Origin: Chlorella sorokiniana
Taxonomy: Eukaryota > Chlorophyta > Trebouxiophyceae > Chlorellales > Chlorellaceae
Reading direction: 5' to 3'
NCBI GenBank assembly: GCA_025917655.1
Contig: CP084611.1
Coordinates: 1,674,001-1,738,000 of the forward strand
Length of the DNA: 64,000 nt
Shown here: piece after piece, positions 1 to 64,000 of the stretch
How the letters are laid out: each line of letters starts with the position of its first letter
How positions within the stretch are numbered: position 1 is the stretch's first letter
Position numbers and translations under genes: made by a program
Notes under the pieces: model-generated
What the model was told of the DNA's origin: nothing
What the model saw: the letters and a program-made list of their open reading frames with translations, nothing else
Databases searched by the model: none

Positions 1-762
1 CCCGCTCCATGGCCGCCTGGCGCAGGTTGAGGGCGACCCCACCCGGCAAGTACTCCAGCGAGACCGGGGTGCTGGGCGGGCGCCCAACAAGCTGCGCATC
101 ACAAACAACTTCCACGTGAGGGGGCTGTGCAAGGCTTGGCCGGGAGTCGCCGCGTGCCAGCCTGCAGTCGCCATGCTGCTTGTCGGGCCCAGCCCTCACT
201 TCACCCTGGCTCCTGCTGCGTATCCCCCCTTGCTCGCAGGTGGGCGACACGGTGACGGCGCTGCAGCGAGCGGTGCTGCAGCCGGGCGGGCGCGAGCTGA
301 TTGTGTACGGCACGCTGGGCGGCGCTGTGGGCGTGCTGTACCCCTTCACCTCCCGCGAGGACGCCGACTTCTTCCAGCACCTGGAGATGCACATGCGGCA
401 GGAGCACCCCCCTGCTGGGCAGGGACCACCTGGCGTACAGGTGGGTGTGTGGTGGGTGGGACTGGGTGTAGATCGCTCGATCTGCCCTGCCTGCAGCTGT
501 GACGCGCTGGGCTACCAAGAGGGAGGGTGCTACCCTGCAGCCCACGCGTGGAGTCAAGTGGTCCCCCTCCCTGCCCCCCCCGCCCCCACCCTCCTACTTC
601 AGGTCCGCCTACTTCCCCCTCAAGGACGTGGCCGACGGCGACCTGTGCGAGCAGTTCCCGCAGCTGCCCGCCGACAAGCAGCGCGCGGTGGCGGAGGAAC
701 TGGACCGCACGCCGGGAGAGGTGCTGAAGAAGCTGGAGGATATTCGCAACAAGCTGGTGTGA
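1..762 (+). CDS. SF3B3: Splicing factor 3B subunit 3 (SF3B3/Rse1), 3' end
   Basis: This is the last part of the large beta-propeller scaffold of the U2 snRNP SF3b complex, which holds SF3B1 at the branch site in the nucleus. Three exons are seen: up to 115, 240-440 and 603-762, with GT-AG introns. The joined protein reads NNFHVGDTVTALQ, then VLYPFTSREDADFFQHLEMH, then LLGRDHLAYRSAYFPLKD, DGDLCEQF and EELDRTPGEVLKKLEDIRNK. These match the conserved end of SF3B3, including the usual ELDRTP..V.KKLEDIR tail. The gene starts outside the window. The family assignment is from memory of the human and yeast proteins. Confidence 0.93.
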
Positions 763-990
763 CGGGCTGGGCGGGCGGATGAGCAAGCCGGCGGCACCGG
801 ACAGGCAGGAAGGTCGGCCTGCTGTTCTGACCGACAGGGCCAGCGCCTGGCTTCCTGGGCTTGCCTTGCGACTGGGCTTTCAGGCGGGCTGTGCAACAGC
901 CTGATACGCAGCAGTCAGCTGCTCACCGCCTGGGCTGCAGTTCGATACTTGTGGTTGGCCTATCAGCGGCAGGGGTGTTGTCTCGCCTAG

Positions 991-1563
991 TCATCCTCCT
1001 TTGCCGTCCAGCCTCTGCGCCGCTGCCATGTCGCTCGGGAAGGGGCTGTTCATCTGTTGCACCTGCGACGATGTCACATGAACGGTTCCTTGAGGACAAA
1101 AACCATCGGTGCATGCTTCAACAGTAATCCTATTACCCGAAGATGCTTGGCTGCGTGCGGGTCCAGGTTCGCCACCTCCAGCCTGTAAGCGCGCCACGAA
1201 TGACTGGCGAGGAGGTAGCGGATCTGTGTTGGCAGCTGACATCAGTGCCACCACAAGGGCGATGCCCACAAACAACAGGGGGCCTGCATTCTCGACGAGG
1301 CATTCCCACAGGCCCTCAATAGCGCCTGCAGCCATTGCCGCCAGGACCACGACTGCCAGCGCGCCAACCCCTCGAAGCGATCTGCCTACCATTCCATGCC
1401 CTTGACGATCTGCAGAGGGACATGGCAAAGGGCAACGCTTCAACAACGAAAAGCGCGTTATTGAAGGGTTGCGGCGCAGGCGCCGCAATTTCTTGAACCG
1501 TGCAGAGTTTGCCTGCATCGGCAAACTGGACGTTTTCAGAACCTGTCCAAGGCTCTCGTTCAC
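991..1563 (-). CDS. Possible small membrane protein
   Basis: A single open frame of up to 190 codons. A later ATG gives a better start, just before MVGRSLRGVGALAVVVLAAM. From there two hydrophobic stretches follow, around ALAVVVLAAMAAGAIEG and LLFVGIALVVALMSA, then a polar tail with PPRQSFVARL. It lies between the convergent ends of SF3B3 and the TMX-like gene. No family is recognised. The frame could be a chance product of high GC; the two membrane segments and the even composition are the only support. Confidence 0.35.
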   Translation of the reverse strand: MNESLGQVLKTSSLPMQANSARFKKLRRLRRNPSITRFSLLKRCPLPCPSADRQGHGMVGRSLRGVGALAVVVLAAMAAGAIEGLWECLVENAGPLLFVGIALVVALMSAANTDPLPPRQSFVARLQAGGGEPGPARSQASSGNRITVEACTDGFCPQGTVHVTSSQVQQMNSPFPSDMAAAQRLDGKGG

Positions 1564-1750
1564 CGGCAGCCTTTCGGGGAAAGAGAGCTGGTCTCGCCCA
1601 ATGCTTGCTTATAACCAGAGACTGATGGTTTTTGTTCATTTGAAAAACAAACGACCAACGGATCACACTCGAGCAGCCGTTTTACAAAAAGTGGTTGACG
1701 TGGCACCACTGATGCTTTAGGTGCAGGTCGTGGTGTCCTGGCTGGAGGGC

Positions 1751-2550
1751 TCATTCCCGCTTGGTCTTCTTCGTCAGGTTGACCGCCATGAGTGCCATGG
1801 CCAGCAAACACACACCGAGGACAGGGAGCAGGGCAATGGCCAGGGCCTTCAGGTCCTGCAGCTGGCGGAGACGGGAAGGGTGTGAGCCATGGTTCTGGCA
1901 GGCCTTTGTCAGCAGGATGCTTGCTGGGCCGCGCCGCCACTGCACCTGCGCCTGCAGGGCCGCCTTCACAGCCTCCAGCTTGTGCTGCGCATTCCTGGCC
2001 GCCCAATCAAAGGCGGAGGGGACCGGGGGCACCTCCAGCGCCTGCGTGGCGGCGTAGCCGCCGAGCACAAACGCGCGCAGCGCCTCCTTGTGGTCGCTCC
2101 CGGGCTAAGCTTGCCGTCGAAGCGGTACATCTGCAGCAACGGGGAGGCAGGCAAGAGCAGCTACGATTCCAGTTGCTGGTTTGCATCGGGCAGGACGGTG
2201 CCGGCGTCAAGTCCCATGCTGCCTGCCTTGCGGTCTCGGAACAGCAGGAGGGTCGGCAACGTGGTCACGCCAAAGCGCTGCGTCAGCCGGGGGCTGGAGT
2301 GCACATCCACGCTGGTCAGGAACAGCTGCTGCTGCAGGAGCTCCTTGCCCAGCTCCTCCCACGGCTGCGCCAGCTCCTTGCATGTCCTGGCGGTGCTGGA
2401 ACAGAAGCTCACAAACCACACGCCAGTCGTCTGCCCAGTGGCAGCCTGGGTGATGTGCTCAAATGATAAATCATCGAGTGTCCTCCGCCGCTGCGACAGC
2501 ACCACTGCTGGAAGAAGCAGGCAGGCCAGCAGAACGGCAGACGCTCGCAT
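1751..2550 (-). CDS. TMX-like thioredoxin-fold membrane protein of the ER
   Basis: Type I membrane protein with a signal peptide (MRASAVLLACLLLPAVVLS), a thioredoxin domain and one C-terminal membrane span (ALLPVLGVCLLAMALMAV). It ends in KKTKRE, a KxKxx-type ER retrieval signal. Two exons are seen, 2550-2227 and 2130-1751, joined FRDRK|MYRFDG by an intron with a GC donor. The thioredoxin core is clear: WFVSFCSSTARTCKELAQPW and FGVTTLPTLLLFRD with the cis-proline. Where PDIs carry CGHC this protein has ARTC, so the first active-site cysteine is missing. The frame shifts by one base at a CCC run near 2099-2101 (GGG on the coding strand), probably a sequence error. A start at 2574 is also open. 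It probably binds or chaperones substrates in the ER rather than oxidising them (inference). Confidence 0.78.
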
Positions 2551-2847
2551 CACAAAACCTGCAAGGAGTGCCAAACATGAATCAGCATGGCGTAGAGTTG
2601 CTTCTCTTGTCTGCCAACGCCAAGGCAGTGCTCCAAAACATGTCAGGAGTGATCGGAGCAGACCCCTTGCTCCATGCCTGCTCTAAGACGATTGATCCTT
2701 TGAACTGATATACCGAAACAGTGAGGAATGTATGGCGCACAGCTCTGTGCTCGCTTGCCACTTTGTGCTGCGCCTGTACGGCGCCTCGCTCATGTGCTCA
2801 ATGCTCTTTGAATTGCCCGCCGATCCACTGTGATTTTTATGACTTAA

Positions 2848-3867
2848 ATGACAGTTGGGAACGCATCCTACGCGATGCTGCGCGCCCTGGCACAGATGCT
2901 GGAGAAGTTTGAGGCGTTCTTGGCCCAAACAGAACAAGACAGCCGACAAGCTGCCAGTAAGGCGAGGCGAGAGCATATGTTGCGGGTTGCGAAAGCGTAT
3001 AACGAGGAACGAAGGAAACCAGCTGGAGAGAGAGACGAGCAGCGGCTGCGAAAGCTTAGAATCTTAGAATTGAAAAACTGCAGCTTTACATAGCTTTTTA
3101 CAAGGCAAGCCCCATCCGCCATTAGGAACAAGCAGGACAAGCGCAAACGCCCACTGCCAGTGCACCACCAAGGCCAGTTGACCGACGACACACTTTTGTA
3201 ATGTTTGCAGGACATGGATCAGCACCTTAGCAAGCTTGCTCAAGTGTTTTTGAACCAGGCAGAGTGCCCTCCACCGGGCAGCTGCAACTGCCCAGGCTAT
3301 GCGCGGCTTCGGAAGCGAGCGGCAGCATCCTCGACGGCACGAGCCGCTTACTTCCGTGACCTGCGTCGACAGGCATTGGCAGAGCTGGCTGCAAATGAGT
3401 CGGGGCAACCGACAGAGCTGGTAGTGCTGCCTCACCTCAGCCTCACGCTCACCGAGGACATGCTGCCGCCAGCCATTGACTTGTGTTCGAGCTGCCACAA
3501 GCTGCAGGACGAGGTTGGTACCCGCCACGGTTTGTTGAGTGGCTGGTGCATTCAATGTAGCGCTTGTCGTTCGCGCTGCACACCCTGATTGGAACACTTG
3601 TACATGGCCTCCAAACGCGCCAGCGTGCTCCATGTGATGCAGGTCGTCTATGCTGAGGATCTTATTCGAGGGGATGAGGTGGAGATGAGGGATGCCTACA
3701 TTCGCGCAGGCCTGCTGAGCAGCCAGGAGACCTTGCCTGAAACTGGACCTGAACAAGAAGTGCCACCTTCCCTTCCGCAACAGCAACTTGAGAAGAGCCA
3801 GCTCAACATGCATGTTGCGGAAGGCCGTGTCAGCCTCGCAGCGCAGCCTACGCGAGTTGGAAATTGA
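2848..3867 (+). CDS. Unrecognised cysteine-cluster protein, copy A
   Basis: Three exons are inferred: 2848-3104, 3211-3513 and 3643-3867. The first intron has a GC donor, the second a GT donor. Exon 1 encodes a basic, probably helical segment (MLEKFEAFLAQTEQD, KARREHMLRVAKAYNEERRK). Exon 2 has Cys groups CPPPGSCNCPGY and CSSCHKLQDE. Exon 3 is acidic (YAEDLIRGDEVEMRDAY). Splice sites and protein sense are shared with copy B at 8.7 kb. Copy A carries an extra eight bases near 3060 relative to copy B, so its frame is broken before the first splice site. The Cys pairs suggest a small metal-binding fold. I do not recognise the family; a gene carried by a mobile element is possible, but no transposase or terminal repeats are seen. 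Confidence 0.5.
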
Positions 3868-3880
3868 TGCTCATGTCAGC
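2870..3880. repeat. Direct repeat copy A (about 1 kb segmental duplication)
   Basis: About one kilobase closely matching 8681-9690 in the same orientation. Matching starts at ACGCGATGCTGCGCGCC in both copies and fades after the last exon. Introns are retained in both copies, so copying was at DNA level and not through RNA. Small differences include a short insertion in copy A near 3060. Confidence 0.9.
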
Positions 3881-3889
3881 CCAGCTTGC

Positions 3890-4640
3890 AGCGCTGACAG
3901 CCGCAACACCTCCTCCGAGCCCGCAGTTCTTATGCAACCAGGCGTCAGGCTACTGCCGTCCTTGCAGAGGCAGGCGCGACTTGCGCACCCATTGGTTGCC
4001 CCGCCTTCCGCACTTCTGGAACAATGTCACCACCCTGCGAGAGTCCCGCCTCAAATGGAATGCCCTCGCTTGTGGCATCCACCTGGCAGCGGCAGCAACA
4101 ACACCCGCAGCGGCCTGTGGTCGTCCTAGGCAACGCAGCTGACGTGTCAGTATCAGAACAGCATCGCAGGCAGACGGCATCAAGTTTGCAGCTGGCGCTC
4201 TGCAGCCCCTCTGCCCTAACAAGGCAGTAGCAGCAATCTTCGAGCGTTATTGCAACACGTGGCATCCTTCGCCGAGCAACCTGGGCACGCGCACTTGCAG
4301 CACTGTTTCTGTTCGTGCGTGGTGCCCACCTCTCTTCCAGCAGGTACGGCTGGCTGCTGTACCTGGCGATGACCCGGGTTGCTTGGCGGCAACCCCTTGC
4401 GCAAGTGCGCACGGGCTCGCACTTTGCGAGCCGAAGAGCAAGGACGGTTCGAACCATGGCAGCCAGCAGAGCGGCTGTGCCCGCACTGCCCGTCCGCAGC
4501 TTGGTGGGCCTGGCGGCATTGAACGGGCAGACGGCTGCTTTGACTGCCCCCTGTGCACAAATGCCCGACAGCAGCATGCTGTGCTCGTCGTTCGCTGGGC
4601 CAATACTTTCTATAATTTCGGCTGAACCCCGCCATACTTG
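3890..4640. other. Cys-rich open stretches downstream of copy A
   Basis: Plus-strand frames here carry clustered cysteines (CNQASGYCRPCRGRRDLRTH around 3920-3980 and GCFDCPLCTNARQQH around 4530-4580). They may be further exons of the cysteine-cluster gene that are absent from copy B. Splice sites were not resolved and no product can be named. Confidence 0.3.
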
Positions 4641-5483
4641 CACTGTTTACGGCTGAGCACTTCCGAATTCAAATATCTGAAGTCACTCCCCCTCACATGA
4701 CTCTTGACCCATGATCGCCCGTAAAGATTTTCTCTCACAAAGTTTCACGAGAGGCCGGGGCCAGTGTTGCCCGTCAATCTTGGGCAGGATGAGCTCTGCA
4801 TGTTGCAATTGCTGTATGTTACGGCACAGCTTTGACTGCTGTTAACTGCAGCAGCGAGCAGCGTCATGCAGCATCGCAGTACAGTAGTACGCAGCAGCGG
4901 CGGTTTGAAAGGCCGCTGCTGCTACTGGCCCGCTATTCTGTGCGGTCATACTCCGATCTGCTTCCCAGACAGCAAACCTTTTCTTCCCTTTTTTGTTCGC
5001 CGTCATGAAGTGTCTGCCATGTCTGTAGCATTGTACTGATTCCGTCGTGCGCCTCCGCCACATTGGAATATGGGCAAGGCACGACACTGTGCTGGACCGC
5101 CCCTACCGTGAGCAGCAGCAGATAACAAGGCAAAAGTATTATCAGTTACCAGCAACGGCAGGGGCAAGCGAACCAGCTTTGCATCGGGCAGCCATGGCAA
5201 TCTGCCCGCGGCTGCGGAGGAGCAATGACGGGAGCCCCGCAAGCGGAGGACTGCTGAGCAATTGTGTGGACAGAGTTTGGATCCACAGTTTCCTATGGTA
5301 CTTGAAGAGGAGAGCGAGAAGCGACAGAGGTGGTGGGGGTAGGACCATACATCATGCATGTTCACAATCCGATGCACACACATGAGGGTTTCAGGCACAG
5401 CAAAAAGCAGAGCAAGCAGGGTAAACAAAACACAGGATAACAAAAAAATGCTTTCCCCTGCACATCTCAGCTGAGTTTGCCTT
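4641..5483. other. Intergenic region, no gene seen
   Basis: Lower GC than its surroundings and no frame with protein-like composition on either strand. It presumably holds the 3' untranslated regions of the flanking genes. Confidence 0.5.
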
Positions 5484-6860
5484 TCAAGTGGTGCTGTCCT
5501 TGAGGCCGCTGGGCATCATTGAGCGCCACGGCCGTGGGCTCTGGGAAAATTTGGCGACAAATGTTCTGGTGAGCATTTAGCATGTATGTTTGGGAGTATC
5601 TGGCTTTGTGAATCCACCATCGGTTTGTGTACGTCCGTGAGAGCCAAATGGCGAGCCGATCATTCACTGCAGCAGCTCCACACTCACTGTTCACAACATG
5701 TCCAGCAGCGCAGCATTGCAACGCAGAAAGCTACTTGCAGCTTACTCACCTTCCTAACATCTTCTTGGCCCAATGCCATAAATGGGAGCTCGCCCACTAG
5801 TGGGCGAGCTCCTTGTCGGGGTGGCAGTACTGCCACCCCAACAAGCAGCCCTGCATGCAAGTCACGCTTATCAGCGGCAAGCTGTTGTCAGCTCAGTCAT
5901 ACCAAGCCTCGTTCATCCCAAGCATACCTATGTATGCATACAAGATGAATCGCTTGATGGACTTCTTCAGGTCTGTGTCATTCAGTGACACCAAGTCCTC
6001 TGCACCACCCACTTCATAGCTTTACTGAATAACCACACAAGCACAGAACCAGTGCTAGGTTCAGGACTTACCAGCAAAGATTCCATCTCCATTGGTTGTG
6101 AGATGTAAGAACAGAGGCTTCGGCAGCATCCATTCGCCCAACCAGGCCATCATCTCATCATTAGCCAGGATGCCCAGCACCAATCCCAATACTGCCTTGA
6201 AAAGCAGCACCCAGCTGGCACTGATGCACAGTGGCAATGTTATCAGAACTGACCCACTTGAGAACAGCGCCATTTTCATCATTGAAATGCACAGATCCTT
6301 GAAGTGCGGCCTGGGCAAAAAACATGACAACCCTGCAAACAAAAAGGAGTTCTGGTATCAGCAGTTGCGTAAACGAGTGCCAAAGCACACATGGTGTTGC
6401 ACTGGCAGATTCAAACAAAGTTTGGGAGTTTGGCAGCACTGCGCAAGTGCTGACCGGCAAGTCCACAGTAAAGGCAGTTTGCCACAAGGAAAAGTGGGTC
6501 AGTCCTGCTGGCTCGATGCGTTGCCCACGTTGCAATAAAGACGCCAGTCACCAGAACCACCAGCAGCTGCTGCGCAGGAGCGGTGCGGGCTGTATACCAG
6601 GCCGTGAAGAGAAATGGCGCCATGACGGAACCCATGGCCACCACAACAACAGGGAAATGAGTACCCTGGTCCTGGTTGGCCATGATGATGCCGAAAGCCT
6701 CGCCACACAGGAAGAAAATGATCAAGAAGAGGGTTCTAGGATGGCCAGTAAGCAGGTGGCGGAGTGAGAGTGATGCGGAGGCAGCTCCAGCTCCAGCGCT
6801 GGATGCACTTGGTGGCTCGATGGGCGATCCTGGCAGTGGTGGCCCCACTGCTGCCAGCAC
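5484..6860 (-). CDS. Multi-pass membrane protein of unknown family, five exons
   Basis: Exons 6860-6455, 6332-6072, 5999-5928, 5850-5750 and 5540-5484 join in phase to give about 298 residues. Donors include perfect GTAAGT and GTGAGT sites. After a Pro/Ala/Ser-rich N-terminus there are about six or seven hydrophobic segments, for example TLFLIIFFLCGEAFGIIMA, ATHRASRTDPLFLVANCLY, WVLLFKAVLGLVLGI and RFILYAYIGLLVGVAVLPP. A short polar loop (NDTDLKKSIKR) precedes the last span. No family is recognised. Exon 4 contains two adjacent perfect DNA palindromes, listed separately. The start at 6860 is the first ATG of the open frame; a further upstream exon cannot be excluded. Confidence 0.68.
5785..5845. 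repeat. Two abutting perfect palindromes inside a coding exon
   Basis: Bases 5785-5812 form a 28-base perfect palindrome centred on ACTAGT, with arms GGAGCTCGCCC/GGGCGAGCTCC. Bases 5818-5839 form a 22-base perfect palindrome centred on AGTACT, and with its flanks (5812-5845) it pairs over 34 bases with one mismatch. Both lie in exon 4 of the membrane protein gene. Confidence 0.9.
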
Positions 6861-8680
6861 ATCCCTGGAAGCTGCATATAATCATAGCAGGGATCCATAA
6901 GAAGTCAATTCAACAATCCTGGCAGTAGCAGGAGGACGAGGCCGGACCAAAGAAGAGGCGCGCAGAGTGCATGCTCTCTGTTTGGGCTGACATGCATCAG
7001 TGGAGGACAGCCCAGGAGAGCACCGTGCACTAGTGCAGAGGCAGGATAGTGCACCTTCTGCTGCTCCGGGCAGGACGCCTCGTGAATCCATAGCTGAATC
7101 TATGTGAGAGGCTCGAAGGGAGGGAGGGCCGTTTGGTACACCACATAGGTCAGTTTGGAAGGCAGGCTGAGTAGCAGCCACCAGGGTCCTTGTAAAGCGA
7201 TTGGCTTGCTTTGGTGCACGCAAAGCTGTGACACCACATGCATCCCAGTGTGTAACAGTAAATGGGAGATTCCAAGGTGTCAGTTTCCCCACCTGGGGTG
7301 AGCCACTAGCGGCACCGACGGTCGCCCCACCGCATGCAGTTCCAGCCGAGCCAGGCTTGGGCTGCCTTTATGCTGTACCACAACATGCATACAGGTCATG
7401 CTGTCCCACATGGAAGCCTACAGAGAGCGCCTCACACTTGAATTATGCAGGACGATGGCACATCGCATCGACTGATACTTGCTGCCAACCTCTGGGTCGT
7501 GCTTGCCATGAGATGTAGGCCCCTCCGCTTGAGGCTGCCCTGCTCGGCAGCTTAATCGTTCTCTTTGCGAGATCTTGGCCGAGAAGCGCCCGTGGCGCTT
7601 GTGCTGCTGCTGTCAGCCTGGCGGCAGACCTTGGGCTAGAAGCGCTCACGGCCTAGGCCAGGCAGCCCAGTTGGCATTTGTCTGGCATCAGTCTTTGATC
7701 AGTTTGCTTGAGCGCTGTCACTTCAGGATGCATCATGGACCTATCCTCCAAAGGCAGCCAGGCTGCACTCAGTGACTACCTGCAGCAGCAGGAACGCCCA
7801 CAATGAGGGGGTGCGGGCACAGAGCAGCAGCAGCACCTGACGGTAACCCAGACACCACGCTAGCTCAGCCTGATGCTGCTGGCAGCTGGCGGTGAGGAGG
7901 CGCTGCATGCGGCGACGAGGGCTCTTTCAACCTCGAAGGGGCAACACTAGCCGCGGGTCAGGCCCCGTTGCAACTCAATGGTTGCCACGGCATTGCCCTG
8001 GTTTCTGAATTGCGGCCTGTTTGCTGCCCCTGCATGCCGCTGAGTCCGAGGTCGGCGCTGTCAGGTGATTTTAAAATCTCGCTCTCATTTGCGCACAAGG
8101 CAGCGGGCGCCTCCACAGGCATGAAGCAGGGTTGTTCACACGAGTTTACCCCCTAGGGCCTGCATAGGGCGCAGACCCGCCTTTAAACATTCACAGGGCA
8201 TGCAAAGAACGTGCTCAGGCTGACTGGCAATCGCAAAGCAACCGTTCAAAGATGGCTGGACTGCCCATTTTGTCAGCGATTAGAACGCAGCAAGCTGCAA
8301 GCTGGACGTTCAAGCTCTCTCATCCTCATCTGCGCTGAAAGCAACCTGCTCAGCACCGAATCTACCAGCTGGAAAAATTGTTGGGGCTCGTCACCCGCAG
8401 CTGAATTCAGAGCATTCGAATGCTCTGTCTACGCAGGAGGTTGCAAAGTGGCGGGCTCTTTACAGTATGGCTGTTCCCAGGCCAATGGTCAGGCATTGCA
8501 ACCTTAGACATCATCGATGGAACAAGCTGAACTAGCACTTGCAGTTGTGGGTGCCTGCTGGGTTGATATTCTGAACCGCCGCCGCCGCTGGCGGTACAGG
8601 CGGTACTGTAGCCTATACAACCAGACGCATCGAGACGGTTTTGTTCATGATGGGAACACATCGTCAGTGAGGTTTAACCC
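6861..8680. other. Long region with no supported gene
   Basis: About 1.8 kb upstream of the membrane protein gene and ahead of repeat copy B. Frames on both strands are short and lack protein-like composition, conserved motifs or convincing splice sites. It should contain the promoter of the minus-strand membrane protein near 6.9 kb. Nothing else can be named. Confidence 0.45.
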
Positions 8681-9690
8681 ACGCGATGCTGCGCGCCCTG
8701 GCACAGATGCTGGAGAAGTTTGGGGCGTTCTTGGCCCAAACAGAACAAGATAGCAGACAAGCTGCCAGTAAGGCGAGGCGAGAGCATATGTTGCGGGTTG
8801 CGAAAGCGTATAACGAGGAACGAAGGAAACCAGCTGAGAGAGAGACGAGCAGCGGCTGCGAAAGCTTAGAATTGAAAAACTGCAGCTTTTCATAGCTTTT
8901 TACAAGGCAAGCGGCTGAGCCGGCATGCCCCTCTCGCCATTACCAACAAGCAGGACAAGCGCAAACGCCCACTGCCAGTGCACCATCAAGGCCAGTTGAC
9001 CGACACACTTTTGTAATGTTTGCAGGACATGGATCAGCACCTTAGCAAGCTTGCTCAAGTGTTTTTGAACCAGGCAGAGTGCCCTCCACCGGGCAGCTGC
9101 AACTGCCCAGGCTATGCGCGGCTTCGGAAGCGAGCGGCAGCATCCTCGACGGCACGAGCCGCTTACTTCCGTGACCTGCGTCGACAGGCATTGGCAGAGC
9201 TGGCTGCAAATAAATCGGGGCAACCGACAGAGCTGGTAGTGCTGCCTCACCTCAGCCTCACGCTCACCGAGGACATGCTGCCGCCAGCCATCGACTTGTG
9301 TTCGAGCTGCCACAAGCTGCAGGACGAGGTTAGTACCCGCCACGGTTTGTTGAGTGGCTGGTGCATTCAATGTAGCGCTTGTTGTTCGCGCTGCACACCC
9401 TGATTGGAACACTTGTACATGGCTTCCAATGCGCCAGTGTGCTCCTTGTGATGTAGGTCATCTATGCTGAGGATCTTATTCAAGCGGATGAGGTGGAGAT
9501 GAGGGATGCCTACATTCACGCAGGCCTGCTGAGCAGCCAGGAGACCTTGCCTGAAACTGGACCTGAACAAGAAGTGCCACCTTCCCTTCCGCAGCAGCAA
9601 CTCGAGACCAGGCAGCTCACCATGAATGTTGCGGAGGGCCGTGCAAGCCTTGCTGCGCAGCCTGCAGAGTTGGAAGTGTTTGATGCTTCT
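8681..9690. repeat. Direct repeat copy B (about 1 kb segmental duplication)
   Basis: Second copy of the block at 2870-3880, same orientation, starting 5.8 kb further on. It differs by scattered substitutions and small indels. Intron positions are kept (8907-9025 with a GC donor, and 9329-9456). Confidence 0.9.
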
Positions 9691-9699
9691 GTCACTTAA
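8686..9699 (+). CDS. Unrecognised cysteine-cluster protein, copy B
   Basis: Counterpart of copy A with exons 8686-8906, 9026-9328 and 9457-9699. The cysteine motifs CPPPGSCNCPGY and CSSCHKLQDE and the acidic third exon are kept. The C-terminus differs (ELEVFDASVT in place of TRVGN), because the match to copy A fades there. One base is missing relative to copy A near 8838, so exon 1 changes frame. The second acceptor is GTAG rather than GCAG but still usable. Exon splitting and codon sense are preserved, so the copy is recent or still selected. The function is unknown. Confidence 0.45.
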
Positions 9700-9953
9700 A
9701 CGCTGCTCCCAGTGGGATCATCCATGAACTATTCACATGAACAGCAAACCTGACCAGCGATTAGAAGCAGTGCACTGCACTCCTTGCGGCACAACGCAGG
9801 CGGCCACGTCGACGCGGCGCAAGACGGAGGGGCAGCCCGACGCCAGCGGGGCTTCCATGCTCGTGCAACGATTAAAATCACTCTACAAAAACAATCAGGA
9901 GCTCATGGCGCAGTCCGTGCTGCTCTTGTACGGCTCTCGGGCTTAAGCATCCA

Positions 9954-11053
9954 TTGCAAAGTTTAAAGCCGCCAAGAGACGAACAGAACGTTTGCAGAAT
10001 ATTGCATGACCGTCTCAACTCACTGCTGTTCATCTCAGCCTCTGCTGCCTACTCTTCGCTCCAGCAGACGGCGAAGGACTTGCGCTCGTGCCGTGATATT
10101 TTCTGGAAGTGGCCCACAGCAGCCATTCTTGCAACACCTGCCACCGCTGACCTTCAGGTGCGCAAGGGAGCTTGGCCGCCTCAACCCGCGTGTCGCCAGT
10201 TCCCCCAGCCTGCTTCACCCTGCAGCAACTGCCTCTGCTGCAGTTACCATGCGCGTCGGATAGATTCAGTTGAACTGGCAGACCTGCTGCAGCAGGTCGC
10301 CTGTTTTGCCCCAGGACAGTCCTTCCACACGGAAAGCGCTGGCTATTCTGTTGCGATAGAGCCACGCCGCCTGCAGGGCGCCCTGCAGCGCAGCCTGCTT
10401 TGCGTGGCAGCATACTCCAGCGAGCAGCATCTTCCACAGTGGCAACACTTGGCCAGCCGTGGCTTGGTCCCACAGCAGCCGCCACAGCATATGGAGCCGC
10501 TGCCCTGGCCGGTGCTGCCTGCACGGCGGCAGCAGCAGCGGCGGGTGCTGGTGGGCTTTGCGCGGGCCGTGGGGGATGCTGCGCTGGTTGCCACCGTGCA
10601 CGACGTGGCGGTCATGCCGGAGCTGCAACGCTTGGGGCTGGGGCGGCAGCTTCTGGCGCGCCTGTTGCGGCAGGTTGGGGCCACGGCATGGAGCAGCAGG
10701 GGAGTGGGCATGCCTGTGGTGCTGTCGCGCCGGCTAGGGTGTGCTGTGGGAGCTGCAGTTCCCCTTCTGCGCCCCCGCCCCGCAGCTGAGCACGCTTGGC
10801 ATCATAGACGTGGGCCTGCTGGCACCAGAAAGCAGCCAGGGCTTCTTCTCGGCCTGCAGGTTGGTGGTCGGTATGCGGTGCGCAGCACAACCCAGCTTCC
10901 ATGCCTGCCATCGCGCCAGTACCCGTGCCTTCCACACCCTGTCCCCACCCCAATCCCTGGCACAGCTTTGGACGGGACAGCGAGGGCAGCACCACGATGA
11001 CGCTGTCCCCCGGGGCATGCAGCTGCGCGCGGGGCTGCCCCTGGCGGGCATGA
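9954..11053 (+). CDS. GNAT-family N-acetyltransferase, probably plastid-targeted
   Basis: Acetyl-CoA-dependent transferase of the GNAT fold. The core reads VLVGFARAVGDAALVATVHD, then VAVMPELQRLGLGRQLLARL with the acetyl-CoA-binding QRLGLGRQL loop. Later exons give STLGIIDVGLLAPESSQGFF and CSFGRDSEGSTTMTL. The main exon ends at 10673, followed by 10787-10860 and 10966-11053, with GT-AG introns. The layout, with a DVELADLLQ-like segment before the domain, resembles plant plastid GNATs that acetylate protein N-termini or lysines (family knowledge). The N-terminal 80 or so residues and the true start are uncertain; a transit-peptide-like stretch occurs in another frame near 10.1-10.26 kb. A TGTAA motif lies at 11168-11172. 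Confidence 0.72.
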
Positions 11054-11264
11054 GCCTGCACCTGAAGCAGGCGCGCAGCGGCGCACTACAGCTTGACGCA
11101 CTTGATGCACAGTACAAGTCTGTGCAGTAAGCGCTGAAAGTTGAGCACTGCTTGACCGGTCGGGGCATGTAACGCTGCCTTGGTGTTGCCGTTGTGGACT
11201 GCAGCATCCTGTCTAATTCTGAACGCACAGCCAGCACCAGGCGCCTGACTGCCGGGCGAGCATG

Positions 11265-14200
11265 TTACCGCCGCTTGCCTTTCCTCTTGCCGCCCGTGCC
11301 CCGCTGGCCTTGTGCGCGGGATGGGCCTGCCTGCTGGTTGCTGCCGCTGCCGCGACGCTTTCCTCCCCCTCCAGTGGACATACCAAAGCCCCTGTGGCAG
11401 GCGCGGTGCGGCGCAGGGGTCAGGCCTTGCACAGCGACAGCGGCAAGTTTGCAGGCAGTAGTTCCACCCTGTTCCCGAGCCCCACCCCTGCCCACTTGAA
11501 GGGGTTGACGTGGCGGTTGAGCGGTATGCCGCGTTCATGCACAAGGCGCAGCATGCCCTCACACGCCCCGCCCTCGCTGCACAGCAAGGGTGGTGGTGGG
11601 GTGGTGGTGGGGAGGGTGAGGACCTGTCTGTGCTGTGGACTGTGGACGGCTGATGCATGCGCTGCATGGGCGCCCAGAGCTGGCAAGCAGGTTGCGGCAG
11701 GGCAGGGCAGCCCGCCCACCTCATGTCATACACCACCCCCTTGTGGCAGCAGAACATGAGGATGGTGCGCCGGAACATGCCTGTAAACATAGCCAGGGGT
11801 GGCTTCAAGAGCGGCCATTGTGCCAGTGAGGCAGCCGCAGCTGGCAGCGGGCCCTGCTGCCGCAAGGAGGCCAGGTGGGCACGCAAGGCCGCCCGCCTGC
11901 CCGGTTGCCCACCTGCGCTGGCGCTCTCAAACCACACCTCGCTGCTGCGCACAGCGTGCCGCGTGCCGCACTCGTCGCACTGGCGAGCCGCGGTCATGGG
12001 GCGGTCGGTGCGGCGCAGGAAGTGCACGCCGCCGCAGGTGCTGCACCGCTGCGGGATGTCGCCTGCAGGCGGGTGGGCGGTGAGTGGGGCAGGCAGCCAG
12101 GTGAACGGGGTTGTTGGCGGCCCGCAGCTTCTGTCCTCCGCCCTTGCTGCAGGGGGAGGGATCTGCTGCCAGCCATGCACCCCACGAGGGACGAACAGGT
12201 GCAGGTGGTGTGGGGTTGCCGGCTCCACAGCACCGCCTGCAGTCCGCCCCCTCCCCACCATGCTCCAGCGCCTCCACGAACTCCTGGAAGCGGTCGACGT
12301 ACTCGGGGGATGCCCTGGGCGGCCAGGTCCTCGGGCGACAAGCTGCGGGGCCGGGGGCAGGCCAAGCGGCAGATGCGTGGTGACAGGGGATGCCCATGGG
12401 GTGCCACCTCAGTGCTGCCAGGCCGTCCGTCCCACAGACCAGCGGAAGCAGCAGGCCAGGCAGCGCCGGCCTGCCCCAGAACACGGCTGCGCTCGCACTT
12501 GAATGCTGCCGACAGCGAGGCGTCCGCCAGCTCAGCATCGTACTGCTTCCGCGCCTCCACGTCTCCCAGCACCTCACACGCCTGCGTGCGCCGTGCCAGA
12601 GGGTGCGCAACGAGTGTCAACATGCCCCGCGATGCGGCCACCATCACCCAGACGCATGTTGCACGTCCAGCTGCCCGCGACTGCAAGCGCCCCCACGCTT
12701 CCCTGGGGCCATCACCTCTGTCACCAGGTTGAACGCGTCTGCCGCCCCCGGCGCCGCGCCGACCTTGTCCGGGTGCGTGGCCAGGAGAGGGCGCGCTTGG
12801 CGCGCCTCACCGCCGCCTCGTCGGCGTCGCTGCCCAGCCCCAGCACCTCGTAGTAGTTGCCGGCCTGCGGGGGGGGGGGGGGGGGGGTGCGTGGGTGCGC
12901 GTGTGAGAGTTGCACTGGAAGGATAGCGGGGAGGTCGGGTGGTGGGTTGGGATGAAGGCTTAAGGCAACAGGCGACTGCAGCCAGACCGGGCGGTGCTCG
13001 CGTGCGGCAGCGAGGCTTGCGCGTGCACCGCGGCAGTGCGCCACGTCAGCGCCCCGCTTGCCTGCAGGATGCGCGCCACCTCCTGCGGCGCCCCCGCCGG
13101 CACCTCGTTGCGCAGGTGCTGCACGCCCGTGGCGGCCGACGCTGCACCCTGCCCGCCGCAGCCACGAGCGCGGGCAGCGCCGCCGCCGCCGGTTCTGCGA
13201 TGCTGCTCCCTCAGCTGTTTCACAATCTGACGGTGCAAAACCGCCACGGCAGCTCCCAGCAGGCCGCACAGCCATTCCTTGCCACCAGCGCCGCCCCCAA
13301 CAGGCTGACAGCCAGCCTGCGCGCACGGTGCAGAGGGCGGGGGCGGAGGTCGGGGAGCGCAGGCGGCTGCGCCCAGGCGGCTAATCAGCAGGCACGCCCC
13401 TCAGCCCCGGTCGCTCTGACCGCGCACTGGGGCAAGGGCTGCTGTTCACCTGGCCAGCAGGATGGGGGCTGACAGGACGCCGGAATGGATGGCGGCGTCT
13501 TCCGCCCAGCGCCAGCCCGCCCCCAACCCAGTGGCCAGCAGGGCCAGCACGCCGATGTGGGACGCCAGGTGCGCGGCGGCCCACCGACCGCCACCCAGCG
13601 CCCACCTGCACCGCAGCAGAGGCCGCACCAGTTGCTTTAAACCCCGCAGGGCGCAGCTGCAGGCCTTCCCCAACCCAACATGCAAGTGCTGCAGGCCACT
13701 CAGTGCTGCCCCCTCTAGCCCCCCTCTAGGCAGCAGCGCAGGCAGACAGGTGGGTGCCGCACCAGGATGCTGCGCTCGCGGCAGCCGTGAACCACTCCAT
13801 CCTGGTGCCCTCGTCCTGGTCTGGCTGTGCATGTGCGATGTAGAAGCACGCCGCAGCCGCCGGCCAGGACAGCCACCAGCGAGGCTGCCACAGCATGGCG
13901 CGCCAGAGCCAGAGCAGGGGCGGTGCAATGGTGGCGCGCAGCAGGGGGAGGAGCAGCCAGTCGGCTGCGCAGCGATACGCGGCGCAGGCCAGCGGGACGT
14001 ACAGCAGGCTGGTCAGGGGTCATCGCCCATCATGGGCCGCAAGGAGGGCACCACTTCAACCACGGTGACTGTGAGAGGGGGAGGAGGAGGCGGCGGTGAT
14101 GATGGGGGGCCAGGGGCAGGGCGGCGGCGTCGGGCGCGCGCCAGCTCAGCGGGGTGTGGGGTTCACGGTGCCAGCTCAGAGGTGGAATGCGTGCCAGGCC

Positions 14201-15672
14201 CTCCCCATGACCAACCTGTGCTGTGCGCCTGCAGCGCCAAGCGCCCCAACTCCCCCGCTGTGTGCACTCACCTGCCACCGCGCCCCAGTCGCCGCCGCAG
14301 GCTCGCCACAGCAGCGCGTGCCACCCCGCCATGATGCCCAGCGTGATGGCGGTGCCAAGGGCTGCCGGCGGCCGCGCCACCCACGGCCTGAGCGCCTTCT
14401 CGACGCAATGCAGCGCCACACACACGCAGGCTGAGGGGCATGGGGGGCAAGGAGTGGCGGCAGGGCGATCAGCTGCCTCTGCCACTGGTGCGAGACGACA
14501 CTCTTGCCACTCAGGGGTGCTGCGCGCCCCCGCCGCCACCCCAGCAACAGCCACACAGGCGGGAGCTGTGCAGGCTCACCCCATGCTGCAGCCCACAGCG
14601 CCGCCACGGGCCACGTGGGCCTCCAGTACAGCACACGCGGCAGGTAGATGGCGGTGGCAAGGGTCCCCGACGCAGCCCGCCGCCACCACGCCCCGCCAAC
14701 CAGCGCACGGGGTCCGCCGGGCGGCGCCACCTCGCCACCCCGACCAGCGCCGCCACCATGCCGCAGGCGCCTGCCAGTGCAAGCAGCGCATACACTGCGA
14801 GGCAAGGGGGCACAGGTGGCAAGCAGCCACGTGGATACGCCCTCAACCGTGGCTACCAGCGTGGGTGGGTCGCGCGCGCGCTTTCAAAGGTTTTGCAGAC
14901 GTGCAGCCGCAGCGCCTCACTGATGCTGCTCTGGCGAGCTCTCCGCGTCTTCTCTCTCACAAGCGCTGCCTGCAGCGCGGCAGCGGCGGCCTCGCCCGCC
15001 GCCGCCGCCTCTTGCTGCCGCGCCGCCTTCTCCTGCTGCCGTCGGGCCGCCTCCTGCTGCTGCTGCTGGCGCCGTTGCTCGTCGCTGCGCCGGGTGCCAG
15101 CAGCAGAACCGGGGGAAGATGCCCACGCTGCACTGGGCCCCTTGTGCTGGCTCGGCTCAGCACCTGCTGCGGCAGGAGCACCTGCCGGGCTGCTGCCCGG
15201 GCGCTGCCCGCACCCCAGCCCCCGCTTCCCCCGCGCCCGCGCTCGCGGTGTCGTCGCAACTTGCAGCCCGCAGGTCCGCCTGGTAGCGAGGGTTGCCTGG
15301 GTCCAGGCGACGCGCCTTCTCCAGCAACCGCTGCGACTTCCCTGCGTCTCCCTCTCCCGCCGCTGCCTGTGCCCTGGTGAAAAACTGGGCGGCCGCCTCC
15401 CGCTTGGACTGCTCCGCCGCCGCTGCGTACAATCCCGCATCCAGCTGCTCGCGCGGGGAAGCGGCGGCAGGCCCCGACGTGGCGGTGCCGCTGGCTGTCG
15501 CAGTGGAACGTGGTCCTGCAGCGGCAGGCCCCTGCAAGCCGAGCCTGCTGCTGTCGTGCACAGCAGCCACCTGCTCCTGCGGCGGCGGCGTGGCAGCACT
15601 GGGCACCTCATGCTGCTGCTGCTGCTGCGGTGGCTGCTCCTGCTGCTGAGGCTCTCCCGCCGCGGAGGGCAT
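11265..15672 (-). CDS. J-domain membrane co-chaperone with Jiv90 domain (DNAJC14-like)
   Basis: HSP70 co-chaperone with an N-terminal helical segment (FFTRAQAAAGEGDAGKSQRL, LEKARRLDPGNPRY), several membrane spans (e.g. GTAITLGIMAGWHALLWRA at 14.3 kb, LYWRPTWPVAALWAAAWG at 14.6 kb) and a J domain near 12.86-12.55 kb. The J domain reads YYEVLGLGSDADEAAVRRAK, then ATHPDKVG with the HPD signature, then ACEVLGDVEARKQYDAEL. A Jiv90-type zinc region follows at 12.05-11.45 kb (CSTCGGVHFLRRT, CDECGTRH), then a basic tail ending KGKRR. This order matches plant and animal DNAJC14-type ER proteins. One C is missing just before HPD near 12784 (conserved frame ALSLATHPDK), probably a sequence error. The N-terminus carries poly-Q. 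The start at 15672 is the least certain part and exon borders in the membrane region are approximate. Confidence 0.7.
12869..12887. repeat. G19 homopolymer (C19 on the coding strand)
   Basis: Nineteen G in a row. On the minus strand it is C19 followed by GCAG, so it forms the polypyrimidine tract of the acceptor before the J-domain exon. Length is likely unstable and hard to sequence. Confidence 0.9.
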
Positions 15673-15689
15673 GGCTGCCTCCCGGTTGA

Positions 15690-16203
15690 CGGTGCAACCA
15701 GCAGCACAGCCTTTACCACCTCCCTTTTCTGTAAGAAGCGCACGGATTGCGCAGCCGCCTGCACATCCACATCTAGCTTGATGTCCTGCGGGAAGATACA
15801 AACCATTGACGCTTGCAGCAGGCGGCTTGTGCGTATCATGCCCGCTGAGGTTGTTTGACTGCCGGGTGCGCACCGCTCGGTAGCGCCCGGAACGTGGACC
15901 ACCAAGTCACGCGGGGATCGATGATGAACGTTATTTCGCTGCTGTTTGACACGCCTGCATGGGCACCGCAGCTCAGGCATTGAGAGTCAACCTGTGGGTG
16001 GAACAGGGAGGCGAGGAGGTATAGAGGCAGCAGCTGAGGGGCGCACCTGGCAGCGCAACTAACACCTTTACGACGTCATGCTCCCCCTTGTTCAGGTGCT
16101 CTATTGTGAATCGCGGGGCGGCCTCCACAGAGGGCATAGCTTGGGTGATTTGCTGGTGGACAGCCCTTATGGGCACCTGGTGCGTCAATCCATGACGGTC
16201 CAC
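15690..16203 (-). CDS. Hypothetical protein, fragmentary exons
   Basis: Three coding-like stretches lie upstream of the J-protein. They include FTIEHLNKGEHDVVK with a donor near 16068, VDSQCLSCGAHAGVSNSSEI after an acceptor near 15990, and KLDVDVQAAAQSVRFLQKRE near 15.75 kb. Composition and splice sites look real but the reading frame between them was not settled. They could be the start of the J-protein gene or a separate small gene. No family is recognised. Confidence 0.35.
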
Positions 16204-16495
16204 GTATATGCAGCAGGATTATCAAACGTCATACGCCATACAGAGCAGCCGCAGAGGGTTGCAGTCGGTAAGCGGTGATGAGATGACTCCATCCCGACAT
16301 GGCTGATACGTCGAGGACGAGAGGTTGCGAGGCGCCATCTAGAGAAGCGATGCAGTAGGGTACTGTAGGGCGGGACTGTTGCACTACAGTCCTGCGAAAC
16401 GGCTACAGGAGCAATCCCCCTCACCTGAACGCAAAGAGTGGATCAGCGTCCGTTGTTGTGTCGATTTTAGCCCTCGACGGCCTGCCGCTTTGAAG

Positions 16496-17839
16496 ATGGT
16501 GGATTTGGGGCCGGCGACCGCAGGCCTTGAGCAGCTGCAGGTAAGACCACTCAGTAAACAGTCTATCAGCCGCGATGACGCCGCCAAGCACCCTCGATCG
16601 CTCGTAAGGATTCCCCCTGCTCACCTGCCACTGCAGGCAGCCTTCTCCAAAGGCGACCTGGCGGCTTGCAAGCAGCTGCTGAGCCGTCTCAAGGTGAACC
16701 TCAGCGCGGCAGGGGTGGCGGGGTTGACTGATCACGCGCCCGTCGCCGCACCATTGAACCTGCAGCTCTTCTGTAAACTCTCATTTGTTTTGCAGTTGGA
16801 GCTGACCAAGCTGCCTGCGCTGCCTCCAACCTACGAGTCGAGCCCAAATGCACAGCAGCAGCTTGCCCTAGCAAGTAGGTGTTCGTGGGCTTGCATCCCT
16901 TCCTGGTTTGGCCTGCCTCTGTCGCCCCTCGCCCTCACTGCCTGATTCTTCAGGCCCGCCCACCCTGGCTGCTCTGCATCCCTCCACTTGCAGGGCAGGT
17001 GCTGGAGTTGGCAGTGTTCCTGTCGGTCAAGGCGGGCGATGCAGCGGCCTTTGAGCGCAACTTCAGCCAGCTGCGCGTGTACTACGGCGATGCGCGGGGC
17101 CTGGCGGGGCTGCCTCCCAGCCCCCACGAGCCCACGCTGTGTGCGCTCAACCTGCTGCGCCTGCTGGTGGCCAACCGCATCGCCGAGTTCCACACCGAGC
17201 TGGAGGTGTCGCCGCCCGAGGTGGCTGCCACGCCCGAGGTGGCCCATGTGGTGCGCCTGGAGCAGTGGCTGATGGAGGGCGCGTACAACAAGGTGCTGGA
17301 CGCACGCGCCGCCGCTTCCTCCGAGTATTTCCAGCACTTTCTGGACCAGCTGTCCAGCACCGTCAGGTGGGGGGACCTGCCGGGCCAGCCAGGCAGCGCT
17401 GGACACCCTCCCTTGCCCCAGTGTAGCAGAGTCATGTGTCTGCGCCCCTCCCGATGCGCAGGGAGGAGGTTGCCAGCTGCAGCGAGCGCGCGTATGGCTC
17501 ACTGAGCGTGGCTGACGCCGCGAGTATGATGATGCTGGGCAGCGATGCGGAAGTGGCGCAGTTTGCAGCAGAGGTGGGTTGGCATACGGCGCTCAGGCTG
17601 GCATCGAGGCATCGACTGGATGGTTACCATTGGATATCAAGCAACTGCAAGAGCCTGTCTGACATAGATTTTCCATTGCCTGCCGCCCAATGCAGCACGG
17701 ATGGGAGGTCACCAATGGCCGCATCAGCTTTAAACCCGCAGCAAACAAGGATGTGACAGCCGCAACTGCTGCGCTGCCGACCTTGGATATCATCAACCAC
17801 TGCCTCAACTACGCACGCGAGGTGGAGCGCATTGTTTGA
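16496..17839 (+). CDS. RPN12: 26S proteasome regulatory subunit RPN12 (PSMD8)
   Basis: Lid subunit of the 19S regulatory particle, the last to join the lid, made of helical repeats ending in a PCI-type winged helix. Six exons join in phase: 16496-16540, 16637-16693, 16796-16874, 16994-17366, 17462-17573, 17696-17839. The protein runs from MVDLGPATAGLEQLQAAFSK through YESSPNAQQQLALARQVLEL, RNFSQLRVYYGDAR, LLRLLVANRIAEFHTELE, SYEYFQ-like SSEYFQHFLDQLSSTVREE and ERAYGSLSVADAASMMML to the end. The C-terminal WEVTNGRISFKPA and DIINHCLNYAREVERIV match the family tail. All introns are GT-AG. No frame errors were seen. RPT4, an ATPase of the same particle, lies 11 kb downstream. Confidence 0.95.
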
Positions 17840-18559
17840 GCACATTGCAGCAATGGCGGACATGGCGTGGCACTTGCAGCTTATGAAAAAACTGCAGCGG
17901 TTTCTTGTGTTGCCGACACATGTTCATGTTACGCACATCTTGGTTTAAGCAGGCGCATCGGCATGCCGGGTACCCGCGGGTGGTCTCTGCGTTGCATGCT
18001 ATGACTGTCAGCACGTTTCTCCGCACCCAGCACCTACATGCAACTCCCGCGCAGCTAATCGCACAGTCATCGCATTTACGCGATATCAGAGTGTAAACTG
18101 CACCGGGGCCAACCCTCACGTGCTCGCCCAAAACACTTCCCGGGGCCCTTGGCGAGGCTGCACGACCCAAACTCGTGCTATTATTACCGACTCGTATTTA
18201 TCAACAGCAGCCAACTGCCAGCAGGGCTGTGAGCCAGCCCCTGCTTGGGTAATCCTCTCCAGCCTCCGCCAAGCCCCCGGACACCCCATCCGGCATCGGC
18301 AAGTTTCCCAGGAAGTCATGGGGGCCCCAAGTGGTGACATGCTCAAAGGGACCACCCACCAGCCCTGCAGCGGGCAGCCAGGCAGCTGCTTTCGAGAATC
18401 CTTCCACTGTGCCTTCGCGGCTACCAAGCATGAGGTGGGTCTGCTCGGGGACCCACCCCACAGGGTGCCTTGGGAGCGCTGCAAGCTGCGTCCCCGCGCC
18501 GCCAGCTGGGAGGGGTCACCCCCCGTCCTCAACAAGCGCCCTGACCCCTCCTGTGTCAG
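17840..18559. other. Region between RPN12 and PP2C
   Basis: Contains a TGTAA motif at 18092-18096 that may end the RPN12 transcript, and the promoter and probable first exon(s) of the PP2C gene, which I could not place with confidence. Open frames on both strands at 18.2-18.5 kb have no recognisable motif. Confidence 0.4.
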
Positions 18560-20854
18560 GATGTCTCCATTGTGCGGGGCAGCAAGGCCTTCTCCTCGGG
18601 AATCTCCTTGTACGCCGTGGCAGACGGCCACAACGGTTGCGCCGCTGCACGCTTTGTGAGCACCATTCTGCCGGCAGAGCTGGAGCAGCAGCTGGGCAGT
18701 GCACCGGGGACCAGGCTGTGCGCAAGGCGCTGGCCCGCACCTTCCTAGCCGTCGATGAGAAGGTCACGCAGCAGCTGGTGCAGTCTGGTGAGGCATGCAG
18801 CGGGATGGGGGTTGCCTGACATGTATGGGGGAGGGGCAGCAGGGCCTGCAAGGCAGGGTTGCAGCTGGGCAGGTGCTGGCAACCAAGTGCACAGCGCAGA
18901 CGAGGGCGCTGCATGCGACCGTCAGCCTGCCGAGGAGGCTGCAGCGACTGTGCAGGCAGCATTGCAAGGGCCTGTGCTGCACCCTGCTAGGCTGCGGTCT
19001 GGGTCGCACGCTTGGGCTCCCGGTGCAGCAAGCGCGACGCCTCTGAATGCGCTTCTTCCTGCCGCCTGCCTCCCCTGCCTACAGGCTGCACGCTGACGGC
19101 GGCGGTGGTGTGCGGCGACGTGCTGACTGTGGCGAGCGTGGGCGACTCGCGGGCTGTGCTGGACACGGGGCCGAGGTGGTGGAGCTGACCGCAGACCACC
19201 GCATCGGGAGAACCCGGCAGAGTTTGCTCGGCTGGAGCGCGCCGGCGGCCGCCTCGCGCGGCTGAACGAGTATGGGGCGGGGCCGTCGCGGGGAGCCAGC
19301 GAAGGTGTGGGCCCCGTGCGGCTGTGGCCGGGCGGCATCATGGTGGGGCGCGCGGTGGGAGACCGAGATGTGGGCGCCATCCTGCTGGCCCACCCACACA
19401 TGCGCCAGGCAAGCAGGCAGCGCGCTGGCAGCCGCTCGGCTGTCGGGAGAGGAGGGAGGCCCTCTGCGACGGGCGGGGCTTGTTTGCCCTGCCGCCGGCT
19501 GCTGCAGCGTGCCCCTTGTACCCAGCCACCTACACTCTTCCACCCTTGCAGGTCCGCCTGCCCGTCACCGGCGCCCGTCTCATAATTGCGTCAGACGGCT
19601 TGTGGGACTCCCTGCCTGCCGGTCGCGTGGCGCGTGTGCTGCGCCAGCACGCCTCCGCCAAGGCCGCGGCCACGCAGGCTGTCAGCAGCGTGGCGGCGGC
19701 CCGGGCGGCTTCTTTGCAGATGACGTCACGGGTGCGGGGCAGGCAGGCGGGAGGCTTGCCCTGCCCTTGTAGGCCAGGCCTCGCCGCATCTGTCCCCGTC
19801 CTTGCCGCTGCCCTGAACGCCGGTGCCATGCTGTTGCCCTCGCTTGTCCATGCACCCGTCCTTCTCCCCACCCACCCTGCCCGCCCCACAGTCATTGTGG
19901 TGGACATCCTCCCTCGCAACGTGTCCGACTTCCGCGAGGTGTGTGCAACGTTTGGGGGCGGCTGCGCAACGCGCTGTCCAGCCCCAACCTCACCGCACTG
20001 GTGGAGGAAAGCATGGCGCAGCCGCCCAGGCCAGCACCCCCGCCTCGCCGCTCTGGCGGCCTCTTCGCCTGCTTTGGCCGGCCTGCGGCCGTGGTGGACG
20101 AGGATGCTGCGAGGGCCCCGCCGCCGCTCGAGTGCTCGCGGTCGGGCGCGGAGTGCAGCTCAACCCCTCACGCGCTGCGCGGCGGATCGGAGCGCAGCGT
20201 GCGGGGCGGCGTGGTGCGTGACCCTCAGTGCGTGGCGCCGGCCGGGCGACAAGCCTGGAGGTGAGGAGGCCCGGCCTGCTTCCTTTGTGCCCTCTGCGGG
20301 ATCCTTTCACTCAATGATCCGTGGGGGCACCTCTGAGCTGTGTTCCGCTCTTGCCAACACCATTCCAACATCAACCCATCCCATGTCTGCTCACCCATCC
20401 TTGATTGCAGCTGCTGTGCGACGCCGACACCGCCTACTGGGGCCCCGCCGACTTTGGGCGGCCTGCCAGCCTGAGCGGGAGCGCACGAGAGGCGTGCAGC
20501 CGCAGCAGCAGCGTGGGGCGCCTGTCGCCGCGGGGATTGTGGAGGGGCTGGCCTTCGGGCCGAGCCTTAGCTCCATCACCTCGGAGGAAGACGGCTGTCT
20601 GGGCGGCGCCGAGGTGCACCGCACGCCTAGCAAGTGGAGCCATACATCGCGCCCGGTGGGTTGGCGTGTGTGATGCGATTCGTGCGGTTGCACTGCGCCG
20701 CCCAAGTGTGAGCTGGGTGCTTGTGCGCCCATACTTGTTAACCCATTGCCATGCGCTTTGTTTCGGTTGCAGCCGCAAGGACAGCGGCATCATGGGCGCC
20801 CCTGCTGAGAAGAAGTGCCATGGCAGCAACGCAGCGGCAGCATTGCTGCATTGA
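18560..20854 (+). CDS. PP2C-type protein serine/threonine phosphatase
   Basis: Metal-dependent phosphatase of the plant group with a VFDGHNG-like motif, here YAVADGHNGCAAARF. Further motifs are VCGDVLTVASVGDSRAVLDT, TADHRI, VRLWPGGIMVGRAVGDRDVG (a PP2C motif seen as LSRSIGDTDVG in relatives), LIIASDGLWDSLPA and VIVVDILPRN. The conserved aspartates of the metal site (ADGHNG, ASDGLWD, DDVT) are present. The C-terminal extension is basic and serine-rich (NALSSPNLTALVEESM) and ends in KKCHGSNAAAALLH. Three single-base losses in G runs (18706-18709, 19167-19170, 19206-19208) interrupt the conserved frame and look like sequence errors. The first exon is missing or upstream; the given start is the acceptor of the first sure exon. 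Confidence 0.8.
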
Positions 20855-21800
20855 TGCTCCATTCTTTTCGTGCGCCTGGTTCCCCAACCCCTCTGACTGC
20901 GCCTGCCATTGTTTACGGCAATGCCCCCTTCAGGAGCCCCCACTGGGCAGCGCTCCTGGGCAGCTTTTCACGCCACCCCGGCTCACCTGCACTGATCACC
21001 AGCACCGTTGGGCAGCCTGTAGGCTGCCTGTCCTGCCATGCCAACCTGCCATTTTTTCCATGTGGCTCCCTCCTGCCACGACCTAGCGCTGAACCTTGAG
21101 AGGCATTCTTCTCCAGCCTGTGCTTCCATCGCCCCCTGTTCACACAATGCCCTGTTAACTTAGAATGTTGCTATGCCACCTTTGATTAATGCATGCGTTG
21201 TACTAGCCCCGCACGACGACCCTCCCCCTGTCCTGGTGATTGCACGCGGTGCACCAGTTTTAGTTCATTCCCTGCATCTTCTTTGTTCTTGCTGCTCAAA
21301 GGTCTACTGCTCCCCTTTCACAAAACTAACGTAGGCCGTTGACTTGCAGGAGGCTTGCAGCCGCTGCTGCTAATGTGCGTGCGCTGCGACAAGGCTCCTT
21401 GTAAGACAAACTTGAAGACAGGGCACTTTGAAAGCAGCTGTGCGCCAGCCAACGTGCACCACGCGCACGGCGCTGCTGGCAAAACCAAACTTGGCACGCT
21501 GCCGTGAAATCACTACGCCGGCTGCTTGTAAGGGACATCGCGGCTCATGCAGCAGGCAGATGTGGCAGGTTTGCGGCAGCAGGTGGAGCATGCAGTGCTG
21601 GCGCTGGCATGCAGCCATGCCATGGGCAGTGTAACATGACTTCCAGCAGAATGGGCGACAGCCACGGAAAGGGACGCATCCCTAGTGTCATGTGCTGAAC
21701 CCAGGAGACAGCGGAATGGGGTGTGGGAGGCAGCATGTGGTGCGGCCTGGCGCGCCCCCTGAATGCTGGTCGATTATGGGTGGCTGGCTGCCCCTCGGGC
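20855..21800. other. Intergenic region between convergent genes
   Basis: Lies between the PP2C (+) and SAM-domain (-) gene ends. Pyrimidine-rich with no protein-like frame; presumably 3' untranslated sequence of both. Confidence 0.5.
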
Positions 21801-24573
21801 TTAGATGAGCGACAGCTTCTCCACAGGCGGCATCGCCCCAGCCCCCTGCGGCGCCGCCTCCAGCGCCGTCTTGAGCGCCGAGGAGCGCAGGCCCTCCAGC
21901 TCCCGCCGCTTGGCCGCAGCCTGGGCGGTTTGGGCGGCAGCGGGGAGGCACAACCATCAGGGCCAGCGCACAGGGTAGATCCAGGCGGGCAGCCAGCTGG
22001 AGAGCCCGGCACACGCCACCCCTGCCTCTGGGCCTGGCCTCCCAGCAGCCGCGTCTAGCCGCCCGCTTCCCTCGCCTGCTGTGCCTCGCTCCCGAGCTCC
22101 CTCGCTCCACTTCCTGCCCCTCACCACCTACCCACCCACCACCATGACCAACCTGCCCCTTCAGCTCCGCATCCTTGTGCTGGTACACAGCCAAGTTGGA
22201 CTGGGCCCAAGCGGCGGCGGGCCTCAGCTGCGCCACCATCGCCTTAACCTGCTCCATGGAGCGCCGTACCGCAGCAATTTGCATCATATCGGTCATCATT
22301 CTACACAAAGGAAGGAGGGCGTGGGCGTGGGTTGGGGCAGGCGGTGAGCAGGGGTGAGTGGGAGCGGGAAGAGGGGACGAGGGGGATCCACACAAAATTT
22401 GTCATCCAAACACACACAGGAAGGCTGGCGAATTGGCTGCCCCTGCCAGCCTCGGCCAAACCCACCCCCAAAGAGCATCTCCACAAACAGGCCCTTCTTG
22501 GCTGCATCCAGCAGGCCGGGGTCCACCGCGGGCAGGCCTGGGCCCAGGATGCGGCGCGCCTGCAGGGGGCAAGCAGGGCAGGGGGGCAGGCGGTGAGAGA
22601 GGCGCGGGTGGGGCTGGCAGCAACCAGGCGCGCCCTGCACGCCCGCGGCGCCGCACCTCCTCGGCCTCGCGGGCCGCGGTCTGGCAGGCCTCGTTGGCCG
22701 ACCTGTAGATGGCCAGCTCCGCCATGTTCATCTGCGGCGCACAGCGGGGCGGCAGGCAGGGCAGCCTAGGGAGGAGGGGGCGCCGGAGTGCTGCTCCCCC
22801 AAACCATCAAAACACAGCAAAACACAGGGGTGCGACGCGCGCCGCCCACCCCCACCATGAAGTTGTTTCGGCGGATGGACACCAGCTCAGCCATGCCCAG
22901 GGCCTGGGTGCGGCTCAGACCCTGCAAGGAGCGGGTGGACAGGGGGCAGGGGTCAGGGGGAGGCACACAGGGGGCTCACGGGGCGAGGCGCTAGAGGCCA
23001 CAGTCGCAGGGGCCGCCCCTCCCCCTTCACACACACACCTCCATGGCCTTGCCCAGGTGCGCCACCGCGCTGTTGAGCAGCTGCGTGCCGCGCCCGTAGG
23101 TGGACACGCCGCGCGCCGCCTGCATGCAGGAGCATCCGGCGGGAGGGCACACAGCAAGAGTCGGCTCGCTCTCGCCTGGCCACCCGAGCAGCTGGCCCTT
23201 CCAACGACTGCATGCGCCTCGAGCCCTTCCTGCCATCAAACCCCAACCACCCTCACAGGCTCGTGCACACGCAGCCACCCGCTCACGCCTCCCCCTCCCG
23301 CCCTCCATCCCACCCTGCTTCCTAGCGCCCCACCTCTGCCGCCTGCGCCTCCAGCGAGCGGCTCGCCTCTGCCAGCTCAACCATGCGGCGAGAGGCGTGC
23401 CAGGCGGGGGCAGCAAACATGCGCTCCACCAGGGACTCCAGGTCGCGCCGCGCAGCGCTCAACTCGCCCTCCTGCAAGCAGACCAGACAGCAGGCGCGGC
23501 AAGCTGTGAGGGGGCCGGGCCAGGGCGCAGGGAACGGCTGCAGCACGTCCCCGGCGCAAGGCTGGTCTGCCATCTCCAGCCCTGGGGCTCCCCAAACAAC
23601 GCAGGCCTGCGATGCTCACCTTGCCCTGCCATGCGGCCTGTTGCTTCTGGGCCTCCTGCAGCTGTGCAGCCAGCTGTGCGGCGCGCTGCTCGGCAGCACG
23701 CAGCGCGTCTGTGGCAGCCTTGAGCTTGGCGTCGGCCGCCGCCTTCTTGTCGGCTGCCTTCTCCTTGCCCCCAGCACCTTGCCAGGGTACCACTTGTCGT
23801 CCACCACCAGCTTCTTGTGCTCCGCCTCCGCCTCCTCCACGCCGTGCTTGGCCCCCGGCAGCGCGCGCTGCGCCTCATCCAGCTGCTGCCTGGCGCGGGC
23901 GGTGAACTGCCGCGCCTGGCTCACCTTGGACCCAATCGCCAGCCCCTCCAGCCCTGCGATTGTGCCCTGCAGCGAGCGGTACTGCTGCAGGTCCGCGGCC
24001 GCGAAGCAGGAGCGCGGGTCTGGCTCGGCCGCGGCGCCTGGAGCGGCGGGCGGGGGGGCAGGGGCCGCCGCAGCAGCGGCGGGGGGGCGCGCGGCGGCAG
24101 GGGCTGGAGCCGCTGCAGCAGACGCCGACGTGCCCGGGGATGTGAAGCCCATTGCTTGGAGCGCACGCCGAATCTTGCGAGCTTGGAGGCTGGTGCAGTG
24201 CAGCTCCTGCAGGACGAAGGACTTGCGTTACCAGTTGTGGCGGCGTCGCCCCAACGAGGTTGGGAGGCTCAAGTGCCGCTCCCTTGCAGGCATGCTTTCC
24301 TCAAACTCACCGTAGTCAGGTCCTCATCGGTCAGTCCCAGCAAATCTGCGGTTGGGGAGCGGGCCGCGTGCAAAGGGTTTACGGGGGCCGCCTTGTTTCT
24401 GCTCGGTTTGCGTGCGGTAGGCCGCATTACCTCCCTCACACTCCGGCTTCACCTGATCCTGCCACTGCATTGGCGGTGAACTCTGCCGCAACTGCTGGTG
24501 GAAGCTCCAGCTCCACAGTGAGCCAAGCGCTCACATCTGCAACAGACCACTCAGAAGGACCCTTGGCAGGCAT
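21801..24573 (-). CDS. SAM-domain coiled-coil protein
   Basis: Exon 1 (24573-24453), exon 2 (24345-24311) and exon 3 (from 24206) join in phase to give an N-terminal sterile alpha motif: SEWSVADVSAWLTVELELPP, then FTANAVAGSDLLGLTDEDLT, then LHCTSLQARKIRRALQAMG. SAM domains usually mediate protein-protein contacts. An Ala/Pro linker follows, then long helical coiled-coil exons (AKHGVEEAEAEHKKLVVDD, AADAKLKAATDALRAAEQRA, GTQLLNSAVAHLGKAMEV, MMQIAAVRRSMEQVKAMVAQ), ending MPPVEKLSLI. One G is missing in the coding run at 23768-23772 (conserved sense GKVLGGKEKA). The overall family is not recognised. It is probably a cytosolic scaffold (inference). Confidence 0.65.
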
Positions 24574-25162
24574 GGTGTCACGATTGTGAAGGGCGGGCGG
24601 GGTGCAGTCCCTTTGTAGGCCCGACAGGGCGCGGTACAATGCGGCGTGCCTGCCCAAACCCGTGTCAGTATCTGGCATACACAGCGAGCACAAAGGAGCA
24701 ATGATGACAATACCCCATTGCCAGGGCCAGAAGGAAGACGCACCGGTGCGGCTGCCCTTCAGTCGATGCCAGCGCTGCAACAAGCTGTCGCGCGTGCTTG
24801 AGGGAGTGCAGGCCACAGGCAGCGTAGAGGCCAGGGCAGGGCCTTGGCCTCAGCACTCACTCCAAGCGGCAGGCAGCAGGATGGCAGCGACAAACAGAAG
24901 ATGAGGTGCGGGCAGGAAGGCAGGACTTGAAGGCAGCTCCAAAGGCGGGCGCGTGCAGCGCACCCCCGCCCTGCAGCGTTGCTGCCGCAAACACTATAAA
25001 CGAGCCCTGTTTGAACAATCGTTAAATGTTGCCTTGTTCCTAGTTAAAGCGGTGTGAGTGTTTGCATCATGGCTTATGGGAGCCGAAACTCGGGCAAGGG
25101 CGGTCGGGGATCAGGGTTGGCCTGCTCTTGGGGCAAAAATTCCGGTGACCGAACAGGCAGGA
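24574..25162. other. Upstream region of the SAM-domain gene
   Basis: No supported coding sequence. It should hold the SAM-domain gene's promoter and the 3' end of the F-box/ankyrin transcript. Confidence 0.45.
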
Positions 25163-25337
25163 CTACGGCAGGACGACAAAGATAAAGTACAGAGACTGCA
25201 TCAATGGCTGGCGGCGCACTGCGTACTGGCGCCTTTGCGCTGCTGCAGGCGGCGCCCCACCCAGCGCTGCGGCTGCTGGCGGTCGTTGGGGGGCGGGGCG
25301 CTCGGCGGTGGGCACCGTGCCGCGCTGGCGCTGCGCC

Positions 25338-27693
25338 TCACGCCGCGCCGCGCTGGATGCATCGCCCAGCACGCGCAGCGGAGCCGTTGCGCATGCTGCG
25401 CGCCACCTCAGCGGCGGTGCGCCCGTCGGCGTCGGCGTGCAGCAGGCTGTCGGCGCCGCCAGCGTTGACCAGCGCACGCAGCAGGCTGGCGGAGCCCTTG
25501 CGGGCCGCCTGCAACAGAGGGCCAGGGGGCAGCAGCAGCGTTGAGGCACGGGTTGGGGCGGGGCGCTCCAGCGGTGTGGGGCCAGCGTGCAGGCGCATGC
25601 ACCGCTGCCGCCGGGCTCACAATGTGCAGCGTGGTCTGGCCGTAGCGGTTGGCGGCCTGCACCAGCGCCGCCGCCTCCTGCCCGCCGCGCGCAGCAGCTT
25701 CAGCACGATGGCGGTGCGCCCGCCCACGGCGGCCGCCATGAGGGGCGTCCAGGCGTCGCCGTCGCGGTGAGCCTGCCAGGCCACGCCGTGGCGCTGGCAG
25801 TGCTGCAGCAGCAGGTCCACCACGGCCTCGTGGCCCTTCAGGGCGGCGATGTACCTGCGGCAGGAGGGAGGGGCAGGGGAAGGAAGGCAGGGGGTGAGCA
25901 CAGGGCCGGCCGCGCCCGCCCGCAGTCGCCTGAGCCAGGGGCAGCTCAAATGTCGCCTGGGGGCAGCCAGGGCAGCAGCCGCGCGCCACTCACAGCGGCG
26001 CCTCCCCGCGCCGTTCTTCAAGGTGAGGCTCGCCCCGCGCCCAGCAGGCACTCCACGCCACGCGCCCGCCCAGCCTCGCAGGCCAGGAAGAGCGGGGTGG
26101 CGCCGCCGCGGTCGCGAGCGTCGGGCGCGGCGCCCAGCCCCAGCAGCGCACGCAGCAGCGGGGGTCGCCCTCCTCGGCGGCCACGTGCAGCGGCGTCTGG
26201 CGCCCAGCCCCCGAGCAGTTGACGGCAGCGCTCAGGAAGGCGCCGGCGTCAGCCGGAGGGCAGCCCGCCCCGCGGCGGCGCACCACCTCGCGGCGCCAGT
26301 CCAGGGCGGTGGCCACACCCGCCGGGGTGGCAAGGTCCCACACGCGCACCGCCCGCGCCCGCCCCGCCAGCAACAGGGGCTGCGCAGCGCAAGGGAGGGA
26401 GGGGCAGGATGGGGCGTGGCAGCATGGCCGGCCAGCAGAGGGTGCACCACCCAGTCACCAGAGCAGGCTGGCGAGAGCTGGGCCCACCCCCGCCGCCCCA
26501 GCCAGCCTCACCTCCGTCGCGGCCAGGTGCTGCAGCGCCGCCACAACCCCGGGAGGCCCAAACGTCAGCTCCAGCTCCTGCAGCCCGGGCAGCGCCCGCA
26601 CCAGCAGCGCCAGCTGCGCCGCCACGCCCGCCACGTAGGCGGCCCAGCCGTGGGCGCCGCCGTGCGGTGGGGGCTCGCCCGCATCACCGCCGCCAGCGCG
26701 CGCTCCCACAGGTGGGCGGCCTCGCCGCCGTCCAGCTCGGGCCAGGAGGCAACGCTGGCGGCAGGTGCGGCGTTGCCACATGGCGGGCGCATCCAGGGCC
26801 GCCGCCTCCAGCGCAAAGCACGCGCCGCCCAGCATCAGCACCTCCAGGCGGGGGCAGGCCGCCGCGATGCCCCGCAGAGCTGGCACCCCACCTTGCCGCA
26901 GTTGTGCAGGGCCAGCATGCGCAGCTGGCAGCAAGGCAGGCTGGCGCCTGGTCCGGGCCACGCCCCCAGGCTCAGGTGGCTGAGCGCGGCGCTGGACAGG
27001 CAGGCGCCAGGGCGGGCGGCGGCCGCCAGCACGTCGCTCAGGGCGCCCGCCGTGAGCTGGAAGCAGCGCTGCAGGGTGATGCTGTGCAGCTGCCGAGGCG
27101 GGCTCTGCGCCAGCGCTGCAGGCAGCGCCGGAGTCAGCTTCTTGCAGCCCGACAGGTGCAGCACCTGCAGGCTGGGCAGCTCAGCCAGGGCTGCCTGCAC
27201 GTCGCCGTCCCCAGCTCCAGCCCCCTGGCATCCAGCTCTGCAGCGCCCGGCCAGCTGGCGCACAGCGCCTGCAGCTTGCGCCGCGCCGCGCGCTGCTCCT
27301 CGCTGGGGCTGGACAGCCGCACGGTGAGGGCCACACGCAGCGGCGCGCGCTGCACCACCGCCGCGCAGCGCTTGCTGGCGGCAGCAAAGCTCGCCACGTC
27401 CCATGGCTCGGTCAGACCCAGGGACACAATCAGCTCCAGGACCTGGGGTCATGACAAGGGTGGGCGGTTTTCGGGGGCAGACTGGGCAAACTCAACCAAA
27501 CACAGAAGCCAGAGTGCTTGCGCTGGGAGCCGCGAGCTGGAAGTTGGCAGCGCCGCCGTGGCGGCAGCAGCAGCTGGGAGCACTGCCGCGCTAGCGGTTG
27601 ACTGGAGGGCATTCCATTGACACTCGCCTCGTCAGGCAGGTCGACAAGGGCGAGGCTGGGCGCCTCCAGCGAGGTCTCGGCCGGTGTCGGCAT
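25338..27693 (-). CDS. F-box, leucine-rich repeat and ankyrin-repeat protein
   Basis: Exon 1 (27693-27628) ends LALVDLPDE and splices through a GC-donor intron to VLELIVSLGL at 27442. Together with DVASFAAASKRCAAVVQ this forms an F-box, the SKP1-binding module of SCF ubiquitin ligases. LRR-type segments follow: LPSLQVLHLSGCKKLTPALP, LSHLSLGAWPG, CPRLEVLMLGGACFAL and LQELELTFGPPGV. After them come a short VRVWDLATPAGV stretch and ankyrin repeats: RQTPLHVAAEEGDP, GAAPDARDRGGATPLFLACE, LKNGAGEAPLYIAALKGHE, DAWTPLMAAAVGGRTAIVLK, YGQTTLHIAARKG. F-box plus LRR plus ankyrin in one protein is uncommon. The C-terminal end is uncertain: the open frame ends at 25338, but a neighbouring frame runs to 25163. 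Confidence 0.68.
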
Positions 27694-28579
27694 GGAGGGA
27701 GGGAACGCCAGATATCCCCTTGCAGCAAGTGAAATTCGCTAAGGCTGCTATTGCCGCAAGGGCGGAGCCCGCAGGCCCGACTGCCTGGCGCCGCAAGGAC
27801 CCCTTCTGTGTACGCACTCCCTTCGCAATAATGTGTCCTAGTCAGAAATGAGGAAAGAGGAGTTAGAGTGGCATCCCAGAGCTATGAAGTGCTGCAGCAG
27901 TACGAGCACTACAAACGTGGCCTGGGATGCCACCTTGACTTCATCGTCCATCTGCTGTCGTTCCCCGAATGCTCACTACACATGCATCGTACGTCATGGT
28001 CTCATCTAGCTTGCTGTCCACCACTCCCTTGCCGGCCTGCGAGGCGCCCACCTTCGAAGCGCCCTCCCATCTGTCAGCTTCATTGATTCTGCCATGCCAT
28101 GCAACCAGATCTCTCTCGGTCTCTGTTACAATACACAGGAGGCACGGCTGGAGCTGGACCCACACACCGACCAGCTGGTAAATTGTGTGTGAACCTTGAC
28201 CGGCATTGCAGCTGCCGACGCTGCCGCGTGCCGCTGCTCCACGCTAAGTCCCGTGTGCACAGGTGCAGCCGTCTGCATCACAAACAAACAGACTGGTGTA
28301 ACTAACGCTGTCTCTCTTCCAATTCAGCTGATACAGAGAGAGACGCATCCCACTGCCATCAGCTGGTGACGAGGGACAGCCTAGCTGCCACTTATGCCAC
28401 GTCGCCGCTGACTTCGGCCTCAATGTTTCAGGCACTATTGGTGTTATCGTCAACATTCCCTGCCAATGTATTCCATTCCATCCTGAAACTGTGACGACGT
28501 GAAGTAAAGCTGAAGTTCAGCTGATCAATACTTGAGTGTGATCGCAGTTTTTCTTACAGCCCTGACCGAAGGTTTAGGG
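27694..28579. other. Divergent region between F-box gene and RPT4
   Basis: About 0.9 kb between divergent starts, so it holds two promoters. A short coding-like piece, EARLELDPHTDQL at 28139-28177, is flanked by an acceptor and a GTAAAT donor. It could be an unrecognised small gene or a 5' exon. It is not supported enough to call. Confidence 0.4.
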
Positions 28580-30551
28580 ATGGCGGAGGAGCAGGATCCA
28601 CGCGAGAAGGCGCTGGAAGATTACAAGCGCAAGCTTTTACAGCACAAGGAGGTGGACAGCAAAGTGAGGGCGCTCCGAGAGGACGTGAAGACTGTCAAGA
28701 CGGAGTATGACAAGACGGAGGATGACCTGAAGGCGCTCCAGAGCGTCGGCCAGATCATCGGCGAGGTGCTGCGGCAGTTGGACGAGGAGCGCTGTAAGTT
28801 TCATTGATTGCACCATGTGAGGGCTGTATCAAGCAATAGAGGACCCCATAACTTTAGTGGTGGCAGCCCCGCCCCCTGGCTCTGACTGGCGGCGCCGCTC
28901 GCTGCACAATGTTGTCGTTAAGCCCAACAGTTTTCAGCAGCAAACTGCTTGCCTCGTCCCGCTGCAGTCATTGTCAAGTCTAGCAGCGGGCCGCGCTATG
29001 TTGTGGGCTGTCGGAGCAAAGTGGACAAGGAGAAGCTGACTCCCAACACGCGGGTGGCGCTGGATGTGACGACGCTTACCATCATGCGCATCCTGCCCCG
29101 CGAGGTGGACCCGGTGGTGTTCAACATGACTCAGGAGGATCCCGGCAAGGTGGACTACTCGTCCATCGGTGGCCTGTCAGAGCAAATTCGGTGCGGGCAG
29201 GGGATATGGCCGGGAGGCGGAGGGGGCTCGTGCATGGGGGCCCCTGTCGCAGGTTGCATGCACGGATTAGATGGTGCATGCCCTCTCTTGCTGTCGCATG
29301 TGTACGGCAGCAAAAATCAACACTGATGAAGAACTCGTTGAACACTGCGTGGAGCAGGGAGCTGCGGGAGGCTGTGGAGCTGCCGCTGGTGAACCCGGAG
29401 CTGTTTGCGCGGGTGGGCATCAAGCCGCCCACTGGCGTGCTGCTCTACGGGCCGCCTGGCACCGGCAAGACGCTGCTGGCCAAGGCCATCGCCTCCAATA
29501 TAGACGCCAACTTCCTGAAAGTGGTGGCTTCGGGGGTGGTGGACAAGTACATTGGGGAGTCGGCGCGGGTCATTCGCGAGATGTTTGGGTGAGAATGAGG
29601 GCGGGAACACAGAGGTGTGATGGACAGGGAGCCGCTGGCAGCTGGGGACGTGCATAGCCAGGAGAAAACGAAGAGCCAGCTGGGCCGGCTGCTCGAAAGA
29701 CATGGCGACCTTCCTGCGTTCAAGTCCAGGATGCATCCACCACCCGACCGCCTGCAGCTACGCGCGAGAGCACCAGCCCTGCATCATTTTCATGGATGAA
29801 ATTGATGCTATCGGCGGCAAGCGATTCAGCGAGGGTACCAGTGCAGACCGTGAGGTGCGGTGGTTGTCCTTGCTCGCAGACGCTGCCCCCCTTCCCTGGC
29901 CTCCTCGCCACTGAGCTGCTGTGCTGCGTGCGTGCAATGCTCAGCGTCTTGGTTGGCGCACCGCTTGCTGCCTACAGGTTCAGCGCACGTTGATGGAGCT
30001 GCTGTCGCAGCTGGACGGGTTTGAAAAGCTGGGCAAGGTGAAGCTGGTGGCGGCCACCAACCGGCCAGATGTGCTGGACCCCGCGCTCATGCGCCCCGGG
30101 CGCCTGGACCGTAAGATTGAGATCCCGCTGCCCAACGAGCAGGTGTGACCACGCTTGGCTGGCTGCTGTCCCAAATCTCAAGACAGCCAACCCTGCTGCA
30201 GTCCTACGTGCAGCCTTGTGTTTTTGGCCTGTCCCACCCGTCCACATGCCTATCTCCCGCGCCACCCCACCCTGCCCCCCAGGCCCGCATGGAGATCCTT
30301 AAGATCCACGCCTCCAAGATCACCAAGCACGGCGACATCGACTACGAGGCGGTGGTCAAGCTGGCCGACAATTTCAACGGCGCTGACCTGCGCAACATTT
30401 GCACAGAGGCGGGCATGTTTGCCATCCGAGACGAGCGCGACTATGTGGTGCAGGAGGACTTCATGAAGGCGGTGCGCAAGCTGGGGAGGCAAAGAAGCTG
30501 GAGGGACACTTGGCCTACTCGGCAGAGTTTGGAGATGCGGGCAAGTCATGA
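28580..30551 (+). CDS. RPT4: 26S proteasome AAA-ATPase RPT4 (PSMC6)
   Basis: One of six ATPases of the 19S base that unfold substrates. Six exons: 28580-28793, 28968-29190, 29358-29588, 29758-29854, 29978-30142, 30283-30551. An N-terminal coiled coil ([20 protein letters not shown]) leads to the OB domain ([35 protein letters not shown]). The AAA domain has Walker A GPPGTGKT, pore loop VDKYIGES, Walker [13 protein letters not shown] and second region of homology [20 protein letters not shown]. The RPT4-type tail follows. The LPREVDP and DYKRKLL motifs separate it from other RPTs. One G is missing in the run 30483-30486, just before the tail [17 protein letters not shown]; restoring the family frame gives a stop at 30551. 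A TGTAA lies at 30645-30649. Confidence 0.95.
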
Positions 30552-30706
30552 TGACACGTGGCGGCAGGGCCCCATGGCTGCAGCGTGCATCCCCCTTCCA
30601 TCCTGCCTACGCTTTGCCTCATGCCATTGCCGCTGCGCTTGTTCTGTAACTGCAATCATATGAAACAGGTCCAGCCTCTACATTATCGAAATGTGGCATG
30701 CTTTAA

Positions 30707-31250
30707 TCAGTTGATTTGCTCTGAAAGCTGTTGCAGAGCTGCTTCCATCTGTTCCCGGCTGGCAGGCTGTGGCGTCTTGCAGACTGCCCGCCCCTGCTTG
30801 TCCAGGAGCACAAAGCATGGCACGCTCTCAATGTTGTAAGCCAGCATCTGCATATGCATGCCGTGGGGACATTGCTACATTTCTTATGAGCAATGTAACA
30901 CAACAAGGACATTCACCTCTGGTGCCCATAGCTTGTCGTCCTGCGAGTTTAAGACAGCCACACACAAGCCATTTCTAACATGCTCAGCGTGTGCACCTTC
31001 TATCTGCGCCAAGAGGAAGCATGTCAGAGACCTAAGGACCCAAGTTTGATAGGGCAGCGGGCGCCAGGGATGGAGCCCTGCTTTCTCTTGCCTGGTGCAG
31101 TGCTGGCCGCAAGCTCGCGCAAAGTCTGCATGATGGGGACATGAACCCTAATATGCAAGGGGTTCCGGAGCTGAGCTTGCTGGCCAACTGAGCCTGACTG
31201 TCGTACGCCTTCATGGTGTTGGCGTGTCCTTTGCTGGTTGTAACACCCAT
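30707..31250 (-). CDS. Thioredoxin-like protein with CRLC motif, probably plastid
   Basis: Three exons: 31250-31092, 31003-30917 and 30847-30707. The fold is seen as [20 protein letters not shown] with a CxxC (CRLC), then [17 protein letters not shown], then [20 protein letters not shown] with the cis-proline in VPC. It ends [14 protein letters not shown]. Plant plastid thioredoxin-like proteins have a similar SPTC-LC and VPCFVLLD pattern (family knowledge). The CRLC motif differs from the WCGPC of classical thioredoxins, so its redox role is uncertain. The first intron has a GC donor (CACCAG|GCAAGA). The N-terminus, including any transit peptide, is not resolved; the start used is the first ATG of the frame. 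It converges on RPT4. Confidence 0.72.
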
Positions 31251-31578
31251 TCTTTGCCAGCCGCGGGAGGAAGCCTAACAGGCGCACCGTCCCTACTTTT
31301 CCTCCATTCACATCCGCACTGAGGTGCCTGTCAAGCGTTAAGTGTCTAGAGGGCTGGCCACGCAATGCGAACTCGCACTGACAACCCTTGATCCTGTGTT
31401 GACAGGGTAAAGGCGCGAAGCTGTCAGCGGACATGCAACAATTTTCCGTTTCCGATGTAAAAGAAGCAGCAGGCTGCGTTGTACGTATTGTCTGTGTATT
31501 GCCTGGTCGTCCAATATAATCTTTGAACCTTATTTTATGCATTCAGGCATCATACTCTCCGACATCAACGTCTCATGA

Positions 31579-32818
31579 ATGACCAGCCTGCCGTTCCTCA
31601 CTTGCACCAGCCTTTCACTTGTTGCCGTGCTCATTTCGCTTGTTTCCGCCCCTATGTGCGCCCACTTGATGAGACCACAGTTTGTCACCTTTGGTGACTC
31701 GATCACCCAGCGGGGATTCTCTGCTGGTTGGACCAGCTTGCTGGCGGACGCTTACCAGCGCAGAGCAGACGTGATCAACCGTGGTTACAGCGGTTACAAC
31801 TCGCGCTGGGCGCTGCAGCTTCTCGATCACGTATTTCCCCAGCCTACAGCAGCCTTGCCGCCGCCCCGCCTTGCGACCGTCTTCTTTGGCGCCAACGACG
31901 CAGCGCTGCCTGACCGAGGCTCGTGAGCAACCCACTGCTTGATTGTTCAGCGAAAGCTTTGATACGGGCAGCTGTTCTCAGAAGATGTCTACCCACAGCC
32001 ATGCAGTTGCTGCTTGAGCGTCCATCCCCAGAGCTGCAGCTCACAACCGCAGCTTTCGGCGCCTCCCACCCGCAGCGCACGGCAGCATGTGCCGCTGGCC
32101 GAGTTCCAAGCCAACCTGCGCGCCATTGTGCAGCACCTGCACAAAGTGGGGGTTCATGCCGTCGTGCTCATCACGCCGCCCCCAGTCTCAGAGGCGGATC
32201 GGCTGGTGCACGTGCTCAAGGTGCGTGGCCCCAGTGCGCTGACGCAAGTGCACTCGGCATTGGGCGCGCCCAGGGAGCAGTAGGACTCTGCAGCTTCGCA
32301 ACCGTTGCTTGTTGCCCCTGCAGACGTACGGCGTACAGCTGGAAGCGCCGGAGCGGACAAACCAGGTGGCGGGACGGTATGCAGCAGCAGTGGAGGAGTT
32401 GGCTGCGGAGCTGCAGCTGCCGTGCCTCAACCTGTGGCGCGCCTTCCAGGACGTGGAGGGCTGGCAGCAGCGCCTGCTCAGCGACGGCCTGCACCTCACC
32501 GCCGAGGGCAACGCTGAGCTGTTCCGCCTGCTGCGCCAGCTCATCGACACACGCTTTTCGGACCTGAGGCAAGCTGCATGGTGGTGGGGGCTGGCAGGCT
32601 GTTGTGGCTCAGGTGACTGAGGAGGTGGCCGGGTTCTGCGCTGCTCGCTTCACGTGCCTCTAAAATCACAGCAGCTGCCCTCTATGCCGCGCAGAGTGGA
32701 TGCCCTGCCCATGGACGCTCCCGACCACTCGCTGATTGACCACGAAAACGCGCCAGCTGCATTTCAACACCACTTCGAGCGCTGCGACAACGCCACAGCG
32801 GCCAAGGAGGAGCTGTGA
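31579..32818 (+). CDS. IAH1: IAH1-type GDSL esterase
   Basis: SGNH/GDSL hydrolase close to yeast isoamyl-acetate esterase. Exons 31579-31922, 32076-32220, 32324-32568 and 32695-32818. Block I FVTFGDSITQRGFSAGW carries the serine, NRGYSGYNSRWALQLLD is block II, TVFFGANDAALPDR is block III and SDGLHLTAEGN is block V with the Asp-His pair. The order and spacing match IAH1. A hydrophobic N-terminus (LSLVAVLISLVSA) may be a signal peptide. The last intron has a GC donor (CTGAG|GCAAGC). The C-terminal part (HSLIDHENAPAAFQHHF) is less conserved. Substrate is unknown; short-chain acetate esters are the family norm. Confidence 0.9.
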
Positions 32819-32845
32819 TGGCATGCTAGTGATCTCATTCATAAG

Positions 32846-34777
32846 TTATGCTTTGCCTTTCTCCCTCGAGCATGCAAGCAAGTGCAAGGTGATTTGTGTG
32901 GAAATTTTCCCAAAGCATTGCAAATGGCGCGACACCGCCAGCAAGTCGCGAGACTGAGCAACCACCGGCGTCACATGATGGGCGGCGGCTGGCTGGCAAC
33001 CGGCTCTCGCGCCCTCGTCCACCTCCACCACAAGCAGGCGGCCGGGCGAGGCGGTGGTTGGCCCTTGGGCATACAAGCCCGGCAGGTAGCAGCGGTAGGC
33101 AGGCATGAAGCGGTCCACAAAGGCGGCCACCTGCGCGTCGCTCATGGCGGGCTTCCCTGAGGCGCGCATTGCCTGCTCCGCCTGCAGGCGGCATCACAAG
33201 GGGGCCTCTCCGAGCCGAAAGGGCACGAGGGCGCACCTAGCCGCCCAGCACATCAGCTCTGCTGCCGGTAGCAAGCAAACTTGGGCCTGGCTCCTGGCTC
33301 CCGCTGCCCTCGCGCTGCCCGGCGTGTATGCCGGGTCCCACCTGCAAGCGCCAGCGGTACGCGTAGTCTGGCTGCGCCACACGCACCACCAGCCAGGCGT
33401 CCACGTGGCTGTCCCAGGCATCGCGGTAGCCGCGCAAGAAGGCGTTGACAGGGAGCAGGTGAGGGTCCACCGCCGCCGCCGCCTCGTCTGCCACAGGCGC
33501 AAAGCCCAGCATCCATCCCTCAAACAGCACCACCTGCAGCGGGCCACGCGCCTGCGGCCACGTGGCCGGGTCGGCGCGGTCGCCGCGGCCACTGTGTGCA
33601 GACTTGTCGTACCTGCGGATGTTCATGGAAGGTGGGAGGGTGCATGCCAGGGGTCATCACACCTTGGCTGTCCTGCTGTCAGAGAGTCACGAAACAGGAG
33701 GGAGGCCCACAGGAACCAAACGCTGGCTGGGATGCTCCACGGCATGCCTGGGGATGGGGACGGTGATGCTTGGCGACGAGGCCTCCCTCAGCGCCCGCAG
33801 CGTGCTGGTGCCCAGCTCCATGTCGTGGGAGCCGGCGTTGCCCCGCATCTGCAGCAGCGGGTTGTCCGGGTGCGCTGCTGCCACTGCATTGGCAAGCACC
33901 ATCGGTGAGCGCGGGCACATCACAAGGCTTGAGCCTGAAGGAAAGGGACCGCCTGCAGAGCAACCCCTCCATCCTTTAGCCACCTGCTTGCTGCGCTTCA
34001 TAGGTATGGTAGAAATCATCGATTGAGATGGACACAGCGGGGGCGCCAGTGCACTCGAACAACGCCTGCAGCTGCTCGCACAGCGTCGTCTTGCCGCAGC
34101 CCTGGGGCGCGCTGATGCCCAGGACCAGCGGGGCGGTGCTGCCGTGTGCACGGTGCTGCTGCAGCTGCCGCTCGCACCAGAAGAAGATTGGCAGATAGTA
34201 TTGGAAGATACGGCGCCTGCAGGGGCTAGGGATGGTGCTGAGGTGGTGGGCTGATGGGTGAAGGCAGTGCCCCAGGGATGGAAAGGCAGACAGCTCACTG
34301 TTGTGTCAGAGCAAGCTCTTGCCCGGGCGGCATGCCCAGGTTGGATGCTACTCTGCCTCCCAGCTCAAGCCACCGCTCCAGGCCCTGCTGCACCTCTTCC
34401 CGGCTTAAGCCACAGCTGGGCAGCAGCGGCGACGCGCAGATGACGTCTGCAGGCAACAAAGACGACATGAGCATGTAAGACGCTTAACTCTGCAGCTGTC
34501 TGTTCATTTCATAAATGAGCCACTGACCCAACATGTCATCTGGGAGGGCAGCCTTGGAAGACGTGCCACCAGCCCCGACAGCAGATTGCCCGCCACCGAC
34601 ACCGCCGCCGTTTGTCCCGGCGGTAGTGAACCCTTTGGGCATGGCTGGACCTTTCGCTGTCGCCATTGTGCGCCCTAAGAGGATCGTGGGCAGCGGGTTA
34701 GGGTTGAATGGAAGCGGTGTGTGAGACTTTAGGCAAGCAGGGCGCATAGACAGCCCTGCAATCGCTGAGAAGCCCAC
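32846..34777 (-). CDS. GLYK: D-glycerate 3-kinase, plastid (photorespiration)
   Basis: Phosphorylates glycerate to 3-phosphoglycerate, the last step of photorespiration, in the plastid stroma. The N-terminus (start at 34777, or the internal MRPACLK) is basic with few acidic residues, as in transit peptides. The P-loop reads APQGCGKTTLCEQLQALFE, followed by SISIDDFYHTYEAQQ with the catalytic DDF, NPLLQMRGNAGSHDMELG (family: RGNAGTHDL) and PRYDKSAHSGRGDRAD. Then come VLFEGWMLGF, DAWDSHVDAWLVVRVAQPDY and the C-terminal MSDAQVAAFVDRFMPAYRCY and GRLLVVEVDEG. These match plant GLYK in order. Exons are separated by short introns between 33.2 and 34.6 kb. The last 50 residues after DEG do not match the family, so the true stop may lie earlier. 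Confidence 0.9.
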
Positions 34778-34921
34778 AGGTAAGATAATGGGATAGTTTT
34801 ACGATGCAAGATGCAGCGATGGGAAGCCCTCCCGGTCGATGGCCATCGATGGCCACGTCACATTCCCCCGACACCTCCCTCCCGCTTCACACAGCGTTCG
34901 CCAGGGTGATCACCATCCAAG
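34778..34921. promoter_or_regulatory. 144-base bidirectional promoter region
   Basis: Only 144 bases separate the start codons of GLYK (-) and the CD2BP2-like gene (+). It contains a self-complementary GATGGCCATCGATGGCCA stretch near 34839-34856. Transcription control of both genes must lie here or inside their first exons. Confidence 0.5.
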
Positions 34922-36805
34922 ATGGCTTCAAATCCGGAGTCCACGAGCAAATCAAGCAGGCGTGTGCGCTTTAGCGAGACCGCGGAAGTTCTTGCTCCAC
35001 CCGAGGCCAAAAGGAGGCGGTTTGACCCTATGGAGGCCCTCGAAGGCAAGCTTGTGTGCCTTCTGGGACTGTGCACGCACAACTCCACAATCCTGGCTGT
35101 CCCTGTCTATGCCCTTGTTGGTCACCGCCTCTAGGCGTCCTGCAGCTGCCGTCAGCCTTGGCCCCCGTGCTGTGTGTGTTCACCCCACTGCAGGCGAGAT
35201 CAGCGTTGTGTGCCTGGCGGAGAACATGGACGCAGGTATCTGCGCAGCACGGCGTGCGGAGGCTCGGCGCCATCATCTGCTGGCAGGCTTTGAGGCAAGT
35301 GGCGGGAGCGCTGGCAGCGGGGAGGAGGGCGAAGAGGATTACGACGACCCCGAGGAGATGTTCAACGACAACGGCGTCCCCATTGAGCCTTTCCACCTGA
35401 AAAGGGAGCGTGAGGAGGGCTACTTTGACGAGGTGGGACAGGAGGCCGGGCAGGGCGGGCTGGGTGGCTGCATTGGCCAAGTGCAGTGTGTTCTGACAGC
35501 GAGCCAGCCCCAGCTGGCTCTGCGGGGAGAGGGGAGCCCAGGGAAGGACAAGGGTGTGACTGCCGACCCTCCCACAGGACGGCAACTATGTGGAGTACAA
35601 GGAGGAGGTGGAAGATGCGTGGGCAGATGGGCTGCAAAGTGAGCTCAGCCACAGCGCAGTGGCGGGGCTTCCCTAGCCGCACCCCGGCCGGTCCTCTGCT
35701 TTGCTGGCTGTTGTTTGGATCACTCGTCCAAGCATGTGGCTGACCCATGCCGCGCTGGGCCGCAGATGTGGAGGTGGATGAGGCGTGGCTGGCGCGGGTG
35801 ATGCGCGGGCGGGGGCGTGCCGAGGCAGAGGCAATGGCCGGGAGGAGCCGGCCATGGCGCCGGAGCAGCTCACGTCCCACAAGCGCAAGATCGCGTCCAT
35901 GCTGCTGCCCCGGGAGAACGTGCTTCAAGCGCTGCGGCGGCTGGCCCGCGTGCGCCAGCCTGGCGGGGAGGCTGGCAGTGGACGGGGCGCCCCAGCAGCC
36001 CAGGAGCCGGCACGACATCCCCGAGCGCTGTTTGCGGGCCAGGTGAGTATCGGCGTTCGGCTGGTACGTCAATTCCTGCGTGCGGCGGGCTTGTAGACAA
36101 GGAGGACAAAGTGCCGCGCAGTTAACAATGCTGACTGGTCAGATGCAGGCTATGCCCGCTTTGGTGCAAGAACGGTTTGAGCAGCTCACCAGCCTCAGCA
36201 GTCAGCTGGTGGGCCAGGGCATGTATGGCGTACACAGCATGACGCGCGAGCAGCTGGAAAGCAGCGATGCAGCAGACGGCGGCGACCTGCCAGCGGGGGA
36301 CACTGCCGACAAGGACACGCGTGAGGGCGGCGATAGCATGAGCGCGGCAGCCGATGCGGGGCAGCGCCTCGCTGAGCGGCTGCTTGCAGCTGCGGCAGGA
36401 GCCGGCGCAGCGCAGGGTGCCAACGGCAGCAGTGGGGCCCATGACCAGGAAGGGAGCGCAGGGCAGCAGCCAGCACGTGCTGCAGCAGTGGATGCCGAGC
36501 AAGACATATTTGCCGAGGATGGCCCGCCCGACGTGGCGTCGCAGGCAGACCCATCGCAAGCAGCTGCTGCCGAGCAGCTGCAGCAGCAGCAGGGACTAGC
36601 AGCAGGCGGCGAACCTGACAGCCAGCCATCTGCAACCGGTGGCGCTGGCTTGGAGGGGTTTGAGCTGGATGCGGCATCAGGGATGCTCTACAACTCCGCG
36701 TTGGGGATGTACTTTGACGCAGGGCGGCGCCTGTTTGGTGATGCCGCTACGGGGCAGTGGTACCGCCTCGATGAACGCACCAAGCAGTACGAGCTGGTCG
36801 AGTAG
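34922..36805 (+). CDS. CD2BP2/LIN1-like U5 snRNP protein with OCRE-like tail
   Basis: Nuclear spliceosomal protein related to yeast Lin1 and human CD2BP2. Exon 1 is 34922-35045 (SRRVRFSETAEVLAPPEAKR) and splices by a GC-donor intron to 35194. Exon 2 holds AARRAEARR, acidic DYDDPEEMFNDNGVPIEPFH and LKREREEGYFDE. Later exons give DGNYVEYKEEVEDAWADGLQ, VEVDEAWLARVM and LTSHKRKIASMLLPRENVLQ. A Gln/Ala-rich segment precedes the C-terminal FELDAASGMLYNSALGMYFD and TGQWYRLDERTKQYELVE, an OCRE-like aromatic repeat. Plant homologues also carry this in place of the GYF domain (recollection). One G is missing near 35840-35842. The stretch around 35.95-36.1 kb is poorly resolved. Confidence 0.8.
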
Positions 36806-36955
36806 CTGGGTATGGATTCCATCGCCCACACATAATACAACGTTGTGTTGCCTTTTTCGGAACATGGTAATGGATGCGCTCAGATCCACGCAACTCTGCA
36901 GCACATGCTCCCCTTCTAGTTTGTGTTACACATGCACAACGCTGCAATAGTTACG

Positions 36956-37727
36956 TTATACGTTGAAGGACTTCCCGCAGCCGCAAGAGTTTGCTGCCTG
37001 CGGGTTGTGGAATTGGAACCCTCCGCCGACTGCATGAACAAAACCAAAGCGCCCGCTATCGTCAAAGCAAGTTCGAGTGATCTGGCAATCCCCTCACCAC
37101 ACAAAATTGCAGGCACACACCCTCCACTCCAGTGCGCTCAAGTCAACCTGCCCCTGGCACTACTTACTCAGCGCTGGGCTCCAGTCAAGCTCCATGCCAA
37201 ACAGGTACAGCAGGGACTTGCTGCAGCAGACCAGGCGGAAGCCATCAAACTCCATGACTGTATCATCTTTCTTGATGTTGCTTGGCTGCTCGAAGTCCAT
37301 GACGTCTGCGCACGGGAGGTGGCGCAGCCAAGTGAGTGAGCTGGCCCTATCACTGGGGCGCAGCGGGGCCAGCCTGTGCAACCGCTCCAAAGCGAGCCGC
37401 GACAAAGAAGAGCCCTGACACCCAAGCAATGTTTCGCGGCTCACATGACATGCCGCTGCAGCCGCCGCTCTTGACGCCCATTCGCAGCACCAGATCCTCG
37501 CCGCCTGACTCCTTGCGCAGCTTCTTCAAATGCTCTAGCGCCGCATCAGTCAGCGAGATGGGCGGCGGTGGCTTGCTCACAGTGCGTTCTGGAGCGGCGG
37601 CGGCGAGCTGCCCAGTGCGCAGGCAGGCGGGCGCCGTTGCCGGAAGGGCGCCAAACCCACTACCGGGCGCCCCCTTCGCACGCCGCCAGGTGGTGCATGT
37701 GCTCGAAATAATTGAACAGCGACGCAC
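36956..37727 (-). CDS. A-type iron-sulfur carrier (IscA/SufA-like)
   Basis: Small carrier of 164 residues that hands Fe-S clusters to target proteins. Exons 37727-37445, 37305-37168 and 37029-36956 join in phase. An N-terminal basic extension (about 50 residues) suggests organelle import. The domain reads ISLTDAALEHLKKLRKE, LRMGVKSGGCSGMSY, VMDFEQPSN, CCSKSLLYLFGMELDWSPAL, then IGGGFQFHNPQAANSCGCGK. The three ligand cysteines are visible: one in GGCSGMSY and two in SCGCG. Plastid or mitochondrial location is not settled; the form with F.F.NP.A..SCGCGKSF resembles plastid CpSufA/IscA. A TGTAA on this strand lies at 36926-36930. Confidence 0.93.
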
Positions 37728-37967
37728 TGCATACTATGGTAAGCTGGAGTCGATCGCACAGCCGCGTTTACACAGTTCTATGGTCGACCCTGTCGGTCCT
37801 GCATGTAACCAGGCATCATTAGGGGCTCGTGGTTTATAGATCCTTCAATAATGGCGAGGGCGTACAGTACGCGCGTACTGTGCCGCATACAGAACCGACA
37901 CTGATCGCCTCGTTTCATCAAGTATTGCTCCATTTGCACGGGACTAAGGGAGTAAGGTGACGAGCAG

Positions 37968-40900
37968 ATGGTTGAGCCAGAGGAAGAACACTTCCCCGAG
38001 GGGCCGGAGGCGCTGGCCTCGCAGGTGTTTCAGGTGTGTGATGGCGTCTTGAGTGTAAAATATCATTGATGAATCACTGTTGGGCGTATACGCCCTGCCC
38101 TACGCTCTCGCCGCCGCCGCTGCTGCCACCTTCTCCGCTTGTGGGCACCCTCGGCCGCAGCTTTCTGCGTCAGCAAAAGCCGCAATGCTCTGTTGTCACA
38201 CCACGCAGTTTGATGCGACGCTTGCACCGCTGCAAGCCGTGATAGAGTGGGCGGCGGAGGGCAACCCACCGGGGCAGCGGGTCGCCCACATCTTGTCCAT
38301 CCCGGCTGCCGCCGCTGAGAGCAGCCTGGAGGACGCGCGCAGCATGCTGCTGCCGCTGCTGTCGCAGCTGGCTTTTGATGACCACCCAGACGTCAAGCAT
38401 GCCACAGCCGAGGTGCTGGGGCCACTAGGTGAGCCTGCGCCGAGGCGGCAGGGAGAGGGCCTTGTGAGTTGTGGCGAGCAATGTGCACCGCCCGGCCGCC
38501 GCGCCCTCTCTCCACCCCCACAGCTGCCCTGCACCCTCCAGGCCCGATCCTGGCGGCCAAGGACCCGGAGGTTGCCGAGGCGGGGGCAGCGCCGACGCCA
38601 TGGACCTGCTGGTGCTGGCGCACCGGCTGCTGCAGGACGGGGAGCGCGGGGGAGAGCGCGCCCGCCACCCTGCTGAGCGCAAAGCTGAAGGGGGCATGGG
38701 CCAGGCGCTGCGCGTGCGCCGCGTCCACCTGGACAGCCGGCATGTCGTTGATTTGCATACGTCCTTGGCAGCGCTGCCAGCGGGCCCTCCCGCCTCCCCC
38801 CCGCCCTCCGCCGCCGGCTGCAGGTCCAGGAAGCCGCCGCCTCGTCGGTGGCCGCCTTTGCCGCGCTGCTGACCCCAGCACACCGCGCGGAGCACCTGAC
38901 GGCGGTGGTGGATGCGCTCATGCGCAGCTACGATGGTGAGGGAGCGGGGCGCTAGTGCGGGGGCGCATGCGTGCTCAGCTTGCAGGGGTGCGTCGGCAAC
39001 CCGTGGCGCGCGCCCGCGCTGCCTTGCTCTCGCTTTGCAGCACCAGCTGCGTCACCACAGCACGCGTGCACGGCAGCGCCGCTGTGCCACGCACGGGCGC
39101 CCTAACATGCGTGCTGCCCCCCCCATCCCCCGCAGACGAGCAGGCACAGGAGTGCGCAGTAGACCTGTTGACCAAGGTGGCGGCGGCGGCGGGGCGTCGG
39201 CGCCCGACTGGTGCAGCGAGCACGCACTGCCCCGCCTCCTGCGGCTGGCCCTGCACCGCGACTACAGCATACGCGTGGTGCGCTGCTGGAGGGGGCAGCG
39301 GGGCGGAAGCATCAGGCGGCCGGGTTGCACCAGCTTCTTTGAGCAGAGCAGTGCAGCACTTGTGCACTGGGAGGCCCAAAGGGCGTCGCCCCCTTGCTGC
39401 CCTTCCCCCTTCCCTTGCTCACACCACCCCTCCGGCCGGTCCATGCAGCACGCGGTGGCGGGGCTGGTGCAGCTGGCGGGCTGCCTGCCTGAGGAGGAGC
39501 GCGGCGGCCGGCTGCTGGACGCCTTTGCAGAGCTGTGTGGCGACTCTGTGTGGTCGGTGCGCGCCGACTGCGCGGCACAGCTGGCGGCGATGGCGGCGCG
39601 CCTGCCGCGCCCCGCCGTGCGCGACCGCCTGCTGCCCCTGTGGGCCGCGCTGGCGGGCGACGTGTCGGCCTGGGTGCAGTCTGCGGCGCGGCGCCAGGCG
39701 GGGCCGCTGCTGGCCGTCGTGCACCCGATGACTGCACCGAGGGTGGGTGGGTGCGTGTGGGGGAAGGGCACGCAAGCTTTTACGCCTCTGCTTGCAGTGC
39801 CTGGGGTGCACCAGGGAGTCGAGCAGAACGGAGTGCTGCTGCCGGCGCTCTATCCAACGCTCAGCCCCCCTCCCCCGCCCCACCACCAGACCTGCTGGGC
39901 GCGTACGTGTCGGCGGCAGCCGGCCCCCAAGACCTCAGCGAGGCCTGCGCCCACCACCTGCCGGCAGTGCTGCGCAACCTGGGGGCGGCGTGCTGGCCGC
40001 GGCTCAAGTGAGGGGCTGCCTGGCGCTCCTGGACACCTCCTGCAGCCCCCACCCACACACACCCACACCCACACCCCTGTTCCTCCCTGTTCCTCCCTGT
40101 TCCACCCTTCCTCACGACCCCCTCCTTCCCCCGTCCCCTTCCCCGCAGGTCTGCCCTGCCTGTGCTTGCCGCCAGCGAGGAGCCAGGGGCGCGCGTGAGC
40201 CTGGCGGGCAGCCTGCATGAGGTGGCGCGCTGGCGCTGGCGGGGGGCAGGCGGTGGCCGCTGACGTGCTGCCGGTTGTGCAGGTGGGTGTGGGCAGCCTG
40301 GGAGGGTGGGTGGGTGTGTTTGCGGGGAAGGGGGAAGGGAAACAAGGGGTTTGCGGCATGGAGAGGGCTCGACGCTTTCTATGCAGCAATGGAGGCATGT
40401 GTTGCCCCTGCCATGGCTGCCGGGCTGACAGCGAGGAAGGCTCGCACCGTGCGCTGGAGGGGCCGCGTGCTGCTTTGCCCGCGGCGCTCTGCGCAGCACG
40501 ACACACCCGACCCTTTGCTCCCACGCACAGGCTCTTTCGTCCGACGAAGAGCCCGCCGTGGGCGACGCCCTGGCAGCACACATTGCGGAGCTGCTGGCAG
40601 TGCTGCCCCCGGCGCCCGCCTGTCCCAGCTGGGCTTCCTCTCGCACCTGCACCCCGAGGGCGGCGCCGGCTGCGGCACCTGGCGCACGCGGCTGGCGGTG
40701 GCGCGCCAGCTGGCGGCTGTGGCTGCCCTGCTGGGCCCTCGCGGCCTGTGCGAGGTGCTGCTGCCTGCCACGCTGCGCCTGTGCGAAGACCCGGTGGCGG
40801 CGGTGCGGGAGGCAGCCGCGCTGCAGCTGGGAGCCATGGTGGGCGGCCTGCTGGCTCAGGCGCAGGCGCGGGGCAGCAAAGAGGCAGAGGGAGATGAGGA

Positions 40901-40969
40901 GGAGGGAGCACAGGAGGGCGGCGGGCACACGGAGGAGTCGATTGCGGCTGGAGACGAGCAGCCGCTGCC

Positions 40970-41007
<38 letters not shown>

Positions 41008-41697
41008 CAGTAGGGGCACAACAGGACCCCGTGCAGCAGCAGGAGTCGGACAAAGAGGTTGGTGTCACACCTGGGGGGCGCAGCTGCAGCGCAGCCAGCA
41101 GAAGGGCAGGAACAGCCGCCGCTGCCCTCGCCGCAGTCGCCGCAGCAGCCGCAGGCAGGCACCCAGGAGCCTGCCGCGCAGCAGGCGGGCGCGGGTTGGG
41201 CGCCCAGCGCCCCGCCGCCGTGGTGCAGCAGGTGGTGCAACACATGGTGGAGCTGCAGCGCAGCAGCGGCTGCCACCGAGCGAGGCAGACGTACGTGGCC
41301 TTCTGCGCCGCGCTGCTGCTGCCGCGCGCACAGCCGCCGAGTGACGGCGCAGCCGGGACGGCGGCGACGGCGGGCTGCAGGCTGCGCCGGTGGCCCTGCC
41401 GGGCGGGGTGGCAGGCAGCGGAACTGTGCAGGGGCTGCTGGAGGGTGCGGTGGCCCTGGCATCAGACGCGGTGCCCAACGTGCGGCTGGGCGTGGCGCGC
41501 CTGCTGGCGTCGATTGCCGCCGAGCAGCCAGACCTTGCGGGCAGCAACCCGGGGTTGCTGCTGCGCTGGCTCGCCTGGCGGCCGACCAGGACAGGGATGT
41601 GCGGGAGCAGGCACAGGCGGCTGCGCCGCTGGGCCGCAGCACACCCGAGGCTGTGCATCATACGCCACGCAGCCAGCAGACGCAGACCAGCAGCTAA
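37968..41697 (+). CDS. HEAT-repeat protein, PP4 regulatory subunit 1-like
   Basis: Long helical-repeat protein in many exons. It begins MVEPEEEHFPEGPEALASQV and continues with HEAT-type units such as LLSQLAFDDHPDVKHATAEV, DDEQAQECAVDLLTKVAAAA, AELCGDSVWSVRADCAAQLA, LRLCEDPVAAVREAAALQLG and ALASDAVPNVRLGVARLLAS. An acidic, Gln-rich disordered stretch with a pure CAG tract (40971-41006) sits in the middle. The order of N-terminal HEAT, low-complexity insert and C-terminal HEAT, and sequence sense, resemble PP4R1, which scaffolds protein phosphatase 4. Other HEAT scaffolds cannot be excluded. Exon borders are approximate. It ends STPEAVHHTPRSQQTQTSS. Confidence 0.6.
40971..41006 (+). repeat. (CAG)12 microsatellite encoding poly-Q
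   Basis: Twelve uninterrupted CAG codons in the PP4R1-like gene, giving a Gln tract. Length is likely to vary between strains. Confidence 0.9.
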
Positions 41698-43049
41698 CCC
41701 CGGCCATGGCAGTATGCTGCACACCCACTGTGTTTCAACCATCGACTGGCGTCAATTTCATTGTGTTGTTTTTTGCACATCGACATTAACATGCACAGCT
41801 GATGACGAGTATCCACAAGGCATAAAGAATCGCCCTGGGGGTGATGGCTGCTGCGTTGGTGCACTGGCGTGCCCAGCAGGCGACACGCCAGAGTCAAGGG
41901 GGGACCGCCTCAAGTTCCAGGCCTTCGGGAAAGCTTCAGACGCGCTGCCACACATGGCAGGCGCCAGTTGGGGAGGATGGCGGGCAAACGGGGTGCCGCG
42001 CCCCCTGGCGCCACAGAGGTGGCGCAGGGTGTGAGAGGACAGTGGCGATGCTGAGCGGTGGCGGCCCAGGCATCATCTAAGGAAAGCGACTGGAGGGAGC
42101 AAATCTGAGCTGTGAACCTGATTGAGAAGGGGGAGGGGGGCGGCGGCGGTGGCGCTCAGCCGTTCAGCGGTGAACGGTTATCGTCTGGCTGCAGCGCCAC
42201 GGCCTGGGTGCAGGGTGCTGCCACGCGACTGCGCTGCCGCCAAAAGGAGAGCAAGGAGGGCAGGCAGCATGACAGCCTGCGAGGCAGGCAGAAGGAGGCC
42301 CAGGCAGGGGAACCGGTACGGAACGTCATGCATAGGGGAGCGCTGGGACCGGGGGGGGGGGCAGTCAGCATGGCGGGGCGAGGGCCACGCGCCAGGAAGG
42401 ATGTCGAGGGGCATTGGGAGCGGCGCACGAGAGATGCAACTGTGCTGGGAACCATGGCAGCGCAGGGATCTACGTGCAATGCCGGGTGGTTGGGCCAGCG
42501 GCCCTGTGGCGGATGCAAGGGTCAATAGGTCCGAAACCGCAGCAAAAAGAGATAAAGCTGTCAACACTCAAGTTTGGTGCACTCGACTGACCGCTCGGGG
42601 GCAAGGAAAAAGGGAAGGAGGGGCTCATAAGCAGACGTGCGAGAGCGAGACTTAGGGGGTATGGGGGAAGAGGGGCCTACTACCTATGAGCACGAGCAAG
42701 TGTGTGCAAGCTGGAGCCTAGCTGGCCCAGCCAGGCAGCAAGGAGGCGGGCCGGGGAGGAGGGGGAGGGTTCAGCGGCCAGAGGAGCCCCGGGGCCGCGG
42801 TACAACGCAGCTGGGAGGCTGGAACGCAATGCCGCTGGCTGCTGGCAGGATACAAGTGCTGGGTTGAGAAGAGGCGGGGGGGGAGCCTTGGGAGCGCAGG
42901 CGCGGGGTAGCTGTGTGCCATGCAAGTGGCCAATGAAGGGACGCCACTCGCAGCACAGGGGTCTGCGGAGGCTGTGGCACTAGCTGCGTTGGAGGCGAGC
43001 GCAGCAAGCCTGGTCCTGTGGCCGATGCACGGCCCAGCATGCGTGCCGC
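41698..43049. other. Intergenic region between convergent genes
   Basis: About 1.35 kb between the PP4R1-like (+) and DHH1 (-) ends. Purine-rich, with a G11 run at 42351-42361. Long open frames on both strands here have skewed composition and no motif, so none is called. It is unusually long for this gene-dense window. Confidence 0.45.
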
Positions 43050-45353
<2,304 letters not shown>

Positions 45354-45776
45354 TGCGTTCGTGGGTTGGATGGCGGAGACAGGCTATCGCTGGGCTTGTC
45401 TGGACTCGCGCCGTCGGCTATTTGGCGCAGAGACAACGAGGCGATGGCAGTTGACCTACTTCAGACGGCTTCGGGTTGCTGTAGGCAGCGTTGGGGGCGA
45501 TCGGGGCGTCTCTGTGCTTGAGGCAAGCTGTGCGTGTCGTTCAGGGCTCCGAGGTTCTGATGAAGAGTGAGGGTTCTTGCTTGTGCGCACAGGGGCAGTG
45601 GCTTGGTGTGCAGCGTCTGGCGTCCTCGCCTCGCTGGCAGGTGATTGATGATGCCGCACCGTCACCCCCATTTGCTATTCTTGAAAGCCAATTACCCTTG
45701 CGCTGCGTGTGTGAGCCCCAGGAAGGCGCAATAGAGGCACTCTTCCAGCCTCGGGTTTGCTGCCTGCTCCCACCCA
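45354..45776. promoter_or_regulatory. Divergent promoter region of DHH1 and TatC
   Basis: About 420 bases between the two start codons. No canonical element stands out. Short open frames here have no motif. Confidence 0.4.
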
Positions 45777-47415
45777 ATGCACACTGCTTGCCCGCTTCTT
45801 CAGCAGCGCTTGGCGTCTGCTGCAGGAGCCAGCTCTTCAGGACAATGCTCGGGCCCTGCACCACGAGCGGCCCCAAGGCTAGCAGCACAGCGGCGTAGCA
45901 GCAGCATACTGCGGCCAGGAAGCAGCTTTTCGCGATTGCAGGCCGCAAATGATGATCGCACTGGCCCCCTTGTGCCCCTAGGTGGGTTGAGCACGGCTGT
46001 TGGCGGGCATGGAAACGTCAGGGCTGAGCCTGCTTTGGGGGGGGCTGAAGTTGAGCAAACCCAGAAGATATCCTTCCACAATGTCATAATGCACTTTGGA
46101 GACAGTATACAGTTTGGCAGGCTGCTGCACCATCATCCGCTCCTCCTGTCCGTCTACAGGCGACGGCGAGGTGCGGTCGTCCGTGGAACAGTGGCTCAAC
46201 CCCCCAAGAACGAGCTGCCCGACGACTTTGAGATGCCGATCTGGGATCACCTGGACGAGTTGCGGGAGCGCGTGCTGGTGGGCGCCCTGGCGGCGGCCGC
46301 AGCTGTGCTCACCTGCTTCATCTTTTCTAAGGACCTCGTGGTGTTCCTGGAGGCGCCCGTGGCGGCGCAGGTGCAACACGCATGCTGTGGTTTCCAGCAG
46401 GGCATGGCTAACCCCTTGCCTGCATGCGACTGCCTTGATGTCCTCGCTCTTTCCTGGGAGCAATGCGACGGGCACAAGGCAGGGTGGGTGTGCGCGGCAC
46501 GCTGACAGTGCGTCTGTTGCCGCAACCCGTTGCGCAGGGCGTGCGCTTCCTGCAGCTGTCCCCTGGCGAGTTCTTCTTCACCACGCTCAAGGTGGGCGGC
46601 TACGCGGGCATCCTCATATCGGTGCCCACCATTCTGTATGAAATCGCTGCCTACGTGGTGCCCGGCCTCACCAAGAGCGAGCGCCAGTTCCTGGCCCCTG
46701 TCATCCTCGGCTCCTCAGTGCTCTTCTACCTGGGGTGAGCACAGCGGCTGGCAGGGGACGCGTGTCGCACCCCCGCATCCAATATGCAAGCTGTGCAGGC
46801 AGGGCTGCGTGCACTGCTGGCCGTGTTCATGCATGCCAGCAGTCGGTACCACCACCACCCCTCCTTCCCCTCCCCTTGGCGACTCCAGCCTCGTGTTTTC
46901 CTACGAGGTGCTGACACCCGCCGCTCTCACCTTCTTCGTGTCATACGCTGACGGCGCGGTGGAGTCCCTGTGGTCCATCGACCAGTACTTTGAGTTTGTG
47001 CTGGTGCTCATGCTCAGCACGGGGCTGGCCTTTCAGGTGGGCCGCGCAGCGGCGAGCGTGGCACTCTGTGCGGGCCTGCGTACATGCCATCCATCGTGCA
47101 GTCCTCCTTCAAATGAGCGGGCTGTCAGCGGGACCGCCGAGGCACGTTGCTCAGTGTTCCCGCTCTGCGCTGCGCCTGCAGGTCCCCGTGATCCAGATCA
47201 TGCTGGGCCAGCTGGGGCTGGTCACCTCTGAGATGATGTTCAGCCAGTGGCGCTTCGTGGTGGTGGGGGCCACGGTGGCTGCTGCAGTGCTGACGCCCTC
47301 CACAGACCCCTTCACTCAAACCCTCCTGGCCGTCCCGCTGGTCGGCCTCTACATGGGTGGCGCCTCCTGCGTGCGCTTGCTGGAGGAGCGGCGCCGTGCC
47401 TCCCAGTCGGCATGA
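45777..47415 (+). CDS. TATC: Plastid Sec-independent protein translocase TatC
   Basis: Multispan receptor of the thylakoid twin-arginine (delta-pH) pathway that binds RR signal peptides. Exons 45777-45981, 46160-46370, 46538-46734, 46889-47036 and 47182-47415. The first exon is a typical transit peptide (Ser/Ala/Arg-rich, e.g. [19 protein letters not shown]). The mature part reads [20 protein letters not shown] (signal-binding N-terminal motif), [80 protein letters not shown] and [20 protein letters not shown]. Six membrane helices fit the family. One C is missing in the run 46200-46205 (conserved sense [15 protein letters not shown]). A TGTAA lies at 47435-47439. Confidence 0.95.
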
Positions 47416-47434
47416 TCTGGAAAGTACATGTGCG

Positions 47435-47447
47435 TGTAAAGTTTACA
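47435..47447. terminator. Shared bidirectional poly(A) motif of TatC and SelK
   Basis: The stretch TGTAAAGTTTACA holds TGTAA on the plus strand (47435-47439) 20 bases after the TatC stop. It holds the reverse complement of TGTAA (47443-47447) for the minus-strand selenoprotein K transcript. TGTAA is the usual poly(A) signal of green algae. Confidence 0.55.
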
Positions 47448-47578
47448 ACCTGACGAGGCATCAGACCTGAGGTCAGTCAACAAGGGAAGTTGAATACATG
47501 CAGGGATTTGCTGACTAAGTGTACAGGAGAAGTGGAACAAAGCGCGCTTGTGCTCTGCTGCATATTGTTGAGCAACCG

Positions 47579-47645
47579 CCAGCGGGAGTTCGGCTGCTCC
47601 GTGTGCCGATGAGGGCATTTGGGCGGAGCAACGTCATGAGGCTGG
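47579..47645 (-). promoter_or_regulatory. SECIS element (form II) of selenoprotein K
   Basis: On the minus strand: helix I CCAGC (47645-47641) pairs with GCTGG (47583-47579). After an internal loop comes ATGA (47637-47634), then helix GTTGCTCCG (47632-47624) pairing fully with CGGAGCAGC (47601-47593, one G-U). The 3' strand continues CGAA (47592-47589), giving the tandem G.A quartet. The apical loop holds unpaired AA (47620-47619), 13 bases after ATGA, and a mini-stem TGCC/GGCA, which defines form II. It lies about 265 bases after the TGA codon, inside the expected 3' UTR. Confidence 0.85.
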
Positions 47646-47901
47646 GGTGGTGCACGTCGTGGAGCTGCATCGCTGCAACAACGTGCTTGCAACATGCCGC
47701 TGAAAACACGCCACTCAGACGATCGGCTGGTGTAAGCATCAAGGCGCGCAGAGAGAAGCTGTGGCATTGTCAGCATGGGTGGCGGCTGGAGGCCAGGGTG
47801 TGGGCATGGCGGGCCAGGGCACAGTACCCTACTGCTGTGCGACCCACTGCTGTAGATGGCCCGACTGAGAGCCTGGCCTCCAGGGCTCGTGCTAACAATG
47901 C

Positions 47902-48469
47902 CTACCGGGCTCAGCCGCCCCCACCACAGGCCGCCGCTGCATGACATATGCACCAGACAGCGGCGATTAATTGCCGCCGCGAATCATTGACAGCATACAG
48001 AACATTTGAGGTGATGACTGCTACAACAAACTCACCTCCGCTCGCATCTCGCAAGTCGCTTAGGCCGGTGATGCGCGGGCCGCGAGGGCGGTTTTGTCCG
48101 CCGCCGCCTCCACCGCCTCCGCCCCGCCTGCGGCTTGCATTGTCTTGGGCTGCTTCTGGGTTTAGTATTGTCCGACAGAAAAGCACAAACCAGGCGATCA
48201 GCGAGGAGATGAAGCCTACAAGCGCTCTCAGGCCCAAAGCCGGCGGCTGGCCGTGCACCAGTGAGCCTGTGAGCGGTAAGGTGGGCGAGAACTGTAAGCT
48301 GCCGCGCATTCGTGGCAAACGATGATACTCCGACATTTGCATTTTGAAAATGGCTGTGCGCACAGAGATGCAGGGTTACTCTAGAGGTCACGGTGAAATA
48401 GGCCTCGTGAAACAGTCTTCTCTACGCTGTGCTGCCTTCAAACCCACCGTCTCTACTGATGTAAGCCAT
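47902..48469 (-). CDS. SELENOK: Selenoprotein K homologue with in-frame UGA (Sec)
   Basis: Small ER membrane protein of 95 residues, part of ER-associated degradation and palmitoylation complexes in animals. Exons 48469-48448, 48266-48036 and 47936-47902 join in phase with GT-AG introns. The protein starts MAYISRDGSLVHGQP (family: MVYISNGQVL), has one membrane span (ALVGFISSLIAWFVLFCRTI) and a Gly/Arg-rich cytosolic part (RRRGGGGGGGGGQNRPRGPR). It ends SDLRDASGAAACGGGG-U-A-R-stop (family: GG-U-G-R). The TGA is 47913-47911 and the real stop TAG is 47904-47902, two codons later. A form-II SECIS lies downstream. Intron 2 is 99 bases with no stop, so unspliced RNA reads through to the same TGA. 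A gene finder that treats TGA as a stop would lose only the last three residues and so hide the Sec. Confidence 0.87.
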
Positions 48470-49092
48470 GGTCCCCGCGACTAAGGCTCGCTCTCCCGAG
48501 AAGACGTGCCTGAAGGGCTCACCAAACAGGTTCTTCTCCTTCTCCCTCCCAAGGCACCTTTTTATAACCGCAAACGCACACAAAGTCACCCTTGCGCGCT
48601 GGGTTGGCCCCGCTAAGCAAGCAAAAGGCAGTGTGCAGTACAAGCGCACACTCGTCATGCGCCGCCTGGTGCCGTCTGCAGTGCCAAGCTGGTGCAGAAG
48701 GTGCCAGGTGAGCAGGTGGTGTATGAGTTCTGTTATCTTAAACGGTCCGGCGGCTGCTATCAGAATTGCAAGGTGTAGGCCTTTCGAGGGGTTGTGATGG
48801 CGGGTAGGCGGGCAGGCAGGGGGACGGAAATCCAACGCCGCTGCCATCAAAACACTCGGCAGACACGCCAAGCAGGAAGACACCTGCGATGCACATGCCA
48901 CCGTGCAGTGGGTTTCCCTTTCCGGCCTAGGCGGTGCGTGTGATGTCCAGCGGCACATCTTTCTTCGCACAGGGCTGCACATGGGCCCACCGTGCTACGC
49001 CTCCTGTGATGCCGGCTTTCAGCAACTCGACTGCACATAATCTACTGTACATGTATATTGGAGCTTCTGCATCGGAACTGACTGCACAGCGA
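48470..49092. other. Upstream region of selenoprotein K
   Basis: No coding sequence is supported. The long minus-strand frame continuing upstream from MAYISRDG has no motif and is taken as 5' untranslated or promoter sequence. Confidence 0.45.
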
Positions 49093-52000
49093 TCACAGCA
49101 GCGTGCGCCCATCGTCCACTCCCACCGTCAGCAGGCGTGCGGGCATCCGTCCTGGCGTGCGGCCGCGGTTCTGCAGGCGGAGGTCTGGGTCGCCAACCAG
49201 GACCAGGCCGCGCCCACCTGGCGGCGGCTCCAACGGGCTGGCCCCAAGCATGCTCAAGCCGCCCGCCGCCCCGTCCCGGGCCAGCGTGCCCAGGCCTATG
49301 CCCATGTCGGCGGTGACGTGGCGCGCGATGCGCTGCGCCAGGCTGGCACCGTCGCCGGCACCCGGCCCCTCGAAGCACGCCTGCAAGCCGTTGTGCTCCA
49401 GCAGTGGCAGTGCAGAGGCAAGCTCCTGCGTGATGGCGGCCTGCAGCTCGCGGCTGGCGGCGTCTGCGGCCGGCTGCTCAGCAGCTTCGTCCTGCAGGTC
49501 GATCGGAAGGGAGGCAGCGGCGGCGATGCTGGGCGCCCAGTCAGGCATCAGCTTTTCGCTGCGTTCCAGCGCCATGGTGCAACGCGCTGCAGGGATACCA
49601 GCGGCAGCGGCAGCTTCATCGCACCTCTTCCACCTGCACCACAGGCAGGCTGAGCCCGGGCCCTGGCCACTGCGTGAGCGACCTGCCCAGCGCGCGAGCC
49701 AGCGCGCCCCCGCCAGGCCGCTGAATTCTGCCGCTTTCTTGCCGTTCAGGGCCAGCCAGATGGCGGACGCAGCCAGGGCACGGCTGTAGGCCAGAACAGC
49801 GTCGTCGCCGCCAGCCTTGGGCAGCGCCTGTTTTCCGTAGGCTCCATCGCGCCGGGTGCCCCGCTCGCACTCGCGCACTTCACCTGTCGTCTGTTGCCCC
49901 TGTTGCTGCTGCTGCTTGCGGGCGCAACGGGCGCGTCTGTCCCACCACCCATCCGCGCTGCCGCCTGCTCGCTGTTGTACCGCTGCATCTCACCCACCAG
50001 CTCCGCCAGCGAGCAGCGCGCGATGGCGGGCTCAGGCACACCCAGCAGGCGTGGCCCCAGCGGGGTGGCCATCATCAGCCGATCGGTGACATCGCCCGCC
50101 CAGCCCAGAGCCTGGGCCGCCAGGCTGACCAGGCCGCAGCAGAACAGGGAGGCCAAGCGGGGCAGCCCGCTGCAAGGGGCGAGCAGGGGGAGGAGGGCAG
50201 TTGCGGTGAGGGGTTCCAGGGGGTGACGAGTGGGTGAAGGGGCTTGGAGACATGTGGCTGCAGTGGCGTTGGAGTGGGTAGGATGCCGAGCATGCTGAGC
50301 ATGCAGCGCACTGAGCACTGCCCCGGTACAGCCCCACCTGGCTGGCTGGCCCAGGCCGCCGGGCCGGGCCCTGGCGTCGCCGCCCCCATTTCGCGGATGA
50401 AGGCGGCCACCTCGGGGGCTCCTCCGCGCCGCCCTCCTCATCATCCTGTGCGTGGGGATGCGTGGGGGGGGGGGGGGGGAGGGCAATGAGGCAGGCTACG
50501 GGCAGCACCACACAGCTCCTCTCTCCTGCACAGCACACCTGCGCCGAGCTGACGACCTGCACGCCGCCGCCGCCGCCCGAAATCATGGCGGCAGCCGCCT
50601 CCAGGCGTCTTCGCATGAGTGCGCGCTGCAGGCGGCGGTAGGCCAGCATGGCGCCGCCCGTCACCTCACGCAGGTCGCGCCACAGAGCCTCAACCTGGGG
50701 TTGGGGAGGGTGAGGCGCATAAGCCAACACACTCTGAGCAGTGCCTGGCGCCTGCAGTGAGTGTTCGCATGTGCTGATCCCTGCGCTTGCGATGGCACTG
50801 CTTCCTGGCAGGGCATGGGGCAATCAATAGGGGGAGGGGGCCCTCATTTCCAGCAGCGCACCTGGCTGGCGCAGAGAAACGTTGGGGTGAATTCCAACGC
50901 GGTGCCATCAGGGGCCATCTGCCGCACGTACAGGCCCTGAGAGCGGGGAGGCGGGTGGGCACCGGCTGTCGGCGTGCGTGCCAGGGCAGGTGAGAGGGGC
51001 ATGGCATGATCCGCACAATGCCGGCTGGCATGTGGGCACCGATGCTGCTTCGAATCCAAATGCCGCGGAACAAGTTGGGAGACTGTTCAGCAAAACAGGA
51101 CATGCATGCAGCCCACCTGAAGCACATACACCTGCAGGCCGCCTGGGGTCGTGGCGGCGGTCAGCTGCTGCGGGCGGCTGCCAGCTGCTGTGCGCGGCCC
51201 CTCGCCATGTAGCAGGCCCTGCAGCACCACAAAGTGCTGGGGCAGGGCGGCCAGCAGGCGCAGCGCTACACGCACCGGCACCCATGCCAGCTGCGGCGGC
51301 GCCCCGCTGCCAGCAGCCGGCGGGTTGGCAGGTCTTGGAGCGTGTACCGTCGCTCTGAGCCTGGCTGCTTCCCTGCCGTCGCTGGTCTCGCCACCGCGGA
51401 TGCCTGAGCTTCGCCGTCCGGCTGTGCGGAGGCCCCGCTGGTGCGGGCATGGTGCGTGAACTCGTTTGCCCGGCTTTCCACCGTCTTGGACAGGTGGTGG
51501 CCGTCAAGCACCACGCTCGCCAGCCGCCTCAGTGCAGCAAAGGGGTTCAGGCCCCCGCCACGCGCTGGGGCGCCGCGGCTGCCGTCCACGGGCACGATCT
51601 GCACCGCGAGTGTATGAGCGAGCATAGGTGGGTGGATAGGGTGGGGTGGGGGAGGCAGGCGGCGCAGGGGCGGCAGCACACATGCGTTTCGATGTTTCAT
51701 GCCACGAAGGCCGCACCTTGATGCTTGCCCGCGCCAGCTGCTCTGCCACGCCTCGCTCCGTGAGAATGAGCTTCCGTCCTGCCAGCTGCTGCGCCTGGCA
51801 AACATTGAACGCACTGATGGGGTCTGCAGGCAAGAGGCAGCGTGCAGCAGGTAGGGTTAGGGCGCAGAGGGTGGGTGGATGGGTGGGGGAGGCCATTTGT
51901 ATCTGTCGACTGGCGAAGCAGGTTCCCACCTGTGATGCGGGAAGCGGTGCGCCATACGTCCCTGTCAGCCTCTGCCAGTGTGTCGGAGGGCAGCACGCCC

Positions 52001-52394
52001 TGCCGCAGGCTGTGCAGCAGGTGCTCCACGCTGAGCGCGTGCTGCCCCGCCAGGATCGGCATTGGCAAGAGGCCCACATACACGCAGGGCACGGGCACCT
52101 CACTGCACGCTGCCATGTGAGGGCCAAGGCTGGTGTTGTGCTGCGCTGCTTTATCAGCACCGACGGCCGCCGCGCTTGCCATGCCGCTGCGCAGCTCAGG
52201 GCGCCCAACCAACCCCTTGGACGATCGGTGAGGCACTGATGCTCCCTGTTGGCAACATTCTGCAGCAACAGGCTCCCTGATATCCTCTCCTGGTGCCGGT
52301 GTCGGCGGTTGCTGTCTAGGTCAAAGACAAGCGCCGGAGGGCGATTTCCCCAGACTTGCGACTCCATTGAATGTAGGATGAAGGCAAACAGCAC
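49093..52394 (-). CDS. Conserved-looking multi-exon protein, family unknown
   Basis: About eight exons with consistent protein-like frames. The N-terminal part reads LHDPSVLFAFILHSMESQVW and [12 protein letters not shown]. Then come MAACSEVPVPCVYVGLLPMP, SVEHLLHSLRQGVLPSDTLA, DPISAFNVCQAQQLAGRKLI, GLNPFAALRRLASVVLDGHH, LRLLAALPQHFVVLQGLLHG, VEALWRDLREVTGGAMLAYR and a hydrophobic SLFCCGLVSLAAQALGWAGD. The C-terminal exon is Ala-rich and ends LTVGVDDGRTLL. I do not recognise it. The hydrophobic stretch suggests membrane association. Several frame changes between neighbouring stretches may be splice sites or lost bases. The 5' end is uncertain; codons continue a little upstream of 52394. Confidence 0.5.
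50464..50479. repeat. G16 homopolymer in an intron
   Basis: Sixteen G in a row at 50464-50479, intronic to the unrecognised minus-strand gene, close to an acceptor on that strand. Confidence 0.85.
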
Positions 52395-52974
52395 GCTAGG
52401 ATCGTGCAGGGAGAACCCTCGACACCATGAACATTTGGTGTTCAGGGCTATTCATTGCTTTTTTGGGTTGCAATTTGTATCGTCTGTTCTTGAGTGAAGG
52501 ATGAAGTGGCCGGCATAGTACTGTATTTGGCCTTGAAGGGAAAACAACGTGGCTGGCGGCACTAGAAAACAGGACAAAAAAGGACCGGCGCTTCAGAAAT
52601 ACACAGTAACAGTTCACTCCGCCCTTTGCACTTCAGACATTACGGCGCAATGTTCCACTGGTTTGCTGGCGGGCACGGCCTTGTGCTGCACTGAAATAAT
52701 TTGGTCCGGCGGTTGATTTCCCATTTACAAGCTAGGCAAGCCTCTACAGCAAGCTTCAGGGCTCGTGCTGCCACTGGCCACCGCCACGCTGCCGCCGCCA
52801 CTGACGTCGCGAAGTGTGCGAGGGCGATGTGCAGGCCTCAACCTGGCTCTGAATTCTGCCTCCCTGCTGGCTCAACCTGGGCACATCATTGCTTTAAACC
52901 TTCAGATCCACTCCACGTGTGCATTTACCTCCCGTCCGGGCAGCGCAGGAGGACGCGGAAGGCAAAGGGCGAAC
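52395..52974. promoter_or_regulatory. Divergent promoter region upstream of TRM7
   Basis: About 580 bases between divergent genes, lower in GC at 52440-52720. No coding sequence or clear element is recognised. Confidence 0.4.
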
Positions 52975-54545
52975 ATGGTGCGCACTTCTAAGGACAAGCG
53001 CGACATCTATTACCGGAAGGCCAAGGAGGAGGGGTGGCGCGCGCGCAGCGCCTTCAAGTTACTGCAAATCGATGACGCCTTTGGCATACTGTCGGGTGGG
53101 GCTTGGTTGCGTGGGAGCGCTGCTGCCTGCCTGCCTGCCTGCGTGGCCTGCTGCAAGCGCCGCAGCGTACATGGCCCTCTGCCTAGCAGGCGTGCGGCAT
53201 GTGGTGGATCTGTGTGCCGCGCCGGGCAGCTGGAGCCAGGTGCTGAGCCGGCGGCTGTACCTGCCAGCCGTGGCGGCGGGCGCAGCGGCAGTGAGCTGCC
53301 CAAGATTGTGGCGGTGGACCTGCAGCCCATGGCGCCCATCGAGGGCGTGGTGCAGCTGCAGGCAAGCACGGCGGCCGTGCGCTGCGCATGGCAGCTTTGA
53401 GGCTGGCTGGCTGCTTGTTAGGAGTGTCTGGGGCCAGGATTGTTGCGAGGCCTGTCGGTCCTTTCTGCATGATGAAACCACCCTCGGGCCCTGGGGCGCA
53501 GGGCGACATCACGTCGGAGGCCACCGCCCGCGCCGTCATCTCCCACTTTGACGGGCACCATGCCGATTTGGTGGTGTGCGACGGGGCGCCGGATGGTAGG
53601 CGTCGTACCGGGCGGAGAGCCATGCTGCACACAGCATACATGCAGCCTGGCCAGCCCGTACCGACTGCTGTTGTGGGCACCTCCGCCGCGAGTCGGCTGG
53701 CACACCACAGGCCTGCCCCGGTTGGGCCCCTCTCTCCCTCCCCCTGCAGTCACCGGCCTGCACGACATGGACGAGTTTGTGCAAGGGCAGCTGATACTGG
53801 CGGCGCTCGCCATTGTCAGCTCAGTGCTGGCCCCCGGCGGCACCTTTGTTGCCAAGGTCTTCCGCGGCCGCGACGTCACGCTCCTCTACTCCCAGCTCAA
53901 GATTTTCTTCCCGGATGTGACAGGTGATCAGGGCAGGGCGGCAGCTGTCACGCGCGCGGTTCACATGAAGGTGCCGGGTCCTGCAGCAGCTGTGTCGCGT
54001 GTGAGGTGCTTGCGACCCCGTGCTGCCCGCAGTGGCCAAGCCCAAGAGTAGCCGCAACTCAAGCATCGAGGCGTTTGTGGTCTGCCGAAACTACTTGCCG
54101 CCCCCAGGCTTCGAGCCCACGCAGCTGCAGGCGCTGCTTCGTGGGGGTGGGAGGCGCATGGCCCAGGCACGCAGCATAGGTGTGCAGGTGGAGTGTGGCC
54201 CCCCCACTTGTAAGCTGTCCCAGGGCCCGTGCGAAGAGTAGGCCTGCACCATGCATGCTCAGCGGCCAGCCCTGATTGTCCCGCCACCCTTGCAGCCCCC
54301 TCATGAGGCAGCTGGTGCCTTTCTTGGCGTGCGGCGACTTGGATGGGTGGGATGCGGATGCGTCATACGACTTGCCTGCAGAGGGCTATGTCGCCCTGCC
54401 GCCCGTGCAGCCACCCACAGCCCCTGCGTACAGGCGGGCTGTGGAGGTTCTCAAGGCAATACCAGCCGCAGACCCACAAACAGCCACTGCAGCAGCGGCG
54501 ATCATCGCCGCAGTGACAGCAGCCGCAGACCAGCAAGATAAATAA
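52975..54545 (+). CDS. TRM7: tRNA 2'-O-ribose methyltransferase TRM7/FTSJ1
   Basis: SAM-dependent enzyme that methylates the anticodon loop (positions 32 and 34) of certain tRNAs in the cytoplasm. Exons 52975-53094, 53190-53361, 53502-53595, 53750-53923, 54033-about 54146 and 54297-54545. It starts [20 protein letters not shown] with [11 protein letters not shown] (catalytic Lys), then [19 protein letters not shown] (SAM site), [40 protein letters not shown] (catalytic Asp), [20 protein letters not shown] (catalytic Lys) and [16 protein letters not shown] (Glu). The K-D-K-E tetrad is complete. One intron (53362-53501) has a GC donor. The junction after LQALLRG (near 54145) needs one more G to stay in frame. 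The C-terminus is Ala-rich. Confidence 0.94.
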
Positions 54546-54822
54546 GCAGGGGTGGCAGACACTAGTGGATGTAATTTTTGGTTATACAATGCCAGTGCAA
54601 CTTGACGAGTGGGGACTCGGGAAGACGTTAGGTGTGGATGGGTATGGCGGCTTCGCACAGCGGCAAAGGTCAGGGTTGAAAAGGGCAGGGCACTTGGTTG
54701 CTGATGATGGCAGACAGCGCAAGGACACAGACTAGGATGCATGGCAAGCAGCAGGAACTGAGCAGGGAAGTGACACAAGAGGAAGTAAAGCTGCGTGGTG
54801 AGCATGAAATGTGCACAAGCAT

Positions 54823-56762
54823 TTACGTGCAAGCCGCTGAGATGGCAGCGCAGTCAATTTTCAGGTCTGCTCGGTGCCTGCCTGCAGCTGCGGCTGAGGT
54901 CACCAACAGTGCCATGGTCTGCGCAGCATCGACGGAACTTGGTGCATTTGATCTGCAGTCTGCTGCCTGCGGCAGGGGCGAGCTGCTTTGCTGCTGCTTT
55001 CTCAGGCAATGAGGTAAAAAGGAGCCCTGCGGCAGTCCCTCATTTGGCACCGCGTGTTGCTGCTTTGACTGCAGAGACGTTGACCGCTGCAGTTGGGCCG
55101 CTGACGGCTGAAGGGCTGCCACATCCACGGGAGCCACAGCTGCTAGCCGTGAGGCAGGCTCCCAATGCTGGGATGGTCGTTGTTGCTGCTGCTGCTGCTG
55201 CTCCGGTTGCTTGTGTTGCTCATCCTGGCGAGCAGCCACAAGCGCCATGGCCGCCTGCTCCTGCTGATGGTGTTGATGCCGCAAAGGTGCAGGAGGCAAG
55301 CCTTGCGGGTAGGGGGCCCCGGGCTGGCCCTCACGCCACAGCTTGACAGGCCGAGGGTGGTCGTTCTTGGCAGCGTACAGACTGCACAACCGGGGGCAGC
55401 CAAGCGTGATGGGCAGGATGCAAGTCGAACTACAAAGTCACGCGTGTGCAAAGCGTTGTCAGGAAGTGAATCCAAGAAGAGCAGGTCTCACCCGCAGGCG
55501 TTACACAATGGGAGGCCAGTTGACCGGTCCTTGCGCCAGAAGGGTGTATTTGTGGTCTGGCAGTTGGAGCACACCTGCACAGCAGCCAGGCGGGCTGATT
55601 GGTCGATCCAGTGGGAACAAACGACGGGCTTGCCAGCAGGTAGTGCCATGTGTCAGCCACAACAGCAATCTCACCTTGCCATTGCCAGCAACGCCGACGC
55701 TGCCCTCATTGTGTCGCGCACGCTTGCGATGGTGCTCCATTGAGCCGTCGGAGGAGACGCCGCCGTCTGCTGATGCCCATTCATTGCCGGTTGGCGCCGG
55801 CGGCGCATGGGAGGTGTTGGCTGCCAGTGCGGGATACTGGCCACCCCGTCATCTGCCAGGGCCGCGCTTGGCGGAGCAAACACCCCCTGAGGTTTGCAGT
55901 TGCTGTGGGGGTGGGGCGGTCACCACCCTGACGCCATTGCTGCCCGCAGGTGGGGAAGCAGGCAGCTGCAGTAGGCGGGACTGGGGTGCAGGGCGCGGAG
56001 CCCCCGCCGCTGCAGCTGCCGCGCTGGCCAGCACCGCAGTGGCTGCAGACTGATCGCTGCCTGCTGACATCTGCTGCTGGTTTGGCTGCAGGTTGTGGGA
56101 TTGGGCGGCCTGCAGCAGCTGCATAGCGGCCGCGGCCACCTGGCTGGCAGCGGCGGGGTTGGCACCGACCTGGGCTGCTAGCGCCGGGAAGGCAGATAAT
56201 TGTGCCTGCTGCAGTGCGTTGTGCAGCCCGTTCAGGGCGATCTGGTACAGCTGCAGCAGCGCAAAAACGGCAGGGGGACAACGGCGAGTTCGGGGAGCTT
56301 CAGCCGGTATAGGAACCGATGTCGATAACGCGGGCGGGTTGGTGAGACCTGGCTGGGTGGGCCATCAGGTGAGGATCGGCATATGTTGACGACAGGGCCG
56401 GGAGGAGGCAAGGGCCCACTTGCCTGAGCCCAAAAGGACACCCCGTCCAGCTGCGCCTGGAAGTCTCCGTTGGCCTGTTCAGGCTGCTGGAATTGCAGAC
56501 ACTGTTGCTGAACGGGCTGGAAGGCGGACACAAGGGGCTTGGCGGCAGCCGCGGAGGGATTTGCGCGAGATGCGTCTGCACCTCCCCCGGCCAACTGGGA
56601 GAGGGCGGACAGCAGTGACGCCAGACCGCCATCTGGGGCTGATGGAGCAGCGTGGGCGGGCAGCACTGCGCCCACCGACAGGGGTTGTCTGGCAGCCCAG
56701 CCTGCTGGGTTGTGGTCGTGTCGTAATTGCATCGTGGAGAGCGACATATAGAGGCACAGCAA
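54823..56762 (-). CDS. GATA-type zinc-finger transcription factor
   Basis: Nuclear DNA-binding protein. One exon encodes the finger: VCSNCQTTNTPFWRKDRSTG, then LPLCNACG, and the next begins LYAAKNDHPRPVKLW. Spacing is C-x2-C-x18-C-x2-C, the plant-type GATA finger. Upstream, NEWASADGGVSSDGS leads to a basic patch HHRKRARH just before the finger. The long N-terminus is Gln/Ala/Ser-rich (e.g. LSAFPALAAQVGANPAAASQ, LQAAQSHNLQPNQQQ), typical of activation regions. The C-terminal part is also Gln-rich (a CAG-type tract near 55180-55200) and ends KIDCAAISAACT. Exon borders upstream of 55.9 kb are approximate. Two starts are possible, at 56762 or 56744. Confidence 0.82.
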
Positions 56763-57066
56763 GGACAGGTCATGGCATCATAGACCGAACCGAGCGTGTG
56801 GCGATATATTGCAACTCCCGGGGGTGGAAGAAGCTGTTGGATGTGAGATGATCTCTCTCCCTGCGCAGAGAGCGTTCAATTGCGCAATAATCGTCGAACT
56901 CGAGAATCGAGTCTAAACAGCGATGATGAACCAGTCGCCTCCCGACTGGTTGGGAGCTGCCAACTTGTGCCAGCGGTGCAATCCTTGAACCTGGTTCCCA
57001 GGCTTTAGCTTGGAGTTTGCGGTTGGCGGCAACTTTCAGAGGAAAACGCAGCAGCGGAAGGGCAGG
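56763..57066. other. Spacer between GATA factor and NTAQ1
   Basis: About 300 bases without coding sequence. It should hold the GATA gene promoter and the NTAQ1 3' UTR, both on the minus strand. Confidence 0.45.
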
Positions 57067-58132
57067 CTAGTTGAGAAGAGTGAAGAATGCATGCTCTGAC
57101 AACACTCTTCCAAAAGGTCGGTTAAAGGGGTTGGCTGCCACGTCACCCTCAAGCCGATCAGGCGGCGCCAGGGCAGGGAACTCCAGGTACGATGGGAAAG
57201 TGTTAGTCTCAACCGCAGCGGTAATGCACGGATAGGGAGGTGGGGGCTGCAGCCAGCCACCATGGTTGTCTCGCATGTGAGAACGGTCCGAAGCAAAGTG
57301 GCGGACAAAGGGGAGGGCGGGCACCACGCGGTATAGCCTGCAGTGCAGGCATGTAGTCCCATCGGGCACTCGTCGTGCAGCTCCACATCAGAAAGGGCTG
57401 GCATGCGCTGCCTGGACCCTCACCGCTGATAAGACGATGGCAGGCTGGGGCTGCCCAGCAAGGCGTGCTGGTGGTATTCGGACAGCGTGCAGGGAAAGGG
57501 CAGGGTGCTGCAGGGATTAACAAGTGGGAGAGTGGTGGGCTGGATATGGTGCTTGTGTAAGAAAGGTGTGTATGGGGGGGCGACGCAGTCAGACCGTGGG
57601 AGCGGGGATACAGGTGCAACGGATGCACACGCCAGCAGAGTCCTTGCAGTTACCTGTCGAGGTCAAAGACCAGTGCTGGCTCGCGTGCTAACTGCAGTAC
57701 CAACAGACAGTGGTAGTCCCAAAAAATTGGACCATTACTGTTGCCTGCACGCTGCCTCCAGATGGGCACCTACAGTAAACAGCAGTGCCCATTGTTGCAG
57801 CAACATGGACCCCATTTGGTCGCACTTCAACACCAAGCGTGCCCCACTGTGTAGGCTCACCGACTTGTTAGCATTGCTAATCCAGACCACAGCAATGCTT
57901 GCAGCCATATCAGGCGACGGGAACACCTGGCACAACCATTGTGCTAGCCAGTACATGTTCTCTCACAAAAGAAGGCAGTGTAGGGAAACGACTCCCTGTC
58001 CGGCCAAGGGGGCGGCACAGAAGGCGGCGGCAGGGTGGGCTGCATCTGCTGGCAGGGAGCACGGCACGCGAGCCGGTCGTCATCTTGGGCGGTGAAACCC
58101 TCAAGGTCTCCGGAAGCTGGAGCGCTGGTCAT
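57067..58132 (-). CDS. NTAQ1: Protein N-terminal glutamine amidohydrolase (NTAQ1)
   Basis: Deamidates N-terminal Gln to Glu, the first step of the Arg/N-degron pathway. Exons 58132-57861, 57751-57654, 57507-57424 and 57337-57067 give about 241 residues. The catalytic triad is visible: Cys in FPYTAFFCE(EN)MYWLA, His in [15 protein letters not shown], Asp in [28 protein letters not shown] follows, then [20 protein letters not shown] and [13 protein letters not shown], which is diagnostic for the family. The C-terminus [20 protein letters not shown] fits. One G is lost just after the catalytic Cys (expected FCEEN, near 57958-57964). The start at 58132 begins [12 protein letters not shown]. It is divergent from mS37. 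Confidence 0.92.
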
Positions 58133-58572
58133 GCCACCGAAAACTTGAAAGGTTTCGATAATGCAGATTCTGTCTCGGTTCAGGAGCAACAAAACAAAGT
58201 TGCTGTTCAGCCCTCAGTGCTGGGCACAAACTGTTTGCAAGCCATACTATTATTCAGTAGGATTGCTGAAATGTGGCGAAGACGTGTGAACACGAATTGG
58301 ATCGCAGTTTGAGGCTGAAGCACTACATCAGTACCGCCGCCACTCTGCTGCGCAGGACCGACCTTCCAATCGATCCAGCACTGGTTATATTTGACCCCTT
58401 GTGATACTTCAGGACAGGCTGATTTTATCCTCGGGTCGCTGTTGCCCCTTTCGCTTTTCTCGCCTGCCCTGGCAGCCGCCTTGCTGAACCCAGCAACATA
58501 CTCAGTCATACCATTCATTGAAGTTTGCAACAGTTACAGGAGCGCGGCGTCAGCCAACTTAGACGGCCGAGG
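58133..58572. promoter_or_regulatory. Divergent promoter region of NTAQ1 and mS37
   Basis: About 440 bases between divergent start codons. No coding sequence is supported. Confidence 0.45.
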
Positions 58573-59011
58573 ATGGGCAAAAACACGGGAGCACCAGTTC
58601 TGAAGATCAACCCTAAACGGAGCCGAGGGAATGTGGAGTGCGCAGAAGAGGTTTGGAACTTGTTGGGCGGGGGTTCTGTCTGCCGCCACACCTTCTCTGT
58701 GGGCACGTGACGCCTATGTTCCACCCTCACCGCACTAATCATGTTTTGCTGTAGTTGAATGCGTTCTTCACTTGTATGGCTCTTCGAGGATTGGACGTGG
58801 AGGAGAAGTGTGCACCAGAACGGCGAGCACTGACGGCGTGCGCCACAGCAGCGGTGAGGAGCTTCCCTGCTTGACTTTTGCTTGGCCGACTCCTTGCTAT
58901 TGTTGTTTCTTATCCGCGCCCCACCGCTGCCGCCTTCAGGCTCGTAAAGTTAAAACAGTTAACACCGTCAACTATCACCTGCAACGGATATCGCGCATGC
59001 TGCGCCGGTGA
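58573..59011 (+). CDS. Mitochondrial ribosomal protein mS37 (CHCHD1-like)
   Basis: Small CHCH protein of 82 residues of the mitochondrial small ribosomal subunit. Exons 58573-58650, 58755-58853 and 58940-59011 join in phase. The N-terminus MGKNTGAPVLKINPKRSRG is basic. Twin CX9C motifs follow: C-AEELNAFFT-C and C-APERRALTA-C, oxidised on import by the Mia40 route. The C-terminus TVNYHLQRISRMLRR matches the plant homologue's INYHLQRLNRG tail. The protein is too short for gene finders tuned to long exons. Confidence 0.88.
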
Positions 59012-59038
59012 CCCTGCTGTTGCAGGCCTAGCTTTCAT

Positions 59039-62000
59039 TCAGAACTGTGTGTTGCTTTGTTTTGCAGCTGTCACATTTATTTTTGTGAGCTTATCACCCA
59101 GTCGCGGAGCCTGTGCTCCAAGCGGCGTCCCCATGAACACACCCTGTGGGCCAGCATATGCTCTGAACGGCTCGCTGCACCCTTCAAAGAGCGGCCACCA
59201 TTCCCTCAGTCCAAGAAGGGCATGAGCATTCGCCAGCTCTGGCATCTTTGATGCCTTTCTGCTGCCTCGCTCCACCTTGCGCGCCACGTCGGCAGCCCTG
59301 GCGGCCATTCCTGCACGCATCGACTCAAGGGATGCGGCTGTTGCGGCCTGCTGCTCGGTAGCGGCTGCCTCGGCCTCCTGCGCAGGATATCACACGGGAG
59401 GACATTAGTATCTTCCTTGCGCGGCCTGTCTTTTTGTTGAAAAGAAGCATGCTTCATCGAGGATGAAGAGGATGAGTGTGCAGTGCAAAGCTGCACGATG
59501 CATGGTGTGCATGGTCAGATTGCGCTCACTGCGGCGGTGCCGGCCATGCGATCGAACAAGGTGCGGTACTCCTCCCACAGCGAGTTGAGACGCTCCTGGA
59601 AAGCCAGCGTAGCATCATTGATATCCTTCATCTGCTCAGCCAGGGTGCGGGGGCTCGCAGTGCAAGTTGTGAGCTCACCGAGGTGCAGTGTGGAAGTGGA
59701 CCAGAAAGGAGGGGTACACAGCCGGGCATTACCAGTTTAAACTGTTCTTGCTGGTCACTCACCTTGCCCTCAAGTTGCCTCTCCAGAACCCCAAACTTTC
59801 TGCCCACGGCCTCGTTCAGGTGCTGTAGGCGGTAAGGGAAGGCGAGCAGATGCAACGATGCGGCCAGACGAGCATTGCACAGCATTGAGGGCATGCTGAG
59901 CAGGCCCAAGCGCTCACCTTCCGGGCCTGTTGCATCTCCTTGTGCTTGCTGCCTATCATGGCCGCAACCTCAGCTTCCAGCTCTGCCACCATTGCAGACT
60001 GCAGAGGATTGTTGCAAACGCGAAATATTAGCCACATCACTGGAACAAACTTCTATTTGTTCTATCTCTCTCACTTGCATTAAAGCCCCTCACACCCAAG
60101 AACAACACACAGAGACTTGACAAAGCAGACAGCATTGCACCTGCTTGCGCTGCGCTGCTGCCTTGCGCTTGCGCACCACCTCCACCATGAAGGCGTGCAG
60201 GGCAGCCATGTCATCGCCGTCCTCCTCGTCGCTGCAACAGGCAGTATGGGGCCGGCAGAACAGGCGTGTGTTTCATTGTGTGTACTTCTGATGCGGGATG
60301 GGGTCACATTAGTCGGGCAGCAGCTGGCACAGCCTCCAGCAAGCAAGCCGAGCGTCCACCTGTCAGGCTCGCTCTGGTGCGAAGCAACAGCCTGGCGCCT
60401 TTTCACAGAGTGCAGCAGCTTGTGGATGCTGGGAGCCTGGCTGGTCTCAGGACCTGCGTCCTCCACGCCCCCGCTGGCTGCATGAGCAGCCACATCCGCA
60501 CCAGTAACTGCAGCGCGAGCAGAGCGTCCGCATGTGCCAATCTCTGCTAGTGGCTTCGGGGCAGCTACCTTGCCAGCAGCTCCCTCACCCTTCTGGCGTT
60601 TCTTGGCGCTGGCAAGGCCCAAGGCCTCCAGCTTGCGCTTGCCAGAGCTGGACTGTTCCTGCTGGCGCTGTTGATATTGCTGCAGCTGCTTCTTGCGGGG
60701 GTCAGCAGGGGTGTGGCGGGTGGTGCTACCGGGCCCCAGGCCTTCCTGGCCCAGCACTGTGGTCACACGTTTGGCCTTTGCACCCAGCTTGGCGCCCGAC
60801 AGGCCCAGAAGAAGCTCAGGCCCTGCTGAGCAGGGCATGCCGGTGGGCGGTTGAAGAAACGCATGGGTGGCAGCTACAGAGATATGTAGCAGCCAGCATT
60901 CGCTAGGAGCCCGAGCTCACCTTTCATCTTGGCCACCCCAGCGGCAGCCTTGATCTCTGCCTTGCGACGCCTGCCCGTGCTGGCCGGCTCCGCCGTGGGC
61001 TCTTTAAAGGCAGTGAACTTGAACCGCTTGGTGATGCTGCGCAACCTGTCAGCGGAACAATCCAGGGGTTGGGGTGGTATGTGAAGTGCGAGCTGTTAAG
61101 TGTATGAGAGAGCGAGAGGGTAGCAAAGAGTTGTCGGGGGAGGGAGGGAGTCGGGGGCGGGGGGGGTGGGGGGCCTAACAGAGCAGCATAGAGAGAAGCG
61201 CAACCAGCAGGCGAGGCAGCTGGGCTGCCAACAGGCTCCTTCCATCCCTCATCCCCAGTCGCACCCATCAGCATCCACTGACATGTCTGGGACGTCGCGC
61301 CCAGGCTGCGTGGACAGGTAGCCAGCTGCAAATGACAGGATGACACAGTGGGAAAGGCAGCAAGAGACCCGTGAACCCCCATCTTTTCATGATGAGCCAA
61401 AGGCAAGGCTTTGTCAGTCCCGCATGGACAGTGCATTTCAATTCTTCAAAGCACCTGCTAGGGCTGGGGCCCACTGCTCCTCCTGTTCTTCCTGGCCGGA
61501 TGGCATCTCCTCCCTCCCCTCCTCACCCTGGTCATCGCCGGAGCTGCTGCTAGCAGGCTGTATAGGTGACGGCAGCTGCGCAGATGAGGAATAAATGGGT
61601 ACTGAGCTGCATCACTTTCAGCGGCAGACAACGCTGCATGCCCTGGCTGAGCACTCAGCTTGCTGCCCTAGCAAACCTGCTCATACGGCTGAGCCAGCAA
61701 AGGCTCATCGCTGTCTGCTGCATCCACCGACTGGGCTCAGCTCTTCCCGGTCCTCCGCATCCAGCATCGCGCCCGCCACCGCCACGGGGGAGCCAGCCCT
61801 GCCGCTGGCCTGCAGGATTAGGCCAGGCTCGTGGCTTCCTTCACAACGCATGTGTGCTGCAGGCAGCCCTTGACGTCGCATTACCCCAGGAACTGCCAGC
61901 GATTGGCTCGTCATGCCGTGCAGCAACTATCTTGCCTCAAGCCCTTTCTCCGTCTCTCGGCTCCGCTTGCCCGTGCCGAGCATGCCGTCAGCGCCCAGCA

Positions 62001-64000
62001 CACGCCGCGCCTTGAAGGGAGACTTGACTTGGCGACGGCCGCTCGCGCCAGCAGGACCCTGCTGACCCTTCATCGCCTGCAGTTGGTGAATTGGAAAAAG
62101 GGCCCGCAGCATTATTCAACTCATCCACAGACCCTAGCAAGAGCAACGCGCTGCATGACGGGAGCGGCGGTTGTGGCCTGCAGACTTGCCTGGCCGGCTG
62201 CAGGGGCTGCTGGAGCCCTGGCCGAGTCGGGATTGGCTGCCAGCCTTGCAGTCGCCAGCGCAGCAGCAGCCCGGCGTGGACGACCGCCCATGACAGGCGC
62301 ATTGTTGCCATTGAGCTTCTCAGCCGCTTTGCGACCCTGATTGTTCTTAGCCGGGGTTGCTCTGCTGGGCCGGTCGCGTACTGTGCCCGCTCATCTTCCT
62401 CAGGCTGCGCCCTCAAAGCAGCCCTGGTTGCCTTCCCTGCCGCTGCTGCCCTGGCCTTTGCAGCGGCCGCTGCCGTCTGCAAGGGCTGCCTGGAGGCGTG
62501 GTCGTGCAGGAGCTCAGAGTTGCTGGGGCTCGGGCTGGATTCTTGGACGTCCTGCACAAACCACGTTTGACTTGAGTTTGTGAGCGGCCGTGGGGTTGTG
62601 AGCTTGCATCCGTGTGGGCAGTGTGCGCAGCAATTTTGACTTTTGCAAGCAATTAAAGGCGGGACCCTGCACCCCATGCTGACGCTGTCTTCTTCCTCTG
62701 AGCTGGCGTTGGGGTAGGCAGCAGGCTTGGGGGCAGGTTCAGCAGAGGGGCCTGTCTCCTCGATCTTGTCCTCCTCCTGCTGGCTGCGCGGCTGTCCCTT
62801 GGGCTGTTGCCTGCCCTTGCTGCCGCGCCAAACAGGCTGCACATGTGCTGCCTTGCCACTCTTCTTGCCCATGGCGGCCTTGGGCTGCTTCGTCTGCTTG
62901 CCAGCCGTTGCAGGCTTCGTCTGCTTGGTTTCAGCTGCATCTTTTATTAGGCCAGCAGCGGGTGCCCCGTCGCTCCTCCCATCGTCTGGCTGCTCGGAGC
63001 TACGGCTGCCTTTACCTGCTGGCTGCTCAGCGGATGGCCTTGCTGTTGATGTGCCCACAGTCTTGCCGACTGGTTTTTGTTCTGGCCCTGTTGGGCGCCG
63101 AACTGGCTGCGCGTCTGCACCATTCTGTGCCTCTGTCTTGTTTGATGGGCGCAAGTTGACCCCCTCACCCTCTCCTGCAGGAGCTGAAGGGGATCTGGTG
63201 GTGGTTGCAGGCCGGCCAGCAAGGCTCTGTGATGCTGTGCGCACAGCGAGCGTGCTGGGAGCGGCGGCTGCAGGAGCTGTAGCAGTTGCGCCTGTGCATG
63301 TGCCAGCGGAGGCTGTGCCCGCAGAAGGGGCCAGGGGGCGGCTTGGTGGCTGATGCCGCCTGGCAGGTTGCCCGGGTTCCTGCTTGTGGTTGGGAAACGA
63401 GAGCCAATCAGCACTGGATGGACCACTACACGTTACCGTCAGACGCGTGCCAATGCAAGAAGTATCCCACCTGCGCTGGACTGTGGCTGGCTGGGTGTTG
63501 GACATCGTGCCCTGCCTCCTCTGCCCGCGCCTTCTCTTTGCTCTGCGCACGCTCCTCGTCTCCATGCTGACCTCGCTTGCGTTCCTCCACAGGCTGGCCC
63601 TGCTGCACCTCTCCCTTCTCATGCTGCGCAAGCTCAGCAAGTTTTGATCCAGGTGCTGCGTCAGGAGCAGCCATCACATCAGATGTGTGCTGCCTGCTTT
63701 GCAGCAGTAGTGGGAGGAGAGAAGCACCGTTCCTATCCAGGGCGCCCACTGTCTGCTGCGCCTGCTGAGCCTCATGGAGCGAGGTTGTGGTGGAGGGCGG
63801 GCCTGAGAAACATGGAAGATGGCAGGGATTGGCAATGAGCATGCTGTCAGGAAACACTGGTGTTTTTGATGGTCGCATGGGGGATGTGGAAACCCGGCAG
63901 CAAGGCCGCCCTTCACCTGAGCGGGTGAATGCCAAGGGTTTTCGCCCGGTGGACCTGCCGCCTGCTGCCGCCTCGGCCTTATCGTACACGGTGAACCCAC
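59039..64000 (-). CDS. Long basic, disordered and coiled-coil protein (partial)
   Basis: One gene or two, read leftwards from the window edge. The N-terminal part (64.0-62.0 kb) is Lys/Gln/Ala-rich and disordered: SKLAELAQHEKGEVQQGQPV, KAAMGKKSGKAAHVQPVWRG, SRRSRR-like patches and acidic NASSEEEDS. A middle part has SPFKARRVLGADGM, SSSSGDDQGEEGREE and SITKRFKFTAFKEP. The C-terminal part is coiled coil: EDGDDMAALHAFMVEVVRKR, SAMVAELEAEVAAMIGSKHK, HLNEAVGRKFGVLERQLEGK, NDATLAFQERLNSLWEEYRT and MAARAADVARKVERGSRKAS. The plan resembles the plant meiotic axis protein ASY3 (disordered N-terminus, basic middle, C-terminal coiled coil), a weak analogy. The end is 59039 in the last open frame, or 59206 in a neighbouring frame. 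Confidence 0.5.

Follow-up and report, generated by a model that had tools for sequence, protein, structure and literature searches.

A predicted selenoprotein K gene with an in-frame UGA two codons ahead of its stop in the green alga Chlorella sorokiniana

Introduction

When a short reading frame meets a TGA and, two codons later, a second stop, does the TGA end the protein or specify selenocysteine (Sec)? This question is raised by a minus-strand locus in a 64,000-nucleotide stretch of Chlorella sorokiniana DNA (hereafter "the window", meaning the whole stretch that was analysed; G+C content 63.4%), where an original prediction had placed a selenoprotein K (SelK) gene composed of three short exons with a SECIS downstream.

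Sec-containing SelK is already known from green algae, and the present gene adds a member to the family without being a surprise. SelK is listed as a selenoprotein in both Ostreococcus tauri and O. lucimarinus (PMC2375036), and blastP pointed to a possible SELENOK in Picochlorum, a trebouxiophyte (PMC11092101). In a survey of 137 algae SELENOK occurred almost exclusively in its Sec form, yet it belonged to the selenoproteins with the narrowest distribution (PMC7539508). In one study, all sequenced genomes but one from the core chlorophyte classes have the full Sec machinery (PMC6627142).

Results

A three-exon frame with an in-frame TGA

We reconstructed the coding frame on the minus strand, where three exons are separated by two GT..AG introns:

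48448..48469, minus strand: SelK exon 1, 22 nt; ATG, six more codons (together MAYISRD) and the opening base of a Gly codon
48267..48447, minus strand: intron 1, 181 nt; GTGGGT...CTCACAG
48036..48266, minus strand: SelK exon 2, 231 nt; membrane span and Gly/Arg-rich tail
47937..48035, minus strand: intron 2, 99 nt; GTGAGT...ATGCAG; length divisible by three, no in-frame stop
47902..47936, minus strand: SelK exon 3, 35 nt; completes an Ala codon, then AACGGGG-U-AR-stop
47911..47913, minus strand: TGA, seen in the sequence; presumed Sec codon
47902..47904, minus strand: TAG, the true stop codon, seen in the sequence

With the TGA read as Sec, the spliced frame would yield MAYISRDGSLVHGQPPALGLRALVGFISSLIAWFVLFCRTILNPEAAQDNASRRRGGGGGGGGGQNRPRGPRITGLSDLRDASGAAACGGGG-U-AR (in the DNA, MAYISRDGSLVHGQPPALGLRALVGFISSLIAWFVLFCRTILNPEAAQDNASRRRGGGGGGGGGQNRPRGPRITGLSDLRDASGAAACGGGG-TGA-AR-TAG), a protein of 95 residues and ~9.6 kDa. 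The frame closes with the residues ACGGGG, followed in the DNA by TGA, GCC-CGG (Ala-Arg) and the stop TAG. The exons and coordinates of the original prediction are exact and are borne out by this reconstruction, as is the ending it had claimed, GGGG-TGA-GCC-CGG-TAG, since in the spliced frame the TGA is followed by Ala-Arg and then by TAG. The splice donors are ACG/GTGGGT and GAG/GTGAGT (exon/intron), with CAG at both acceptors. Intron 2 is open and divisible by three, so the TGA stays in frame whether this intron is spliced or retained. Of random 99-nt stretches drawn from the window, 55% lack a stop in a given frame, so an open intron 2 says little for or against splicing.

Hydrophobicity peaks over 19 residues from residue 20 onward (mean hydropathy 2.09), and the tail ahead of the Sec codon holds 16 Gly and 8 Arg in 54 residues; the claimed single membrane span and Gly/Arg-rich tail are thus confirmed. 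The start M-x-Y-I-S occurs once in the window, counting both strands; 60 shuffled windows averaged 0.07. The arrangement Gly-Gly-TGA-(1 to 4 codons)-stop is found three times, against a mean of 1.1 per shuffled window, and is not rare on its own.

The product matches the SelK family

Searched against the Pfam family SelK_SelG (PF10961), for which the curated cut-off is 23.3 bits, the predicted product scored 43.2 bits (E 6.1e-11), with residues 2-92 aligned to profile positions 1-85/86. The match covers nearly the whole profile and upholds the SelK identity proposed originally. Broken down by part, exon 2 alone gave 31.3 bits, exons 1 and 2 together 41.0 bits, and everything before the TGA 42.9 bits. 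Because exon 1 adds ~10 bits and exon 3 ~2 bits to the score, the splice model is supported; the same gain of ~10 bits speaks for the reality of the tiny first exon, with its seven full codons. Exon 3 carries the match on to profile position 85/86, and the last three residues (U-A-R) barely move the score (42.9 bits without them, 43.2 bits with them). Searches of PDB, NCBIfam and PHROGs gave nothing credible (best E 0.15, no match, and best E 0.12, respectively). A search for relatives gave 45 pattern matches in viral and 591 in prokaryote contigs, of which tblastn confirmed none.

A SECIS candidate between the stop codon and a probable polyadenylation signal

Three features flank the coding frame on its own strand:

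48561..48566, minus strand: TATAAA, 97 nt upstream of the SelK ATG
47573..47648, minus strand: SECIS candidate, lower helix included; the core (AUGA...AAA...GA) spans 47637-47589
47443..47447, minus strand: TGTAA, probable polyadenylation signal, 141 nt past the SECIS core

The pentamer TGTAA is the polyadenylation signal of green algae. It occurs 17 times on the SelK strand of the window (12.9 expected), and its presence alone is weak evidence because it is not rare on this strand.

The SECIS candidate sits on the coding strand between the SelK stop and the TGTAA, and its core starts 274 nt past the TGA and 264 nt past the TAG. In its predicted fold, a lower helix leads to an internal loop in which AUGA stands opposite GA; beyond this come a helix of nine pairs, the apical bulge CCCAAA and a mini-stem of four pairs. 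Cut at the ends of the element, which were chosen to fit it, the stretch 47648-47573 has a stability z score of -3.29, and 1 of 200 shuffles was as stable. Published SECIS rules ask for NTGA-(10-13)-AA-(15-39)-GA and for energies below -12.6 and -3.7 kcal/mol (PMC2375036); the candidate conforms to them, its gaps being 13 and 27 and its energies -22.1 kcal/mol when 10-nt flanks are included and -19.0 kcal/mol for the upper stem. The base before the quartet is A here, in contrast to the G of almost all Ostreococcus SECIS elements (PMC2375036).

How often such hairpins arise by chance depends strongly on the rules applied. A strict scan of both strands, devised after the hairpin had been seen, returned two matches in the window at seven or more pairs (1.2 expected); at nine pairs the candidate was the only match, with 0.125 expected per shuffled window. 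Using the published spacings and a structure filter, we counted 10 separate sites across the window, whereas 30 shuffled windows averaged 16.5. When the same scan also demanded the AA and an upper-stem energy no higher than -15 kcal/mol, the candidate was the only site left, against 1.9 per shuffled window. From the shuffle scan we calculated the chance of a SECIS-like hairpin on the right strand of a 460-nt UTR as ~0.06 under the loose rules and ~0.007 with the AA and the upper-stem limit of -15 kcal/mol. Some SECIS-like hairpin in this G+C-rich window is therefore unremarkable under loose rules, and the weight of the candidate comes from the fit of place, strand and gene together.

With wider spacings (8-15) and nine or more pairs, the scan found 4 distinct places in the window. 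Those at 50910 and 39054 on the minus strand also have the AA and energies of -19 kcal/mol or better; they span 50910-50848, with a spacing of 14, and 39054-38992, with a spacing of 15, where the published range is 10-13. The minus-strand hairpins at 50910 and 26234 have 10 helix pairs each, compared with nine in the candidate.

Rfam was searched with the whole window and with the stretches 47000-48600 and 47560-47665, and no SECIS was found, either at the gathering score or at E <= 10. Weak matches to Prion_pknot, UPD-PK2 and HOTTIP_3 fell under the gathering score and were taken as chance. For the downstream SECIS of the original prediction there is thus a candidate on the coding strand that agrees with the published sequence and energy rules. 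The Rfam covariance models, whose recognition would lend support but does not define a SECIS, do not recognise it, and the covariance-model check of the 3' UTR that the prediction had proposed ended with no SECIS match.

A nested hairpin beside the UGA

A second structure begins where the frame ends:

47763..47902, minus strand: long nested hairpin with arms 47890-47902/47763-47775 and 47872-47883/47786-47797; possible recoding-stimulating structure

This hairpin (47902-47763) is built from two inverted repeats of 13 nt (92%) and 12 nt (100%); its first base is the last base of the true stop TAG, which leaves an 8-nt spacer from the UGA. Cut at its arms, with ends chosen after the fact, it reached z -3.8, and 0 of 500 shuffles were as stable. 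Among eight 140-nt folds started 1 to 15 nt past the UGA in steps of two, the one beginning at the ninth base was the most stable. In a grid scan with windows of equal size, z <= -3.8 was reached by 10 of 2130 and -3 by 36. A 176-nt stretch around the hairpin has nothing unusual about its fold (z -1.24, with 31 of 200 shuffled versions as stable). Perfect 12-nt inverted pairs with spacers no longer than 150 number six in the window, whereas 40 shuffles gave 1.85 on average and never more than 6. Inverted repeats are thus frequent in this DNA, which weakens the significance of the hairpin.

We also considered the hairpin as a mobile element and, as far as the window goes, rejected this: the closest other copy of its arm in the window (6233-6245) has 2 mismatches, and allowing up to 3 mismatches yields 22 matches, in line with the 21 expected by chance. 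The strangest fold of the grid scan lies elsewhere, at 5701-5920, where both strands give z scores of -6.7 to -6.9 around a perfect 12-nt inverted repeat (5785/5801).

A convergent TatC gene and other neighbours

The neighbour on the 3' side lies outside the selenoprotein gene:

45735..47415, plus strand: TatC (Sec-independent protein translocase) gene, convergent; several exon-like frames

Pfam TatC was matched in three frames, over profile positions 1-42, 109-158 and 156-208. The TatC stop is at 47413-47415, with a TGTAA of its own at 47435-47439 on the plus strand, and from this arrangement the TatC and SelK transcripts would end tail-to-tail. The nearly palindromic 13-base TGTAAAGTTTACA at 47435-47447 holds both TGTAA signals, on opposite strands. 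Further away in the window are exon-like frames matching Helicase_C (43352-44047, minus strand; 95.7 bits), AAA_lid_3 (30121-30660, plus strand; 50.8 bits) and FtsJ (52717-53397, plus strand; 23.7 bits, just below the cut-off of 24.1).

Other readings of the locus

The exon structure itself could be different. Translation might start at an ATG inside intron 1 and run through intron 2 to the TGA as a single frame (143 aa), or intron 2 might be retained, and both of these alternative frames are open. However, the one-exon form scores 29.9 bits against SelK_SelG and lacks the start typical of the family, and the form with intron 2 retained scores 39.8 bits over profile positions 1-74, compared with 43.2 bits over 1-85 for the three-exon frame. 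Consensus-like ends on both introns also speak against it. We regard a different gene model as unlikely; it would be compatible with Sec decoding, and its odds overlap those of the other readings. Among the gene models tried, the three-exon frame is supported as the best. That the locus is a pseudogene or a mis-assembled fragment appears extremely improbable, given a complete frame, intact splice sites and, in order, the TATAAA at -97, the SECIS candidate and the TGTAA.

Another alternative keeps the SelK family but dispenses with Sec: the TGA would be a real stop, the protein would end in -CGGGG, and the SECIS-like hairpin would be a chance product or a relic. Several observations are in keeping with it. 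U-A-R hardly alters the Pfam score, SECIS-like hairpins are frequent in the window under loose rules, and Rfam does not see the candidate; the survey of algae reports small selenoproteomes (0-5) for Sphaeropleales, Streptophyta and Trebouxiophyceae (PMC7539508). Against this stand a candidate that obeys the SECIS rules on the correct strand and in the correct place, a second stop that closes the frame two codons past the TGA, and the almost exclusive occurrence of algal SELENOK in its Sec-containing form (PMC7539508). On balance we judge a Sec-free SelK to be very unlikely. A SelK gene with a Sec-coding TGA is supported because the family match, the gene structure and a rightly placed SECIS candidate come together at one locus.

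Discussion

We conclude that this locus is very probably (at a rough probability of 0.92) a nuclear gene for selenoprotein K in which the UGA at 47913-47911 is read as Sec via the downstream SECIS. The original prediction had gone further and considered Sec decoding of UGA a "must" for this alga. Our analysis supports a Sec-coding TGA, but so strong a word exceeds the evidence, as Rfam gave no SECIS and ARAGORN found no tRNA genes in the window.

By analogy with established selenoprotein biology, SBP2 would bind the SECIS and EFSec would deliver Sec-tRNA, so that the UGA at 47913-47911 would be decoded as Sec and translation would stop two codons on. The product would then be an ER membrane protein whose tail and Sec face the cytosol, and it may assist in the degradation of misfolded ER proteins, both as reported for SELENOK. 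A role of SELENOK in the removal of misfolded ER proteins by ER-associated degradation has been described (PMC10215577).

The predicted gene resembles SELENOK (PF10961) in its start, its one membrane span, its Gly/Arg-rich tail, the GG before a near-terminal Sec codon and the SECIS candidate downstream. In animal SelK, Gly directly follows Sec (GG-U-G-R); unlike that pattern, Ala follows Sec here. A run of nine glycines in the tail, a first coding exon of 22 nt and an in-frame intron 2 further distinguish the present gene. The Ostreococcus SelK proteins and the possible Picochlorum SELENOK belong to the same family and to the green lineage, a likeness drawn from their published descriptions.

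Two features might provide controls in addition to the SECIS. One is the nested hairpin. Redefinition elements 3' of a UGA-Sec codon (SREs) have been shown for SELENON and found also for SELENOT (PMC8704476). As in the SELENON-type element (PMC8704476), a stable hairpin is predicted shortly 3' of the UGA-Sec codon, here after an 8-nt spacer; unlike that element, it sits in the 3' UTR, and its first base is the final base of the TAG. The other is the end that would be exposed if the UGA were read as a stop, for instance when Sec is short, since such a product would end in -GGGG. In human truncated SelK, the Gly-Gly end is a degron for CRL2-KLHDC2 (PMC12035522). The UGA-terminated algal product would likewise end in Gly-Gly (GGGG, by sequence), although a glycine-rich tail such as this one may end in GG for other reasons. 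Among the papers listed in a literature search on C-degrons, KLHDC2, Arabidopsis and algae, none combined C-degron and KLHDC2. It is a speculative and rather unlikely proposal, made by analogy, that both controls operate here, with an SRE-like hairpin aiding Sec decoding and a -GGGG C-degron marking the failed product.

The gene also illustrates how annotation misses loci of this kind: its first coding exon has 22 nt, one of its introns is in frame, and two residues follow the Sec codon. RefSeq annotation of vertebrates is reported to fail most on selenoproteins with a near-terminal Sec codon (PMC12822975). For one of the least widespread algal selenoproteins, the locus adds a complete candidate gene model with a SECIS candidate. 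Should the -GGGG end function as a degron, an alga would offer a way to test how old selenoprotein quality control is; and if both additional controls were to prove true, an aid from codon context and the disposal of failed SelK would be older than the divergence of the green lineage from animals.
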